From: Tricholoma matsutake
Lineage: Eukaryota; Basidiomycota; Agaricomycetes; Agaricales; Tricholomataceae
Direction of reading: 5' to 3'
Assembly (NCBI GenBank): GCA_026075535.2
Contig: AP026541.1
Span: forward strand, 12,338,001-12,402,000
DNA: 64,000 bases
Shown here: one piece after another, positions 1 to 64,000 of the stretch
Numbering within the stretch: position 1 is the first letter of the stretch
Layout: each line of letters begins with the position of its first letter
The notes under the pieces: model-generated
Databases searched by the model: none
What the model was told of the DNA's origin: nothing
What the model saw: only the letters and a program-made list of their open reading frames with translations
Made by a program: the position numbers and the translations under genes

Positions 1-37
1 TTATTTTGTGATATGACCACCTTTCTTCATAGCTAAG

Positions 38-846
38 TCAGAGAGAGCTTTTTTTCGCGTCTCCTACTGGGTCATGCAGACCAAAGTCGCTTTCCAGCTC
101 AGCAAGGAAAACTTCATAGTCCCACATCCAGTGTGCAGAATCTGTCAGGTCATTCAGACCAGGCTCAAACCAACTGAGAGCTGATCCCTTAAGATAAGAA
201 AGGATAAATATGATCTTTTTCTCATCAGAGGAAAATATGTGTGGATGGTCGCGGAAATGAAGATTACATGAGACTAGGAAGTCTCTAAGTTTCTTTGGGT
301 TGGAGCCATCGAAGGTGTTGGGATCGCGAACTTTGATTTTCTCAGTCTTAGGTGCGTTGTTTTGTTGGAGGGTGCAGATACTCTCTGAGAGGTTGTAAAG
401 AACATCTATGAACCTATCCCCTGGATCAGGGTTTCCCCCTGCGGGAGGTTGATCATCAGGATCATTGGGATTGGGGTCGCCCCCAGGGCCGTCAGGACCA
501 CTAGGATCATCGGGTCCACTGGGAGGTCCATCCTCTAGACCATGATCTTCCAACCCATAGGGTTCAGGTTGGTTGATGCCCCCTATGTACTCAAGGGGAG
601 TTCTTGATCAAAGACCTTTCAGATTGCTGGAAGGTTGCGGGACACGGGTGGACATGAGGTTGGCACTGATTGAGGGAGCTCCTGAGCTGATTTGTCAGAA
701 GATGTTTGAGGGTCTGGAAGACAATCCAAAAGTAGTGGCGGGTTGAGGGTCGGGAAGAGTGGATCGCTGGATTGCAGAGATCCCTGGAATAGTACCGGCA
801 TGTTGGGAATTTCTTGTTGTGCACTGGCAGGTCTTGGTAGGGTCAT
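38..846 (-). pseudogene. Ty3/gypsy gag remnant (minus-strand element, pol lies off the left edge)
   Basis: This is the Gag structural protein of an LTR retrotransposon, broken by frameshifts. A Pro/Ser-rich N-terminal stretch starts at the ATG ending at 846 and runs into a stop near 620. A second frame from 553 carries a Pro/Asp/Gly-rich linker, then a typical Gag core with KIKVRDPNTFDGSNPKKLRDF, the segment FILSYLKGSALSWFEPGL and the end FLAELESDFG. Around 38-60 an extra A in an A-run shifts the frame; one frame over, the protein would continue with ALSDLAMKKG. Gag identity rests on the FDG...LRDFL and KGSALSWFE patterns of fungal Ty3 elements. Protease and pol would lie left of base 1. CpG is scarce, so the copy is old. 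Confidence 0.8.
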
Positions 847-1649
847 AGAGAGGGAATGGATGAGTGAAGTGTAAGTTTGTATATACTGTTAAGAGCTGAT
901 CCTGGAGGGTTCGTCGGAATCCGATCAGATGCTGTGGGTGATAATAGCAGGGACTGTCAGATCGATGCAGATTTTGCAGGAGGGGAAACAGAAAGGACTT
1001 GGCTTCAGCTTGTAAGAAGCTGTGCCCTTCACCTCGTCAGGTGTCCTAATTTCAACTTGGAAATCTGGAGGTAGGAGCAGGAAAGTGCAGGTAAATGCGG
1101 GGAGGAGTATGGGGGGACTTAAGTTAAGTTCAGATGGGACTAGAACTTCAAAGGGAGACTAGAGGTCGAGTTGAATGGAGTTCAGACTCTTAGAGGACAG
1201 AGGTAGGAGTAGAAGGAGGTTTTAGATTGACAAGTTAAAGTTGAGTCTATGTCGATATATGAACTGAGGAATACAAGGCAAAACTAACCAAGCTTAAATA
1301 CTGTAGTCCAGAATAAATGTGGAACAGGAATGAAGACTGTGGCAGTGTCTTGACTGCATAGATAAATTATCTAGCGGGAGCCGCACAGGAATCCATAGTC
1401 AAATTTGCAATAGAGACAGCAGCCTTGGGAAGGCGGCCATGGATGCTGTACAAGGTGGCCTGGTGCACAGCAGTGTGGGCAGTGCAGGGTGGCCGGGAAT
1501 GAAATTGTAAGGAGTAGGTAAATGTCAGGTTAGATGTGCGGAAAAAGGTCAAACAGAATGTGGGTTCCGATCAGGCGAGGAACGGTTCTTGACAGGGACA
1601 TTGGCTGGGTTATTATTCCTCCTGGATTCCTGGGGATTCCTCCAGGAAT
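847..1649. other. Leader or LTR-side sequence of the minus-strand gypsy remnant, no gene seen
   Basis: This stretch lies upstream of the minus-strand gag and should hold its leader and perhaps 5' LTR. I could not find a clear TG...CA boundary. Only short open frames occur and none resembles a known protein. A small inverted repeat built from CCTCCTGGATTCC and GGATTCCTCCAGGAA lies at about 1617-1650. Confidence 0.35.
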
Positions 1650-2134
1650 ATGTGGCTAAGTGTAAAGAGCTCACAAGTTGGCCCATATGCAATCTCTAAA
1701 GTGATCTTGCCTAATGCAGTAGTGCTAAAATTACCCCAATCATTCAAGATCAATCCTGAGATTAATGTATCCTGCCTATGCCCTTACCACCTGCCCACTA
1801 CTCCTGGCCACAAACTACTCTGCAACCTCCAATAATAGTAGAAGGTGCTCCAGAATATGTTGTTGAAGAAATTCTAGACTCATGTCTTCGACAAAACAAA
1901 TTGGAGGTCTTAATAAAGTGGAAAAATTATACTGACAAAAATAATTCATGGGAGCCTGAAGAGAATTGTAAGCGAGTGCATAATGTGATTGCCCAATTCT
2001 TTAAATGTAATCTGAATGCTCCATGTCACATTGCAAGAATGGTGTATGAGGGGATTCCAGCCTTACCAAAATTTCACAGAGGGGACAGATGCAATATTTT
2101 CTCGCCTGGAAGTCGAGGCATAAAAGGGGGGTAA
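1650..2134 (+). pseudogene. Chromovirus integrase C-terminus and chromodomain (3' end of pol)
   Basis: This is the last part of a Ty3/gypsy polyprotein in two overlapping frames. The first frame has the integrase GP[Y/F]-like module (VGPYAISKVILPNAVVLKLP, then INPEINVS). After a frameshift near 1790 the second frame reads IIVEGAPEYVVEEILDS, then LEVLIKWKNYTDKNNSWEPE, which is a chromodomain of the type that guides integration to chromatin. The coding frame stops at 2132-2134, directly before an LTR, behind a purine tract (AAAAGGGGGGTAA). Everything upstream (RT, RNase H, integrase core) is missing, so this is a 3' relic. Confidence 0.88.
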
Positions 2135-2536
2135 TGTTAGGAAAGAGCCCCATTACCTAATAAAATTTCATTTTTGTTTTACTATGTCAAATTACACCAA
2201 ATGATGCCAAATTATGCTACACTTTGATAGCATGAGAATTTAATTTCACATGCATCAGGATGTATGCGCATGTACATGCGCGTTGCTAACAACAATGTAC
2301 AATATATGTAACATAGTATATAAACCTTAAATATACACCTAGGGGACCCCAGTTGTGTTCTCTTAGGTATTCCACCTACACTTGTGGTGTGAAATGCCTT
2401 TCTCAACAAACTCATCTATTAATAACCCATCACATCAAAACCATCAATTCCCCCATCACATGTGTGCATCACGCCCCCTTCTTGTAGAGAGAACCCACAC
2501 AGTCTTAGCTAGTAGATAGTGGGTGTCATCCTAACA
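2135..2536 (+). repeat. Complete 3' LTR of the chromovirus remnant (402 bp)
   Basis: The repeat starts with TGTTAGGA at 2135 and ends with TCCTAACA at 2536, a perfect 8-bp inverted pair. The start abuts the pol stop codon and purine tract. A TATA-like TATATAAACC lies at about 2319. The next five bases (TGGAG) would be one copy of the target duplication, but the 5' LTR is not in the window, so it cannot be tested here. Confidence 0.88.
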
Positions 2537-2755
2537 TGGAGTGGCCAGTGGATCTGAGCTCATCTATTCAAGGGTGTGTAGCTATAATTTCAATTGCATT
2601 TGAGAAGGAAATTTATCTCCTGCAGGTAATCTTTTGTCTAAATTTTGACTTACAATTTTTGATCATTGTTATTTTGAAATAGCTCTAGCAAACTCCAGGG
2701 GTAACCCTCAGGTATATTTTCACATACCCGTACCCATGCCCATGAACACTGTACC
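2537..2755. repeat. Fragment of a TACCC/GGTA-rich MITE end, interrupted by the next LTR
   Basis: From about 2690 the sequence reads GGGGTAACCCTCAGGTATAT followed by TACCC and CCATG words. The same pattern occurs at the ends of the MITEs at 9611-10595 and 54161-55331. The LTR at 2756 begins directly inside it. The stretch 2537-2690 shows nothing recognisable. Confidence 0.5.
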
Positions 2756-3184
2756 TGTAAGGGGACAAGAGGGTGCCCCATGTGTTTCTCCTATTTTTTA
2801 CATTTGTCCTATATTTTTCCTCACCTCATTTCCTTCTATCCTTCATTTTCTATAATTTTTCCTTATTTTATTACTAATTTCCCGTTCTATCACATTTGTG
2901 CATGTTGAAGGTTTTATATTTAGAGACAGAGTACCCTTTTCGACATCTATCCCTTGGTACGATGTCATTCAGTGGCCTTGATCTGCCTATCTCTGCAGTG
3001 CCACCTTTTCTATTTTTAGACTATTATTTGATTTTTGCAGTTTTGACATATACTGGGCACTGGTAAAGGGGTCCTTAGAGTTTTCTCTTTGGATTTCCCT
3101 TTGCTAGGTGCACCTCCAATCCCTGTAATATGTAGTATAATTTTAACTTTGGATTTGTTGCTAGAGGCTGAGGTTGCCCTTATA
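2756..3184 (+). repeat. 5' LTR of a second chromovirus family (copy 1, 429 bp)
   Basis: This LTR aligns along its length with the minus-strand LTR at 61270-61695 and with the truncated copy at 20209-20544. It begins TGTAAGGGG and ends CCCTTATA, an inverted pair with one mismatch. Shared landmarks are TTTATATTTAGAG, CTTTGCTAGGTGC and GCTAGAGGCT. It precedes gag in the same direction, so it is the 5' LTR. Its CpG sites are mostly TG or CA compared with the 61-kb copy. Confidence 0.85.
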
Positions 3185-3349
3185 ATAGAAAACACTCTCT
3201 TAAGGCCCGAAATCGCAAATGTGCTGCCCAAGATAGACAGTTACAGAGTGGACGATGCTTCCCAAAGCTCCACAGACTCCCTACACACCATTCCTGACAG
3301 TCCCACCTTTAGTGTGCCACCATTTTCACCAAATGTGCCCCCTAGTGCC

Positions 3350-4460
3350 ATGGACACATCAGAGTGCCTTGACATGCTTGAAGGTGACATTACCAGAATA
3401 TGGGCACAAATCAATTCGCTTAAATCTATGATCAAAAACTTCATCAGAACCCTCCACAACCAATATTCCCCCCATTTTGACTCCAAGCATGCCCAACAAC
3501 AATGCACCACCTAATATGCCCACTAAGGAATGCGCCCAGATCAAACTGTCCCCCCCCCCCACCAAGTTTAATGGTGCGCATGCGCAGGGACATGCATTCC
3601 TTAATTCCTGTGAGTTGTACACCAGTCTCCAGTCGCATCAATTCATTGATGAAGCTGCAAAATTTTATTGGGCCTTCACATACATGAAATCTGAATGCAC
3701 CTATCTCTATGTGGTCCATATTCTGCACCAAACTAAAGAACTCGGTTCTCTACCTTTCTCCACTTGGGGTAATTCTCAAGCAGAGTTTATATGCCACTTT
3801 TGTCCCCTCAATGAGCACCACTGAGCAGTGACACGACTCGAGTCATCCTCTTACCACCAGGCATGTTGATCTGTGGACGATTATATCAATGAGTTTAAAG
3901 ATTTGGTGGACATGGCAGGATATGGGAGTGGGCTATCAGTGGTGGTGAAGTTCTGATGGGGCCTCAACTGAAAGATTCAGGACCAGATTGCACAGATGTT
4001 GGAAGGACATCCAGCAAACAACAATATCTATGCTTGGTATGAAGCTGCTTTACTCTGTGATGAGAGCTGACTCACAAATATGGTGTTTAATGCTGCATTC
4101 CATGCTCCAACTACCACCCCTGCACCCTGCACCTTCAATTGAACCCTCCCCCAGTGTAACCCCACTCCTATCCATCAGATTCCAGCACCAGCCATCAATG
4201 TTCCAGTACCAATGGATGTTGATGCAGCCCATAGCTGTGCACATAGGTTGGATCTCTGCTACCACTGTGGGGAGACTGGACACATGGCTGGAGTGTGCCT
4301 CCATCATCAGGATATTTGCATGCTCATCCCTGAGGGGCAAGATGAACTCCTCCAGGACCTGTTGGCACTTGTAGATGTTGAGGAAGCAAAGGGTCAGGTT
4401 ACAGAGGAGATCAAATCAGAGGTTGTAGATCAGCAGGATTTTTCTATTTGCAGTGAGTGA
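3350..4460 (+). pseudogene. Gag of the second chromovirus family, frameshifted, with zinc knuckle
   Basis: Gag starts near ATG 3350 (MDTSECLDMLEGDITRIWAQ). After a frameshift it continues as a core reading LSPPPTKFNGAHAQGHAFL and QFIDEAAKFYWAFTYMKSE. Stops interrupt the middle, for example after 3822. From 4212 a clean frame carries one CCHC zinc knuckle, CYHCGETGHMAGVC, the RNA-binding motif of Gag, followed by an acidic tail. It follows its 5' LTR and precedes a protease fragment in the normal retrotransposon order. It is clearly dead. Confidence 0.83.
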
Positions 4461-4785
4461 ATCATATGCCCTCATTGCCTGTCCATAACCACTTTGAAGT
4501 TTTGTCAGTTGAATCCCCAGAGAATGAATCTGATTCCATGACTATTCCCCTCTCTGACCCTTCGAAGTTTCTGACCCTTCAAAGTTGGCTGAAGACATAC
4601 CTGCCCCTCCTATCTCTCCCTCTGCCCCATGCCCCAAAATTAAATCATGGGAGTGCAAACTACCACGCAAATACATATATCATTGTGTCCACTCCCTCTA
4701 CACATTCCTTGAACCTGGCAATCAAACTACAGACTACCAACACTGGACAGATACTTGGTGTCTCTGCACTCCTAGACTCTGGTCA
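4461..4785 (+). pseudogene. Start of the retropepsin-like protease, cut off by a later insertion
   Basis: The sequence after the zinc knuckle reads LQTTNTGQILGVSALLDSGQ. The DSG triplet matches the active-site D[S/T]G of the gypsy aspartic protease, normally LLDSGAT. The protein is lost directly after this motif, where a tRNA-like composite-element end begins at about 4786. RT, RNase H and integrase of this copy are not found downstream. Confidence 0.68.
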
Positions 4786-5170
4786 GCACTTTACACTCCC
4801 CCCCCCCCCAATCCGAGCAGACTATGCTCAGACACACTCAGACACTCGGACTGTCCTCAGACTTCACTCAGACTCTGCTTGGACTCTGCTTGGACACTCA
4901 AACTGTCCAAGTTGTCCGAGTAAAGTCCTAGGACAGTCCAAGGACTGCACTTGGACTTTTCTCAGACTTTGCTCAGACAACATCAATTGTGCATTTATTT
5001 ACACCTTTAAAGTACTGTCCAAGTAAAGTCCAAGTTCCAGTCATAGAGAAAGTCTTATAAGTCTCACAAAATGATGTGTGCACAGCAGGAATTGAACCAA
5101 CAGCCTTCTGGACTAGCAATCACATGATGACAAAACAGGCATACTCTACCACTTAAGCCAAGTAGTCTTT
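4786..5170 (-). repeat. SINE-like composite-element end T1 (tRNA-like head, outward tail)
   Basis: Read on the minus strand, the unit starts with a tRNA-like head: A-box-like TGGCTTAAGTGG and B-box-like GGTTCAATTCC about 55 bp apart. A body of repeated CAGACTCTGCTTGGACTC-type words follows, then a C/G-rich tip related to GGTGGGGGAGTGTAAAGT. The B box differs from the tRNA consensus GGTTCGATTCC by one CpG-to-CpA change. Related units lie at 5712, 43218, 45366, 55796 and 57659. It sits where the gypsy protease is broken. It is not a functional tRNA. Confidence 0.7.
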
Positions 5171-5711
5171 TAAAGTTACATACATTATATCTATTTATTA
5201 CTGAAATCTAATTTTTATATATATCATGAATAGATTATTAAATTGACCCCCTTGCATCTGTGTGAGGGGTAATTAATATGTATAATACTAGGCCCTCCCC
5301 TCACAAGCTCGAGGGGAGGGGGCTGTAACTATCAATTGTAAGAATAAATTAAAAACACCCACCATGAGCAGTTGCTTGTGGCATTGTTCATCTCTCCCCA
5401 GGTTGTCCCCTGGCTGTCTTGCTCTCCTGTCCCCATTCTTCTCCCCCCCAAACCACCCCACAAGCAGATGCTCATAGGCATGGGGTGGGTGTCATTGTTG
5501 TTATCTCCCTTCCCCCTTGTCTCTTCCCCCTCACCTTCCACCCTGCGAGCAGGGGCTTGCAGCAGTGGTGGTGGTGGTGTCATCATCATCGTCGCCAGTA
5601 GTAGTTTGTACCTATAAAAAGTCAGTTAGCATCAAAAAATGAAATGAGAAAAGACAAAAAAACTTACCTTGGGTCTCCCCTAATCATCATCATTCCACCC
5701 ATCGTCCACCA
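5171..5711 (-). repeat. Hairpin-module core of a partial composite element (third copy)
   Basis: Read on the plus strand, this holds C-rich hairpins (5250-5325, with CCCCTC and GAGGGG arms), GAGCAGTTGCTTG and GAGCAGGGGCTTGC hairpins (5365, 5550), and a reversed intron-like segment whose minus strand gives GGTAAGTTTTTTTG at its 5' side (5665). This order is the reverse complement of the core in the full element at 43218-45715. It is truncated by the next element end at 5712. Confidence 0.6.
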
Positions 5712-6062
5712 AGTACTTTACACTCCCCCACCTATTCTGGTTGGATTCCAGTTTGTCCGGCTGGAATTTCTGGAATTTCTGGAATCCGGTGGAATTCTTT
5801 TTGTATGTAGTTTTCCCTATGCAGCATAATTCCAGTCAGAATAAGGATCCAATTTACACACAGAATCCCTGGAATATGACCAGACTCATTACAACTGGAT
5901 TCACTGGAGTCACCTGGATGCATGACCAACTGCACAACCAGACAAACCGGACAGCACATGCTTTACCAAATAAAAGTTTCACATCCAACCAGAATCAAAC
6001 ACTCGACCATGGGTTGAACCATAAATAGAACAGCACACTTAACCACTTAGCTACCAAGTCGT
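5712..6062 (-). repeat. SINE-like composite-element end T2
   Basis: The tip at 5712 reads AGTACTTTACACTCCCCCAC, shared with the element at 43218. The body has GGAATTTCTGGAAT words. The minus-strand head carries A-box-like TAGCTAAGTGGTTAAG and a B-box-like TTTGATTCTGG. The sequence just inside it (ACTTTTATTACCCAA, near 6085) matches the corresponding place in the 43-kb element, so T2 is the left end of another family member. No matching right end was found. Confidence 0.68.
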
Positions 6063-6248
6063 TCTCTTTACCCAACATTTGACACTTTTATTACCCAATT
6101 AAGGTGTGTGGTAACAAATCATCATCAGTAATAGCACATCACAGCTGTGTGGTGCGTCATCACAAGTGCTCTCACACACAACCACACCACAGTAACCCAA
6201 CCACCAACACATCGCGACCCCATCCACCAACCACCCCCATCAAAAACC

Positions 6249-7472
6249 ATGCCAACCACCCATGCCAACAAATGCAACAAGGGATCTAGCCCATCGCCAT
6301 CGAAATCCCCGCCCAAATCGGGATTACGAACCTGCAAACATGCCATACCAGCACTCAAAAAGGACGGCTCAAAGAAAGTGAAGTGAGATGAGGAGAAGGA
6401 AGAAGAGGAATGGTCTGGGAAGGGGAAAAGTAGCAAAAGGTAAGTAACCCAGCTCTTCTATCCAGCCATTATGGTACTAACATTCTATTCCTTTTTACAG
6501 GACCTCGAAAAAAGGCTCGAAAGGACAGGGTGCGGCTTTGGCCACCCCTTTAAGGTATGTTTCTTTTTTATCATCATTATGGTATACTAACATGCTATTC
6601 CTTTTACAGGACCTCAAAAAGAAACTCAAAAGGACAGGGTGCGGCTTCGGCTGCCCCTTTAAGGTATGTTTCTTCTTTATTAATATCTTTTCTCATTCTT
6701 CTTTTTCTTTCATAGAGCCGAACTCACTCTTGAAGTGAGCAGAGTTTCTGTTGCCCCCCCCAAACATGCTCGAGCAGCCAAGGAGAGTTTCCTGCCCCCT
6801 CCTCCTGGTCAGGGTGGCACTGGTCGACCCCGAGCCCTGCAGGCCCCATCCAGTGACAGTGAGGAGAGCAAAGAGGAGACCAGTGATGAATCCAGCAACA
6901 ACAACGGCACTGACAACAGCTCAAGCCACGGGGAGCCTGCAGCCGACAAGGACAATGACAGGGAGGCTGGCAACAAGGACAATGGCGAGGCTGACGATGG
7001 GAACAATGGCAAGCCCGCCAATGACACCAACGACAACACCAATGCCGACACTGACAACAGGGAGCACCAGGATGACAACGATGACAATGGCAATGGGGAG
7101 CGCCAGGACAACAATGACAAGGATGCCCAGTATGACAACAACAAGGAGGCCCAGGACAACAACGACGAGGAGGCCCAGGATGACAATGATGAGGAGGCCC
7201 AGGATGACGACATGAACACCAACGATGATGCCAGCCACAGGGAGGGCTGGGGCAACAACCACAATGGAGGCCCCAAAACCTGTGATGACACCACCAATGA
7301 CAATACCAACAATGGGGTTGACACCACCAACACCAGTGGCAGGAAGGCCATGGATGACAACGCTGGCGCCAACACCAATGATGGGGGTACTAAAACCACT
7401 AGCAAGCCCGCATTTTCTTTTTCTTTTACTGGTTACATCCTGACCATCCCCTGTCTCCATAGTAGCCCTTAG
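6249..7472 (+). pseudogene. Four-exon gene for a basic-then-acidic disordered protein; tandem 54-nt exons, one in-frame TGA
   Basis: I infer exons 6249-6439, 6501-6554, 6610-6663 and 6716-7472. The introns are 61, 55 and 52 bp, with GT-AG ends and ACTAAC branch-like sites in the first two. Read through, the phases fit: AAA-AG|G ACC TCG, then TTA-AG|G, then TTA-AG|A GCC GAA CTC. Exons 2 and 3 are near copies (TSKKGSKGQGAALATPLR and TSKRNSKGQGAASAAPLR). A TGA at 6384-6386 interrupts exon 1 between KKVK and DEEKEEEEW. Exon 4 encodes a Pro-rich start and a long Asp/Asn/Glu repeat region with EAQDDNDE units. No known domain is visible. It lies inside the composite element that begins at T2, where other copies carry only hairpin modules, so it may be that element's cargo gene. 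Function unknown. Confidence 0.62.
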
Positions 7473-8420
7473 GTCCAAAGGTATTTTAATTTGTTGTAGT
7501 TGTAATTTAAAATCTAGAATTAGTATTAGATCATTTACTGGGTGGCTCCTCGATGGGTGACACAGGTAATGAAAAAATAATATTACTTGGTCTTTTTAAT
7601 ATATCATCATAGTTGTTCCTGGTGCAACATCCATGGTCTGAGCCAAAGGGTTTCAAGATCCAGGTAGGAGGTCTTTACTTTTGCTTTTGCTTTTTAGCAT
7701 TGTAAAACATCCATAGATGTTCAGATGACTAGTCCATCATCCAGTCCACCACCTACTCTCCATGGATCATCCCGCACTACTGGTGGACATATGTGTGGAC
7801 ATGCCACTCACCACATCACCATTACCACCCCCCCTTGCTCACAAACACAAGGTGGGGGTGGTTTCTCATTTACTCTACTGGGACAGCCACCACATCATTG
7901 CTACCTTCCCCCCTCATTTGCAAATGTGAGGTGGGGGTGGTTTCTCATTTATTCTACCTGGGATGGCTGCCATGACATCGCTACCACCCCCCCTTGCTTC
8001 CAAACACAAGGTGGGGGTGGGTTGTTGTTTATTTCACTTGTGATGGCTGCCACCCCCTCTCGCTTGCAAACACAAGATGGGGGTGGGTTTTTGTTCTTTT
8101 CACTCATGACAGCCACCATGTCACCACCACCATCCCCTCTCACTCGCAAACACAAGGTGGGGATAGTGGCTTGTATATTTACTTGTAATTAGATCATCAA
8201 TAGTTAAATTATAACTAATTGTGTGACCCCCACCCAAAAACCTGCAAGCAACTGCAGGTTGTCAAGCAAAACCCCCATACTCCCAATATAACCACACCCA
8301 TAACCGTATGGGTATGGTGTTCATGGGTACAGGTAGGGGTACAGCAAAATATACCTGGGGGTAACCCCTGTCATGCCTTACATGGTATGATGGTCAATGC
8401 ATCACACTGTGTTGAGACTA
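7473..8420 (+). repeat. Intron-like segments, C-rich hairpin minisatellite and a TACCC-type MITE end
   Basis: After the disordered gene come more GT...AG stretches, for example near 7658-7700 (CCAGGTAGGAG to TTTTTAG). From about 7815 to 8165 there are about four units of roughly 75-80 bp, each with CACAAGGTGGGGGTGG paired with a CCACCCCC-type stretch. At 8280-8380 a GTATGGTGTTCATGGGTAC palindrome leads to an end reading TCATGCCTTA at 8380, the same end type as the MITE at 9611-10595. Its partner end was not found with a matching duplication. Confidence 0.5.
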
Positions 8421-9500
8421 TATAGCCACAGCTTCAAAGCCCAGCTCAGGTTTTGTCAAGTGTGAGCCAAGCCCTGAGCCCTATGAAGCCATCAGTACAG
8501 CCCAGTGATAGGTCCACTTTGGCAGCTGAGCTCTGAAAACAAGAAATCACACTCAGACACCTTCTTCCCAAAGTCCTACAATTTTGTGAATGCTTACAAA
8601 CACCTACAAATGCATGAAACAATGAAATGACACGTCGGAACGTTTCAAAAGACTTTGAACCATTTTGGATGACTTCGGCCACTGTATTCCTATTGTACAG
8701 AACCTTGAACACACATTCCCACCATTACACACACTAACACATCATGTTCCCACCACCACACAAACACGAGGAGACACAATGTCTAGCAACTTAGTGTGCA
8801 TTGAGGCACTTTTCAACATATTCATGATTTATTGGAACCACAAGACAAGGAAATCTGATATATCATGTATATTGCATGTTTCTTTCTTATCATTTTCTCA
8901 TTTACTTCGTGATTTCCACACCTTTTTCACTGCCTGATGTTTACCACATGTTTTGCCTCGTGGCCTTTTACCTTTTTAGTACTATCTCTATAAAACATAT
9001 ATAGTTTGGTGTATTTACTGTTGACAAAGCAAGAAATTGTCTTCCCACATTGCATATTGTCCAACTTAAGGGTTTAACTCTTGAGTCTTAGCTCAGTCTT
9101 AGTCCAAACTCACTCAAGTATTCTGCAAACTACATCATTTTGCTACACAGTTTCTTGAAACTTTTGTCAATTGTCTATCTACCATGTCATTGTCTTTTAC
9201 CTCACCTTCAACTATCGTCACTATCTCCCGACCTTGTTAAAACCATTTCAAAGATTCTTGAACTCCTTTGAATCACTGCCAAACTCTTTCATATTGTTTC
9301 GGAATGCTTTGTAGTGTTTTGTGCTACTTCAGATGGTTTCACAGAACTTTGCACCACCTAATACTGCTTCGCAACGTTTCACAGTACATTTACCGGCCTT
9401 TGGATAGCATGGTGATATTCAGTACTACCTTGCAACCTTACTCTGACTCATGTTATATCTCCTAAGACCAGTTTAGTTGGTTTTGGTTGAGTTTCCAGGT
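8421..9500 (-). repeat. Dispersed AT-rich repeat, degenerate copy (family also at 39.4 and 49.6 kb)
   Basis: The minus strand around 8930-9020 reads GCCACGAGGCAAAACATGTG next to AAAAAGGTAAAAGG. This matches the copy near 39930-39985 (CATGAGGCAAACATGTGG) and the one near 50100. Short TTTCAAA/TTTGAA words with CpG-poor derivatives of TTTCGAAG recur through 8640-9400. No coding sequence is seen. Confidence 0.45.
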
Positions 9501-9610
9501 TGAGCATCATCACCAGCTTGACTCAGCCTTCTAGGGCTTGACAGCTTTGGGCCTTGCACATCACTATATGTGAGAAGGTTGGGTGAAATGGTCACACACC
9601 TGCCTATCAT

Positions 9611-10595
9611 TAGGGCATGACTTGGGTAACCCCCGAATATAATTTCATGTACCCATACCTGTGAACACCATACCCATTATGGTTACAGGTGTGGTTTTAC
9701 CATGGGTATGGGGGGGTTTCAATGAGTATGACATTAATCATGTATTATAATTCTAAATATATCTAAATACAAAGAGGAACCACCCCCAACTCATGATTGC
9801 AAGCGAGGAGGGGTGGTGGAGGTGATGTGGCAGTCATTTCAAGAGAAACAGACCAAGAACCACCCCCACCTCATGTTTGCAAGTGAGAGGGGGTGGTAGT
9901 TGTGACATGGCAGCTGTTGCAAGAGAAACAGACCAAGAACCACCCCCACCTCACATTTGCAAGCAAGAGGTGGTGGTAGTCGTGATGTGGCGGCTGTTGC
10001 AAGAGAAACAGACCAAGAACCACCCCCACCTCACATTTGCAAGCAAGAGGTGGTGGTAGTCGTGATGTGGCGGCTGTTGCAAGAGAAACAGACCAAGAAC
10101 CACCCCCACCTCACATTTGCGAGCGAGAGGGGGTGGTAGTCGTGATGTGGTGGCACTCCCCAGTGAAACAAACCCATCATCGTCATTGCCTAGTCAAAAA
10201 AACACCCCCCACTCGCATTTAGAATGAAGGGGGCATGTCATTGTTGCCTAGTAGAAAAAACAACCCCCACTCACATTTAGAATGAGGGGGGCATGTTGGT
10301 AGCAGTTGTCATCATTGTTGCCTAGTAGAAAAAACACCCCCTACTTGCATTTAGAATGAGGGGGGTGTGTTGGTAGCAGTTGTCATTGTTGTTGAGCCAT
10401 TGTTGTTGTTGTTGATGTTGATCAACAAAGTCATTTGATAAAACATGTGACTGTTGGACCGGTACCATGATACCCGTAACACTGTGGGTACAGGTACAGT
10501 TTTGCCTCAGGTACAGAAATCCAAACCCATACCTGTACCCAAGCATACCTGTAAACAGAAACACATGGTGTTACCCGTACCCAAGTCATGCCTTA
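9611..10595. mobile_element. hAT-like MITE with 8-bp duplication CCTATCAT (985 bp)
   Basis: The left end is TAGGGCATGACTTGGGTA at 9611. The right end is the inverse, TACCCAAGTCATGCCTTA, ending at 10595. CCTATCAT flanks both sides (9603-9610 and 10596-10603). An 8-bp duplication with TAGGG-type ends is the signature of hAT elements. The interior has no transposase; it is made of TACCC palindromes, an 80-bp tandem array and C-rich hairpins. Confidence 0.9.
9780..10145 (+). repeat. 80-bp tandem repeat, about 4.5 units, inside the MITE
   Basis: Units repeat CAAGAACCACCCCCACCTCA, then a GAGAGGGGGTGG-type arm, then GTTGCAAGAGAAACAGAC, with an exact period of 80 bp through the central copies. Each unit has an imperfect hairpin between CCACCCCC and GGGGGTGG or GAGGTGGTGG. 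Overlapping open frames in the array are a by-product of the repeat, not genes. Confidence 0.85.
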
Positions 10596-10603
10596 CCTAT
10601 CAT

Positions 10604-11171
10604 AAACATGTACAAGCAATATACCAGAAGGTGAAAGTTGTGGCCTCAGTAGGCAGGGGATACCTGGGGTACATCCTACAAAGAAATAATATACATTAAA
10701 GGTGTGTATCAGAGTCTCTTTGTAACAACTGCTGTAGAGCTTTTGACTTTTATTGTAAAAATAATTGACACATGTCACAAAAAGTAAAATACCTCATTCA
10801 ATTGTATCACCTTCTATCTTCACCTGCCTTCTCATACCTGTAGGTAACAGTAGAGTATCTGGTTATTCAAACATAAGTTACACATATAACATATAAAGAC
10901 TTGGATCTCTTGTTTAAATGAAGCTATATTACTAATGTTAATTGTCACATCATCTCTGGGACTCCCAAGTATATGTGATGTGACAGGGCAGGGGAATCCC
11001 ACATTATTAGGACTGGCCCAAATGTACATAACATGGGGCTGCCCACAGCAGTTGGACCTCCCCAAGGTATACTTGGTCCAGATATGTTCTGTGGGGCAGA
11101 CCAAACTGCCTTTTGGGGCTTCCCAATGGGATGTCCAGGCCTAAGCATGGGGAGGACCATGGAGCTTGGAA
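10604..11171. other. No clear gene; region between the MITE and the Helitron helicase fragment
   Basis: 10604-10930 is AT-rich with nothing recognised. 10940-11170 has recurring GGGGCTNCCCA-like and TTGGACCTCC words and short open frames without family resemblance. The 3' terminus of the Helitron could lie here, but I see no secure CTRR end with a hairpin. Confidence 0.3.
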
Positions 11172-12567
11172 CTATCCCCTGGTCTCAGGGTAGTCTTTCT
11201 TGGTTGGACAATCCACCCTAAGTAGGGGGTCAGGGGTGGTTGCCTGAAGTGATGTTTGCAAACCATCAAAGTTGATTCTGAATGAAGAATGATATGTCAA
11301 ACCTCCCAGAAGCACAGCAGCAGTACCTGTCAGTGCAACAACAATGAGACAATGAGATTCCTTTTTCACAGAAAAGAACTCAAGAAGTGCCTTAAGGACC
11401 TGTGACTTACCTGTGCTGGCCATTTCACCAATATACATCTTTAAATGATTGGAATCTGGACTGCAACTGTGATTTGCAACAATGTGGATAGCACAACTTT
11501 GTTCCATATTCAGATGAAAGCTGTGTGAAATGTTGTCGATTGTCGTTTGCCATTCTTTTGATGTGAAGGTGTTCAATAAGTAGGATTTGTTGACTACACA
11601 CACCTCATCTGGGACAAAGTTGATGGGCTTGGCACCTGACTGAGCATGCAAAGGCAGATGGTGACATCAATTCTCAAGTACTTCAGCATGTTTAGCAGCA
11701 ACAGTGGCTTTCTGGGCACTTGGTGCTTGAATGGCAGTGGGAAAGACAGGAGAAATCTGTGTGCCAACATTTTCTGAAAGTGAAGACGGTCAAGTTTCAG
11801 ACATCCCATGATTGCTAGAGTCCTTCGAGTATCATTCATCAGACTACATCTCACCCTTTTGCATCTGCTGATTGCTGCAGAAATGGATAGTGAGAGGTTT
11901 GCTTTCACCAAAAGACTCCTCTATCACCATGTCATCTGGACTGGGAAAGAATTGATCATTGATGCCATCCATGGTAGGTATTTGAGTCACACCTTCCTTC
12001 ATCTGCACATGAAAATTGTCCCAAGCATCGAGGCAATAATGCTCATGGTTCTCATGATTTCAATTTGTCTTGGGGAAAAAGAAGCAGCAGAGAACACATC
12101 ATTCCATGACTCCCCTTTACTTTTCAAGTCAAAACCAGACCTCCAGGGCTTGAAAAGGATCAACATGGTGCAGCAGTAATACTTACAATCACCTTGATCA
12201 AAGTGTGGTAAGGTCACTCCTACAAAGTTTGGACACAGGCCTTAGTTGGGGAGCGACAGTGGGGGCCATGAGAATCAGCAAGTGGGTGCCCATCCAGGAA
12301 TGAGAGCAAGGAATGTTTGGTTGGTTGAGAGTCCATGTCTGAGTCAGAATCAATTTCATGATCTATGAAGTTAGTGTTTGTGTGCTCTGGAGTTGCAACA
12401 TGCTGTTTTGACTGCTTTTGACCTATAGACTTCTTCTCCCCCTCACATCTTGAAACCCACTCATATAGGCTCATATGGCTAATTGCTTCAGGGTGAAACA
12501 CATAATCAAGAACAGGTGAGAGTCTAAGGTGACATTGGTAAGGGTAACACTGTGATAATGTGCTCAC
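11172..12567 (-). pseudogene. Helitron RepHel, helicase part (Pif1-like), degenerate
   Basis: This is the C-terminal half of a minus-strand Helitron protein. 12567-12220 encodes LDYVFHPEAISHMSLYEWVS, the conserved [Y/V]-x-RP...SLYEW segment ahead of the helicase. 11911-11594 is heavily shifted. 11651-11172 holds helicase motif I (YIGEMASTGKSQVLKALLEF) and the following motif VALTGTAAVLLGGLTYHS. Pif1-family helicases unwind DNA during rolling-circle transposition. Relative to the usual GxxGTGKS, the first glycine is E and the middle one S, so ATP binding is probably lost. The frame ends before the remaining helicase motifs. Confidence 0.82.
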
Positions 12568-14519
12568 AGGTGGGTTCAGGTATGGGTTAGGGTCAGACGT
12601 TGCTGTACCTGGGCAATACCATACCTGTTACCATGGTGTGTATGGGTTTTCCAGGTATCAATAGCTGCATGCCTAATCATCTGACTTTGTTGATCAACAT
12701 CAACAACAACAACAACATCAATAACAACATCAATGGCAACATCAGTGGTGACACCAACACCAACACCAATGGCCATGGCTCTGGACCACCACCCCCTCCC
12801 TCGCTCCAAATGTGAGTGGAGTGGTTTCTTGTTCTATTCTAGGCAACAACAGCAACAACGGCCCCTCCCCCACTCCAAATGTGAGCAGGGTGATTTCTTA
12901 TCCTATTCTAGGTGACTATGGCCACCACCACCCCCTCCCTCACTACAAATGAAGGGGTTTTCTTCTTTTGTTCTGGGACGACCACCTCCCTCACTGCAAA
13001 CATGAGTGAGGGGTTTTCTGCTTCCATTCTAGGTGACAATGGCTACCTCTAGGCAACTACAGCCACCAACAGGGAGCAACAAGGATGGGGGTGATGCGAA
13101 GGGGGAGCAGGCATGACAATGATAATGGCCACCACCACTAGTGTTTAAGGGTCCAGTCCAGTTTGGCTTTTTGACCCAAAAATGTAAATACTGCAACCTA
13201 AACTGGTCCAGGACCAACCCAGATACTGCTATAACTGAACTGGACAACCTAGGACTGGTCCTTTCTGGTTAAAAGACAGAAAAAGACTGGATAAGACTGG
13301 TTCAGACCAATGTTTTGTCATGAAATTTATCGTATTAATATAACCTATATGTAGAAAATATTACCTGGACCCTATAGCCACCACACGTATGGATAGACAT
13401 TGTAATTCCCCATCATTTGGTCCAACTTTTAGGACATTTCATCGAGATTTGACTTGGCTATGATCAATATAAAAATACATCTACTGAATGACTCATGCTG
13501 AACACCAAGAAATGTAATGTGACAACCATAAATTATGTGATGCATAGCATGCATTGACAAATGGTGGGAGTATTATTATACATGTTAGTCCTATGCTCAT
13601 TAATAGAATCAAGCAAATGATATGAGTAAGATGAAATGAAAATCAATCTGATACAACAAAATACTCATATGAAAATAGATTTGGTTATATCTTCCTCAAT
13701 TCTTAACTGTTTTTTATGAACCAGAGGTCAAATTTGCCGGATTTCATGTGGGAACATGGTCCAATATATGTTCCTACAATAAACCAGTCCTAACCAGTTT
13801 AGACCAGTTTTCTTCGGTTTTATGACATTTTTCAAAATGGAAAGACTGCTAACTGGACTGCAAAAGACTGGTGCATAAATAGACCACTAGTCCAGTCTTT
13901 TCTGGTCCAATCCAATTTCAGTCTTTTTTTTTGGTCCTATGGACTGGACCCTTCAACACTAACCACCACCATCATACCACCCCCAACCACTGCCATGAGC
14001 AACTGCTCACAGGGTGGAAACAGGGAGCAATGAGGATGGGGACAATGAGCAGGGGAAGCAGCATGACAATGACAATGACAACAACATTCTTGGTGACTAC
14101 AGGCACCACCCCCCCTCTCTTGCTGCAAACATGAGTGGAGTTTCTCAATCCATTCTCAGCAACTACAGGCACCACCCCCTCTCTCTTGCTGCAAATGTGA
14201 GTGGGGGGGTTTCTCGTTCCATTCTCAGCAACTACAGGTGCCACCCTCCCCCTCTCACTGCAAATGCAAGCAGGGGATTTCTCATTTTGTTCTTGGTGAC
14301 TACAGACACCATCCCCCCTCCCTCACTCCAAACATGAGAGGGGGGTATCTCTTTCTATATATTAATTAAGTGTAATTAAATTATTAAAATACATATTCAT
14401 GTCAAAACCTGTGAGTAACCCACAAAAATGCAGGGTAACACCATACCCCTACCTGTGTGGGTATGGTGTGGGTAGGGGTATGAAAAAATATACCCAGGGG
14501 TTACCTGGGTCACTCCCTA
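12568..14519. mobile_element. Hairpin-mosaic insertion inside the Helitron (about 1.95 kb), itself carrying a MITE
   Basis: Helitron coding sequence stops at about 12567 and resumes at about 14525, so this block is an insertion. Its ends carry TACCC/GGTA palindromes (12590-12660; 14410-14519). The right end reads GGTCACTCCCTA, compatible with the TAGGG...CCCTA type. Between them are CAACAACAACATCAAT repeats, C-rich hairpin units (12780-13020; 14090-14350) and a GAGCAACTGCTCACAGGGTGG hairpin at about 13997. I did not find a matching duplication. Confidence 0.6.
13139..13961. mobile_element. hAT-like MITE with 8-bp duplication ACCACCAC (823 bp)
   Basis: The ends are TAGTGTTTAAGGGTCCAGTC and, inverted, TAGTGTTGAAGGGTCCAGTC: 19 of 20 bases match. 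ACCACCAC flanks both sides (13131-13138, 13962-13969). Subterminal CCAGTCC/GGACTGG and AGACTGG words are frequent, while the centre is AT-rich with no open frame. The flank is itself a CCA repeat, which slightly weakens the duplication evidence, but the inverted ends are strong. A single related end lies at 19198. Confidence 0.85.
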
Positions 14520-14524
14520 CAAGA

Positions 14525-15184
14525 GTCCAATAACTCAGCCATTATGTTTAATAATAGCAACTTTATTGGGTATATTAGCTTCCTCATGTGCCCTACTAGT
14601 ATTTGTGCCCTCTGGATCTTGGGTGAGGTCAGTGCATACCCAAGGCTTTCAACATTCAAACAAATGATTCCCAGTAAAACAGGGGAAACTTGTGGCTCTT
14701 ATAATAGTCAGGATTGCCAATTAAGTACATGCAAATCATTGGAGAACCCATCTCCATCTTTGCACTGAGGGAATTGACAAGCTTCATCATCAATTTATGG
14801 GCTTTTTCCCTCCTTGTACAATCATCTCAGTATTCTTCTGGAAAATGGAGCAGACAGTCAAATGATGTGAGTTTCCAATGAAAGTTTTGTAACATAATTT
14901 GATACATATAGGAGCACCCCTTTGATCACTGTGCCAGATCACAGGCTCATGATATTTGTGTTACACCAGAAGAGATAGGTTACAACGTATGAGAAGGTGT
15001 TCAGCCAGGGTTCATATTTCTTCATGTTTACTCCCCCAGATTCTTTGGTCTCACTGAATGTTGTGCAGGGGAATCTGGCCCTACACTTACCCCAGATATT
15101 GTCAAGGCAACCTTTGAAGGGGTGCCCCTTGTTTTGTGATCTGTCCTTATTTTGTTGGACATGCATTTGTGAACATTCAATCAT
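14525..15184 (-). pseudogene. Helitron RepHel, middle region
   Basis: The minus strand encodes GKCRARFPCTTFSETKESGG and KYEPWLNTFSYVVTYLFWCN, then SGTVIKGVLLYVSNYVTKLS in the next stretch and GSPMICMYLIGNPDYYKSHK further on. These match the order of conserved blocks between the Rep and helicase domains of fungal Helitrons (CKARFPR, NTFNP..TYL.RCN.D, S.TAIKA...Y..DYITK, S..MVC.YLLGNPDHYTSH). Several stops and frame changes are present. It is the direct continuation of the 15263-15862 block. Confidence 0.8.
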
Positions 15185-15262
15185 AGCAGCAAATCATCAA
15201 CTGTCTCCTGGAAATGTGTCCACTGTGCCACTATGATATTGCAATGCCCACAGTTATTGCAG

Positions 15263-15862
15263 TTAGATTGCAGACAGGCTGGAGGGGGGTTTACACATTG
15301 TTTCTGTCAGATCACAATAACCTGTGCAACTTGAGGCTGCATCTACCTTATCTCCACTTCCTGTCATAAAATCCCCTACATGAACACTTTCAAGGTACCC
15401 AACAAGGCTTTTATGGAAGTCAGAGTTTGGATCAAGGATTCTATGGCAAATCTCATCTGGTGATACCCCACCATGAATCCACATGAGCATGTGCAGATGT
15501 AGTGACAATTGACCTTGCTGTTCAACAATGCCATAATATGCAGAAGTGTCACCATATAGGCCTTGGTGATCTGCATCAACTCCTAGTGCGTGCTTGATGG
15601 ACATTTGCACCATGAAGTTGAAAAACTGTGCACCTGCAACCAGGTTGTTGGTGATGAGCCAATAACGTTCATCTTCTGATTGTGAGAGGTTGATATCAAA
15701 ACGCTTCTTGCAATCAGCAAAGTATAGACATAATTGGTGTCTGTTGTCAGCAGGAGAGAGGGTGATGTACCATAGAGGTGCACCCATGTATGTGATGAGG
15801 GACCACATATCACTGTGCATATATTTTTTGCTTGTGGTAGACCCACTAACCTTCCCATTCAT
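15263..15862 (-). pseudogene. Helitron Rep (HUH-type) domain
   Basis: A 199-codon open stretch encodes MGAPLWYITLSPADNRHQLC and the Rep core GIVEQQGQLSLHLHMLMW. The HLH inside LHLHMLMW is the metal-binding His-hydrophobe-His pair of rolling-circle Rep nucleases, and FNFMVQMSIKHALGVDADHQ precedes it as in Helitron_like_N domains. The downstream Tyr-containing nicking motif is not clear in this frame. It ends with a Cys-rich start (CTGYCDLTETMCK) leading toward the middle region. It is one exon-like piece of a dead element. Confidence 0.85.
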
Positions 15863-15879
15863 GTGATCAAGATCATTGA

Positions 15880-16257
15880 TATAGTGTTGCCACTGGCTCA
15901 GCTGAGGTTTTTCAATAAAATGGCCATAGCATGCCAGATAAACTTCCTAAATTCACAAGAATATTTGAGCATACAGATGGGCCCATAAGCCAAGGGGTCT
16001 TCTGCCAACATTAGCTGATCAAATCCCCCATTCCTGACTTATTCACTTGGCTTTGATTTCAAGCTGAGCCATCAAGGTAAATGTTGTTTATTAAATAACT
16101 TGAGGAACATTAATCAGCTCAACTAATGTTGGCAGATGACCCCTCGGCTTATGGGCCCATCCATATGCTCAAATATTCTTGTAAATTTAGAATGTTTATC
16201 TGGCATGCTATAGCCATTTTATTGAAAACCCTTGGCTGAGCCAGTGGCAACACTACA
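15880..16257. mobile_element. Fold-back (nearly perfect palindromic) MITE inside the Helitron
   Basis: The left arm from TAGTGTTGCCACTGGCTCAG (about 15882) is repeated inverted on the right, ending CTGAGCCAGTGGCAACACTA (about 16256). The arms are each about 140-150 bp, with matched words AAAATGGCCATAGCATGCCA and AATATTTGAGCATA, around a loop of about 80 bp. It interrupts the Helitron between two Rep blocks. The TAGTGTTGCCA start resembles the fold-back at 45962. Target duplications are unclear. Confidence 0.8.
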
Positions 16258-16334
16258 TAATGATTGATAAGTTGGAAGCATGCAGATTCCTCATCAGAAG
16301 TGGGCTTTACCAACTCACCACCAGCAATTCTTGC

Positions 16335-16845
16335 CTAGATCTTGGCCAATAAGTCTTGGTCGATGTTAAGCAATCTATCTGCTATATTATTAAACTTTGA
16401 TGATTCAGCAAGCAAAAATCCAGCAGATGTTGATGACTTAACTTGCTCATGGCTGAAAGCAACAAATGGAAAGGTCAAGTCAAGCTGGAAGCATTTGTCA
16501 TGGTACATTAGTATTAGGTGCTTGTGTAGCTTGTCAGATAAATTTGTTGCACTGATTCCTCCCAGCCCATAAGGGAATAGCCATGGAAATATTTGAGGAT
16601 AAAGGTTGGGATTGTTATAATTTGATTGTGCATTGGCAGCATGCAACATGCCAGCATGCCACCTCGGTTATTCCAATGCTTTAATGCAATCACCTTCAGT
16701 GTTTCAACAGATTTAGTTGTCATCTGATCCCCTGTTAGCCCATGTACTACAAATGGGCAGTCACCATCAGAAACACCATCATCCATAGAGCTGTCAAATA
16801 TACTGGTACCTTCCTCCACCTTATTTCTTTCAGCATGATGATACT
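16335..16845 (-). pseudogene. Helitron RepHel, N-terminal Helitron_like_N block
   Basis: The minus strand reads VETLKVIALKHWNNRGGML and then NNPNLYPQIFPWLFPYGLGG, the classical 'NP.L.P.LFPTLFPYG.GG' start of the Helitron_like_N domain, followed by HLILMYHDKCFQLDLTFPFV. The text before it (VVHGLTGDQM) also fits. Two overlapping frames are needed, so at least one frameshift exists near 16520-16650. Upstream it is split from the DUF6570-like block by a small palindromic element. Confidence 0.82.
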
Positions 16846-17065
16846 CTCTGCAAATAGCTGACTTTATCCTGGCTGCTTTGGCTGCCCTGAGATGCCCTGA
16901 GGAGTGTAAATTATGCAGATAGCACAAACTCATAATTAGTAATTTAATCCAAAAGGTCATGTGATATTAAATTTATATCAACAATGATAAATTACACTAA
17001 ATTTAGCCTTCTCAGGGCATCACAAGGCAGCCAGGGTAGCCAGGATAAAGTCATTTTTTGCAGAG
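16846..17065. mobile_element. Small palindromic MITE (about 220 bp) splitting the Helitron N-terminus
   Basis: Left CTCTGCAAA then TGACTTTATCCTGGCTGC is mirrored on the right by CCAGGATAAAGTCA then TTTGCAGAG. The arms continue through a matched TGCCCTGAG, giving about 65-70 bp per side with an AT-rich centre. The flanking protein reads ...PVSVELCK on one side and REYHHAERNKVEEG on the other, so it entered Helitron coding sequence. Exact ends are uncertain by a few bases because the flank is palindromic too. Confidence 0.72.
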
Positions 17066-17875
17066 CTCAACTGAAACAGGAGGTGAGTCTTCTGGATACC
17101 TATTCAATTTGTCATAAGATATCTCCAAGTCTGCATAATCTGCGTGGTTTAGTTTCAGCCACTCCAGCACTTGAGCCACATGATTTTGTTGAACCAGTAG
17201 TGGGGTACATTGGAATTCTTTCTCAGTTGGTTTACATGGCCCAGTGAACAATACAGCCAACACTTCATCTAGGTCTTCTATGGGTAGGGGAAGGCAATGA
17301 TAAATCTTTGGGATGGGTGACTCGAATGCAATGACATGTGAAGCCATTTTTCTCAACCCTGATGATGCAATGTGAACAAAACAACTGCTGACCTTTGCAC
17401 ATGCTACAAGCATTTTCTCAACAAATCTGAGAGTAGCCAGCTCTTCAGGTATTTTGCCAATCCATGAGCCATTCACCAGACCATGCAGAGGCCTTTCATT
17501 CTTTCTAACATGCTTACAACATTTATCACAAATATGATTGCACTTATAATCAAGCACAGGACCTTGAAACTCTTGAACAGCATCATAAGCCTTTCATTGC
17601 TCCACTCTGGTAATACCACATGCCTCAAAAACATGCAATTGATTTTTGACTGCCTCTAATCTGGTGAGCTGAGACATAGGGGTTAGCTGACTACAGACTG
17701 CACATCCAGCTTCTTCTAACTTTTGTGGGGCTGAATCCTTGCAAAAGCTTTGGTTGATGTCACAAGTCAGAAAAGGGTCTGCAGGATTAGGTGGAAAATC
17801 ACTGGAACCATTTAGACCATCGGTCAGAGAATCCTGGACTCCAGACATAGGATGAGCCAGATTACTTCTACACAA
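17066..17875 (-). pseudogene. Helitron-associated N-terminal region (DUF6570-like)
   Basis: Two minus-strand frames give CAVCSQLTPMSQLTRLEAVK, then CNHICDKCCKHVRKNERPLH with a C-x3-C-x2-CC cluster, GLVNGSWIGKIPEELATLRF and KMASHVIAFESPIPKIYHCL. This is the order of the Cys-rich and IP.EL..L...E..L.. blocks found at the start of basidiomycete Helitron proteins. One frame break separates the two pieces near 17575. The true start codon is not seen. Confidence 0.78.
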
Positions 17876-18725
17876 AGTCCATTGATCATTATTGCTTGCT
17901 GGTTCATGGGGTGAGGTCGATACATAGGGGTTGCCAGTGTTGTTGGCTAATGGCCCAGAATCACCAATGTCAATGTAACTTGATCAAGACTTTCAGGTTT
18001 TGTCTCTTGTTAACTTCGAGTCTACAACTAGAAAAATGGAGAAGTAAGGTTCACAAAGGAACCTGTGTATGTACGAAGTTTTGTGACCTGGGATAGGATG
18101 GCAAGCCTGAGCTATTGATATGAGCAACATATTTGAAACCATGGTCAGGATGCACTGGATAACCAGATATGATATGTGGCTGTATGATCTCAAAAGAGAA
18201 TTCATGCACTCTGCCACTGCCAATTGGGGGAATCTGCACCAGTCCACTACCAGTATCCAAATTATGGCCACTAGGGGTTTGCATATGGCACTTGTGATGC
18301 AGAAGGGCAACACAAGGTAATGAAACACAGTAGATCCAATGCAAGAAATGCCAAATGAAGTGATGAAGAAGGTGGCCATTGATACCTAAGACAGTACAAG
18401 CAGAATAACTGAGGAGTGGCCTTGGATAGCACCTGGATGGAACACTGATGTATCTTCAATGGCATATGAAAAAGAGATGCCAAGCACACAATATAATCAT
18501 GCTTCAACAGCATATTACAGGAAATATGTGCATTCACAAACCTAGCTATGATGTATGGGTGCTGTTGACATACAAGAAGCATTTGCAATGCAAGATTGAA
18601 CAGGGTTTTATTATGAATAGAAAGGATCTGAACTTATTGTGAACCAGAAAAACAACATGTCACTACATCCCACACTTCTCTCAATACAATGAACCAATGG
18701 CTCAGTACAAGAACTAGGGTGGATA
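17876..18725 (-). other. Unassigned degenerate sequence upstream of the Helitron
   Basis: Several broken minus-strand frames occur, for example GSGRVHEFSFEIIQPHIISG near 18150-18250 and SHGPYI-like pieces elsewhere. They look like fragments of one former gene but match no family I can name. No promoter or Helitron 5' TC end could be assigned. Confidence 0.3.
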
Positions 18726-18729
18726 TAAA

Positions 18730-18945
18730 AGATGGGGGCACTGCAACATGAGACATAGATGGGGACATTGCAGAGAATAACACAGATGGGGACATTGCAC
18801 TGAGCAACAAAGACAGGGACAAAGACAAGGACAGAGATGGAGACAAAGATGGGACATCACAGTGAGCAACAAAGATGGGGACACAAGACAGGGACAGAGA
18901 TGGGGACAAAGGCAGGGACATTGCACTGAGCAACAGGGACACCCC
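18730..18945 (+). repeat. GATGGGGACA/GAGCAACAAAG minisatellite
   Basis: Short units with the words AGATGGGGACATTGCA, CTGAGCAACAAAGA and CAGGGACA recur about seven times with variable spacing. The minus-strand frames through it give Ser/Leu/Pro runs that are only translations of the repeat. It may sit at the end of the unassigned gene remnant at 18857-19141 (minus), which reads YPDHHFDLGLHSLGTVVDGF. Confidence 0.6.
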
Positions 18946-19197
18946 CGATGAGTGATATATCCTCATCATGGCAGGAGATAGAACCAATGTGGAACCCATC
19001 CACCACAGTTCCAAGAGAATGCAAACCCAAATCAAAATGATGATCAGGGTATGTGGAAGTTGGTGTCTTGGATATGTAGCCATAATGATCAAGCATGTAG
19101 GGCCCAAAATGGATTGGTAGAAATGTGGAGTTGGTATGCAAGGGGTCCCAATGCCAGAGGCAAGTTCACATGGAAACTCATTGCCATTGTTGGCAAC

Positions 19198-19400
19198 TAG
19201 TGTTTGAAGGTTCAGTCCATTGAACTGAAGACTGAACTGGACTGAACTGTGGTCCATGCTTCAGTCCAATTAAATTTTCTGAAAATAGTGAGTAACTGAA
19301 CTGCGGTTTGGTTACCAGTTAAGTTATTTTGAAACCATTTCTATGGGCTGATTGGTGAGTTGCTCAAGTAATGCATTGAAGCTTTGATATATACTCTACT
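19198..19400 (+). repeat. Single end of a TAGTGTTT-type hAT MITE
   Basis: TAGTGTTTGAAGGTTCAGTC at 19198 matches the end of the 13139-13961 element, and it is followed by ACTGAACTGGACTGAACTG words like that element's subterminal repeats. No inverted partner was found, so this is a truncated copy. Confidence 0.6.
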
Positions 19401-20208
19401 TGCTAGCCTTAATATATTGAACCCATGCCAATATTTAGGCCCCCACCAGCCCCTGGTCAACCAAATGTGCATCAAAGCCTTTCTTTTTCATGCTTTGATA
19501 ACATTCTTTTTCTTTCCAGCAACCTCCCATTGTGTAAGTTTATGCAAGGGGGTGTCGGGATGGGAATTTTTCATATGATGTCATTTTTTCTTTCATGGCC
19601 CTCAAGACCCCCCTCCCCCCTCCTGCCATATAGGGTATGTTTTGATCACATGTACATGTTTTTCCCCCAATTCATTGTCAATGATATCAGTATAAAATAA
19701 AATAAAATAAAATAAAATGTCATTGAGTATACCAACTGAACTCAGAGGCTTTCCAGTGCCATCCTCTTACAGAATTGAGTCCTCGTAGCCTACTGCAAGT
19801 TTGCAATCAAGTGAACACTACTTAGTATCTGCTGAGCACCACATTTCTTCAAGTTGAAGAAGTCCAAGTCATTCCCATGGACTATGGGCCATTTTGACAT
19901 CCACAGGTTTTAGTATTTATGAGTATACATGGTCACTGGTGTTGGATTATGAGTGTGAGTTGTTAGAAGTGTGAGAACAAACAACAAATAATATAAGAAT
20001 TGTGTTTGACCTCAGTGAGCTCAGGAGGGAAATGGATGGGTACTATGACAACAATAGACTACCTATGTAATACTAGGGGTAGTATACTTACCAAGGAAGA
20101 TAAATAAAGTAACTAAAATGGAGTGGGTGACATTGAAATGGAGAGAACAATAAAAAATACCAAAACAGGCATTGCACATGCTCACACAGCCCCTCCCCAG
20201 TTTTAGTT
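19401..20208. other. No gene seen; contains an (AAAAT)n run
   Basis: An AAAAT microsatellite with about five units lies at 19693-19718. A pyrimidine-rich stretch with C-runs lies at 19600-19625. The rest is AT-rich and CpG-poor with no convincing open frame. Confidence 0.4.
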
Positions 20209-20544
20209 CCTTCTATTTTGCATTTTCAATGATTTTCCCTTATTTTATTATTTATTTGGCTTGTGTGTGCATGTTGACACTTTATATTTAGAGGCAGAGT
20301 CCCCTTCCGACGTTTCCCATGATCTGCAATCAATCTACATTAATCTGTGTGCTTATCTCCACCTTTTCTATTTTTATACTACTATTTGATTTTGCTTATC
20401 TTCACATATACTGGACATTGGCAAAGGGTTCCTTAGATTTTCTCTTTGGATTCCCCTTTGCTAGGTGCACCTGAATTGCCTGTACTATGTAGTAATATAT
20501 TAACTTTGGATTCCCCTTTGCTAGAGGCTAAGGTTGCCCTTATA
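20209..20544 (+). repeat. Truncated LTR of the second chromovirus family (copy 3)
   Basis: It aligns with the LTRs at 2756-3184 and 61270-61695 from TTCCTTCTATT onward. It keeps TTTATATTTAGAGGCAGAGT, ACATATACTGGACATTGGCA and the end TTGCCCTTATA. The first 90 or so bases are missing. No gag or pol flanks it, so it is a truncated solo LTR. Confidence 0.78.
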
Positions 20545-21131
20545 ATGAGCAGGGTTTTTTTCAAGTTTTGTTACAATAAATCACCTGGTATATTGTAAAG
20601 GGTAGTACTATGAAGGCATACTAAAAGATTTGGCCTCTGGCAGGACCCCCCCCCCCCTTACGTCTAGTTCAGGATTCCCATCCTGACACCCCCTTGAGTT
20701 TATGTACTCTTCATGGAAAGATGCATTGAGTCTATCACCATCAGCTGCAACATCTTTGATTATATTATTATCCTCCACCACTGGGATGTCATTAGGCTCT
20801 TCCTTGGGCCCAAGATCCTCAATTGATGGAACCACTATTATGTCCTCAATACCACCACAAGGCTGAGCTTCTGCAAAAAAAATCTGAGTCCAGTGTTGGC
20901 AGTGGGTAGATATTGCTGTGGAGCACTGGACTGGTATGTTGTATTGATATTTGCCATAGAAGGAGGCAGCTGGAACCTCACTACAGACATTGCCCCAGAG
21001 CTGTGTCCTGCACTAAATGACACAATGCGACATAATTCTGAGCTGAACTATTTTTGGATGGGAGTGCTCCATGGAATGACCAAGCTGATGTCAAAATTTC
21101 AGGTACATAAATTGTCAATCTTTAATCAAGG
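20545..21131 (-). other. Broken minus-strand reading frames, acidic peptide, family unknown
   Basis: Minus-strand pieces read FQLPPSMANINTTYQSSAPQ (about 20940) and, after a frame change, EDLGPKEEPNDIPVVEDNNI with DVAADGDRLNASFHEEYINS. They seem to be one former acidic protein end with a stop near 20608. A C11 run at about 20647 breaks the frame. Not recognised; likely transposon-related because it lies in the CpG-poor layer. Confidence 0.3.
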
Positions 21132-21133
21132 TA

Positions 21134-21515
21134 ATGGGTGACTTCCCATAAGGATCTAGAAATATTTAGGAACTTGAAACAGCGCACTCCGGAGTTGAAA
21201 ATAATTTGAATGTTATATTTTCCTAACCCATAAGCCATTTCTGCCATCATATTGGTAGATTTGGGTCAGATCCTAAGTAAGATCTCTGCTATATGAGTTG
21301 CATGACAATGTCCCATCATTCAATTGCACAAAAACTGTCTGGAATGAACTACAGAGGGGTCCTGAGGCCTTTGTAAATCACAAAATCTACAAAGGTCAAT
21401 TTTCAGGAATGGTAATATAACGTGTCCTGATTTGGATTCAGCATCTCAGCTGATGGTCATTTAGGGGGTTGAAACCTCTCTAGATTTTTCTAGATCCTTA
21501 CGGAAAGTCACCCAA
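21134..21515. mobile_element. Tc1/mariner-like MITE A with TA duplication (382 bp)
   Basis: The left end is ATGGGTGACTTCCCATAAGG, then ATCTAGAAA. The inverted right end is TTGGGTGACTTTCCGTAAGG, then ATCTAGAAA. TA lies at both flanks (21132-21133 and 21516-21517). Length and ends match the element at 36478-36864. No coding capacity. It lies close to the boundary between the CpG-poor repeat layer and the gene island. Confidence 0.87.
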
Positions 21516-21517
21516 TA

Positions 21518-23646
21518 ATGTACAGGAGTATTTTCCTTCTTGCTCTCATAGTGGGCCATGTCACATTTTCTCTGCTTTCGAGACTCAAGCTTGGGAGGCC
21601 TCTTGCAAGATCGGAGATCCTTGACAGGGTTAATTTCCACTTGCCTCCCATGCAACCAGCAAATTCAAAGGAGGCCATGAGGCTTTTATGAGACGCGACG
21701 GCCTGAAATTGACGTGTTCGCAAACTATTTTGAGGAAATCATTTTCACCATGCGTTCTTACATAAAATTGTGCATTTTCAGACTCCGACCGGCTACTGCA
21801 TTCCTGCATCTCGATACTTTTTAACAGGAAAAGGAGACAAAATGGTAGAAGGTTCGAAATGCAGATACTAGGAGTAGGAAAGACTCCCAGGATGCCGTGC
21901 ACGATGAACGAGATAAGACTATGTTCTGTTCCGCGGATTACGAGGACTACTTATGCGAGATTAACGCTGATTAACGTTTACATACTTCGAATTGATACAG
22001 CCGATATCATGTCGATAGACCTTGCACCACAGCTGTGTTAGAACCAAACAAACAACTAAACAATGATGGAGCGCCGTGCCGAGCCCTACGAAGCGAGCGA
22101 CGACTTTGCCACCGCATTCGGCTCGTCGGCATGTAGAGTTCCGTCAGTGAGAGAACCAAACAACATCTAAATAGAGGCTGTCGTGAAGGGGCCCGATGGA
22201 CATGATATCGGCTGTAACCGGTTGCGTGATGGCTGAGCGGCGCTGAGCGCTGAACCTTGAGCGGTTATCATATTGAAACCAGGTCGATCAGTGCACGCTT
22301 ATGGTGCCGATCACTTACACACCACATATGTATACAACCGCCAATTCTGGCTGCCCAAAAAAGAAAAAACTCAACCCTAAAACTCAAAATGGAATATGCC
22401 GAAAGCACTGGAATCTGTCCAGTTGCGAACAATCCGGCGATGGGAGCATGATGTGGATGTTTCGGTGGATGGATGCTTACAGAGCGGGTATGGGAACAAC
22501 AGAAGACAACAGATGCCCTGAAACAGGCGAAGAAATTAGTTCCACAAAGTACAAGTCATGATCACATCGGCGTGTTCCCGAGACGGTGGCTCGTACTTTT
22601 GACCAGTAATAATTGGATTTTGTTGTTCACAACATAGTTCGTCGCGAAACCATCATTTATCTTCCAGTTTTTGTGATATCAGGATTCTGTCCATTACAAC
22701 CTCTACAAGAGGGACAAGAACTACCCTTTTTTCGCGAGTTGTAAAGGCAAAAATGTAACCATGCACTGCTCGAAAAAATCTCTCACTCAGTTTTGAAGCT
22801 AATAAGAAATCCTCCATACAATATCTTCTTATCACTAAAAGGAGTGTTTCTACAAAGAGGAATAAGAAAATGGCTGTTTTTTGGAGGACCAGAAAAGTTT
22901 GTACAAAAGTAGCGGATCGGCATCATAGCTGAGACTCGAATGATTCACCCTAGTCCGTACGAAATTCGACGCGTGAGTCCAAAAGACTTTCGGAAAGAGG
23001 AAGCAACGTGCTGTCGATATCTGCTTTCGAGATGTCCCGTACCGACGATCAGCAAGACTATAAGGATTCGTAGACAAGCGTCGATGTTTACGACTAGCCT
23101 CTTTCGTCCAATGAAGAATGATTTTCGAGATAATAACAGGAACAGAATGGGTCGTTTCAAGCACAGAAAGTAACGGTCTTTTGCAAAGAACAAGCCTGAA
23201 GTCAGATCATAGCGTCAGGCTTCAGCTGCACTGAGAGCGGTGGTGCAGGGATCATGTGCGTAGTATAAGTAGTGGACTGAGACTCCATTATGTTGCCATT
23301 ATGTTAATATCATATCAGATCAGATCAGATCTTGGCTGAGAGCCTGAGATGGGCATGCCCCTGTCCATTAAGATAAATGAGGCACTACTGTTGACCGTTG
23401 TCATGCGTTGGGGTAAGTACTGGTATACAATAGTATACAATGGATGGGCGACTGATAGGGAGCATAAAGGAGGCTATGCACAGGCGGCCGAAAGCCTTAT
23501 GTAAGATCGTCCTTTTGGTAAAGTTATTCTAAAAAAACCTGTGCCGGCGTTTCTCTGATTGCGTACAGCCATCACATATGCCGCATCGCGCGCCGCTGAC
23601 TAGCATGGAGCAATAATACGGCAAATCGCGCAGCCACAGGACAACG
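21518..23646. other. Gene-island DNA with normal CpG, no gene recognised
   Basis: From about 21,660 CpG becomes frequent. Several short open frames occur on both strands (for example 22653-23193) but none has a recognisable domain or a convincing intron pattern. A 217-bp MITE lies at 21998-22214 and an ATCAG microsatellite at about 23306-23330. The last few hundred bases should include the promoter of the gene at 23769. Confidence 0.4.
21998..22214. mobile_element. Short TA-flanked MITE (217 bp)
   Basis: CAGCCGATATCATGTC at 21998 is mirrored by GACATGATATCGGCTG ending at 22214, a perfect 16-bp inverted pair. TA flanks both ends (21996-21997, 22215-22216), the target used by Tc1/mariner relatives. 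The interior has no open frame. CpG sites are intact, so the copy is young or sits in unmethylated DNA. Confidence 0.78.
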
Positions 23647-23657
23647 ATATATAAAAA
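23647..23657 (+). promoter_or_regulatory. TATA box of the 82-codon gene
   Basis: TATATAAAAAG lies about 110 bp before the ATG at 23769. A pyrimidine-rich stretch with CCCCCCC and TTTCTTC words lies between the two, as is common ahead of highly expressed fungal genes. Confidence 0.65.
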
Positions 23658-23768
23658 GGTCCATTTTCGTTAGTTGGTTTCCCATAAACATTTAACTCGA
23701 ACACACTTCCCCCCCCAAACACTTTTATCTTCCTTTTCTTCAACTTCCACTTTTTCTTCTTCTTAATC

Positions 23769-24244
23769 ATGGGCCACATTGAGGACGTGCACGACCCCCG
23801 CTACGATTCACGCTACGACGACCGCTACGATGACCGCTCTTCATACGTACGTTGGCATATAGGACATACACGTTGATGCTGATGACAAGCTTCTCAGAGC
23901 AATGCTCACCACCGTGACCAGAAGACCACTTCCAAGGGGGAACGAGCATTGATTGGCACGGGCATCTACTTCGTAAGCATCTTCGCCTTTTCTCCCGTTA
24001 TCATCATCATACCATTAGTTCTACAGGCGTCCAGACGTGGCTTACACTTGGGTCCTATAGCATCAGTAGCGTAAGTTTTTGCCTCTCTGTGGACACGAGA
24101 CAATTCAGCTTATTTTTGATATTCAGTGCTGCCGTTGCTGGCGAGAAGGCTGTCAACAGCTACAGAAAGAGTAAGCGAGCCATTGCGCATTTTCCAATTG
24201 ACAACTGCCTTAACGCGAGATTTTGGCGACTAATAGAGCACTAA
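23769..24244 (+). CDS. Small five-exon gene, 82-aa protein of unknown function
   Basis: Exons are 23769-23846, 23898-23972, 24027-24070, 24127-24170 and 24237-24244. The introns are 51, 54, 56 and 66 bp, all GT-AG with good donors (GTACGT, GTAAGC, GTAAGT, GTAAGC). The frame joins without error and the last exon supplies only AG CAC TAA. The protein begins MGHIEDVHDPRYDSRYDD, with repeated RYDD/RYDS units rich in Arg, Tyr and Asp. A short amphipathic segment follows (GERALIGTGIYFASRRGLHL), then an Ala-rich helix (IASVAAAVAGEKAVNSYRKK). There is no signal peptide and no known domain. A TATA box upstream, the clean gene model and normal CpG support a real, probably well-expressed gene. The start is the first ATG after the pyrimidine tract. 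Confidence 0.8.
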
Positions 24245-25832
24245 GCAACCAACGTCCACGCCACTGACCATGATAGTGGCGGATTTTCGGAAGACGTTTA
24301 CGCATGCTATTGATAGACTTATATGGACTTAATATCGCAGCAATTAGTACCTTGATACCTGTTGATACTCATTATTTGTACACTCGTCCCTTCTTCTGTT
24401 TTATATTATACAGGACTTGTGATCTTTTATAACGTGATCTAGGTTGAGTATACAATTAAGAGGCAAAATTCGGCGGCCGCTCGTGTTGTTGAAGGTCGTG
24501 CAGCAAGTCTACTCGAAACGAAGTCTAGGAACGAGGTAGGGTTAAGTTCTCTACTATTAGCCATGAAAAGATTGGAGTAATCGCTTACGTATTCTGTTCT
24601 GCCTACATAGACTGATGATCACGATCCCGAGCTAGTATGTTTGAGGATGCAATTCCCACTCAACGACAGCGCGTATCTTCCCTCTTCCATTTAGCGAACG
24701 ACTCCCCAAGTAGCGCTGCCTACGGCGGACTTACATAAAAGGCATGGAACGGTGATACTCTCTGCACGTGAGTGGAGAAATCCAGGTTAAATTATTCTCC
24801 GCACGTGGGTGAAGTCTGGGCCTTGTCTGATGATCAGTTTTTCATTTCGAACCCCCAGTTTCTCCTAATTTCTCCCCAGCAACTTTCTTTTCATCAGAGT
24901 GCAAGTTGCCCCCTGTGCAACCCGGTTTTGATGAATTTTCAACTGAAATCTGAATTAGTTGAGATGAAATGTTGGTACCTGAGCCCTGCGGAGCTTTGTT
25001 TGTATTTGTTGTGCATTCAGTATTGAACGCGACTCTTCTACATCCTTCTACATCTTGTTCTCCTTTGCAGAGTTGTTGCAGAGGTGATAAATCCTTGCTT
25101 CTTGATAGCATGTTTGTATGTTTTTTATCTACTACCTAAATGCTGTGGGCTTGGTGTAGAGTAATAGCGAAGTCACGTGTCATCATCTCCCTGCTCTCTA
25201 AGTTTCTAAGTTTCTAACTTCTTCACCGATAATCGATGTACTTAGAAACTTGAATCCTGGTAGAGTTCTGATGGGGGATGACAAACTTGAACGGCGGTAG
25301 ACAAGAAACACACCATATGACACAATTCACTTTCTGCCATTATACGACCGCACCGGTGACCGAAAATTAAATGACCAACAACCTCACCAGGTCTCACTCC
25401 TCTACTGCCCATGTCCGACTTCGGTGCCATATCGATACACTGACTACCGCACTGCCCAAGAGGCTCGGCATCACCAACCGATGTTGCTTGATACTATTAA
25501 ATAGGAAGACATGACTTGGAGGGCGAAGCGACTGAGTGCGGAAAAGCGAAAGGCCCTAAGAACTTGAAAGTTCCACGTTGAGACGTGACAACTCATCGAT
25601 AATTCCCACAGCTGAATGGTCTACTCTTCTTGAAGTGACCTCTGAGCCCGAAAACACTGTACAGATGGATTGCACCCTTCGAATCCCTTTCACCAAACAT
25701 TCTGAAAATTGGCACAGGCTTTGCGTTCTAGTGATAGACTTTTCCCCGAAAGGTTACTTCCGCGATGCCTAGAACTGCGAGGGCAACGACAAGAACCTGT
25801 TGTTTACGACGCTCATGATCACGCCGCTAGAT
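24245..25832. other. Intergenic DNA downstream of the small gene, nothing recognised
   Basis: The first few hundred bases should be the 3' untranslated region and flank. A short TCTAAGTTTCTAAGTTTCTAA run lies at about 25196-25218. Open frames up to 89 codons (for example 24842-25111 minus) have no domain or intron support. Confidence 0.4.
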
Positions 25833-25840
25833 GATGATCC

Positions 25841-27423
25841 TCAGTAAAAAAGATTGGTCACGTAAATGTATTGTTTTGGTCATACTAAGTCGGGTCTAGT
25901 CAGGTTGTACGAACATAAGACTAAAAGTCCGTGTTTTTGGACTAACACCTGACCAAGCCAGTCAATACTTAGTCAGGTTCAGTCAAAAGAAGCATCAAGT
26001 TCTGATTGGTTTGGTCAGGTCAAAGTCAAGTGTTAGTATGGTGAAAGTCATGCAATAGTTTGGTTATTGTCGTATTGAGTAATCCTTAATAGTCCTGCAT
26101 TGGTCAGGCAGAATTCATGTAAATGTATTCATATTGGTGTTGTGAAAATGTGGTAGCACAGGAGAAAGTAATAAATTAACATAAGTCAGGGCAGCAAGTA
26201 GAACGACATATTAGGGTACAGCAGCATGTTGGGGGGTCACTCGGCGGCATGGTTGGGTGTCGATGCCGTTGTTGGCTGATGGGCTCGCGATCCACCCTGC
26301 GAGCAGTGGCTCGCAGGCGTGGTGGTCGTCCCCTCCCTCTCGTTCCCTCGCCGTGTCACCGCCCCCCATCGTCTGCACCCACGAACCACCGTACGAGTAG
26401 CTGCTCGTAGGCGTGGTGGCGAGCGCCGTGTCGTTTGGCAGTGCTGTGTGCCCCTTGTCCTCGTCGTATGAGGTTGCTAACACCCACGAACCACCCCATG
26501 AGCAGTGGCTCACAGGCATGGGGGCGGGTGCTTGGTTGTCCCGTCGTTGTCATGGGGCTAGGGTGCTCGTTTCCATCGTTGTTGTCTGCTTTGGGCGGTC
26601 TGTGTGGGTTAGTGTGATGTAGCGCATTTACGGGGTAGTAGGGTACTCACCTGACAGGTATATCTCTCCACAGGTCTCCCGGCACCCCTCTTCCACCTCT
26701 TATCCTCCTTTTCCACCTCCTGTCGATAACCAAAAGCCTCACATCCCGTTTTAACAGGGAGGAAGGGGTTTGTGCGGTCATAGTTAGGGTTGACAACTAT
26801 CGTTACCAGTAGTTTAGAACCTAAAAAGAAAAGAGATCAGTTAGTTGATCAGAACAAGAAAGAAGAAAAAACTTACCACAGGCATAAATGACGATTACGT
26901 CGGTTGTTTGGGCCGTGTCGTGTCCGTCGTTACCAGTAGTTGAGAACCTGAAAAAAAAGAAAAGAGATTAGTAAGTTGATCAGGAGAAGAACAAAAGAAA
27001 AAAACTTACTGCGGGCCCAAACGACAATTGCATTGGGCCACGTCGTGTAGGGAATACTCTTCACATCCCATTTGGACTAGTGGTGAGTTATAAAATAGAG
27101 AAGAAGGCAAATTTACATACCCCCGGTAGTTGGGTGTGCCACTGGTGGTAAGAGGAAAGGGGTTGAAGTCGAGCAACTTAACCAACTTATGACATTGGTG
27201 GCGGAGTTTGAACGACCTTGAGTCGCGAATGCGAAGATAAACCACACGCGAATTCCACACCAGGCCCTGGCCTGAGGCTGTGTGGCTTTGAATTTCAAAC
27301 ATTCATCGAGCGCGAGCGGTCGAGTATAGTCTACTCGAGTCAGGCTACTTGACAAATAAACAACGTTGTCCAGACTTCACACGACCGTCACATTACCAAA
27401 CCTGACGTATCTTTTTTACTGAG
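25841..27423. mobile_element. Non-autonomous element with CTCAGTAAAAAAGAT ends and 7-8 bp duplication (1.58 kb)
   Basis: The left end CTCAGTAAAAAAGAT (25840-25854) is mirrored by ATCTTTTTTACTGAG (27409-27423). GATGATCC flanks at 25833-25840 and 27424-27431, overlapping the first base of the left end, so the duplication is 7 or 8 bp, as in hAT elements. Subterminal AGTCAGGT/GACCTGACC words are repeated at 25895-26030. The core has GAGCAGTGGCTC hairpins (26297, 26395, 26495) and, on the minus strand, intron-like units GGTAAGTTTTTT...CTAAC...TTTTTAG (26830-27010) next to GGGCC-CAAAC stems. No transposase. CpG is well preserved, unlike the same modules elsewhere, so this is a recent copy in the gene island. 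Confidence 0.82.
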
Positions 27424-27431
27424 GATGATCC

Positions 27432-30400
27432 GTCAATCCGGTTCGAGAATGTGCGGTTCGTGTACTAAATATACTGTCATTCGACCAAGTTAGAGGTGCA
27501 TTGGAGCAGATGCAGGCTTTGACCGAGCTTCAGCAGGAAGAATGAACCACATACCACTCCCAGTTTTCCTTGAAAGTTTGAGGACAGTCGGTTTCCGTTC
27601 TTGTATTTGTCGCTCCCTCGAATGCCGTGTATGTAGTTTATTGTGTAGCGATCGATGAAATACTAAGTATAGAACGGCGTCACTCTTTGCCAGTCTCGAG
27701 TTGGTCTCGAGACCGATGTCATCTGTAAATCCGTGATCGAAACCGGTTGTTCTGGCGTGATGAATTCCGAACAAAATCTTCGCAAAGTTAAAACAAAGTA
27801 CGGTACATAGATAGAGACTGGCTGATTGTCGACGGATCAAGTATACTGTGGTTCGAAGCGGGTTGTTGGATTGAACCAAGTGATTATTATGTACAACAAA
27901 ACGAATCCATGAGACGCAGAGGTTTTCAATAAAACATCTACAGGTTCCTAGGCTGTGGAAAACGCCAAGTAATGGATATTGCTTAGCATGTTAGGTGTGG
28001 TATCGTACGGTGCTTATGGTCATGTTATCCTGTTAGTTGGTGAAATTAAGTTGGACAGTGCTCAACTCGCAACTACAAAAGGGTACTTACTCCGTTTGAC
28101 CTTATGGGTCAAGAACGCGCCAGCAAGCCCTGCGCTGAACATCATATATCAGCTACGTTCTTCTCAAGTCCGGAAAAACATACCCGATTGCCTTCGCTTG
28201 GGCATTGTGGACCGGGTGGCCTTTCTCCTCACTGCGGTTCTGTACGTATCTGGTAGCCTTAGAACTAATGTTATGACTAAGTCAGGACACACAGAGAAAA
28301 CAATACCCCGTATACAGCAGCACCGACCAGAGCCTCTTCAAGGTGTGAATGCCTCCCCCCCTTATGGGCCCGTGTATCAGTAAAAGCATCGTGCACTAAC
28401 GTAGATGACACATACTATATGGTGAAGCCCGTGGTGGTGGTGGTGGTGGTGGTGGTGGTGACCCATGTTAAGTAAGAGAGATTACGGAGGTCGTGAAGGT
28501 GTTTGCTTGTTGGTGGTATATATTGTTGACTCTTGAGTAAGCATGGAATCGCCCTTTATACTAGGCTATTGCTGTGCATGGTGTATGATTCCCCGTATGA
28601 TGCAGCGGTTTGACAATAAAGGGCAATTGGTGCGTCGTCCACGAGATGGCTGTGAGCATAGCTTTTGTTGAAATATTATGTAAGTAATATACTCAAGCTG
28701 TGCGCGCGTGCGCATAGGTGCGCATCCGACGCGTCTCACTCTTTACACGCCCATAACCCGGAACCGGAGTTTCCCTATTGGCCAAGAAGACTCTTATGTT
28801 CCCACACACTGCTACTTATGCGTTGTGGGCCATGACAATTCCTGCATCTAGCTAGAATCCGATCTCTGTGGTCTCATGAGCTGCGGATCTCGCGGCGCAG
28901 AACGGAGTGCTCGCACGAGTGTTTGTTCTGGTGCACGGAGTAGTTTTGATTGATGTCAGTCGATCATTTCTCGGAATAGATTTCCCAGTATGAAGCCAAC
29001 CCATAAAGGAGCAAAGTTCTGCGAAGTTCCATCTTTCGGAAATGTCAGGGTGATGGCCATCAGTAAAGGGGAGAATTGGTGTAAGTAACGAAAATATTTT
29101 GAATAAAGTAAGTAATAAATATCCATGAATATATAACTGAGCTACATGCAATAGCGATTAGTACGCAATCAATGCCTAATCAGTATCAGGCTGGAACTCT
29201 AACGGTTCTACGTGACTTTTCATTGTTCCAATGTTATGATTCATCTTACATGTTCCACTTGATCTTTCTGCACAGCAGCCAGTTTTTGCCGTAGGCTTGA
29301 GCATGGTGTGCTTTAACGAAGTTACAAGTACAGCTGTAACTAGTGGGGGGAGATGAACAATGTTATAGATATGGTGAGGAGTTATGAATACTTTCGTTTT
29401 GCCTATAATTTGATCCTCATTTCTAGAAATGTCCAATTCCAGCATGTGGCTTCGTCGTTGAACTTCAGATATGATAGATGCACCATAGTCGTACTCCCGA
29501 CGCGCAAAAGCCTAAGATTAGGATTTTCAGCTGAAAAGGGCGGGAGCTGGACGATGATTACGCTGATGGCTGCATGAGCCTCGCAGGAACTGCTGCATGT
29601 CCAAGTTAAGAGGACGAGAATGTCGAATGTTGGGATGTCGTCCTCTGAAAGTCCCTGAACTTTGGCTTCGAAGCTTTTGGTGTCAGATTCGCCCTTGTAT
29701 CTTCGCATCCTCACCTGATTTTCACCTTTCTAGCCTTCTGCAGCCCGTACACCACCCTCAACTGTGCTCGGATTCTGCTCCTCACCTTGAATATTTCATG
29801 CGCTACAGCTGAAGCGCAATACGATTGCCTAATCCAAATCCGTCAGGTCAGGCTTACAGCTTAATGATTGGCTAGCTTAGACAATGCGGGAAATCCATCG
29901 ATATGGCCATGCCTCAAGTCAGGAGACAGAGATATAGAAGTATGTTGTTCCTCACCATGATTTTTGACCATGCACTCATGAGTTGTTCCTAGGATTTGAA
30001 GATTCATCCGACCTACTCAAGTTTAACCAATCCGTCGAGCACTACACACCCCCAGCTCAACAAATATAAGTTTCACCAAGTCCGGACCATCTACATCCGC
30101 ATGTTGATGAATACGTCCATTCTACCTCTGCTTGCTCCAGTGCTAATGTTACAGCAATAGCCTGACATTCCGTCGCCTCCTCGTTCTCGTAGGCTGGCGA
30201 TCTGTGCATAACATCAGTCACAAAGTCCTTACACTGTGAATCGTACCTCTCCATGTCCACCTCGAGTTCGGTTTCACTGCCTGATGCCTGACGCTCATCT
30301 CCATGGAAGCATGCGGTTAGCCTAAGCCTATAACACATGTTGCATATTGCTACGGCCAACACCGGGACGCGATCCGATCCGGATCCCACACCATTGTCTA

Positions 30401-30684
30401 CCCATACGCTGCTTGGTGGACGAGGGGAAAGTCAAAATTGATATGGTTACCACTGCGTGACCTGCTAGGCGGTCCGAATGGAAGCTCCGGTGCGGGTAGT
30501 ATGGCGTTGCTACCAACAGTCTCGTCGTGGATCGCAGCGCGAATCTTGGTGCAAGGTGCAGGTCCCGGGGAGGGCTGGGGTGGATCAGCGGGTTATGTTC
30601 TGCAGTAGATGGGTGAGAAAAATTAGCAGCACGTCAGCTGACAGTAGAGATCGCAACTTCCTTCCCGGACGTGGAATGAAGCGC
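27432..30684. other. Gene-island DNA with unconfirmed small open frames
   Basis: Open frames of 129 codons (27490-27879 minus), 134 codons (27979-28383 plus), about 100 codons (29403-29714 minus) and 110 codons (30057-30389 minus) occur with normal CpG. None has a domain I recognise. The last is Cys-bearing (CKDFVTDV, CQAIAVTLALEQ, TCGCRWSG) and could be a 3' exon of the candidate at 30685-30882. I cannot support a complete model for any of them. Confidence 0.3.
28431..28460 (+). repeat. (GTG)n microsatellite
   Basis: Ten uninterrupted GTG triplets in non-coding DNA. Confidence 0.95.
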
Positions 30685-30882
30685 CTACTTCACAGTGGGG
30701 AGGGCGGCAGGTTTACGACGACACATTACACGATCCGGCACTGGATATGGTGCGAGTCTGAGCTGGGATGCGAACGGGTAGCCGTAGATCTCTTGCGGGC
30801 ATCGGTGGCGGCCGCTAACAGCATCAGCGGCGGCAAATAGAACGGCGATGAGAGCAGTTCTTAGGTGATGCAAGGGATACAT
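30685..30882 (-). CDS. Possible first exon of a secreted protein gene
   Basis: The minus-strand start MYPLHHLRTALIAVLFAAAD followed by AVSGRHRC has a basic start, a hydrophobic core and a small-residue cleavage region, which resembles a signal peptide. The frame stays open to a stop at 30685-30687. A donor-like GTAAAC within it (about 30704) could splice to an acceptor (CTACTGCAG, near 30600) into a frame with HNPLIHPSPPRDLHL. I could not complete a gene model, so both the end and the reality of the gene are uncertain. Confidence 0.3.
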   Translation of the reverse strand: MYPLHHLRTALIAVLFAAADAVSGRHRCPQEIYGYPFASQLRLAPYPVPDRVMCRRKPAALPTVK

Positions 30883-31646
30883 TCGAGATCATTATCCTCA
30901 AAATGCCTGTCTATGCCACAGTCCTCGACTTCTCCCGCGTGTCTGGCGACCGAGGTCCGAGATTTCGGAGGGAGGTGCATGTTTGTGTGGCTGCAAGTTC
31001 TTGCAAAGTCTTTGAGTGCGCGATACGATTTGGTGTTCCATCATGAATGATTGAGAACTCTAGGATGAAAACTATACGATATACTTACTATAGACTTCCC
31101 GGTTGCTTCCCGGACATGGGAACAAAGGTCCGAGGATGTCCTTAACACGTGCACGTGGCAAGAATATATATGATAACGGAATTTCAATATTTGTTCTACC
31201 AAATAAATAAGTAATATTAATGCGCAAGCGCGCTCACATCTAACGACAACCAGCGTTATAATTAAGTATGTCGTCCTTATCCTAGAGTTTGTCACAAACC
31301 CCTTACTGGCTAATAAATCTAAACAGATCTCGAATCGAGGCTCTCTAGATATTTATGCTCGGCGCTTAGCGCTTCTTGCGTATAAGTCACCCGAAGTGCT
31401 CCGTGCTGTTCTGATTATCTTTAATCAGTCACCTCTAGTCATTGATTGATCGATTATTATAGCTCTGACTACGACGCGCTCCGCACTTTACAGTAGAAAA
31501 TATTTCTCCCTCTTGGCCTCCCAGTCAGAGCTGGTTTTCCGGGGAACTTCATTCGCTCGCCAAACACTCCAGGTTCGTTTGCGATAAGGATCAGTTGTCG
31601 TTCTCACAGGTCCTACACATTTAAATCAGTCATTCCCCCCCTAAAG
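30883..31646. other. Upstream region of the Dicer gene
   Basis: No gene is seen. The region should contain the Dicer promoter. Landmarks are a GATTGATTGATCGATTAT run at about 31441 and a CCCCCCTAAAG leader just before the ATG at 31647. No clear TATA box stands out within 150 bp of the start. Confidence 0.4.
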
Positions 31647-34600
31647 ATGAGTGAATCGGAGAATGTTCAGTCCTCCATCCCAACAACACGAGGCTATCAG
31701 CAAGAAATGCTGGAAGAAAGTCTTCGGAGCAATATAATCATTGCTCTAGACACAGGCTCCGGAAAGACGCACATCGCCGTTCTCAGGATGAAGATAGAAG
31801 CAGAGCGGCAACCAACGAAGGCATGAAGCTTTACGTAGTGTCACTAGCCGTCCGTATTAATGCAACACTTGATTCTAGATATGCTGGTTTGTCGCGCCAA
31901 CGGTGGCACTATGCGAACAGCAGAAGAGCGTCATCCAAACCGCAATTCCCTTCTCTGTAGGCCTTATTTCGGGTTCACTGGAGCCCGATCAGTGGAAAAG
32001 CGCCAGATTATGGACGGACGTCATAAACACGCATCGCATCATGGTATCAACTCCTCAGGTTCTTCTTGATGCGTTACGGCACGGATATATCATCATGGGT
32101 AGAGATATCAGCTTGCTTATTTTTGACGAAGCCCATCATGCTATGGATAAACATCCGTACAACATGATCATGCAAGAGTTTTTTTTCGAGTTGCCTGCTA
32201 AGCCGTTGGATACGGCTCCCGATATCCTTCGTCCGATAATTTTGGGTTTAACCGCTAGTCCTATTTTCGGCGGTAACAGTCTGAAAGCATTTCAGTAAGT
32301 CCTTCGAAGTTCTCGTTCTCAGACGACCGATGTTTACGGGGGGAGTAGGACAATTGAAGGCAATCTAAACTGCGTTATTCGTTCAGTTCGTCGCCATCGT
32401 TCGGAACTGCCTGCTTTCGTCCACCGTCCTCTCTTCCGACACGTAATGTATACCCCATTCGACAACATAAACTCGCCCTTCTCAACCAACTTGGCTAACT
32501 TGTCGGCCGTGATTGATACGCTCGACATCGAGAACGACCCTTATGTCAGAGGATTGCGTCATCAACTTTCGAAGGCGACGCGAGGAACAGCAGAATACAG
32601 CCGAATAGACCAGATGCTATCCAAGGTTATTCTCAAGGAAAGTTCATTTACGCACAAAGGGCTTCGTGATTTTGCGAGGTCCGCGACAGAAATATGTCTC
32701 GATTTAGGATCGTGGGCTGCCGACTGGTATGTATGGCAGGTCCTCGACCACGCTAAGCGCGCCGCAAATCCCTACAATGTCGTCTTCTCCAGTTGGAAGA
32801 ACCAAGAAAAGGCTTACTTGCTCTCGATTCTTAACCAAATTGTCGTAACTCCTGTTTCGTATTATGCTGACGATGTCGTTGATGAGCAATCCGATAAAGT
32901 ACGGGCGCTAATCGATTGTCTTTTATCAGAAAAGAAGAACACGGAAACAGAGAATGAGTCGTACAGTGGTCTCATCTTCGTTCAGCGTCGCGATACCGTG
33001 CTTGCATTGGCTGAAGTCTTGCGGCACCATCCGCTCACAAAGGAGTCCTTTCGTGTCGGCTGCTTGTTGGGCACTTCTGACAGCTCGCAGCGCCATTCAT
33101 TCCTTGACATTACGCGTACACTTGTCAAGGAGCCTCAAGATGACACGCTATTACATTTCAAGATCGGAGAAAAGAACTTGATCGTGTCTACTGCCGTTGC
33201 CGAGGAAGGCATTGATATTCAGGCATCCGGAAGTGTCATCCGGTGGGATCCTCCAGCGAATATGGTGAGTTGGGTGCAAAGTAGAGGCAGAGCCCGCCGG
33301 CAACGAAGTACATATACCGTTATGTTTGCAACGGGAGGCGCGGAGCAGGGTAATGTAGCGAAATGGGAGAACCTCGAAAGAGAAATGGTTGCGCTCTATA
33401 ATGATCCATCCAGAGAGCTCGACGAGAAAGTCGACGATCCTGAAAATGAAGAAGAAGAAGACCTAGAGTTCAGGATACCATCCACGGGGTAAGTCATGAC
33501 ATATGATTCAATCTAATGTGTCGTATGAACTCGTTACCAGGGCACTTCTAACTCTACATTCTGCTGTTGCCCATCTATCTCATTTCTGTGCCGTAATACC
33601 CAGTGCCACTCACGTCGACAATCGACCCTTATACGACATCGACCCGCCTGAGATGCCTCAAGGCTGGCACTCTTTCGATAACCGTTCCAACCAAAGCATT
33701 GTGCCATACCCGGGCCCTTTTGGCTCAAAAGTAACCCTACCTCGATCGCTTCCACTTCCAAATCGTGAATTCGCTACACCACGCCAATACCAGAGCAAAA
33801 TATCAGCTCATCGTCATGCAGCCTTCATGGCGTACCGTGCTCTATACGATGCTGAACTCCTCAATGACAATCTTTTGCCCATAACAAGTGTTATCGAGCC
33901 ACCTCTAGAGGCAGAAGTTAAGATAATTCTGCAGGATGTTGAGAAACGGGCTGGAACTGCAAATGTCTCTGTTCAAATGGATCCATGGGCTCCTGAAGAA
34001 AGTGGAGCGGGATCCTGGTGGATATATGAGCTCATCATCGACGGACTTCCTGCTATGAATCTTTTTACTCGTTCACGCCACATATCGTTATCTGATGATA
34101 ATGGCCCCTTGTTGTATCTACCTGGACGGGATCCGGTCCAGACCTTTCTACGCCCATTTTCTGTTGCCACACACTCTGACAACCGAATTGCGAAAGCTAA
34201 AGAGTATACCAGAAGATTATTTTGGTCTCTGAATGGAACTCGTATGGTTTGGGACCAGCTCGATTTCTCCTACCTTCTGTTACCTTCCGATTCTCGATCG
34301 ATGGACCAAGAAAAATGGAATATGCGACGTAAATGGCGTGCACAACTCACCAAATCACTCTACGTATCACATCCCGAGGAACTATTCGCAAATGCGGAAT
34401 TATTTGGAAAGGAGTTCACATATCCCACCGACGTAGCCATCGTCCGAAGTGGTGCCCCCTTCTCGAAGACGTACCAGTTTATCCGTTGGCGTTTTGAAGA
34501 ATTGACACCTCAGGAGGAAGATGACCTCAAAGCGTACTACGAGCGCTTCGGTGAAATATACATTACTTATCCCCTCCTCGTTGTGCGACCTCTCCCTTCG

Positions 34601-36413
34601 CGCACCAATTTCTTGATCCCAGCCCGCCCAAAGACCGAACTAATCCCGGGAATCAAAACTCTGTTGCTCCTTCCTGAGTATTCCACGATTACTCTTCTTT
34701 CGTCAGCTGAAACAGAGTGCGCATTTTTACTTCCGTCTGTTCTTCGTTGGTTCGCCATGACTCGCACAACTCACTCCCTTAGTGAGACCTTATTCACTGG
34801 TTCTCCACTGCATACAATCCCTCTTCAGATTTTGACGGTTTCAATGACTGCTCCCGTGTCGCAAGAGAAACATAACTATCAGCGCTTAGAAACACTCGGA
34901 GATACGGTTCTCAAGTTTGTCGCCGGTATACAACTTCTAGCCGAGTATCCTCTGTGGCACGAAGGTTATTTGACGAAGAAAAAGGATCACGCTGTCTCAA
35001 ACGTTCGTCTTGCTAAGGAAGGCATTTCGAAAGGAGTATATCGCTGGATAATACGAGGTGTGATTCTCCATTTTGGACATATTTATTCCTTATTAACCTG
35101 ATTGTCCCAGATCGCATGCTTGGAAAGAAGTGGAAACCGAGTTATCTCAATAGTCTTGAAGAGACGGAAGCAATCAAAATAGATACGCCCAAAATGAATG
35201 ATGATAACGCGAAGAAAAAATCCAAGAAACGGCAAGAACTATCTACTAAAGGTGAGCGTTCCATCGCGTATCGTACATTCATTGTCTTATGCTTCAATGC
35301 CCAGTTCTCGCTGATGTTGTTGAATCCCTCATCGGCGCTGCATATTTGCACGGCGGATTTGACCTAGGTTATGAATGTGCCAAACTCTTTGACCTTGGGC
35401 TCAAGTGGGCACCAATGACAAGCCGCATCGGCACTTTGTTATCCCGCGTCCAAGACTGCGACAATATTCCTCCACAACTTGAGTATGTAGAGCACATGCT
35501 TGGCTACAGGTTCAAGCGCAAACTACTCCTCATTGAAGCTCTCACTCACGCTAGTTACGAGCAAGACCTGCACACTGCGTCTTACGAGCGGATGGAGTTC
35601 CTGGGTGACTCGGTTCTTGACATGGTGGTCATAGACTTTCTTTATCGTGCGCCAGGCAAGAAGTACAGTCCGGGTCACATGTACCTCCGCAAAGCCGCGA
35701 TGGTCAATGCTCACATGCTCGCTTATATTTGTCTACGTTGTTGCATCAACATTAGCGCTGCAATGCCTGGCCCTGACGTTGACGGAGAGATCTCCGTCCA
35801 ACCTCAGACTCATCTGGTATACCTCTGGCAATGTTTGTTGCATTCGAGTCCTCGAGTTCTTGACGACCAAACCAAAACAGTTGCACGTTACCGCCTACGC
35901 TCTGCAGAGATAGAGGAAGCTTTGAATAATTGGACAATATTTCCATGGGCTGAGCTGACTCGTCTCCAAGCTCCAAAATTCTTCAGTGACATTGTGGAAG
36001 CCCTCCTTGGCGTCGTCTATCTCGATTCTGAAGGCGACATGGGTGTAGTACGTGAGGTGATGCGAAATCTGGGCATTATGCAAATCCTGGAACGAATCGT
36101 GGAGAAGGATATCGATGTCCTTCATCCGGTATCAAGATTGTCGCTTTGGGCATCAAGGCATGCGAAAGAGCTGCAGTACCATTATGAGAAGACCAAAGGT
36201 AAAGTTACGTGCATCATATTGGTGGATGGCTGGGAGGAGGCAAGGTGCACAGATATCAATCATGGCCGTGCAAGCCAGGAAGAGGTTAGGCTGCTGGCAG
36301 CTGAGAAGGCAATCCAGGCTCTTCGTCTCAGAGACGTAGGCATGAACTATATGTCGATGAAGCGGAAAAAGGCTTCGAAAGAAGAACACGAGGTATCGAT
36401 GCATGGGGGTTAG
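31647..36413 (+). CDS. Dicer-like ribonuclease III, intact, six exons, 1,498 aa
   Basis: Dicer cuts long dsRNA into small RNAs for RNA silencing. Exons: 31647-31820, 31879-32294, 32349-33488, 33541-35057, 35111-35251, 35305-36413; introns 52-58 bp; all junctions keep frame. Domains in order: DExH helicase with Walker A GSGKT (37-41), DEAH (141-144) and LTASP (182-186); helicase C with [11 protein letters not shown] (477-487) and motif [10 protein letters not shown] (507-514); a Dicer dimerisation domain from about 577 ([16 protein letters not shown]); a weakly conserved region where PAZ would be (about 850-960, with YPLLVV); RNase IIIa LETLGDTVL (E1027, D1031) paired with [10 protein letters not shown] (D1133, E1136); RNase IIIb MEFLGDSVL (E1227, D1231) paired with [10 protein letters not shown] (D1358, E1361); and a dsRNA-binding-like tail (about 1404-1470). 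All eight acidic catalytic residues are present. Intron 1 needs a GC donor. The start gives a helicase only 36 residues in, normal for fungi. No frame damage; CpG is normal. Confidence 0.95.
31821..31878 (+). other. Non-canonical GC-AG intron in the Dicer gene
   Basis: The reading frame before it ends ACG AAG and meets TGA within three codons. There is no GT donor before that stop. Splicing AAG|GCATGA to TTCTAG|ATATGC restores [16 protein letters not shown], the expected Dicer motif Ia region. The other four introns are GT-AG. A T-to-C change in a former GTATGA donor is the simplest history. Confidence 0.8.
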
Positions 36414-36477
36414 TTATGAGCTCGGCACCAGTCCGACAGGCTATTACGTCCTTTTGATATATAAAAGAACTGTACTA

Positions 36478-36864
36478 TTGGGTGACTTCCCGTAGGATTT
36501 AGAAACCTAGATTATTTTCCAAACTATAAAACGCGGTGCCAGGTCGGAGTGTGAATTGAGAAGATCCATGTTGAGATGAGAATGCGGCCAAAGATGAGCG
36601 GAGCATGCCGATGTCATGATTCTGCTAGATTTGGGTGAGGTTGACATCGCTTAGCCGTCGGGGATGGAAAAAAAGGTTTAGAAAGGAAATTTACGACTGG
36701 AAGAGGGGGGGAGACCCCTCGTTCAGATTCAAAGTTTACAACGCCTTCGGAGTGCGAAGTATTTTCCGGGGGTCTCAGGGAGCCCTCGCGTATCACCCAT
36801 CAGCTCGGCAAACGCGATTTGAAACCAAAATCTATGCTTCCAGACGCTACGGGAAGTCATCCAT
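36478..36864. mobile_element. Tc1/mariner-like MITE B with TA duplication (387 bp)
   Basis: The left end TTGGGTGACTTCCCGTAGGA is mirrored on the right as ATGGATGACTTCCCGTAGCG. TA lies on both flanks (36476-36477, 36865-36866). It begins 64 bp after the Dicer stop codon, so it may lie in the 3' UTR or terminator region. It is related to MITE A at 21134. Confidence 0.85.
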
Positions 36865-36866
36865 TA

Positions 36867-37441
36867 TTGGGTGGGTGTTTGAACAAATTTTGAAAACGTG
36901 TCTCCAACGTGTGAACAGTCTCGGAATTGTGGTTCCTGATGACTACTGGTCTTCGGCTTTCTCGAGAGTATATATATGCTTATTATCTAGACTTTCATGT
37001 AGTAAAAACACGAGTATAGCCAACTGTGTGATTGGCAATGCTGGTTTGAGGGTATAGGCTTTTGAACAGTTTCAGTCACATCAGTCATGATTCCTGACAT
37101 GCCAAATTAGTGATTCAGTCTCAGCTATGCAGTTCAGGGCACATGATACTTATCATGACCCAAATGCATGCATATGCATTCCAATCTCCGCTTCAAGATA
37201 TTGTCACACTCAACACCTGGTCGCCGCAAATGCTCTATCCTGTATGCTAGCAGTTTTCTGTACTTATAAATTGCCAGGAGGCTTCTCATATAGGTAGATG
37301 GATGCTCCTTGATTTTGTACCACCCTCTCAACTTTTCCCATGGTTCAAGAACCATAGAAAGGCTGAAAAGTAGGCATACCGTAGGATAGAATAGCATCAA
37401 AAACATCACATACCTGTCCATACTTGTTCTTTTGATACCAT
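36867..37441 (-). other. Remnant of a minus-strand reading frame, family unknown
   Basis: The minus strand 37421-37134 reads LSMVLEPWEKLRGWYKIKEH and ECICMHLGHDKYHVP, an ordinary protein-like composition, preceded by a donor-like CAGGTATGTG. It is cut at 37442 by the 9.1-kb hAT element; across the duplication the other flank resumes at 46562. I cannot name the family. 36867-37130 shows nothing. Confidence 0.35.
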
Positions 37442-38292
37442 GTCTCTATTAGGGACTACCATGGATGGCCATCATCTGGGTGACCATCCATGGATATGAT
37501 ATATGGATGGATATGGATATGGATATTGCATGGGTGATATCCATGGATGAACGGATGGTTACTATTAAATTTAAATAAATGAGTAATTCCAAGTTCTCAA
37601 TTTATTGAGACGAGGTATTGTCAAGGTACAACAACTTTAGTACTATTAGGTTATTAGGTTATTCAGTCCGATCACCCAAATGACTATTTTGTCGTGAATG
37701 ACTATTTTTTATCGCGAATAACTATTTCTTTCCAGATGTCATGCATCATGCTGAGGGAATGTGAGTTTATGAGTTCTAGGTATGTGTTGATGTGAACCAT
37801 ACCATTTTAGGTCAAGTCACTCACCATCCCTGGCTGCCCCAGTACCATGAAAAGCCACAATGAGCATCATCAAAAGTTTTCCTCACTTTCTGCCTTTCTG
37901 CCTTTCCACCACCTTGCTAGCTTGTTCTAACTGGGTCCAACAAAGCCTGGACAGTGCAACAGAGAAGGAGTTGAAGATCTACAAAGAGGAGTGGCTAGGT
38001 GAGTGCACAACATCCTGGATTGCCTAATTTGAAACTCATGGCATCATGGTTGGGAACAGGCATGCCGTCTGAGCTTGTAGAACATCCATTTCTGAGCCTA
38101 AAGAATGCAGGAAAATGGGTAAATCTCCAGCAATATGAGCTGTTCCTCTGTAACTCCATTGGGCAGTCTGTTAGCAAGCCCATGTGAGGGTTACAGCAAT
38201 GCTGGCACTGCAAATTCTACTGATTTTCTCCATTTTTAGCAGGACATAACCAAGAAAATCCCAGTTGAAGCCAGTGATTAAAATAGAACCCA

Positions 38293-39215
38293 ATGCTGAG
38301 GTTGGCTTGCCTACATTCTGACTCGGATGTATGCATACTGATTTTGGCATTTCCCACCCAGTCGTCAAATGCACATTGCAAATGGGTGTGGGAAGTTATT
38401 GTCATCTCAGATGATAGCGAGACCGAGAACATTGTCCAGAGCAACAGTGAGCCCAAAACCTGTGCTGCAATGCAGGAACTCAAAGACCCTCATGAGCGAC
38501 CCACAAAGCAGCACACGTCGAACTCCAAGATTGTTGACATCATCAATTCCCTTGACAACAAGACCAAAATTCAAGGTTTTTGATGATTCAGGTCACCTCT
38601 TGGCCATTATCCTGGACATGGAGGCAGCCCAAGTCCAAGGTCTCAGGGATGCTGTTGTTCGATTACAGATGAACAACTCAGAAACCAGTGGCATCCATGA
38701 GACTGACCCGGATATCCTTGTTCAGTTTTTTATCAAGCTATATACAGTGCACTTTGAAAGGCCAGTCTGTGTCCTGATCACATTGATGTTATCATCAATT
38801 TCCATTACAGATGTACTGATGAGTTGGTTGGGGCCATTGGGATGCAAACAGTTCAGTATCTCAACAAATTTCGCACACTGTCATCACCCAAGGATATTGC
38901 TGCATGGCATGAATTCTGCAAAGGGCATCCTAGTGAGAAACTAAGAAGTATGTTTGTCACTGAAAATGCTTCCATGACCTCATATTGAATGGCTCGACAG
39001 ACTGGTATGCCCACAAGATCAGCTATCCATGGTTACTGCCAGGTTTCAACAAGTACCTCTCATGGATGTCCAATGACTTTTGGGATAGAACCCCTCATCA
39101 CACAAACCTTGTAGAAACGGCCCATGCTGGGACTAATCGGAGCACGCAAATCAATCTCTGGCCACTTGAGGCCATTCAATGGTATGTGGCGAGAACCCTG
39201 TACATAATGTTCTAG
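38293..39215 (+). pseudogene. Transposon-associated protein remnant (HTN...T.INL..LEAI family), broken
   Basis: Three plus-strand pieces in different frames belong together. The first reads WEVIVISDDSETENIVQSNS, an acidic, SUMO-motif-like start. The second reads FDDSGHLLAIILDMEAAQVQ-like, then QMNNSETSGI. The third reads YPWLLPGFNKYLSWMSNDFW, then DRTPHHTNLVETAHAGTNRS. The last piece resembles a conserved C-terminal segment (YPWLLP...TP..TN..E..HA.TN..T...L.LLEAI) of proteins carried by basidiomycete DNA elements. I cannot assign an enzyme activity. Introns may separate some pieces, but frameshifts are also present. Confidence 0.5.
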
Positions 39216-39439
39216 AACATTTGACTCCCTCATAGGGCAAGAACCCTTGATGCCTCAGTAGCTGCATCAATTGCGGCAGCAAAACAAACTTGTATTTTTC
39301 ATAATCCTCACAATGGCCAGATCGATCAAATGACCCGTTCACTTACCTGCCAAACAAAAAATGCTTGTTGACGCGCTGATGATGCTCAACCCAGAAACCC
39401 AAACAAAACCCACAAAATGGCTTCAGATGGTATAACACG

Positions 39440-41035
39440 AGTCAGAGGAAGGATGCGAGGCCCTCTAGATGTCACCTGTCAGACCGACTGTCAAATAGTC
39501 ACAAAACAACTGCTTGGCGAAGCCGTTTGAGGCTAAAAGAATGTGTTTTGAGGACTTGCGATGATTTGCGAGACGTTGTGATGATTTTCGAGGTGTTGCA
39601 ATGATTTTCGAGATGTTGCGATGCTTTTCGAGATGTTGCGATATTTTTCGAAGAAGTCTCGAGGAATTTTGAGTGTGCAAATATATTTGGATGCAAGATC
39701 GGGGGACTAGACGAGTAGTAGAAGTGAAGAAAAGGCTAATTGAGGGAAGCGAGAGTGAAAATAGTGTAATGCGAGGAATTTCAAGGAATTTCGAGGAAGT
39801 TTAGTGTAAAACACCAAACTTCAGACTGAATAAGACTAAACTGAACTCTCAAATAACTGTGATCTGGGAGGAAGATGACGACTTTCTTGTTTTTCTTTGT
39901 ATCTAGTACATCTTTTTATATAAAATAAAGAAAGTACCTAAAAAGGCTAGAGAACATGAGGCAAACATGTGGAAAACTCGAGGCAAAAGACAATATAAGT
40001 ATATCAGAACAATAAAGCGAGCCTAGAAGGGGTGAATATAACACATGATGAAGAAATAATAAGAAATAATAGCTAAAACCGGACTGTCCTTGTTATAAAT
40101 TGAATAAAAGATTGGAAACTGCTTCGAGCAGATTGTAGGCATGCACATGCAGTCGAAATGTGTTCGATATACTCAATATAGTGTCCCATGTGTCCAGCAT
40201 GCATCCGAAGATCATTTGAACAGGAAATACTGTGTCCGACGATGTTTTTCGAGGTTCAATGTTTTTTGAAGATTTTTGAAGATTCTTCGGACTTCATTTG
40301 TGGCCCGATATCGGTGGGATATTGTTCGACAATGGTAGGGAATATGTCTGGCATGTGTGCGATGATTATTTGGATAGCGATATAGTGTCCAATGTCAATT
40401 TGCAATGTTCGATGATTTTCAAAGTCAGTCGAGGAAATATCAGACTTGTTCGAAGGCCGATATCACTGTGATATTGCTCGATGCTGGTTCAGAACTCATC
40501 GACGATGTTCCAAGTGTATATCCTGAGCTGTACAAAGGTTGGGGGAATTGTACTATGGCGGCTGAAGGCATCCGAAGAGTTTTGAGGTGTTGCGAAGTGT
40601 TTGGAAGTGTTGCAAAGAGTTTTGAAGTGATGTGAAGGATTTCGAAGCATTCTCGTGACTTTGTAGAGGTTTGTAGAGGTTTGTAGAGGTCTGTAGAACT
40701 TTGGAGAGCTTCAACAACGATCGTAGACATGTTTTCTGAGCTTGAACAACGAGGTGGACCTATCAGCACAACCCACAAGGATCTTGATGACAATATTGAA
40801 GATGTTTGAGAATGTATCACGAATGCCTCCCAGACTCAAAAGGATCTGCGAGAAAAACTGAAAGACCTCACGGAGCAGAAGAAAGAAGCTGGTCGAACAC
40901 CACGGCATAATCGATCCACATCAAAGTTTGACGATGTCAAGATACCACTGATTCGCAGCCTGAACATGTTGGACACAGCCCCAGGTGTGAGAGTTATGAT
41001 GTTTGACATGACTGACAACTGACATGAAACTCGTC
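39440..41035 (+). repeat. Dispersed repeat family, copy 2, rich in TTTCGAGATGTTGCG words
   Basis: Beginning near GAGTCAGAGGAAGGATGCGAG, it contains a run of GATTTTCGAG and ATGTTGCGA words (39545-39670), an AT-rich middle with CATGAGGCAAACATGTGG (39955), and a second run of TTTGAAG/TTGCGAAGTGTTTGG words (40250-40700). The copy at 49605-50715 has the same order and orientation. No ORF is convincing. Confidence 0.6.
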
Positions 41036-41120
41036 ACTAATCACCAGCCCTGCCGGTTCAAGCCTGCCTGCTGGAGAATTTCCTGTTGATGATCTGGAAG
41101 CTTCATTTGTACCCGTCAAC

Positions 41121-41474
41121 TTGAATTGGGAAGGTGTTGCACAAACACACATTGATGGACTGTGCCATGAACTGCTGGCACAGCTCCAGCTCGGCTTGGG
41201 ACTACATCCACTTCCATTCACAGTCCCTTCCAATGCCCCACCTTGTCTACAACTTGAGCATTCAGTTCCCACCACTGGCATGATCCCAACACCTCACAAT
41301 ACTCCAATCCAGCAAGGAGATGGTTTTGTCCCTCACATGTTCCCTGGACAAGATCATGGCTCAAACATGGGTAATTTAGCTCATTTTCCTGATTGGCATC
41401 CTGGATATGACCTGCCTATGATGGATCTGGACCTCTTGAATGTTCATTTAGAGCACATGTACCTGTCTACTTGA
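41121..41474 (+). pseudogene. Pro/His-rich open frame, family unknown
   Basis: A 117-codon frame reads WEGVAQTHIDGLCHELLAQL, then a Pro-rich segment with PFTVPSNAPPCLQ, and ends HPGYDLPMMDLDLLNVHLEH. It lies inside the putative nested element downstream of the HTN-type remnant and may be its C-terminal extension. Not recognised. Confidence 0.35.
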
Positions 41475-42159
41475 CCATGATATACAAGACTATATGGTCA
41501 CCATTACATAGGCTTACCATGGCTGAAAGTCAATTTACTCAACTGCTCTACATCATTTACAAGGGATGGAATTGGGAAAATGAGATGAGTTCAACTTGCG
41601 GTCGATTGAACATGATGAACTGGTTGTCGATGATGTCAGGACAGAATGGAATGTTCATTACCCAAACAGAACCAAACAGGAACATCAGGAACGTGTGTCC
41701 TGGTCACAACTTCATCACCACGACAGGAAAATAGTTATTCAAGACAGAATAGTCATTACATTGGTCTAGGTAGTTATTCACACCTCCAGCCCGAATAACT
41801 GAATCACTGAATGTTACTAAAGTTGATAGTACTTGTATTGTTGATTGAGCTGGCTGGATGTCTCATCTGATCTATTAGTGTGGTAATTGCCGAAGTGGCC
41901 TATTTTGATTCTCATCTGTTTCAGATCTTGCCAGGCCCCTTTAGTAACCCCCCTCCCCTTTTTCACCTGTGAACATCGATCGAAATGGAATGGCCAGAAG
42001 TGGGGCCCTGATTCTACAAAAACCAAGCCAAAGCCAGCTGGCCACTGCAATAGTGGCTGTGTATGCTCTAAGCGGGTAAAGCCCCCAGCCCCCTACAGAA
42101 CTCGGAATTGCCATGCAACACAATGGCCCTCTAGCACAAGTATATTCTTGGTAAGGAAT

Positions 42160-42370
42160 GACAGTACTTTACTGTCCCCCATGTAATCTGCACAGACTCC
42201 GCATGGACTCCTAGCTGTCCATGGACTCCGAGCAGAATCCTACCAGAGTCTGAGGCTCTGAGTGAGCAGAGTCCTAGTAAAAAAATTTTCAGAGTTGTAA
42301 AGACAAAAGTCAGATCAAAATCTGAGCAGAGTCCGAGCAGAGTCCTAGCTTGCAGGTGACTTAGTGATTA
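42160..42370 (-). repeat. Degenerate composite-element end (T7)
   Basis: CAGTACTTTACTGTCCCCCA at about 42165 resembles the AGTACTTTACACTCCCCCAC tip of the other copies. It is followed by GACTCC/GAGCAGAGTCC words like T1. A tRNA-like head is no longer visible. Confidence 0.45.
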
Positions 42371-42390
42371 AATTTAGTTCACAGTCCCTC

Positions 42391-42690
42391 ACATAGTGAT
42401 GTTATAACTGGATTTTCATGCTGAGTTTGAAAATGACATCTGTATGATGTGACCTATATATAGAACATAGTGATGTTATATACCATTCTGACTGGATTTT
42501 TATGCTGAGTTTGAAAATGATATCCATCTGATCATGTGACCTACCATATATAGAACATAGTGATGTTATATACCATTCTGACCACAATTTTCAGCCGAGT
42601 TTGAAAATCACCCTTGCATAGTCATGTGACACACTGTATATAAAACATAGTGATGGTACATACAATTTTGACCAGATTTTTTACTCTGAG
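42391..42690 (+). repeat. Diverged tandem repeat, 74-100 bp units, about 3.5 copies
   Basis: ACATAGTGATGTTATA recurs at 42391, 42465, 42555 and 42655. Between are CATTCTGACTGGATTTT, GCTGAGTTTGAAAATGA and CATGTGACCTA. A further single copy of the middle part is at about 42915-42975, just ahead of the transposase exon. Confidence 0.82.
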
Positions 42691-43217
42691 TTTCACATGC
42701 TTTTTCTTGACATTCTTGCACTCTCTTTGAATGATCAAGTAAAGCCATTAAGGCATCATCAAGATATACCTCTTGTATTTTTGTCATTCTCACACTTTTA
42801 TTGAATGATCAAATCCAATTGTTGTGTGAAATATGGAATCATCAAGATATCCTGGCAGGATATTTAGTGTCATATTAGAGTATGTTGAAGGGAAACTTTT
42901 GAAAAGTGTTGTTATACACCATTCTGACCTGCTTTTCATGCCGAGTTTGAAAATGACTGTCATATGACCTACTATCAAGGAGGTTGGAGGAATCATGAAG
43001 TACTGGCATCAAGCCATTGAGCAGCGACCTCAGTTAGCAAAGATGGGGCTTGATTTTTGCTCAGCACTAGGTAAGTGTAATAATTCTCATTTTTGCTTCT
43101 ACTCAGACACTCTTTTAGCATCATCAGTGGATGCTGAACATGCATTCGCAGTTGGAAGGCTTGAGATCAATCACCTTCAGCATAACACCAGCCCACAGAC
43201 CTTCAAGGCTCAAGTTG

Positions 43218-43567
43218 AGTACTTTACACTCCCCCACCTATGCCAGTTGGATTCCGGTTTGTCTGGCTGGAATTTCTGGAATTTCTGGAATCCGGTGGAA
43301 TTTTTTTTGTATGTAGTTTTCCCTATGCAGCACAATTCTGGTCGGAATAAGGATCCAATTTACAGCTGGAATCCCTGGAATCTGACCGGACTCATCACAA
43401 CCGGAATAACAGGAATAACCGGACTAACTGGAATAACTGGACTAACCGGAATAACTGGAATGCACATGCTTTCCCAAATAAAAGTTTGACACACATCAAG
43501 AATTGAACACTCGACCTTGGGTCTGCATACATTACAGCACGCTTAACCACTGAGCTACCAAGCAATT
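43218..43567 (-). repeat. SINE-like end T3 of element E1
   Basis: On the minus strand the head has an A box TAGCTCAGTGGTTAAG identical to the tRNA consensus TAGCTCAGTGGT, and a B-box-like GTGTTCAATTCT about 50 bp on. The body repeats GGAATAACTGGACTAAC words, then GGAATTTCTGGAATTTCTGG. The outer tip is GGTGGGGGAGTGTAAAGTAC. The presumed Pol III direction is outward. Confidence 0.75.
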
Positions 43568-43845
43568 ATTCTTGGGCATACATTTAATACTTTTATTACC
43601 CAACCAAGGTACATAGTTAATCACAGCCATTAACGGAATAATTAATAAGTATGCATATGCATGACACGTGACACATGACTGCCAGCTCACAACCACCACC
43701 AGCACTGTTGCCAATGCCGCCTCCTCCTCCTCTCCACTCTACCACCACCACTGCATGCGCACCCACCACCACCATTCCCATGCCCAATGCCACCATCACC
43801 ACCACCTTAAAACGAGCTGACTGGATGGAATGTGGGCCCAAACGA

Positions 43846-44402
43846 TGCAGATCACATCGTTTGGGGCCTAAGTATGTCTTTTTTCGTTTGCTTCTTGTTT
43901 TTTCATACTAACTAACTTGTTTTGTTTGTTTTATAGGTTCTACTTGACTGCCAGACATAACATGGGCCCAAACGACATGATTGGACAGAACACAGGCCCA
44001 AACAATGCAGATTGTGTCGTTTGGGACCTAAGTAAGGTTTTTTTTCATTTGCTTTTTGTTTTTATAAACTAACTAACCTTTTTCTTTTTTAGCTTTCTAG
44101 GTTATAATCTACTGGCAACGATGCCACCACTTGGAAATGAGCCAACACGGGCCCAAACGATGCAGATCGCGTCGTTTGGGCCCTACGTAAGTTTTTTTTG
44201 TTTGGTTTTTGTTTTAATAAACTAACTAACTCATTTTTTTTAGTTTTCTAGGTTATAATCAACTAGTAACGGCGCCACCACCCGCAAACGAGCCAACATG
44301 GGCCCAAACGATGCAGATCATGTCGTTTGGGCCCTATGTGAGTTTTTTTCATTTGCTTTTTGTTTTTATAAACTAACTAATTGTAATTTATTGCTTTTTA
44401 GG
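43846..44402 (+). repeat. Tandem intron-like units with GGGCCCAAACGATG hairpins (E1)
   Basis: About four units of roughly 120-157 bp. Each has a hairpin GGGCCCAAACGATGCAGATC with an inverted arm GTCGTTTGGGCCC. This runs into a donor-like GTAAGT (or GTATGT, GTGAGT), then about 60 bp of T-rich sequence with CTAACTAAC and TTTTTTAG, then GTTATAATCTACTAGTAACG and CAAACGAGCCAACA. Donor, branch and acceptor are at normal fungal intron distances in every unit. Confidence 0.8.
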
Positions 44403-44625
44403 TTGTATACTACTGGGGACGACCTGCCACGACAAAAAATGTGCAACCCACACCCACACCCATGCCCACCTGATCCCCTCCTCCCCATTCAAATGGGATG
44501 TGAGGCTGTCGACACGGGCTAGGAGGGTGCAGAGGGATGCCAGGAGACCCTGGAAGGGGGGTACCTGTCTAGTAAGCACCCACCAACCTCTGTACTCATG
44601 CCATGTCGCACTGATGTGCACAAAC

Positions 44626-44656
<31 letters not shown>

Positions 44657-44700
44657 GAAAAAAACAGAAATCCAGACAGGGGACAACAGCGACAAACAAT

Positions 44701-45000
44701 GACAAGCCACCCACCCCCAGCCTCACGAGCAACTGCTCGTGGGGTGGATCATGGGTGGAACGACAACAATGACAAGCCCCCCACCCCCAGCCTCACAAGC
44801 AACTGCTTGTGGGGTGGAACGTGGGTGGAATGGTACCCAGGTGCAGGGATAGGAGGCAACAATGCACCACCCGCCCCCAGCCTCATGAGCAACTGCTCGT
44901 GGGGTGGATCGTGGGTGGAACGACAATGATGACAAGCCACCTACCCCCAGCCTCATGAGCAACTGCTCGTGGGGTGGATCATGGGTGGAAGGACAGACAA
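44701..45000 (+). repeat. Four GAGCAACTGCTC hairpin units (E1)
   Basis: CCACCCCCAGCCTCA, then GAGCAACTGCTCGTGGGGTG, then GATCATGGGTGGAA-type sequence repeats four times. CCAC...GTGG extends the stem around GAGCAACTGCTC. A C-run of about 20 bases at 44627-44646 precedes it. The same hairpin occurs at 26297, 51551, 52227, 54630, 56990-57230, 58530-59060 and 60710-60890. Confidence 0.8.
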
Positions 45001-45018
45001 CAGCGGGGTCGCGTCCCC

Positions 45019-45300
45019 TCCCCCTCCCCCGCACTTTGTGTGGTGAGGGATTTTTTTTGTACTTTTAATTATTTATTAGTATTGTGCCCCCCCTCCCCCG
45101 TTTTGTGTGGGGGAGGGATTTTTTTCTTCATGTTTTTACCTCCCCCCTCGCATTTGGCATGAGGGGTTAGCTTTTTATGTATATAAATAAAACTCCCTCT
45201 CGCATCTTGTGAGAGGGAGGATTTTTTGTTTATGTATATAATCACAATCATGCCCACTCCCTCGCATTCAATGTGAGGGATGTGGTTAATTAAAAAAATT
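45019..45300 (+). repeat. C-rich hairpin run (E1)
   Basis: Five short imperfect palindromes follow one another: CCCCTCCCC...GGTGAGGGA, CCCTCCCCC...GGGGGAGGG, CCCCCCTCGCA...GAGGGG, CCCTCTCGCA...GAGAGGGAGG and CCCTCGCA...GTGAGGGA. T-rich or AT-rich spacers separate them. They resemble strings of terminator-like stems. Confidence 0.75.
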
Positions 45301-45365
45301 TGATCTTAACTACTTCGAAAAAAATTAGAGTGTCATGAATAAACATTATATTACTATCTAATAAT

Positions 45366-45715
45366 TCTCCTGTGGCTCAACTGGTTAAGCACACATGTTT
45401 GGTTTGTCATGTGATCACTCTAATCAAGATGTCTTGAGTTCAATCCTTACTCTGCACAAATATATTTTGTAGCCACTTTGACAACTTAAGACTTGAAATT
45501 TGACTATCCATTAGGGTATATACTCTAAGTTGAGGATCTGGAGTAACCAGAATAACTGGACTCCAACCAGAATAACTGGACTCCAATCAGAATAACTGGA
45601 CTCTGACCGGAATAACTGGACTCTGACTGGAATAATTGGACTCCAACTGGAATAACTGGACTCCAACCGGAATAACTGGACTCCAACCGGAATAGGTGGG
45701 GGAGGGTAAATTACA
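45366..45715 (+). repeat. SINE-like end T4 of element E1
   Basis: The head has A-box-like TGGCTCAACTGGTTAAGC and B-box-like GAGTTCAATCCT about 65 bp on. The body carries seven GGAATAACTGGACTCCAACC-type units (45548-45695), the same word as in T3. The outer tip is AGGTGGGGGAGGGTAAATTA. The head is inside and the tail outside, mirroring T3. Confidence 0.75.
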
Positions 45716-45961
45716 GCTCAAGTTGCAGTTGGATCTTGGGCCAAAACTCCACTCTATCCAGGGAAACCATTAAGATTGTTCAGAAGCAAATGGGAAGTGA
45801 AGAGCAGGTGGGACCTCAGAAAAAAGTTGATGAGACTGAGTTGGAAGATAAGGTAGAAGAGACAGATGAGGAATCCAAGTTCTGTAGAACTTGATGATTA
45901 AAAGAAGCAGTCTTAAGTACAAATTTTACTCAGTATAATAGATAACATCATGTGTGCCAAC

Positions 45962-46332
45962 TAGTGTTGCCATGACCTCAAGTTGGACATTTTGATTGCT
46001 GTATATCTCTGCAAGCACATCATTGTAGGATGTAAACTAATTGATGCAGGGTACATATTTATTGCTGCTATCAACAAATCCAAAAATTATGTAAATCGGA
46101 TCCCTATATCTTGAGTTATTGACTGACTAAAATTCCAACTTTGTACATCAAAAAGCTTGAATTTTAGTCAGTCAATAACTCAAGATATAGTGATCTGATT
46201 TACGTAATTTTTGGATTTGTTGATAGCAGTAATAAATATGTACCCTGCATCAATTAGTTTACATCCTACGATGATGTGCTTGCAGAGATATACAGCAATC
46301 AAAAAGTCCGACTTGAAGTCATGGCAACATTA
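45962..46332. mobile_element. Fold-back hAT-like MITE with 8-bp duplication GTGCCAAC (371 bp)
   Basis: The ends are TAGTGTTGCCATGACCTCAA and, inverted, TAATGTTGCCATGACTTCAA. The arms stay complementary for about 170 bp each, through CTCTGCAAGCACATCAT and AATTGATGCAGGGTACATAT, around a short centre at about 46145. GTGCCAAC flanks both sides (45954-45961, 46333-46340). A transcript would form a long, nearly perfect dsRNA. Confidence 0.92.
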
Positions 46333-46561
46333 GTGCCAACTGCCAACAAGGCACTCCAGCAGGTAATTGACCTTGCTAAACCATTTTAATAGACCATGGT
46401 ACATATATTAGAGCATTTGAGAGCATAAAAAATAGTAGTATTCATATGGATACCCATGGATGATCCATGGATGCCACCCATATCCATGGACTTTAGTATG
46501 TCATCCATGGATATTCACCCAGATGGACCTGGGTCGATCCACGGTAGTCCCTAGTCTCTAT

Positions 46562-47049
46562 CACTGGCACCAAGTGCCCCAAAAACTAGACAAAAAATGG
46601 CTACAAACACAACACAAGCACATCAATAAGATCAAAGCAACAGGCAATCAACTACCTCACTGCAGGAGATTACCTCCTCCCTGGTAAGCAAATATATGTG
46701 CACATTTTATCTCATGTTCTGTTACAGTTCAGTCACAGGTAAGATGGATGACTTCGCCAATGGGTTCCAGGAATCTGCTGACCAGCTTGCACAAGCCACA
46801 CACAAGCTCACAGAAAAGACTTGTCCAATTGGGCCATGGCTAAAGCCTGGCATGAACGAGTCCTCCATTCTAAAGTAATGAGTCATACAAACAGAAAAAT
46901 TTATAGCCAGTCAGTATGGAACATATTACAGTTCAAGTTATTCCTATAAGAAGTTATCATTATAATTGTTACTAGGTGAGGACTAGATATGGAAACAGGA
47001 TCACAGAAGTTCATAATCCATAATGTAATGCACAGTTTGCATTTCACCA
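46562..47049 (+). other. Flank of the large hAT element; possible exon fragments, unassigned
   Basis: Plus-strand pieces read VPQKLDKKWLQTQHKHINKI and MDDFANGFQESADQLAQATH, with GT-AG-like stretches near 46684-46740. The minus strand also shows possible continuity with the remnant at 37134-37421 across the GTCTCTAT duplication. I cannot decide which strand was coding. Confidence 0.3.
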
Positions 47050-47883
47050 TCACTTTGCATATATTGCCACAACTGCATCTTTCCCTCTGCAATGCATTGG
47101 ATCTGTCGTAGATTGCAATAGTCCCTCATATACCATGTTAGCACCAGTTGTAATACCATTGTGAAAGCATAGTTCCTCATTAACAACAATGCATGATATA
47201 TAATGTGCTTCTCCATGATAGATAATACCTTTTAGTTTTATTGTAAAAGGCTGATTATTTCTGCTAACAATTGTCACTTCTGGGTCTATTTTAAAAAATA
47301 TTCCTTCAAATTCAAATATAAGTATAGCTGGAACCGACACAAAAGAATATGAATGTATGAGATGTTGATTGCATTCAGAACATCTAGACATTGAACCTTC
47401 CAGATGATTCTGAATCCAATCTTGTATTGATACATAAGGACTTGTTCCAGAAGACAAAACGCAAGACTGAACAGAATGTTGACGAGTTTGAGCCTGAGTC
47501 AATGTATGTTCTTGAGAACATGTAAGTTGTGAGGACACAATTTGAGTGGGTGTTGTAAACATAAGCTGTAATAATCTAACCACTGATGTATGCCTACCCC
47601 ACCACAAGCCAGCAATTCTTAAGTCATACAGTTTAGGTCTAAATATGTCCCTCACATTTTCTAATAAAGTCTGACCATCTAAATGACTTTGAAATCCATT
47701 GCATATATCCTCAAGTATATCATCATTGTTATTGCTCCATATTATACCAAGAGGGACTGAGATATGGTAAACTTCATTACCTGTTGTATCAGAACTTTTA
47801 TTACTGCTAACTCTCAATATTTTATGTGGCTGTTTAACAGTCAACTTTTCATTGACAGTTACATCAACAATTTTTCTTTTCAA
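47050..47883 (-). pseudogene. USP-like cysteine-protease-fold protein, probably without its catalytic Cys
   Basis: A 277-codon minus-strand frame. Residues 45-60 read ISVPLGIIWSNNNDDILEDI; related fungal proteins have a Cys-containing SCAYD-type segment after WSNN, which is absent here. A CxxC pair (RCSECNQH) lies at about 166-173. Then come VSVPAILIFEFEG and the C-terminal block IIYHGEAHYISCIVVNEE with NGITTG, resembling the catalytic-His region of ubiquitin-specific proteases (GxHYxxxI...WxxxDG). Such genes accompany basidiomycete transposons. The frame is open but the active site looks incomplete, so I call it a pseudogene. Family assignment is from memory of motif patterns and is moderate. 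Confidence 0.5.
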
Positions 47884-48528
47884 ACTGACACTGGTGCCAT
47901 TTGAATCTTCTGGCCGTGTTCAACTGGCAAAACCGGCAGCAAGTTTAAAAAGATGAACAAGAGGCAGAGGCTAGAACCAAGCTTAGCAGAATGGAAATAG
48001 ATGAGAGGAATAGGGGAGGGACCGACCTGGGCATGGGGGTGGAGAATAGGGCCGGAGTCATCCAATCATCCAGCTAGGCATTGACTATGACATTATATCC
48101 AGCAACTCTCAAGATTAATTGCTGAGGATGATGTATAAGATCAGACACATAGAATTGGATGCCTGGAAGGTCAGACAGACCATCGTAATACTGGAGAACT
48201 TGAAATCAAACCTAGATCAACCACGTATCAAGGTAACTTTCGGATCGCCGTAATAGCCATGCCTTCTGGCCACAACCTCAGTGTTGTTGGTCAGATGGCT
48301 ATTACACAGCTGCAACCATGACATCAAGGCTATGAAATATGTCCTGCGGGTGAGGCAACCACAAAAAAGAAGCACCACAGTAGGCTTTTTGACACAGGTA
48401 AATATTTGCAACACCGTTGAGTTTCTTAGTAAGAATCTGACAGCAAAGTGAGCAAAAGCAGTCAATAGAAAACAGATGCAAAAGATTCTCATTGAGACCA
48501 CCACTCGAGACTAATCACTCCTCTCTGA
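47884..48528. other. No gene recognised between the USP-like and LRR-like remnants
   Basis: A 95-codon minus-strand frame (48217-48504) starts with a hydrophobic stretch but has no support from introns or family resemblance. 47940-48210 has only short frames. Confidence 0.35.
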
Positions 48529-49640
48529 TCATGCCTCCTAGCAATTATCCATACAGTTCTCTATGCTATGAAGTAATCAACTGGATCATAGGACTCAGTT
48601 TTATTAGCTTGTCCCATTCCAGCAGTATTGTGTGCTTGGAAGTTCATCTACACTGGCTTACTCTGTGACATACATCCACTACCCTCTGTACTATCCTCGA
48701 TAATTACCCCAACCCTTTTGCAATATTCAACATCAAATTTGACAATGATATGGCCTCTCACAAAGCACCAGTTGCTAAAACATTCCTCCACTTTGGGTGA
48801 TGGCTGGATCTGATAGACAGCTTGTGAACGTCAAACATGTCAATGCATTTGGTGGTAGTTGAGTCAGACAACCATCAATCAACAATGCATACTGGAATCA
48901 CTGATCAAATATTTGACATGTTGGAAGGAAGACATGCTTTCAATGCCTTAACTGAGCTTCGCATTGAAGTTAGATCACCATTCACTCACTTCATCACTAT
49001 TCCTGTGTTTCCAAACATCGAACACCTGTACACTGTGATGAGAGGAGTCCCCACCTGCATCTTGAGGAGGAGGCATCAGATATCCCCTGTCAGATATCAA
49101 ATCAAGCTCCTAGACTTAAACACCTTGTTGTTGATACCGATGGAATTGGAAAGGTGTTATTTGGAAAGCTTCCCTCTGTCACAGTGCTGATGATGCATTG
49201 TACAAGCTTGCACAGCATCACAGAGTATGGCTCTACTCTTCACCATGCCCTGGTGAGCACAGAGGCCTTGTTCACAGACTTCCACGCTATCGCAAAAAAC
49301 CTGACCAAAGTTAAAATCTCTGTCAAAGTAAATTGGCTGCGTGATCTCGGGACAGTCCATTTACCTGCTGCCACCAAGCTCCTTATTTGGGCAGCAGGTC
49401 ACTACCATGCCAGTCCCTTACTTCCTATGGTCAGGATAGATGCTCCGCTGTTGGAAACAGGGTGCTTTTATTTGGCCAATACTCGTTGCATTGATTTTGC
49501 TGCCAGCACTTTCCAATCGTCAATCAAACATCTCACTGTCATGACCCCGGTGATGATGCTCAACCTGGGAAAACCACCAGAACTGCTGATGAGGCAATCG
49601 ATGATGTTTACAATGAGTCAGAGGAGGGTTGCGAGACGTT
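48529..49640 (+). pseudogene. LRR/F-box-like protein remnant, 5' part
   Basis: Plus-strand frames with shifts read SLCYEVINWIIGLSFISLSH, then FDMLEGRHAFNALTELRIEV, PVFPNIEHLYTVMRGVPTC-like, and FGKLPSVTVLMMHCTSLHSI. Leucine-rich spacing (FxxLTELRI, LPSVTVLMM, SSIKHLTVMTP) resembles the C-terminal repeats of fungal F-box-like proteins. No F-box is recognised. At about 49605 a dispersed repeat interrupts it and the sequence continues near 50720. Several stops show it is dead. Confidence 0.45.
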
Positions 49641-50715
49641 CCGAAAGTTCGTGGTTAAACCTCTGAGAAGATTACTAGTTAACACTAGTCGTGAAGGTAG
49701 TTTTATGAGAGACAAAGGCATTTGTTGTGGTCCGATCGAGTATCGATCGATATCGAGGGCGATTGACGAGATTGACGGCGAACAAGTTTTATTGTAGATG
49801 GTCGATATGTGAATTATGGGGACCTTTCGATAGGTCGATGGTATACGAAGGGTGCGGCAAACTGCCATGAAGTGTTGGAAGGGTTACTAGAACTATGACG
49901 AGAGGATCGAGGATGCGACGATTGCAGAGGTTTCTTGTTGATCGAGAAAACCTGCAGAGTCTTAGATTGTTTTTATAAAGCTGATCGGATGCTTAGAACT
50001 GTATATGAGACGATATGTGAAGACGATTTCTTGTTCTTTTCAAGTAGATACTACAGAGTTCTATATGTTTTAAAGAAACTTCCTAAAATGGAATGAGAAA
50101 CATGTGTAGAACATGAGGCAAAAGATATGAGTTAAGGCACAAGGCCATAAAGGAGACTGGAATCCGAACAAGAAAGATATATATATCATATGATGAAAGA
50201 GTAATAAAGGGAAAGAACTAAAAGAGACTGTCCTTTGTGTATAAACTGCGCTAAGTCTCACAATAATGCGTCCAGCGGGTTCTGTGCGCGATAGGGACTT
50301 GGAATGAAGCTGACCTATGATCAGCAGGTTTGAACACGAGTTGGAATACATCCTAGTGCATGGTCTTCCACCATTTAGATAATGAAGGTGGCGCCCGATG
50401 TCGCTCATAGTTTCTCGATATTGATCGATGATGCTCGACAATGGTCGACAATGGTCGATCGCGGTTGTGGCTTGTTCGAAGTTGGTCGGGGATGTTTGGT
50501 GGTCGTGTAGGGGAATCTTAGGGACTTTCAGGGTAGTCCTAAGGTTGTGCGATGTGGTGTTTTGATGCAGTCGATATGATATCGCGATCGATAGAGTGTG
50601 TCGCGCTGTGTCTGGGACGTCGTAGGAGTTAGCCGATGTGATTAGAATGATGCTAAAGTGTTGAATCGGTCCTTGAGCTGAGAAGACGACCTATCACCGG
50701 GTCTCGCTGCACCTC
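49605..50715 (+). repeat. Dispersed repeat family, copy 3, inserted in the LRR-like gene
   Basis: It starts near GAGTCAGAGGAGGGTTGCGAG, as does the copy at 39440. It shares TAGAACATGAGGCAAAAGA (50112), GATGAAAGAGTAATAA (50192) and a Pol-III-terminator-like T-run region. GATCGATATCGATCG-type palindromes are dense at 49735-49850 and 50410-50590. CpG is relatively preserved, so it is younger than its host gene. Confidence 0.6.
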
Positions 50716-51320
50716 AGCCTGGGCTCTATGCATCCATGCCCTGGACCTTCTATGACTTCTTAGTTCCATTACCTCAACTGGAGGATGCTGTTATTGCTGT
50801 TCATGGCATTGAGCTCACCCCCACTGATTTACTGCAAATCAAATGGCCCATGCTTATGGAACTCACGCTCATCCTTGAGCCTGGAATTGCAAACCTAATG
50901 TCTCACATTCATCTTCCCTCTATTTGACAAGCCTGCATCATCTTCCCTGAATGGTGCACAGAGTCGCTCTGGCTAGAAAACTATGTTTTTTGAGACCAAG
51001 ATAATGGGTTAGAGTTGGACCAGGAGGAGGATGTGGAGGGCAGTGATACCACTGACTCAGAACCAGATGATGTAGATGAAGGCAGCTCTCTGCCAGAGCA
51101 GGATTGTGATCACGATCCTGAAGATGAAAGTGATGATCAACAGGCTGATGAGGTGCTCACTGCCATTAGTCTTGGGGTACTGATGTGTTACAAGGAAGAG
51201 ATCAATTCCTTTGCCCATTATTTTCCACATGCATCTCTGGCCAAATGCTTGAATCTGCAGCCTCCAGACAAACATCGCTTTGATGTGGTGCCACTTAATA
51301 TGTTCAAAATTAATTCATAA
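50716..51320 (+). pseudogene. LRR/F-box-like protein remnant, 3' part with acidic tail
   Basis: The first piece reads TFYDFLVPLPQLEDAVIAVH and PTDLLQIKWPMLMELTLIL, leucine-rich and likely the continuation of 48529-49640. After stops a frame at 51015 gives an acidic tail (DVEGSDTTDSEPDDVDEGSS) and DKHRFDVVPLNMFKINS before a stop at 51318-51320. Confidence 0.42.
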
Positions 51321-51329
51321 TGATAGAAC

Positions 51330-52440
51330 ACTAAGGAACAAGATATAGTATTTCTTGGGGTTGTACAACTACTGTTACATGCAAATGCAAATACATTTTT
51401 TTGGAACCAGCATAGCAGTGGCATTGTCATTGTCATTCTCCCTCCCCACTGTCTCCCCTCCTCCCCCTCATTCCCACAGGTGGTCTCCCTGTCAGTGTCG
51501 CCTTCCTTCCCCCTTGGCTGTTGTCACTGTTCCACCTACCATCCACCCCACGAGCAGTTGCTCATGAGGCTGGAGGTGGATGGTGCTTTGTTTGTGGTAG
51601 TCGAACCCATCGTCATTGTTCCACTAATGCTGGGGCCTGCCAGGTCAGCTGCGGTCGTTTGGGCGTGCTGGCATCATCCTCAAGTGCTAGCAGCTGCAAT
51701 CTTGGGGTGCTGCTCCTTGTTGTGGGCACCAGTCGTCATAGTAGTAGTTAGTACCTAAATTTTTTGTTGACAACAAAATGAAATGATAAATGAAAAAAAC
51801 AAGTGAGCTATGGCCCAAGAGATGTCAATGATGTCCCTTAGGCTAGTTGCTGCTGTTGCCACCACTCTCCGTCTCCTTGCCTCTCGCACCCTGGCTCCAC
51901 CCCGCAAGCAGTTGCTTGCAGTGGTGGGAGAGGGTGCTGGTTGTCATGGGCATTGTTTAATAGCCTCCCCATCATCATCATTGTTGTTGTTTGCATTGTT
52001 GTTCATGCTGGCATTGTCATTGTTCGTGCTGGTGCTGGTGTTGGTACTGATGTTGTCATTTCATCGTTATCATCGTGGGGTCCTGGGGCTGTTCATCGTC
52101 GTCATGGAGTTGTATGTCGGGGTTGTGTGTTGGCAGTGTTGATGTCATTGGTAGGTATCATCTGTCGCCTCCTCTGTTCGCCCCCGATGTTGTGGCAGCC
52201 CCATTGTCTTGTCATTCCACCCACGATCCACCCCACGAGCAGTTGCTCATGGGGCTGGAGGCAGGTGGTGTGTCGTTTGTCGCTGTGGTTGGACCTCGGT
52301 GCCTTGTTTGGGTGTCACTAGGGCCTACAGGGTTGATTCTGGTTGTTTGGGTGTACTTGTTACGATTTTCGTTATCGCAACCCAGGATGGCCAGACATAT
52401 GCCAGCAAGGCCGGGTATTTCATTTTTTCCTTTCTGACTT
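51330..52440. repeat. Hairpin-mosaic region, no clear ends
   Basis: It contains GAGCAGTTGCTCATGAGGCT hairpins at about 51551 and 52227, a GCAAGCAGTTGCTTGCAGTGG hairpin at about 51905, a reversed intron-like segment (51750-51800) and many GTTGTTGTCATTG words (51960-52140). It looks like another non-autonomous element related to the 54-kb MITE, but I found no inverted ends or duplications. Confidence 0.5.
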
Positions 52441-52518
52441 GAAATGACTCGCTCCAATGGAGACCCACTCCCTGATCTGACTGCCATCGATCAACATGCT
52501 GCACCGCAGCATTCCATG

Positions 52519-52965
52519 ACATCGGATGCCTCATGCTAGGCATGAGGCTTATTGTTCTATTGTTCTTTTCTATTATTACTTGACAAGGATCTTGTATTCT
52601 GATTGGACAATAGACATCTCTGAACCGTATATAAGCTACAGTAATACTGCCTGTATTCCTTAGCTTGACCTAATTCGATCAACAGTCTTAGACTCAACCA
52701 GAACACTCAACAGCTTAGGAAGCCCCTAGCTGTGATAACTCGAACTCAACAGTTGGAAAGCCTCCAACTGTGATACACAAACTGATGGTCTACTCAGAAA
52801 GCCTCTGAGTACAGATAACCATAACAACTTGAGGAAGTACCCAAGTGAAGGCCAGAAGCCCGATACACTAGGAAAGCCTCCTAGTGCGATACCGAGACAG
52901 TTGGAAAGCCTCCAACTGTGACATACGAAGCCAAGGCTGAGTTAAAGACCTATAGTCTTAACAGT
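52519..52965 (+). repeat. Probable LTR of a different retrotransposon
   Basis: A CATGCTAGGCATGAGGCTTA start region, a TATA-like CGTATATAAGC at about 52626 and a short upstream peptide (TRSNGDPLPDLTAIDQHAAP) that could be the end of a polyprotein suggest a 3' LTR. The end may be near GTCTTAACA at about 52965. Boundaries are not certain and no second LTR is in the window. Confidence 0.42.
52690..52935 (+). repeat. Array of small hairpins with an AAAGCC loop
   Basis: Units such as CAGTTGGAAAGCCTCCAACTG, CACTAGGAAAGCCTCCTAGTG and CTCAGAAAGCCTCTGAG follow each other at about 40-bp intervals. The loop region (AAAGCCT or near) is constant while both stem arms change together. CAGTTGGAAAGCC occurs twice (52750, 52890). 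Confidence 0.78.
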
Positions 52966-53539
52966 ACTGGTGCTGGTGCCTTTGCTGGCATTGGTGCTGG
53001 CATCTTTGTTTTGTTGTTGTCATAGGGTCCTGGGTCTATTCCTGGGTACATGGCACTCATTTGAGTCTGATGTTGTATTGTGGGTGCTCACCGGGTGGGT
53101 ATCCCCTTGTGGGGTCTCCCAGTGTCCCCCTGCTTGCTCCTGACCCTTATCAACACCCTCATATCCCACTTGCACAGGGAGGGGAGATTTGGCAGCTGTT
53201 GGTGTGGTAGCTTGGTTCACATCGAGACCCTTCATGAGGTGGAGTTTGGTTCCTAAATAATGCAGAAAAACAATTAATTAGTTGAGTAAAAAACAAAGGA
53301 AAAAAAACTTACCCTAGGGTGCTGTTGTAGCAGTGTGCATGAGAGTGGTGGCAGGTGGAGATGGAGTGGTGGTTGCTGGTAGTTGGAGTGAAATGTGAGA
53401 CTTAGTTTCCCTTTGGGTCCAAAATCCGCATGTCATAAGATCCCACTGACCTTGAAAATCTGTAGGGGCTGACTTTCAAAAGAAAGCTTATTTGGCACCG
53501 CACTTAAACCTGTATTTTGATGGCATGTTCATCAGGTTA
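52966..53539. repeat. Hairpin-mosaic fragment, reversed intron-like segment
   Basis: The minus strand at about 53310-53255 reads GGTAAGTTTTTTTTCC...CTAATTAATTG...ATTATTTAGG, an intron-like unit as in the composite elements. 53090-53200 has CCTTGTGGGG and CACTTGCACAGGGAGGGG words. 53400-53539 is unassigned. Confidence 0.45.
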
Positions 53540-54160
53540 TAAAGACAAGTCCTTGTACCTCAGACTCATAACCACAGAATCCATGAACAAGGCAACTGCC
53601 AACATGACCAGCACCAAAGCAAGCCCCAGCAACCTATCCAACAATTGTACAACAACAGACAAATTCAGAACATGGTGAAGTAGCCATCAGAGGAGAATGC
53701 TTGGACAGGCAAATCCTCATACAAAAATATAAGAATAGTACTAACCATACCCTTACTGACCTATCTGAGAAAGATCTAGTAACTAAAGCCAACACCACAC
53801 TGGACCTTATGGAATGGTAAGGCCTGGACAAGCATCATCACACCTCTTTCATTGTGGCAAGGAAGCTCTGAAGTGGTGGAGTCTTATACAACATGAATTC
53901 ATGGGAGGCGGCGGCATGGTTATGGGATGCTGATGTACAAAAGCCTTCATAAACCATTTTGGGGCATAGCCAACATTCATAACAAGCTCCACTACGTTAT
54001 TGCAGAATTTGTATCTACCACTTTTGATGCAGGAGCCAGCTTATACCCACACAAAGTTAGAAGAAGCTCATATGATAATGGAAGTGGGAATTGCATTCTC
54101 AAAATACATCAAACCACCACACCTATGATCAGCAAACCAAAAGGTAGCACACATCATGAT
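53540..54160 (+). pseudogene. Retroelement Gag/ORF1-like remnant, 5' part (split by a MITE)
   Basis: Broken plus-strand frames read DLSEKDLVTKANTTLDLMEW, then HTSFIVARKL, SGGVLYNMNSWEAAAWLWDA, IRNK-like HNKLHYVIAEFVSTTFDAGA and ILKIHQTTTP. The order 'ARKL..GGVLYELN..EAA.WL' then 'YVI.EFVP.TFD' is typical of Gag-like proteins of basidiomycete non-LTR elements, from memory. The frame reaches THHD at 54160 and continues past the MITE as WLHLPYPKDANT-like sequence from 55340. Confidence 0.45.
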
Positions 54161-55331
54161 TAGGGCATGGCATGGGTAACCCTTGGGTATATTTCCTCAT
54201 ACCCTTACCCATACCCGTGAACACCATACCCGCATGGGTATGGGTATGGTGTTACCATGGGTTTCCATGGGTTACCTGTGGTTATTTGTGGGGTTCAAGA
54301 AGAATACATATTTTAATAGTAAACTAAGTTAATAGAAACCCCCTCGCTTGCATATGGAGCAAGGGAGGGGGTGGTGGACCTATTCTAATAAATAAATTAC
54401 ATTAAATTAATATAGAAACCCCCCCCCTCCGCATTTCAAGTGAGGGAGGGGGTGGTGGTGCCTGTAGTCAATGAAAACAAAACAAAAAACCCCCCCTCTC
54501 GCATTTGGAGCGAGGGAGGGGGGGGGGTGCCTGTAGTTGCCAAGAACAGAATGAGTAACCCCCCTGCTTGCATTTGCAGCGAGAGAAGTGGGGGGGGTGC
54601 TGCCTGTAGTCATCGATCCCCATTTCCACCCCATGAGCAGTTGCTCGTGGTGGCAGTCGGGTCCTCAGGTCCTCCTCCTGGTCATCATTGTCATTCCACC
54701 CGCTATCCACCCCATGAGCAGTTGCTCATGAGGCTGGGGCGGGTGGTGTGCTGTCGTGACATGGCGGTGTTGGCGTGGGGTTGTTCCATGTGAGTTCCTT
54801 ATTTTGAGGGAATTCCAACCTAGAAAATGAAAGAAACAAAATAGTTAGTTTACACAAAAAGAAACGAACAAAAAAAAAACTTTCAATGGGCCCAAATGAT
54901 GCAATCACATCATTTGGGCCCAGGTGATGTGGCACTGTTGGGTGTGTGTCATTAGCTGTTGTCATCCATCGTTATCAGTAGTTTGGAACCTGAAAAAGAA
55001 GAAACATAATCAATTAGTTTACAAAAAACAAGAAATGAAACACAAAAAAACTTACTATAGGCCCAAACAATGATTCACGTCATTTGGGCCATGCTATGGT
55101 GGTGGTGGGATTGTCGTATAGTTTAGAAATAGACGTGTCGTGAGTATTCAACAAGGTCAGATGATTACTCACCTGACCAAAATCTGGGTACCGGCATACC
55201 CGCACATACCCATAACACCATGGAAAAGGGTACGGTGTTGCCCAGGTATGGCAATCCCATACCTGTACCCATACCCGTGCATACCCATGACTGGAAACAC
55301 ATGGTGTTACCCATACCCATGCTGTGCCCTA
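54161..55331. mobile_element. hAT-like MITE with 8-bp duplication ATCATGAT (1,171 bp)
   Basis: The left end TAGGGCATGGCATGGGTAAC and the inverted right end TAGGGCACAGCATGGGTATG match well. ATCATGAT is at both flanks (54153-54160, 55332-55339). Inside, in order: TACCC/GGTATGG palindromes (54180-54290), C-rich hairpins (54340-54600), GAGCAGTTGCTC hairpins (54633, 54717), two reversed intron-like units with GGCCCAAATGATG stems (54795-55095), and TACCC palindromes (55185-55320). No coding sequence. It splits the Gag/ORF1-like remnant. Confidence 0.93.
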
Positions 55332-55339
55332 ATCATGAT

Positions 55340-55756
55340 TGGCTTCACTTACCCTAAAGATGCCAACACTGTGATCCAAAATGGCCTTTAAAAATCTTGG
55401 CAGCTGTGAAGTTTCATTGTGAATTAAACTTCATTGAACAATGCTGGGGCCATGCAAAGTGGCATTATCAAACATTTCCCCACTCATCATGAGAAGATGA
55501 CCTTGAACAAAACATTGTCCAGGCTTTGAATGAAGTGCCTTTGATTTCTATGCTTCAGTGCGTGGGTATTGATCCGACAATCATCTTATCTAACTTGCCA
55601 TCAGGAAGATTTGCACCACATTCCTTGCAGTTCATGAATGCATATTGCTTGGGTCTCAATGGAACACAAGCAGCTTGGGCAGCAAAGAAATACCGGGGAC
55701 ACAGGACAATTCCCAACGATATTTTGGCCCAGTTTGATAAGGCCCACCAAAATTAA
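55340..55756 (+). pseudogene. ORF1-like tail joined to the C-terminus of a DDE (Tc1/mariner-IS630-type) transposase
   Basis: 55346-55391 reads TYPKDANTVIQNGL, continuing the Gag/ORF1-like remnant. From about 55395 a second reading frame gives KFHCELNFIEQCWGHAKWHY, where the E of NFIEQ.WG is the third acidic residue of the DDE_3 catalytic triad in fungal IS630/mariner-type transposases. Then follow EVPLISMLQ, FMNAYCLGLNGTQAAWAAKK and YRGHRTIP, the usual C-terminal tail of these proteins. The catalytic aspartates and N-terminus are absent. Two dead elements therefore abut at about 55392. Confidence 0.68.
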
Positions 55757-55795
55757 TTTGTACATGTCATAATTCATCTCAATCATGTCAATATT

Positions 55796-56156
55796 TGAGG
55801 TCTTTACACTCCCCCACCTTTCCCATTGGACTCCGACTGGAGTCCACTGGGACTGGTCACCAGCCAACTGCTGCAAAGTTGCCAGTCCAGTCCCAGTCCA
55901 GTCCGACTGGACTTTGAGTGGAATCCACTCAAACACCGGATTCCACTCAGACTGGTCCAGTGGAGTCCAGTTGGAGTCTGGTTGGAGTCTGGTTGAATTC
56001 CGGTTGGAGTCCAGTTGGATTCCAGTTGGATTCCAGTTGGAGTCCAGTTGGATTCTGCTCAAAAAGTGTGTAAGAAAAGGAATCGAACCCAGATCCCTGT
56101 CAGTTGCATATGTAATCATAACACACAATATAACTGTTACACCACAGTACCTTGTT
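55796..56156 (-). repeat. SINE-like end T5 of element E2
   Basis: The minus-strand head carries an intact B-box GGGTTCGATTCC at about 56080 and a weak A-box-like TGTGGTGTAACAG at about 56145. The body is made of GGAATCCAACTGGACTCCAA-type words. The tip is GGTGGGGGAGTGTAAAGA. It is the only copy whose B box keeps its CpG. Confidence 0.72.
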
Positions 56157-56392
56157 TAAGGTATCATCTACTTGTGCTAGGCACTGTGTGTGGCTGTGTA
56201 TGACAAAGCATATAGCCGCGTCATCAAATGTGCCAGCTCATCACTCACCACCACCACCACCACCATCGATGGCTGCCTCCCTCCCTCCTCTCTCTACCAC
56301 CACCACTGCGTGGACACCCACCACCACTGCGTGGACACCCACCACCACCGCTCCCATGCCCAATCCGCCATCACCACCACCCGCAAACGAGC

Positions 56393-56945
56393 CCAATGGA
56401 TGGGCCCTACATAAGTTTTTTTTTCGTTTGCTTTTTGTTTTTATAAACTAACCAACCTGTTTTCTTAGCTTTCTAGGTTATAATCTACTGGCAATTACGC
56501 CACCACTCGCAAACGAGCCAACACGGGCCCAAACAACGCGATCTGCGTCGTTCGGGCCTTATGTAAGTTTTTTTCGCTTGGTTTTTGTTTTTATAAACTA
56601 ACTAACTCTTTTTTTTAGTTTTCTAGGTTATAATCTACTAGTAACGACACCACCACTTGCAAACGAGCCAACGCGGGCCCAAACGACGCCGATCGCGTCA
56701 TTTGGGCCCTATGTAAGTTTTTTTCACTTGGTTTTTGTTTTTATGAACTAACTAACTCGTTTTTTTAGTTTTCTAGGTTATAATCTACTAGTAACGACAC
56801 CACCACCCGCAAACGAGCCAACGCGGGCCCAAATGATGCAGATTGCGTCGTTTGGGCCCTACCTGAGTTTTTGTCATTTGCTTTTTGTTTTTATGAACTA
56901 ACTAACTCGTTTTTTTAGTTTTCTAGGTTATAATCTACTAGTAAC
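56393..56945 (+). repeat. Tandem intron-like units with GGGCCCAAACGACG hairpins (E2)
   Basis: Four units with GTAAGT-like donors (the first mutated to ATAAGT, the last TGAGT), AACTAACTAACTC branch-like sites, TTTTTTTAG acceptors and a GGTTATAATCTACTAGTAAC segment after each. Spacing between stems is about 140-157 bp (56527, 56684, 56823). CpG sites in the stems are better kept than in E1. Confidence 0.8.
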
Positions 56946-57658
56946 AACGCCACCACCTGCAAACGAGCCAACACACCCACCCCACGCCTGCGAGCCCCCA
57001 CTCGTAGGGTGGATCGTGAGTGTGTGCAGTCGACGATGCCTACCAGCACCCCCCAAAGCCGACAACACACCCACCCCATGCCTGCGAGCCTCTGCTCGCA
57101 GGGTGGATGGGTGGTGAGAGCCCATGCCGACGAGCAGCTGCTCGTCGGGTGGATGGCGGGCACACCAGGGATAAGACGACCACAGCACCCATCCCCACGC
57201 CTACGAGCAACTGCTCGTAGGGTGGATGATGGGTGTGGCTTGCTACGGCGACGGACGCGTGCGAGGAGGGGTGGGCGACGACACCCACCCCAGACTGCAT
57301 CCCCCAACCCCCCCTCCCCCGCATTTTGCATGGGGAGGGGTCTTTATTATTTTTAATTTATCTCTGCCCCCCCCCTCGCACTGAATGTGAGGGGTATATA
57401 TATTGTAGTACTTACGAATCCCCCCCTTGCGCCGAATGCGAGGGGTTTAGTTTTTTATGTACATAGTAATAATCCCCCCCCTCTCGCATCTTGTGAGAGG
57501 GTTTTTTTTTGTTTATTATTATATTATACCCACTCCCTCATGTAGGACACGAGGGATGTGGTTAATTAAAATTTTTTGATCTTAATTGTTTGAAAAATGC
57601 CTCCTCAAAGAATATGAAAAGTTAAGTCATAAATAAACCTTATATTGATCCCCAATAA

Positions 57659-57986
57659 ATCTCCTGTGGCTCAAGTGGCTGAGCACACTTGTTTGGTTTG
57701 TCATGTGATTCCTTATGGTGAGGTCTTGAGTTCAATTCCTGCAGTACACAAATTTATTTTGCAGGTACTTTATGAAATTCACCAAGTCCGAAGTCCTTTC
57801 AGCTCATATCCAATTGACTTATCATTTGGTTGCACTCAGACTCCAGTTGGACTCCAATGGGGGATTGAACTCTACATGACTTAGTGTAGTTCAATTGGAC
57901 TCCACTCAGACTCCACTCGGACTCCAGTGGACTCTGGTCAGTCCGGTCGGAGTCCACTAGGACAGGTGGGGGACTGTAAAGTACTG
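57659..57986 (+). repeat. SINE-like end T6 of element E2
   Basis: The head carries an A-box-like TGGCTCAAGTGGCTGAGC and B-box-like GAGTTCAATTCC about 70 bp on. The body has GACTCCACTCAGACTCCAC and GGACTCCAGTGGACTC words, the same word family as T5. The tip is AGGTGGGGGACTGTAAAGTA. Confidence 0.75.
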
Positions 57987-58193
57987 CAATATTCACTACT
58001 CCTTACTAGTACATAGTTTTCTGTGTATATACTTACTGTACATACCTTATAATACAGCCATATAATCATTGCAACTCAGAGGCAAGTCACATAAAGTCAT
58101 TAGTGTGTCACATAGGGTCACACTCATGTGATCAGGTTGGTTCTGAAGGAGCACTACCTTAATTGACCTTGTTAAACCATTTTAATTAGTGCA

Positions 58194-61100
58194 TTGAGGT
58201 CTGGTCCATAGAACTGGGAACCAGACTGGACCGGACTGCAATTTTAGACCGGTCCTATAGGACCGTTGGTCATGGTCCTACCAGTTCATGTTTTGGTCCT
58301 ACCCATTCATGTTTTGGTCTGGTCTATGGTTCACTGACCTAACAAAAAATGGAAGAACTGTCCAAGACCAGTTATAACCGGTCTTGAACCAAGCTTGGAG
58401 ATATTATATTATATTGATACATTAAAACTAATATACATACAAGGGCATCCCCCCGCTCATGGCAGCGGTGTTCTCCCACACTCATCATTCATCATCGCTG
58501 TCAAGCCCCTCACACTCCATTACCCACCCTGTGAGCAGAGGCTCGCAGTGGTGGTGCATGGGCAGATGGGCATGGTGTGCTCATTTTCGTGGTTTTGTGC
58601 TGGTAGTAACCTAGAAAACAAAGAAAAAGAAGTAATTAGTTATATTAACATTGAAGAAACAAACAAAAAAACCTACCATGGCCCAAATGATGCTTGACGT
58701 CATTTGGGCTGCATTATGTGTGTGGCTCCCTTGCAGTCATGGGTGGGGGTGCTGTATGTTGTCGTCGTAAGAGGAGGTGTCATTGATGGTGGTTCATCAT
58801 TGTCATTGTTGATCCCCCTCACACTACGTTATCCACTCTGCAAGCAGGCGCTCACAGCAGTGGTGGAGGGTGCTGGTTGTGGTCAGTCCTAGGCATCATT
58901 TCCCTGTCATTGGCCCCCATCATCAACAATATTCCACCCGCAATCCACTGCACGAGCAGTTGCTTGTGAGGCTGGGGGTGGGTGGTGTGTCATTTGTTGG
59001 TGTCATGGGATCCTCTTCATCACTCATTGTCATTCCCTACCCACCCTATGAGCAGAGGCTCACAGCAGTGGGAGTGGGTGGTGGGTCAGTGTTGTCAGCG
59101 CCGGGTGGAGTTGGGTTGTACTACACCTATTTCGGGGGGTTGGGGGTTAGGATGACATGGCATATTTACAGAGGTGGCTGGGTGCTTACCTGGTGGGTGC
59201 CCTACTTCACGGGGCTCCTGTCACCCCCTAACATCCATCTAGCCCAGAATAAACCCCTCACATCCCAATTGGATAGGGAGGAAGGGCATGCAAAGCAGGG
59301 CATGTCGTTGATACAGTTTGGCTTGATATAACCTAGAAAAGAATGAAAAGGCTTGTAAGTAAATGAAAAGAGCATAAAAAAATAGTCAACTTACTTGTTG
59401 TGTTGATTTGACAAGCTCCTTGAGTGGTTGTGTGGAGGTGTTGTAGCTGTTTGTAGCAGATATCCAGATAATTTTGATGGTGGAAATTGGTTAGTAGGGC
59501 AATAAATGACATTACAAAGAACAAAAATCCACTCAGCTTGACAAAATGTGAGATTACAGAGGGTGGATGGGTGGCAGGAAAGACCAGGTGAAGTGTGAGG
59601 TGGGACTGAAACAGTGTACGTGCATCAATGCATTGATCACTCAGTCTGGCAATTGCTGCACAAGTTCCTCTCAGTGTCTGGACGGTTGCCTTCCTGCACA
59701 TTGAGCACCACAAATTATGAGGTGCTTTTAAGCATGTAGTAAACTATCATTATAGTCCATACCACATTTCCCAATGGTTGTAATTTGATTTGATAGGGGG
59801 GAAATTAGTAGCAGTGGAAGTGACATATTTTGATGGTTTTAAAGCTATAACTCATGTTCCAATCAGTCAAATTTAAAAAGACATGCATTACTGGAATCCC
59901 CTAAGAGTTTCAGAGTGAAAATTTCAAGTTGTTATTTCACACAATTTTGCCATTTGTGAGCCTAATACCTGTCATAAAATAATATAGAGGCTTGGAAATC
60001 AACCATAGGGTGTGTCATGATGTTCTGGAATAAGTAGCTAAGTGCTTGATGTGATGTGGAAAGGTTGTGGCCAGATATACTACAAAAATACATAGATTTG
60101 AGCACTTTGATCATCTGAAATTCTCTCCCTACATTTGCTTTGACAATGTTTTATCTATTGAATATCGAGTACTCCATGTAAAAATAAAATTCAAGTCATA
60201 ATAGTTTAACATCACACTCCCACACATGTCCCAGCAGTCTTTTGGGAATTTGCAGCAGTGGGGAAGCATCAGAGTCACTGAAATCGACAAGCTTAATGTG
60301 TCAGTCACTGTCTGGCAACTGCTGGAACCAGTGATCAACTGCATTGATGGACATGTGTACACTTATCTTCCCTCCCATTAGCCAACATCGACACCACCCA
60401 TTGACATCACCCATTGACACCACCCACTGCCCACTCCCTTCCTCATGCCACCACCACCAGCATTGCCACCACCCACCACCAGTTTGATGAACAAAATGCA
60501 TAGCTGCAACATGCCACATCACATGCAAAACGACATCCAGTGTCATTTGGGCTTCAGGTAAGTCTTTCTATCTTTCTTTTGTCAAGTCTAACTAACATTC
60601 AAATCCATTTATTAGGTTCTAACTTTGTCATAGTGACATTACAGCTCCCCCAACATGGAAGGACAACAACAATGAGGAACAACTGCTACCACCACCACTG
60701 CCATGAGCCCTCTTTGCTCGTGGGGTGGATACAGGTGTACAGTGATGTGGAGACACCAACACCAACACCTCCAACATCTGCTGCCACGAGCCCTCTGTGC
60801 TCGTGGGGTGGATGTGGTGACATGAAGATGCCAATGCCAATGCCACCACCAACGTCTGCCGCCATGAGCCCTCTGTGCTCATGGGGTGGATATAGGGTGC
60901 ACCATGATGTCTAGACACCAACACCAACACCGCCAACATTGACACCAACCGATGAGCGAGGGGAATTGATGAGCAGGGGAAATTGATGAGGGGGGGAATC
61001 AACAAACAGGGGAATTGATGAATGGGAACCAATGAGGGAGGGGGGTTTTTCTGTGTCTTGTTTGATGTAGTAGGTATATAATGTACATAGATAACTGGTC

Positions 61101-61266
61101 CAGTTTTAAATTGGTTGAGACCAGTTTAGGAACTGTGATGTAACTGACATGGACCAGTCCTGTAGGGTCCAGTCAGGTTTTTCGTACCATTGTGAAATAT
61201 ATAGAACCAGTCCAGTCCCAGTCCTGTCCCAAAAGGGCAAAACAAACAGACCAGACCAGACCTCAA
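58194..61266. mobile_element. Putative non-autonomous element with TTGAGGTCTGGTC ends (3.07 kb)
   Basis: TTGAGGTCTGGTCC at 58194 is mirrored by GACCAGACCTCAA ending at 61266. Subterminal GGTCCTA/GACCAGT words are dense at 58200-58390 and 61085-61250, as in the 13139 MITE. The core has GAGCAGAGGCTCGC-type hairpins (58530, 58840, 58955, 59048, 60712, 60797, 60872), reversed and forward intron-like segments (58615-58680, 59325-59395, 60555-60620) and no transposase. No flanking duplication was found; the right flank is an LTR only 3 bp away. 59400-60400 shows nothing recognisable. Confidence 0.6.
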
Positions 61267-61269
61267 AGC

Positions 61270-61695
61270 TATAAGGGCAACCTAAGCCTCTAGCAAAGGG
61301 AAATCCGAAGTTAAAATTATACTACATAATACAGGCATTGGGGGCGCACCTAGCAAAGGGAAATCCGAAGAGAAAACTCTAAGGATCCCCTTGCTGATGC
61401 CCAGTATATGTGAAGACGACAAAAATCAAATATAACCTAAAAATAGAAAAAGGCGGAGATAGGCGGATCAAGGCCGCCGAATGACATCATACCAAGGGGT
61501 ATGTGTCGGAAGGGGTACTCCGCCTCTAAATATAAAAGTGTCAACATATACAAACATGATAGCAAGGGAAAATTAGTAATAAAATCCGGAAAAATCATAG
61601 AAAATGAAGAATAGAAGGAAATGAGGTGGGGAAAAATATGGGACGAACATAAAAAATAGGAAAAACACACAGGGCACCCCCTTAGTCCCCTTACA
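61270..61695 (-). repeat. 3' LTR of the intact chromovirus (copy 2, 426 bp)
   Basis: On the minus strand it starts TGTAAGGGGACTAAGGGGGT at 61695, directly after a purine tract (CTTAGAGAGGGGGTGA), and ends CCCTTATA at 61270. It aligns with the LTRs at 2756 and 20209. CpG sites such as TTCGTC, CTTCCGACAC and GGCGGCC, lost in the other two copies, are intact here. Confidence 0.88.
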
Positions 61696-61706
61696 TCACC
61701 CCCTCT

Positions 61707-64000
61707 CTAAGATGCATCGCCCCGATGCATTCGAAATCGTATACGACCAAAGTCCGTGACTTGAATGCGACGCGGTGCAGCAGTGTGCCGTCGGTGGAAT
61801 TCCTTGATTAACCGAGGGGCATTTACGTCAGACTCTTCGACCCATGAGTTCTCCTCATACCCATAACCCTTCCAATGTACCAAATACTGGAGTTTTCCTC
61901 GACGCAAACGGCTGTCCAAGATTGACTCGACTTCATATTGGGGTTCTCCCTCGATCACTGTAGGTGGTGGTGGTGGGTGTGAATGGCGTCCCGGGAACGG
62001 ATCTGGGGGAGCTGGAAGCAATTTGACGACATGGAAGACGGGATGGAGTCTGGACATGGAGGCTGGGAGGCGTAGACGATAGGCATGTGTTCCAACGCAC
62101 TTGACAATGGGGAAAGGTCCCAAGAAGCGATGAGCGAGTTTCTTGGATGGACGTGTAGTGGAGATGTCACTGGAGTCAAGATAAACTCGATCACCAACCT
62201 TGTACTGAGGGGTTGGGGAGTGGCGCTGGTTGTAAAATCGCGCCATGTCATCCTTCGCCTTTGCTAAGGCTGCCCTTGCCTCCTCCAAGCTATCCCTCAT
62301 GCGTTCTGTGAACTCATTCACTGTCTCGATGTGTGAGGGAGTTTGGCGAGGTTCAAATCCCATGCGTGGATGTCGTCCAGTGTCTAAGAGGAAAGGGGTC
62401 TGTTGAGTGGAAGCATGGACATGGTTGTTGTACCCAAACTCGGCCAAAGGAAGGAGATCATCCCAATCGTCCTGGCGTTCATTGACAAAGAGGCGGATGT
62501 ACTGCTCCAGTTCCTGGTTGACTCGCTCCGTCTGGCCATCAGTTTGTGGGTGATAAGCAGTTGAAGCGAGGAGTTTGATCCCCAGGAGTCGGTACAGCTC
62601 ACGAGTGAACTCTGCCATGAACTGAGGGCCACGATCCGAGAGGAAGGCACCAGGAAGTCCATGTAACTTCCACACGTGGTGGAGGTAGAGTCGAGCGGCA
62701 CCTAGGGCACTGACAGTGGTGTGAGTGGGAATGAAGTGAGCGCGTTTTCCCACTGAGTCAACTGTGCACATCACCGCATCAAACCCGTTTGACTCTGGCA
62801 ATTCCACCACAAAGTCGACGCTGACGACATCCCAACGACTCTCTGGAACAGGAAGAGGGTGTAGCTCACCAATAGGCTTGCGACGAGGGACCTTGGTGCG
62901 TAAGCAAAGGTCACAAGTGCGACAATACTGACCAATGAGCCGTGACATTTGTGGCCACCAATAGTTCCGTGAGGTGAGCTCCAAGGTCTTCCAGCGTCCG
63001 GGGTGGCCAGCAATCTGTGAGTCATGGTGTTGGGATATGATGCGCCGGCGAAGGTCTGGGTCATTGGGAACATAGATGCGATCCCTGAAATACAACAAGT
63101 CCTCCTTTTCAGCCCACTCTGCCGCACGTAAGGAAAGGGTCGATCCCTTCCTCAGTTCTTTAACAGCTCGGGCGACAACATCCTCATGTAAACCGCTACG
63201 GTTTGCGTGACGAATGTCACGTAGAATGTCCCGCTCCTCGCCCTGGGGTACGATGCCTTCCAGTGCCCGAATGGTGAACAGGTCTGGCTGCAACAGCACA
63301 ATGTTTTGGTTGTCGCCGCTGCCATCCCCATGGTCTGCACGTCGGGATAGGGCATCGGTCTTCCCCATGCTGCGACCCGGACGGTGGTGCAAGGAGAAGT
63401 CGAATCTAGATAGATACAGGGACCAACGAGCTTGACGACGGTTCAATTTCTTGGCCGTCATGAAGTACTCGAGGTTCTTGTGATCCGTCCAAATTTCCAC
63501 CTTGTGTTGGGCACCCTCGAGGAAGTGTCGCCACTCCTCAAGCGCACGCATTATCGCCAACATCTCCTTGTCATGGATCTCGTAGTTTCTCTCTACAGCA
63601 CTAAGGCTTTTGGAGTAGAACGCAACAGGATGCCACTTCTGGTCCTCCGGAGACTGCTGAGACAACACAGCGCCCGTCGCAAAGTCAGAACTGTCGGCTT
63701 CTACACGAAAAGGACGCGAATCGTCAGCAAAGGTAAGGATCGGAGCGGAAGTGACCATCTCCTTAAGCTTTTCGAACGCCTCCTGTTGTGCATTATCCCA
63801 CCTCCATGCCTCCTTTCCTGTCAAGTCGAACAGCGGTCGTGCATGATGTGAGAAATCCTTGATAAAACGCCGATAAAAATTGATGAAGCCCAGGAAAGAC
63901 TGCACCTCCTTCTTGTTCGTGGGCGTAGGCCAAGCTGTGACCCCATTTACCTTGATAGGATCCATCTCCACTTGACCCTCCGAGATAATCAGGCCGAGGT
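61707..64000 (-). CDS. Ty3/gypsy chromovirus pol: RT end, RNase H, integrase, chromodomain (partial at window edge)
   Basis: An open frame runs from the window edge to a stop at 61707; numbering is from the Met at 63971, but the frame extends upstream (LGLIISEGQVEMDP), so the true start is outside. 1-60 is the RT connection (GFINFYRRFIKDFS). RNase H has D93, E131, D163 and D206-type acids in VEADSSDF, NYEIHDKE, IWTDHKNLEYF and GKTDALSR. The integrase zinc module has H316, H323 and Cys in QYCRTCDLC (350-356). The core D386-D446-E482 (VDFV, SDRGPQF, QTERVNQ) has 35 residues between the last two, as in DD35E. A GPF module (618) and a chromodomain (about 678-722, EVESILDS...YLVHWKGYGYEENSWV) follow. 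No frame damage is visible and CpG is normal, so this is a young and perhaps active copy. Confidence 0.95.
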   Translation of the reverse strand, partial: LGLIISEGQVEMDPIKVNGVTAWPTPTNKKEVQSFLGFINFYRRFIKDFSHHARPLFDLTGKEAWRWDNAQQEAFEKLKEMVTSAPILTFADDSRPFRVEADSSDFATGAVLSQQSPEDQKWHPVAFYSKSLSAVERNYEIHDKEMLAIMRALEEWRHFLEGAQHKVEIWTDHKNLEYFMTAKKLNRRQARWSLYLSRFDFSLHHRPGRSMGKTDALSRRADHGDGSGDNQNIVLLQPDLFTIRALEGIVPQGEERDILRDIRHANRSGLHEDVVARAVKELRKGSTLSLRAAEWAEKEDLLYFRDRIYVPNDPDLRRRIISQHHDSQIAGHPGRWKTLELTSRNYWWPQMSRLIGQYCRTCDLCLRTKVPRRKPIGELHPLPVPESRWDVVSVDFVVELPESNGFDAVMCTVDSVGKRAHFIPTHTTVSALGAARLYLHHVWKLHGLPGAFLSDRGPQFMAEFTRELYRLLGIKLLASTAYHPQTDGQTERVNQELEQYIRLFVNERQDDWDDLLPLAEFGYNNHVHASTQQTPFLLDTGRHPRMGFEPRQTPSHIETVNEFTERMRDSLEEARAALAKAKDDMARFYNQRHSPTPQYKVGDRVYLDSSDISTTRPSKKLAHRFLGPFPIVKCVGTHAYRLRLPASMSRLHPVFHVVKLLPAPPDPFPGRHSHPPPPPTVIEGEPQYEVESILDSRLRRGKLQYLVHWKGYGYEENSWVEESDVNAPRLIKEFHRRHTAAPRRIQVTDFGRIRFRMHRGDAS

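Follow-up and report, generated by a model that had tools for sequence, protein, structure and literature searches.

A 2.5-kb segment of the Tricholoma matsutake genome carries two tRNA-like units in opposed orientation, with repeat tails pointing outwards, and a direct repeat is found at both of its edges. The locus raises the question of whether retroposed SINE-type units or one DNA element inserted there and, in the second case, to which class the element belongs and what its tRNA-like units may do. We analysed the segment in the window, i.e. the whole 64,000-nt stretch (G000:C4:12338001-12402000; all feature coordinates below are window positions), and in the genome it comes from, of 161,040,721 bp in 13 contigs.

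A single insertion with an exact empty site

The direct repeat GCTCAAGTTG occupies positions 43208-43217 and 45716-45725, bracketing a single 2.5-kb unit with inverted ends. The earlier note on this DNA had reported both copies correctly and had read them as a 10-bp target-site duplication. This length has to be revised: because the duplication is 8 bp family-wide, the element spans 43217-45716 (2,500 bp) and its duplication is CTCAAGTT, at 43209-43216 and 45717-45724. Each of the two surplus positions of the 10-bp repeat matches the terminal G of the element to a target G.

The note had also proposed that the entire unit moved as one, and this was borne out. The flanks joined through one copy of the duplication matched all 40 places scored in the same genome (113 candidates), with 95-96% identity; 39 of the alignments span all 183 bases and one spans 181. 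In the one empty site that was read (L077), the sequence runs CAAGG-CTCAAGTT-GCAGTT continuously, without insert, and the sole indel relative to the window is of 7 bp and distant from the junction. Since the joined flanks match uninterrupted copies and L077 is an exact empty site, it is established that the window copy arrived as one insertion event. We presume that the interrupted target gene is of the hAT type, as previously called; a Pfam search of its frame recognised no family and gave no confirmation of this call.

The features of the window copy are the following.

43209-43216, no strand: left target-site duplication CTCAAGTT, 8 bp (from the family register and the empty site)
43217-43242, plus strand: left terminal inverted repeat (A end, or GAG end), GAGTACTTTACACTCCCCCACCTATG (from inverted repeat I2 and the 36-copy consensus)
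43243-43461, plus strand: left subterminal repeats of the GGAAT..CCGG type, with a 9-bp period at 43267-43291 and 43399-43461
43480-43565, minus strand: left outward tRNA-like Pol III-type unit, with A box at 43547-43557, B box at 43500-43508 and TTTT at 43480-43483
43834-44400, plus strand: internal array of ~151-bp units, each with a 94-nt palindrome-bearing segment, then a 57-64-nt intron-like segment (GTAAGT..CTAAC..TAG)
44690-44990, plus strand: internal ~70-bp units with the short palindrome CACGAGCAACTGCTCGTG
45010-45285, plus strand: hairpin-like units, four repeated (repeat D8, 45020-45227) and one further right, most preceding T runs (hairpins by eye)
45365-45468, plus strand: right outward tRNA-like Pol III-type unit, with A box at 45373-45384, B box at 45438-45446 and TTTT at 45465-45468
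45545-45694, plus strand: right subterminal array, 7.5 copies of a 20-bp unit
45691-45716, plus strand: right terminal inverted repeat (B end, or CTG end), AATAGGTGGGGGAGGGTAAATTACAG (from the inverted repeat, the tip search and the 36-copy consensus)
45717-45724, no strand: right target-site duplication CTCAAGTT (from the family register and the empty site)

Two tRNA-like units with outward repeat tails are thus present in the window copy as first described. The proposal that SINE-type sequence serves as the terminal inverted repeats holds in part: such sequence lies near both ends, but the inverted repeats proper consist of the ~22-26-bp tips and the arrays, and the tRNA-like units are placed just internal to them. 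Terminal inverted repeat I2 of the window copy measures 53 nt, with 81% identity. In the interior, the tandem units at 43834-44400 resemble pairs of an exon (94 nt) and an intron (57-64 nt), on one strand only. At least two intron-like segments are found on the plus strand in 18 of the 36 copies compared (defined below) and on the minus strand in none of the 36.

A high-copy family with asymmetric paired ends

The matsutake genome holds hundreds of copies of this apparently non-coding family, with constant and asymmetric ends (GAGTACTTTACAC... and CTGTAATTTACCC...). The A tip GGTGGGGGAGTGTAAAGT has 387 exact matches in the genome, as against none for its reversed control, and the B tip GGTGGGGGAGGGTAAATTACAG has 338, or 732 when three mismatches are allowed. 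We fetched 10 kb around each of the first 20 A tips, used as anchors. A convergent B tip lies within 4 kb for 17 of them; together with a neighbour copy in L013, these pairs make 18 elements of 1.75-3.98 kb. Three anchors remained unpaired at this distance, namely L020, L013 and L028; for the last two, an exact B tip was located at 7.9 and 8.5 kb, respectively.

On contigs C1-C3, 96 exact A tips were considered, and 47 of them converge with an exact B tip within 5 kb (median 2.27 kb), compared with one divergent and four same-strand A-B arrangements within the same distance. Among the tips listed for these contigs, like tips converged within 5 kb in a single case for A and in none for B. This excess of convergent A-B pairs over other orientations indicates that the ends are constant, asymmetric and paired. 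A sister group is delimited by a C tip (CAGTACTTTACAC, 362 exact matches) and a D tip (GAGGTCTTTACAC, 941 exact matches), and 13 C tips on C1 have a convergent D tip within 5 kb.

In the consensuses of the two ends (36 copies), CpG columns have a mean identity of 67%, compared with 94-96% for the other columns. This decay, as expected from methylation and deamination, suggests that the copies are methylated. One arrangement departs from that of the regular copies: a right and a left core of the tRNA-like units, at G000:C1:44499(-) and 46214(-), point the same way and are separated by 1.7 kb, which may reflect a rearranged element or two adjacent ones.

The target-site duplication is mostly 8 bp

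We determined the register of the duplication over 36 elements. These comprise the 18 paired copies, 17 copies out of 20 fetched in addition, and the copy in the window. L032, L035 and L049 were left out as they did not satisfy the exact-terminus parse, one spurious second pairing within the window was removed, and L010 and L038 have common flanks, so that the 36 copies represent 35 independent sites. The best register is 8 bp, with the termini GAGTACT (or AAGTACT) and ATTACAG. The duplication is perfect in 19 copies, has one mismatch in nine and two or more in eight; in a swapped-flank control, 0.4% of 1260 combinations were within one mismatch. The check put forward by the earlier note, on the pairing of inverted tips a few kb apart, favoured a composite element: a partner lies within 4 kb for 17 of the 20 anchors and, when up to one mismatch is allowed, 28 of the 36 elements have an outer 8-bp duplication. 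In the sister group, all ten C-D pairs read have a duplication, of 8 bp in eight cases and 9 bp in two; both tips were exact in each of these pairs, which are therefore among the better-kept copies. Paired inverted ends and a duplication of fixed length with an exact empty site (one read), as in DNA transposons with terminal inverted repeats (TIRs), characterize the family, and its description as a DNA element was upheld.

Outward Pol III-type units at both ends

The units were scored with the common A-box and B-box consensus. At the left end, an outward A box and B box are present in 32 of 36 copies with a start-to-start spacing of 47-51 nt, and a TTTT run follows 16 nt past the B box in 30 of these 32. 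The right end has them in 31 of 36 copies at 63-66 nt, all 31 with TTTT 18 nt past the B box. The box pattern was found in 0 of 36 copies on the opposite strand at each end and in 2 of 186 interior pieces. The ends of 20 copies from this set were used to make 12,000 shuffles in which dinucleotides were approximately preserved; 0.45% of the shuffles had the pattern and 0.09% had TTTT as well. Since the members of a single family do not test the boxes independently, we give more weight to the ends of other families.

Both Pol III boxes of the head of a tRNA-derived SINE are thus found in these units. The Rfam tRNA model gave no match in the window copies (at E<10 for the first copy, at E<1 for the others) or in 13 further sources (E<0.1). 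RNA folding of four units yielded no cloverleaf and was not better than that of shuffles (z -0.47 to 1.48). Judged by these motifs and folds, the units look like promoters rather than tRNAs.

We also searched for units standing alone, the finding that, according to the earlier note, would have spoken against a composite element. Exact right cores number 383 genome-wide, of which 100 were listed. An exact B tip lies within 800 bp of 52 of these 100, and 61 have an exact tip of either type (B or A); four read from the remaining 39 all end in a diverged or variant tip. There are 140 exact left cores, of which 100 were listed, 34 of them on C1-C2; 27 of these 34 are accompanied by an exact A tip or by a right core that converges on them, and seven by neither. 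The DNA that had been chosen by tips contains 22 right and 15 left cores; 21 and 14 of these, respectively, have a tip within 900 bp outwards, and the copies with the remaining two cores have their tip at a greater distance. Thus, no isolated tRNA-like unit was found among the right and left cores that were checked.

A whole-genome search with the Rfam tRNA model gave at least 55 places (63 of 11061 candidates scored). Twenty of the places listed, on C1-C3, have an identical score of 56.3 bits over 74 nt and include two pairs at a distance of ~295 bp, a pattern suggesting that many copies of a single real tRNA gene have been dispersed.

Related families with the same layout

Parts of other elements are present in the window.

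55797-57986, plus strand: second family, with a GAG end (GAGGTCT..) and a CAG end (..AGTACTG); duplication CAATATTT / CAATATTC, one mismatch
4784-5710, plus strand: third-family end (CAGCACTTTACAC..) carrying a right-type unit that reads outwards; 85% match to an end of L072

Each end of the second-family element bears an A/B-box unit directed outwards, and a 150-bp intron-like array occupies 56401-56972. Its interior shares the plan of the first family (intron-like, palindromic and hairpin-like arrays); L072 is devoid of those modules. The third-family end is interrupted at 5711 by a further A-end copy of the first family, whose B end was not found within the window. In this copy, exon/intron-like short repeats are seen at ~6440-6700 and an acidic, Asn/Asp-rich open frame at ~6716-7470 (by eye).

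Six further ends carry the box pattern, namely both ends of 55797-57986, the 4784 end, both ends of L072 and the 5711 end. The spacing is normal in five of the six; the boxes of the 5711 copy occur only at the abnormal spacing of 34 nt, and this end was counted as decayed. As 85% of 475 aligned columns agree between L072 and the 4784 end, these two represent one family, which makes, with the second family, two other families and not three.

The right end of the second family aligns with the third-family end or one L072 end (L072a) mainly over the unit (96 nt, 72-73%), and with L072a also over the tip. The right ends of the first and second families are 73.7% identical over 224 columns comprising the unit and ~100 bp inwards, so that conservation between them is not limited to the unit. 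From these alignments across families, the right-type unit is one homologous piece at the CAG/CTG ends of all families seen. The left units gave no BLAST alignment across families outside the tips and arrays and have only the boxes in common; the GAG-end units, similar in layout, may or may not have common descent. L073 and L074 show the variant tip GGTGGAGGAGTGTAAATTACTG after a right-type unit and are probably one more family.

Search for a transposase

Open frames in 19 copies do not exceed 303 residues, and the two longest, of 303 (L023) and 270 residues (L027), match no Pfam family. Larger copies had been expected to encode a MULE transposase. The three copies of more than 5 kb that were read whole (L029, L030 and L031) have instead grown by insertions, whose terminal direct repeats measure 136, 426 and 412 bp, respectively. 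Pfam identified a reverse transcriptase in the L030 insert and its RNase H in that of L031, and nothing above cut-off in L029. The L029 insert (2450-5230 of that sequence) is a small LTR-like element nested in a family copy, of 2.8 kb with its 136-bp terminal direct repeats and a 628-residue frame without Pfam match above cut-off. A reverse-transcriptase frame accompanies the partly read copy of L028, an aspartyl-protease frame lies beside the unpaired copy of L020, and we take the long frame of L013 to be Copia-like.

The genome contains hAT, KDZ and MULE transposases, with 60 matches for MULE and at least 165 for KDZ. None of the 44 hAT domain places listed on C1-C3 (150 of 449 candidates scored) lies within a convergent pair of listed A, B or C tips; for three of the 44, one flank has, within 8 kb, a tip that faces outwards. 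Similarly, the 54 KDZ places listed on C1-C3 (150 of 831 candidates scored) gave no convergent pair of listed A, B or C tips, and one has a single outward-facing B tip within 8 kb; no KDZ place was found between the D or C tips listed on C1 (D up to 12.3 Mb). No MULE match of the 20 on C1-C3 lies within 10 kb of the 400 listed tips (the first 100 of each kind). Thus, no transposase partner was identified in the copies read or between the listed tips.

What kind of element is it?

These elements insert as units, with paired ends, an 8-bp duplication and outward tRNA-like units. They probably constitute a family of non-autonomous, cut-and-paste DNA transposons with inverted repeats, an 8-bp staggered cut and Pol III promoters in their ends. 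Several observations count against this explanation: no transposase partner turned up in the copies read or between the listed tips, eight of the 36 copies have no duplication within one mismatch, and the two 9-bp duplications loosen the 8-bp rule. The negative Rfam and folding results, the limited alignment of the units across families and the different interior of L072 are further points on that side.

The tRNA-like heads with A and B boxes and the simple-repeat tails would also be found if two SINEs, or an inverted SINE dimer, had come about by joint insertion or by template switching in reverse transcription, and SINEs are known to dimerise. However, the duplication is fixed at 8 bp, the outer ends are paired inverted repeats and not A-tails, and one A end goes with one B end. 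Neither the single-unit insertion and 3' tail of SINEs nor their variable duplication was found here. Such a joint SINE origin is highly improbable, and we reject a SINE or SINE pair on account of the fixed duplication, the lack of tRNA-like folding and the absence of solitary units among those checked. Like tRNA-derived SINEs, these elements have an A/B box promoter, a T-run terminator and no coding capacity that we could find; they differ from them in having two inverted units per element, set within DNA-transposon ends, and the fixed 8-bp duplication.

Among DNA transposons, the elements resemble those with TIRs and 8-bp duplications (hAT, KDZ/Zisupton and some MULEs) in their inverted ends, exact empty site, apparently non-coding nature and high copy number. 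In contrast with these, they have outward Pol III-type units, asymmetric tips, and intron-like and hairpin arrays in the interior. The three superfamilies are sub-cases of the explanation given above. Many hAT ends begin with CAG, as do some ends of these elements, and some hAT groups, though not all, prefer nTnnnnAn targets. This T2/A7 pattern is absent from the target sites of 28 A-B and eight C-D copies, which have T at position 2 in 9/36, A at position 7 in 11/36 and an enrichment of A at position 2 (21/36). The other end is GAG or CTG, and none of the 44 listed hAT places is inside convergent listed tips. An 8-bp duplication is nonetheless usual for hAT, according to the part of PMC12730594 that deals with duplication lengths, and we consider a non-autonomous hAT element possible, if rather doubtful. 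The same part of that source gives 8-bp duplications for Zisupton and a Dileera family, so that this length fits hAT and Zisupton/Dileera best. For a non-autonomous KDZ element of the Zisupton/Dileera type, which is unlikely, the abundance of KDZ in the genome is a further argument; on the other side, none of the 54 listed places is inside convergent tips or, on C1, between D or C tips.

The range of MULEs includes 8-9-bp duplications and long, complex ends, both of which are seen here, and MULE transposases are present in the genome. However, most duplications are of 8 bp and not 9-11 bp, and the 20 C1-C3 matches are all remote from the listed tips. The Mutator membership suggested by the earlier note thus found no support in the genome search, and we regard it as quite unlikely.

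Two described systems come close to a combination of SINE-type sequence and DNA transposon, or to a SINE-like dimer. MER6/MER6A is a mariner MITE that has captured a SINE body and tail, and thus similarly has SINE-type sequence in a non-autonomous DNA transposon; in the passages of PMC6887750 that treat it, the SINE piece is internal and without the tRNA-related head, whereas the present elements have tRNA-like heads at both ends and across families. megB1 is a SINE-like (Alu-like) dimer of Agaricomycetes, including Tricholoma section Caligata. The passages on megB1 in PMC10627285, with which we compared the present elements by description, call it a retrotransposon; it occupies the rRNA spacer in many Agaricomycetes, and section Caligata has one copy at a different location.

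A possible role of the Pol III-type units

For the non-autonomous TIR transposon that we favour, a transposase encoded elsewhere would act in trans, binding the tips and the subterminal arrays of 9, 11 and 20 bp, and would cut and paste the element with an 8-bp staggered cut in the target. The outward units, judging from their boxes, may recruit TFIIIC and Pol III. They could act as a bound promoter or boundary that holds the ends open against silencing. Such a role would be likelier than one of the RNA itself, because the predicted product of ~100 nt would not fold like tRNA. The CpG decay, which suggests methylation, would give an anti-silencing role a purpose.

We tentatively raise the possibility of a more general design of Pol III-marked TIR ends, in which outward promoters near the GAG and CAG/CTG ends would be structural components on which mobility or the evasion of silencing depends. 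No such arrangement of outward Pol III units in the ends of TIR transposons was found in the limited open-licence literature, in which the nearest case is that of PMC6887750.

According to the repeat annotation figures in PMC10211490, the T. matsutake genome comprises 25.4% unclassified repeats, 13 SINE copies (757 bp) and 2,342 'small RNA' repeats (1.94 Mb). A two-promoter, high-copy family such as this one could belong to the unclassified repeats of this repeat-bloated genome. If our reading is true, hundreds of potential Pol III/TFIIIC sites have been seeded across the matsutake genome, and the family lends itself to testing, in a natural setting, whether the ends of a DNA transposon can use Pol III promoters as functional components.
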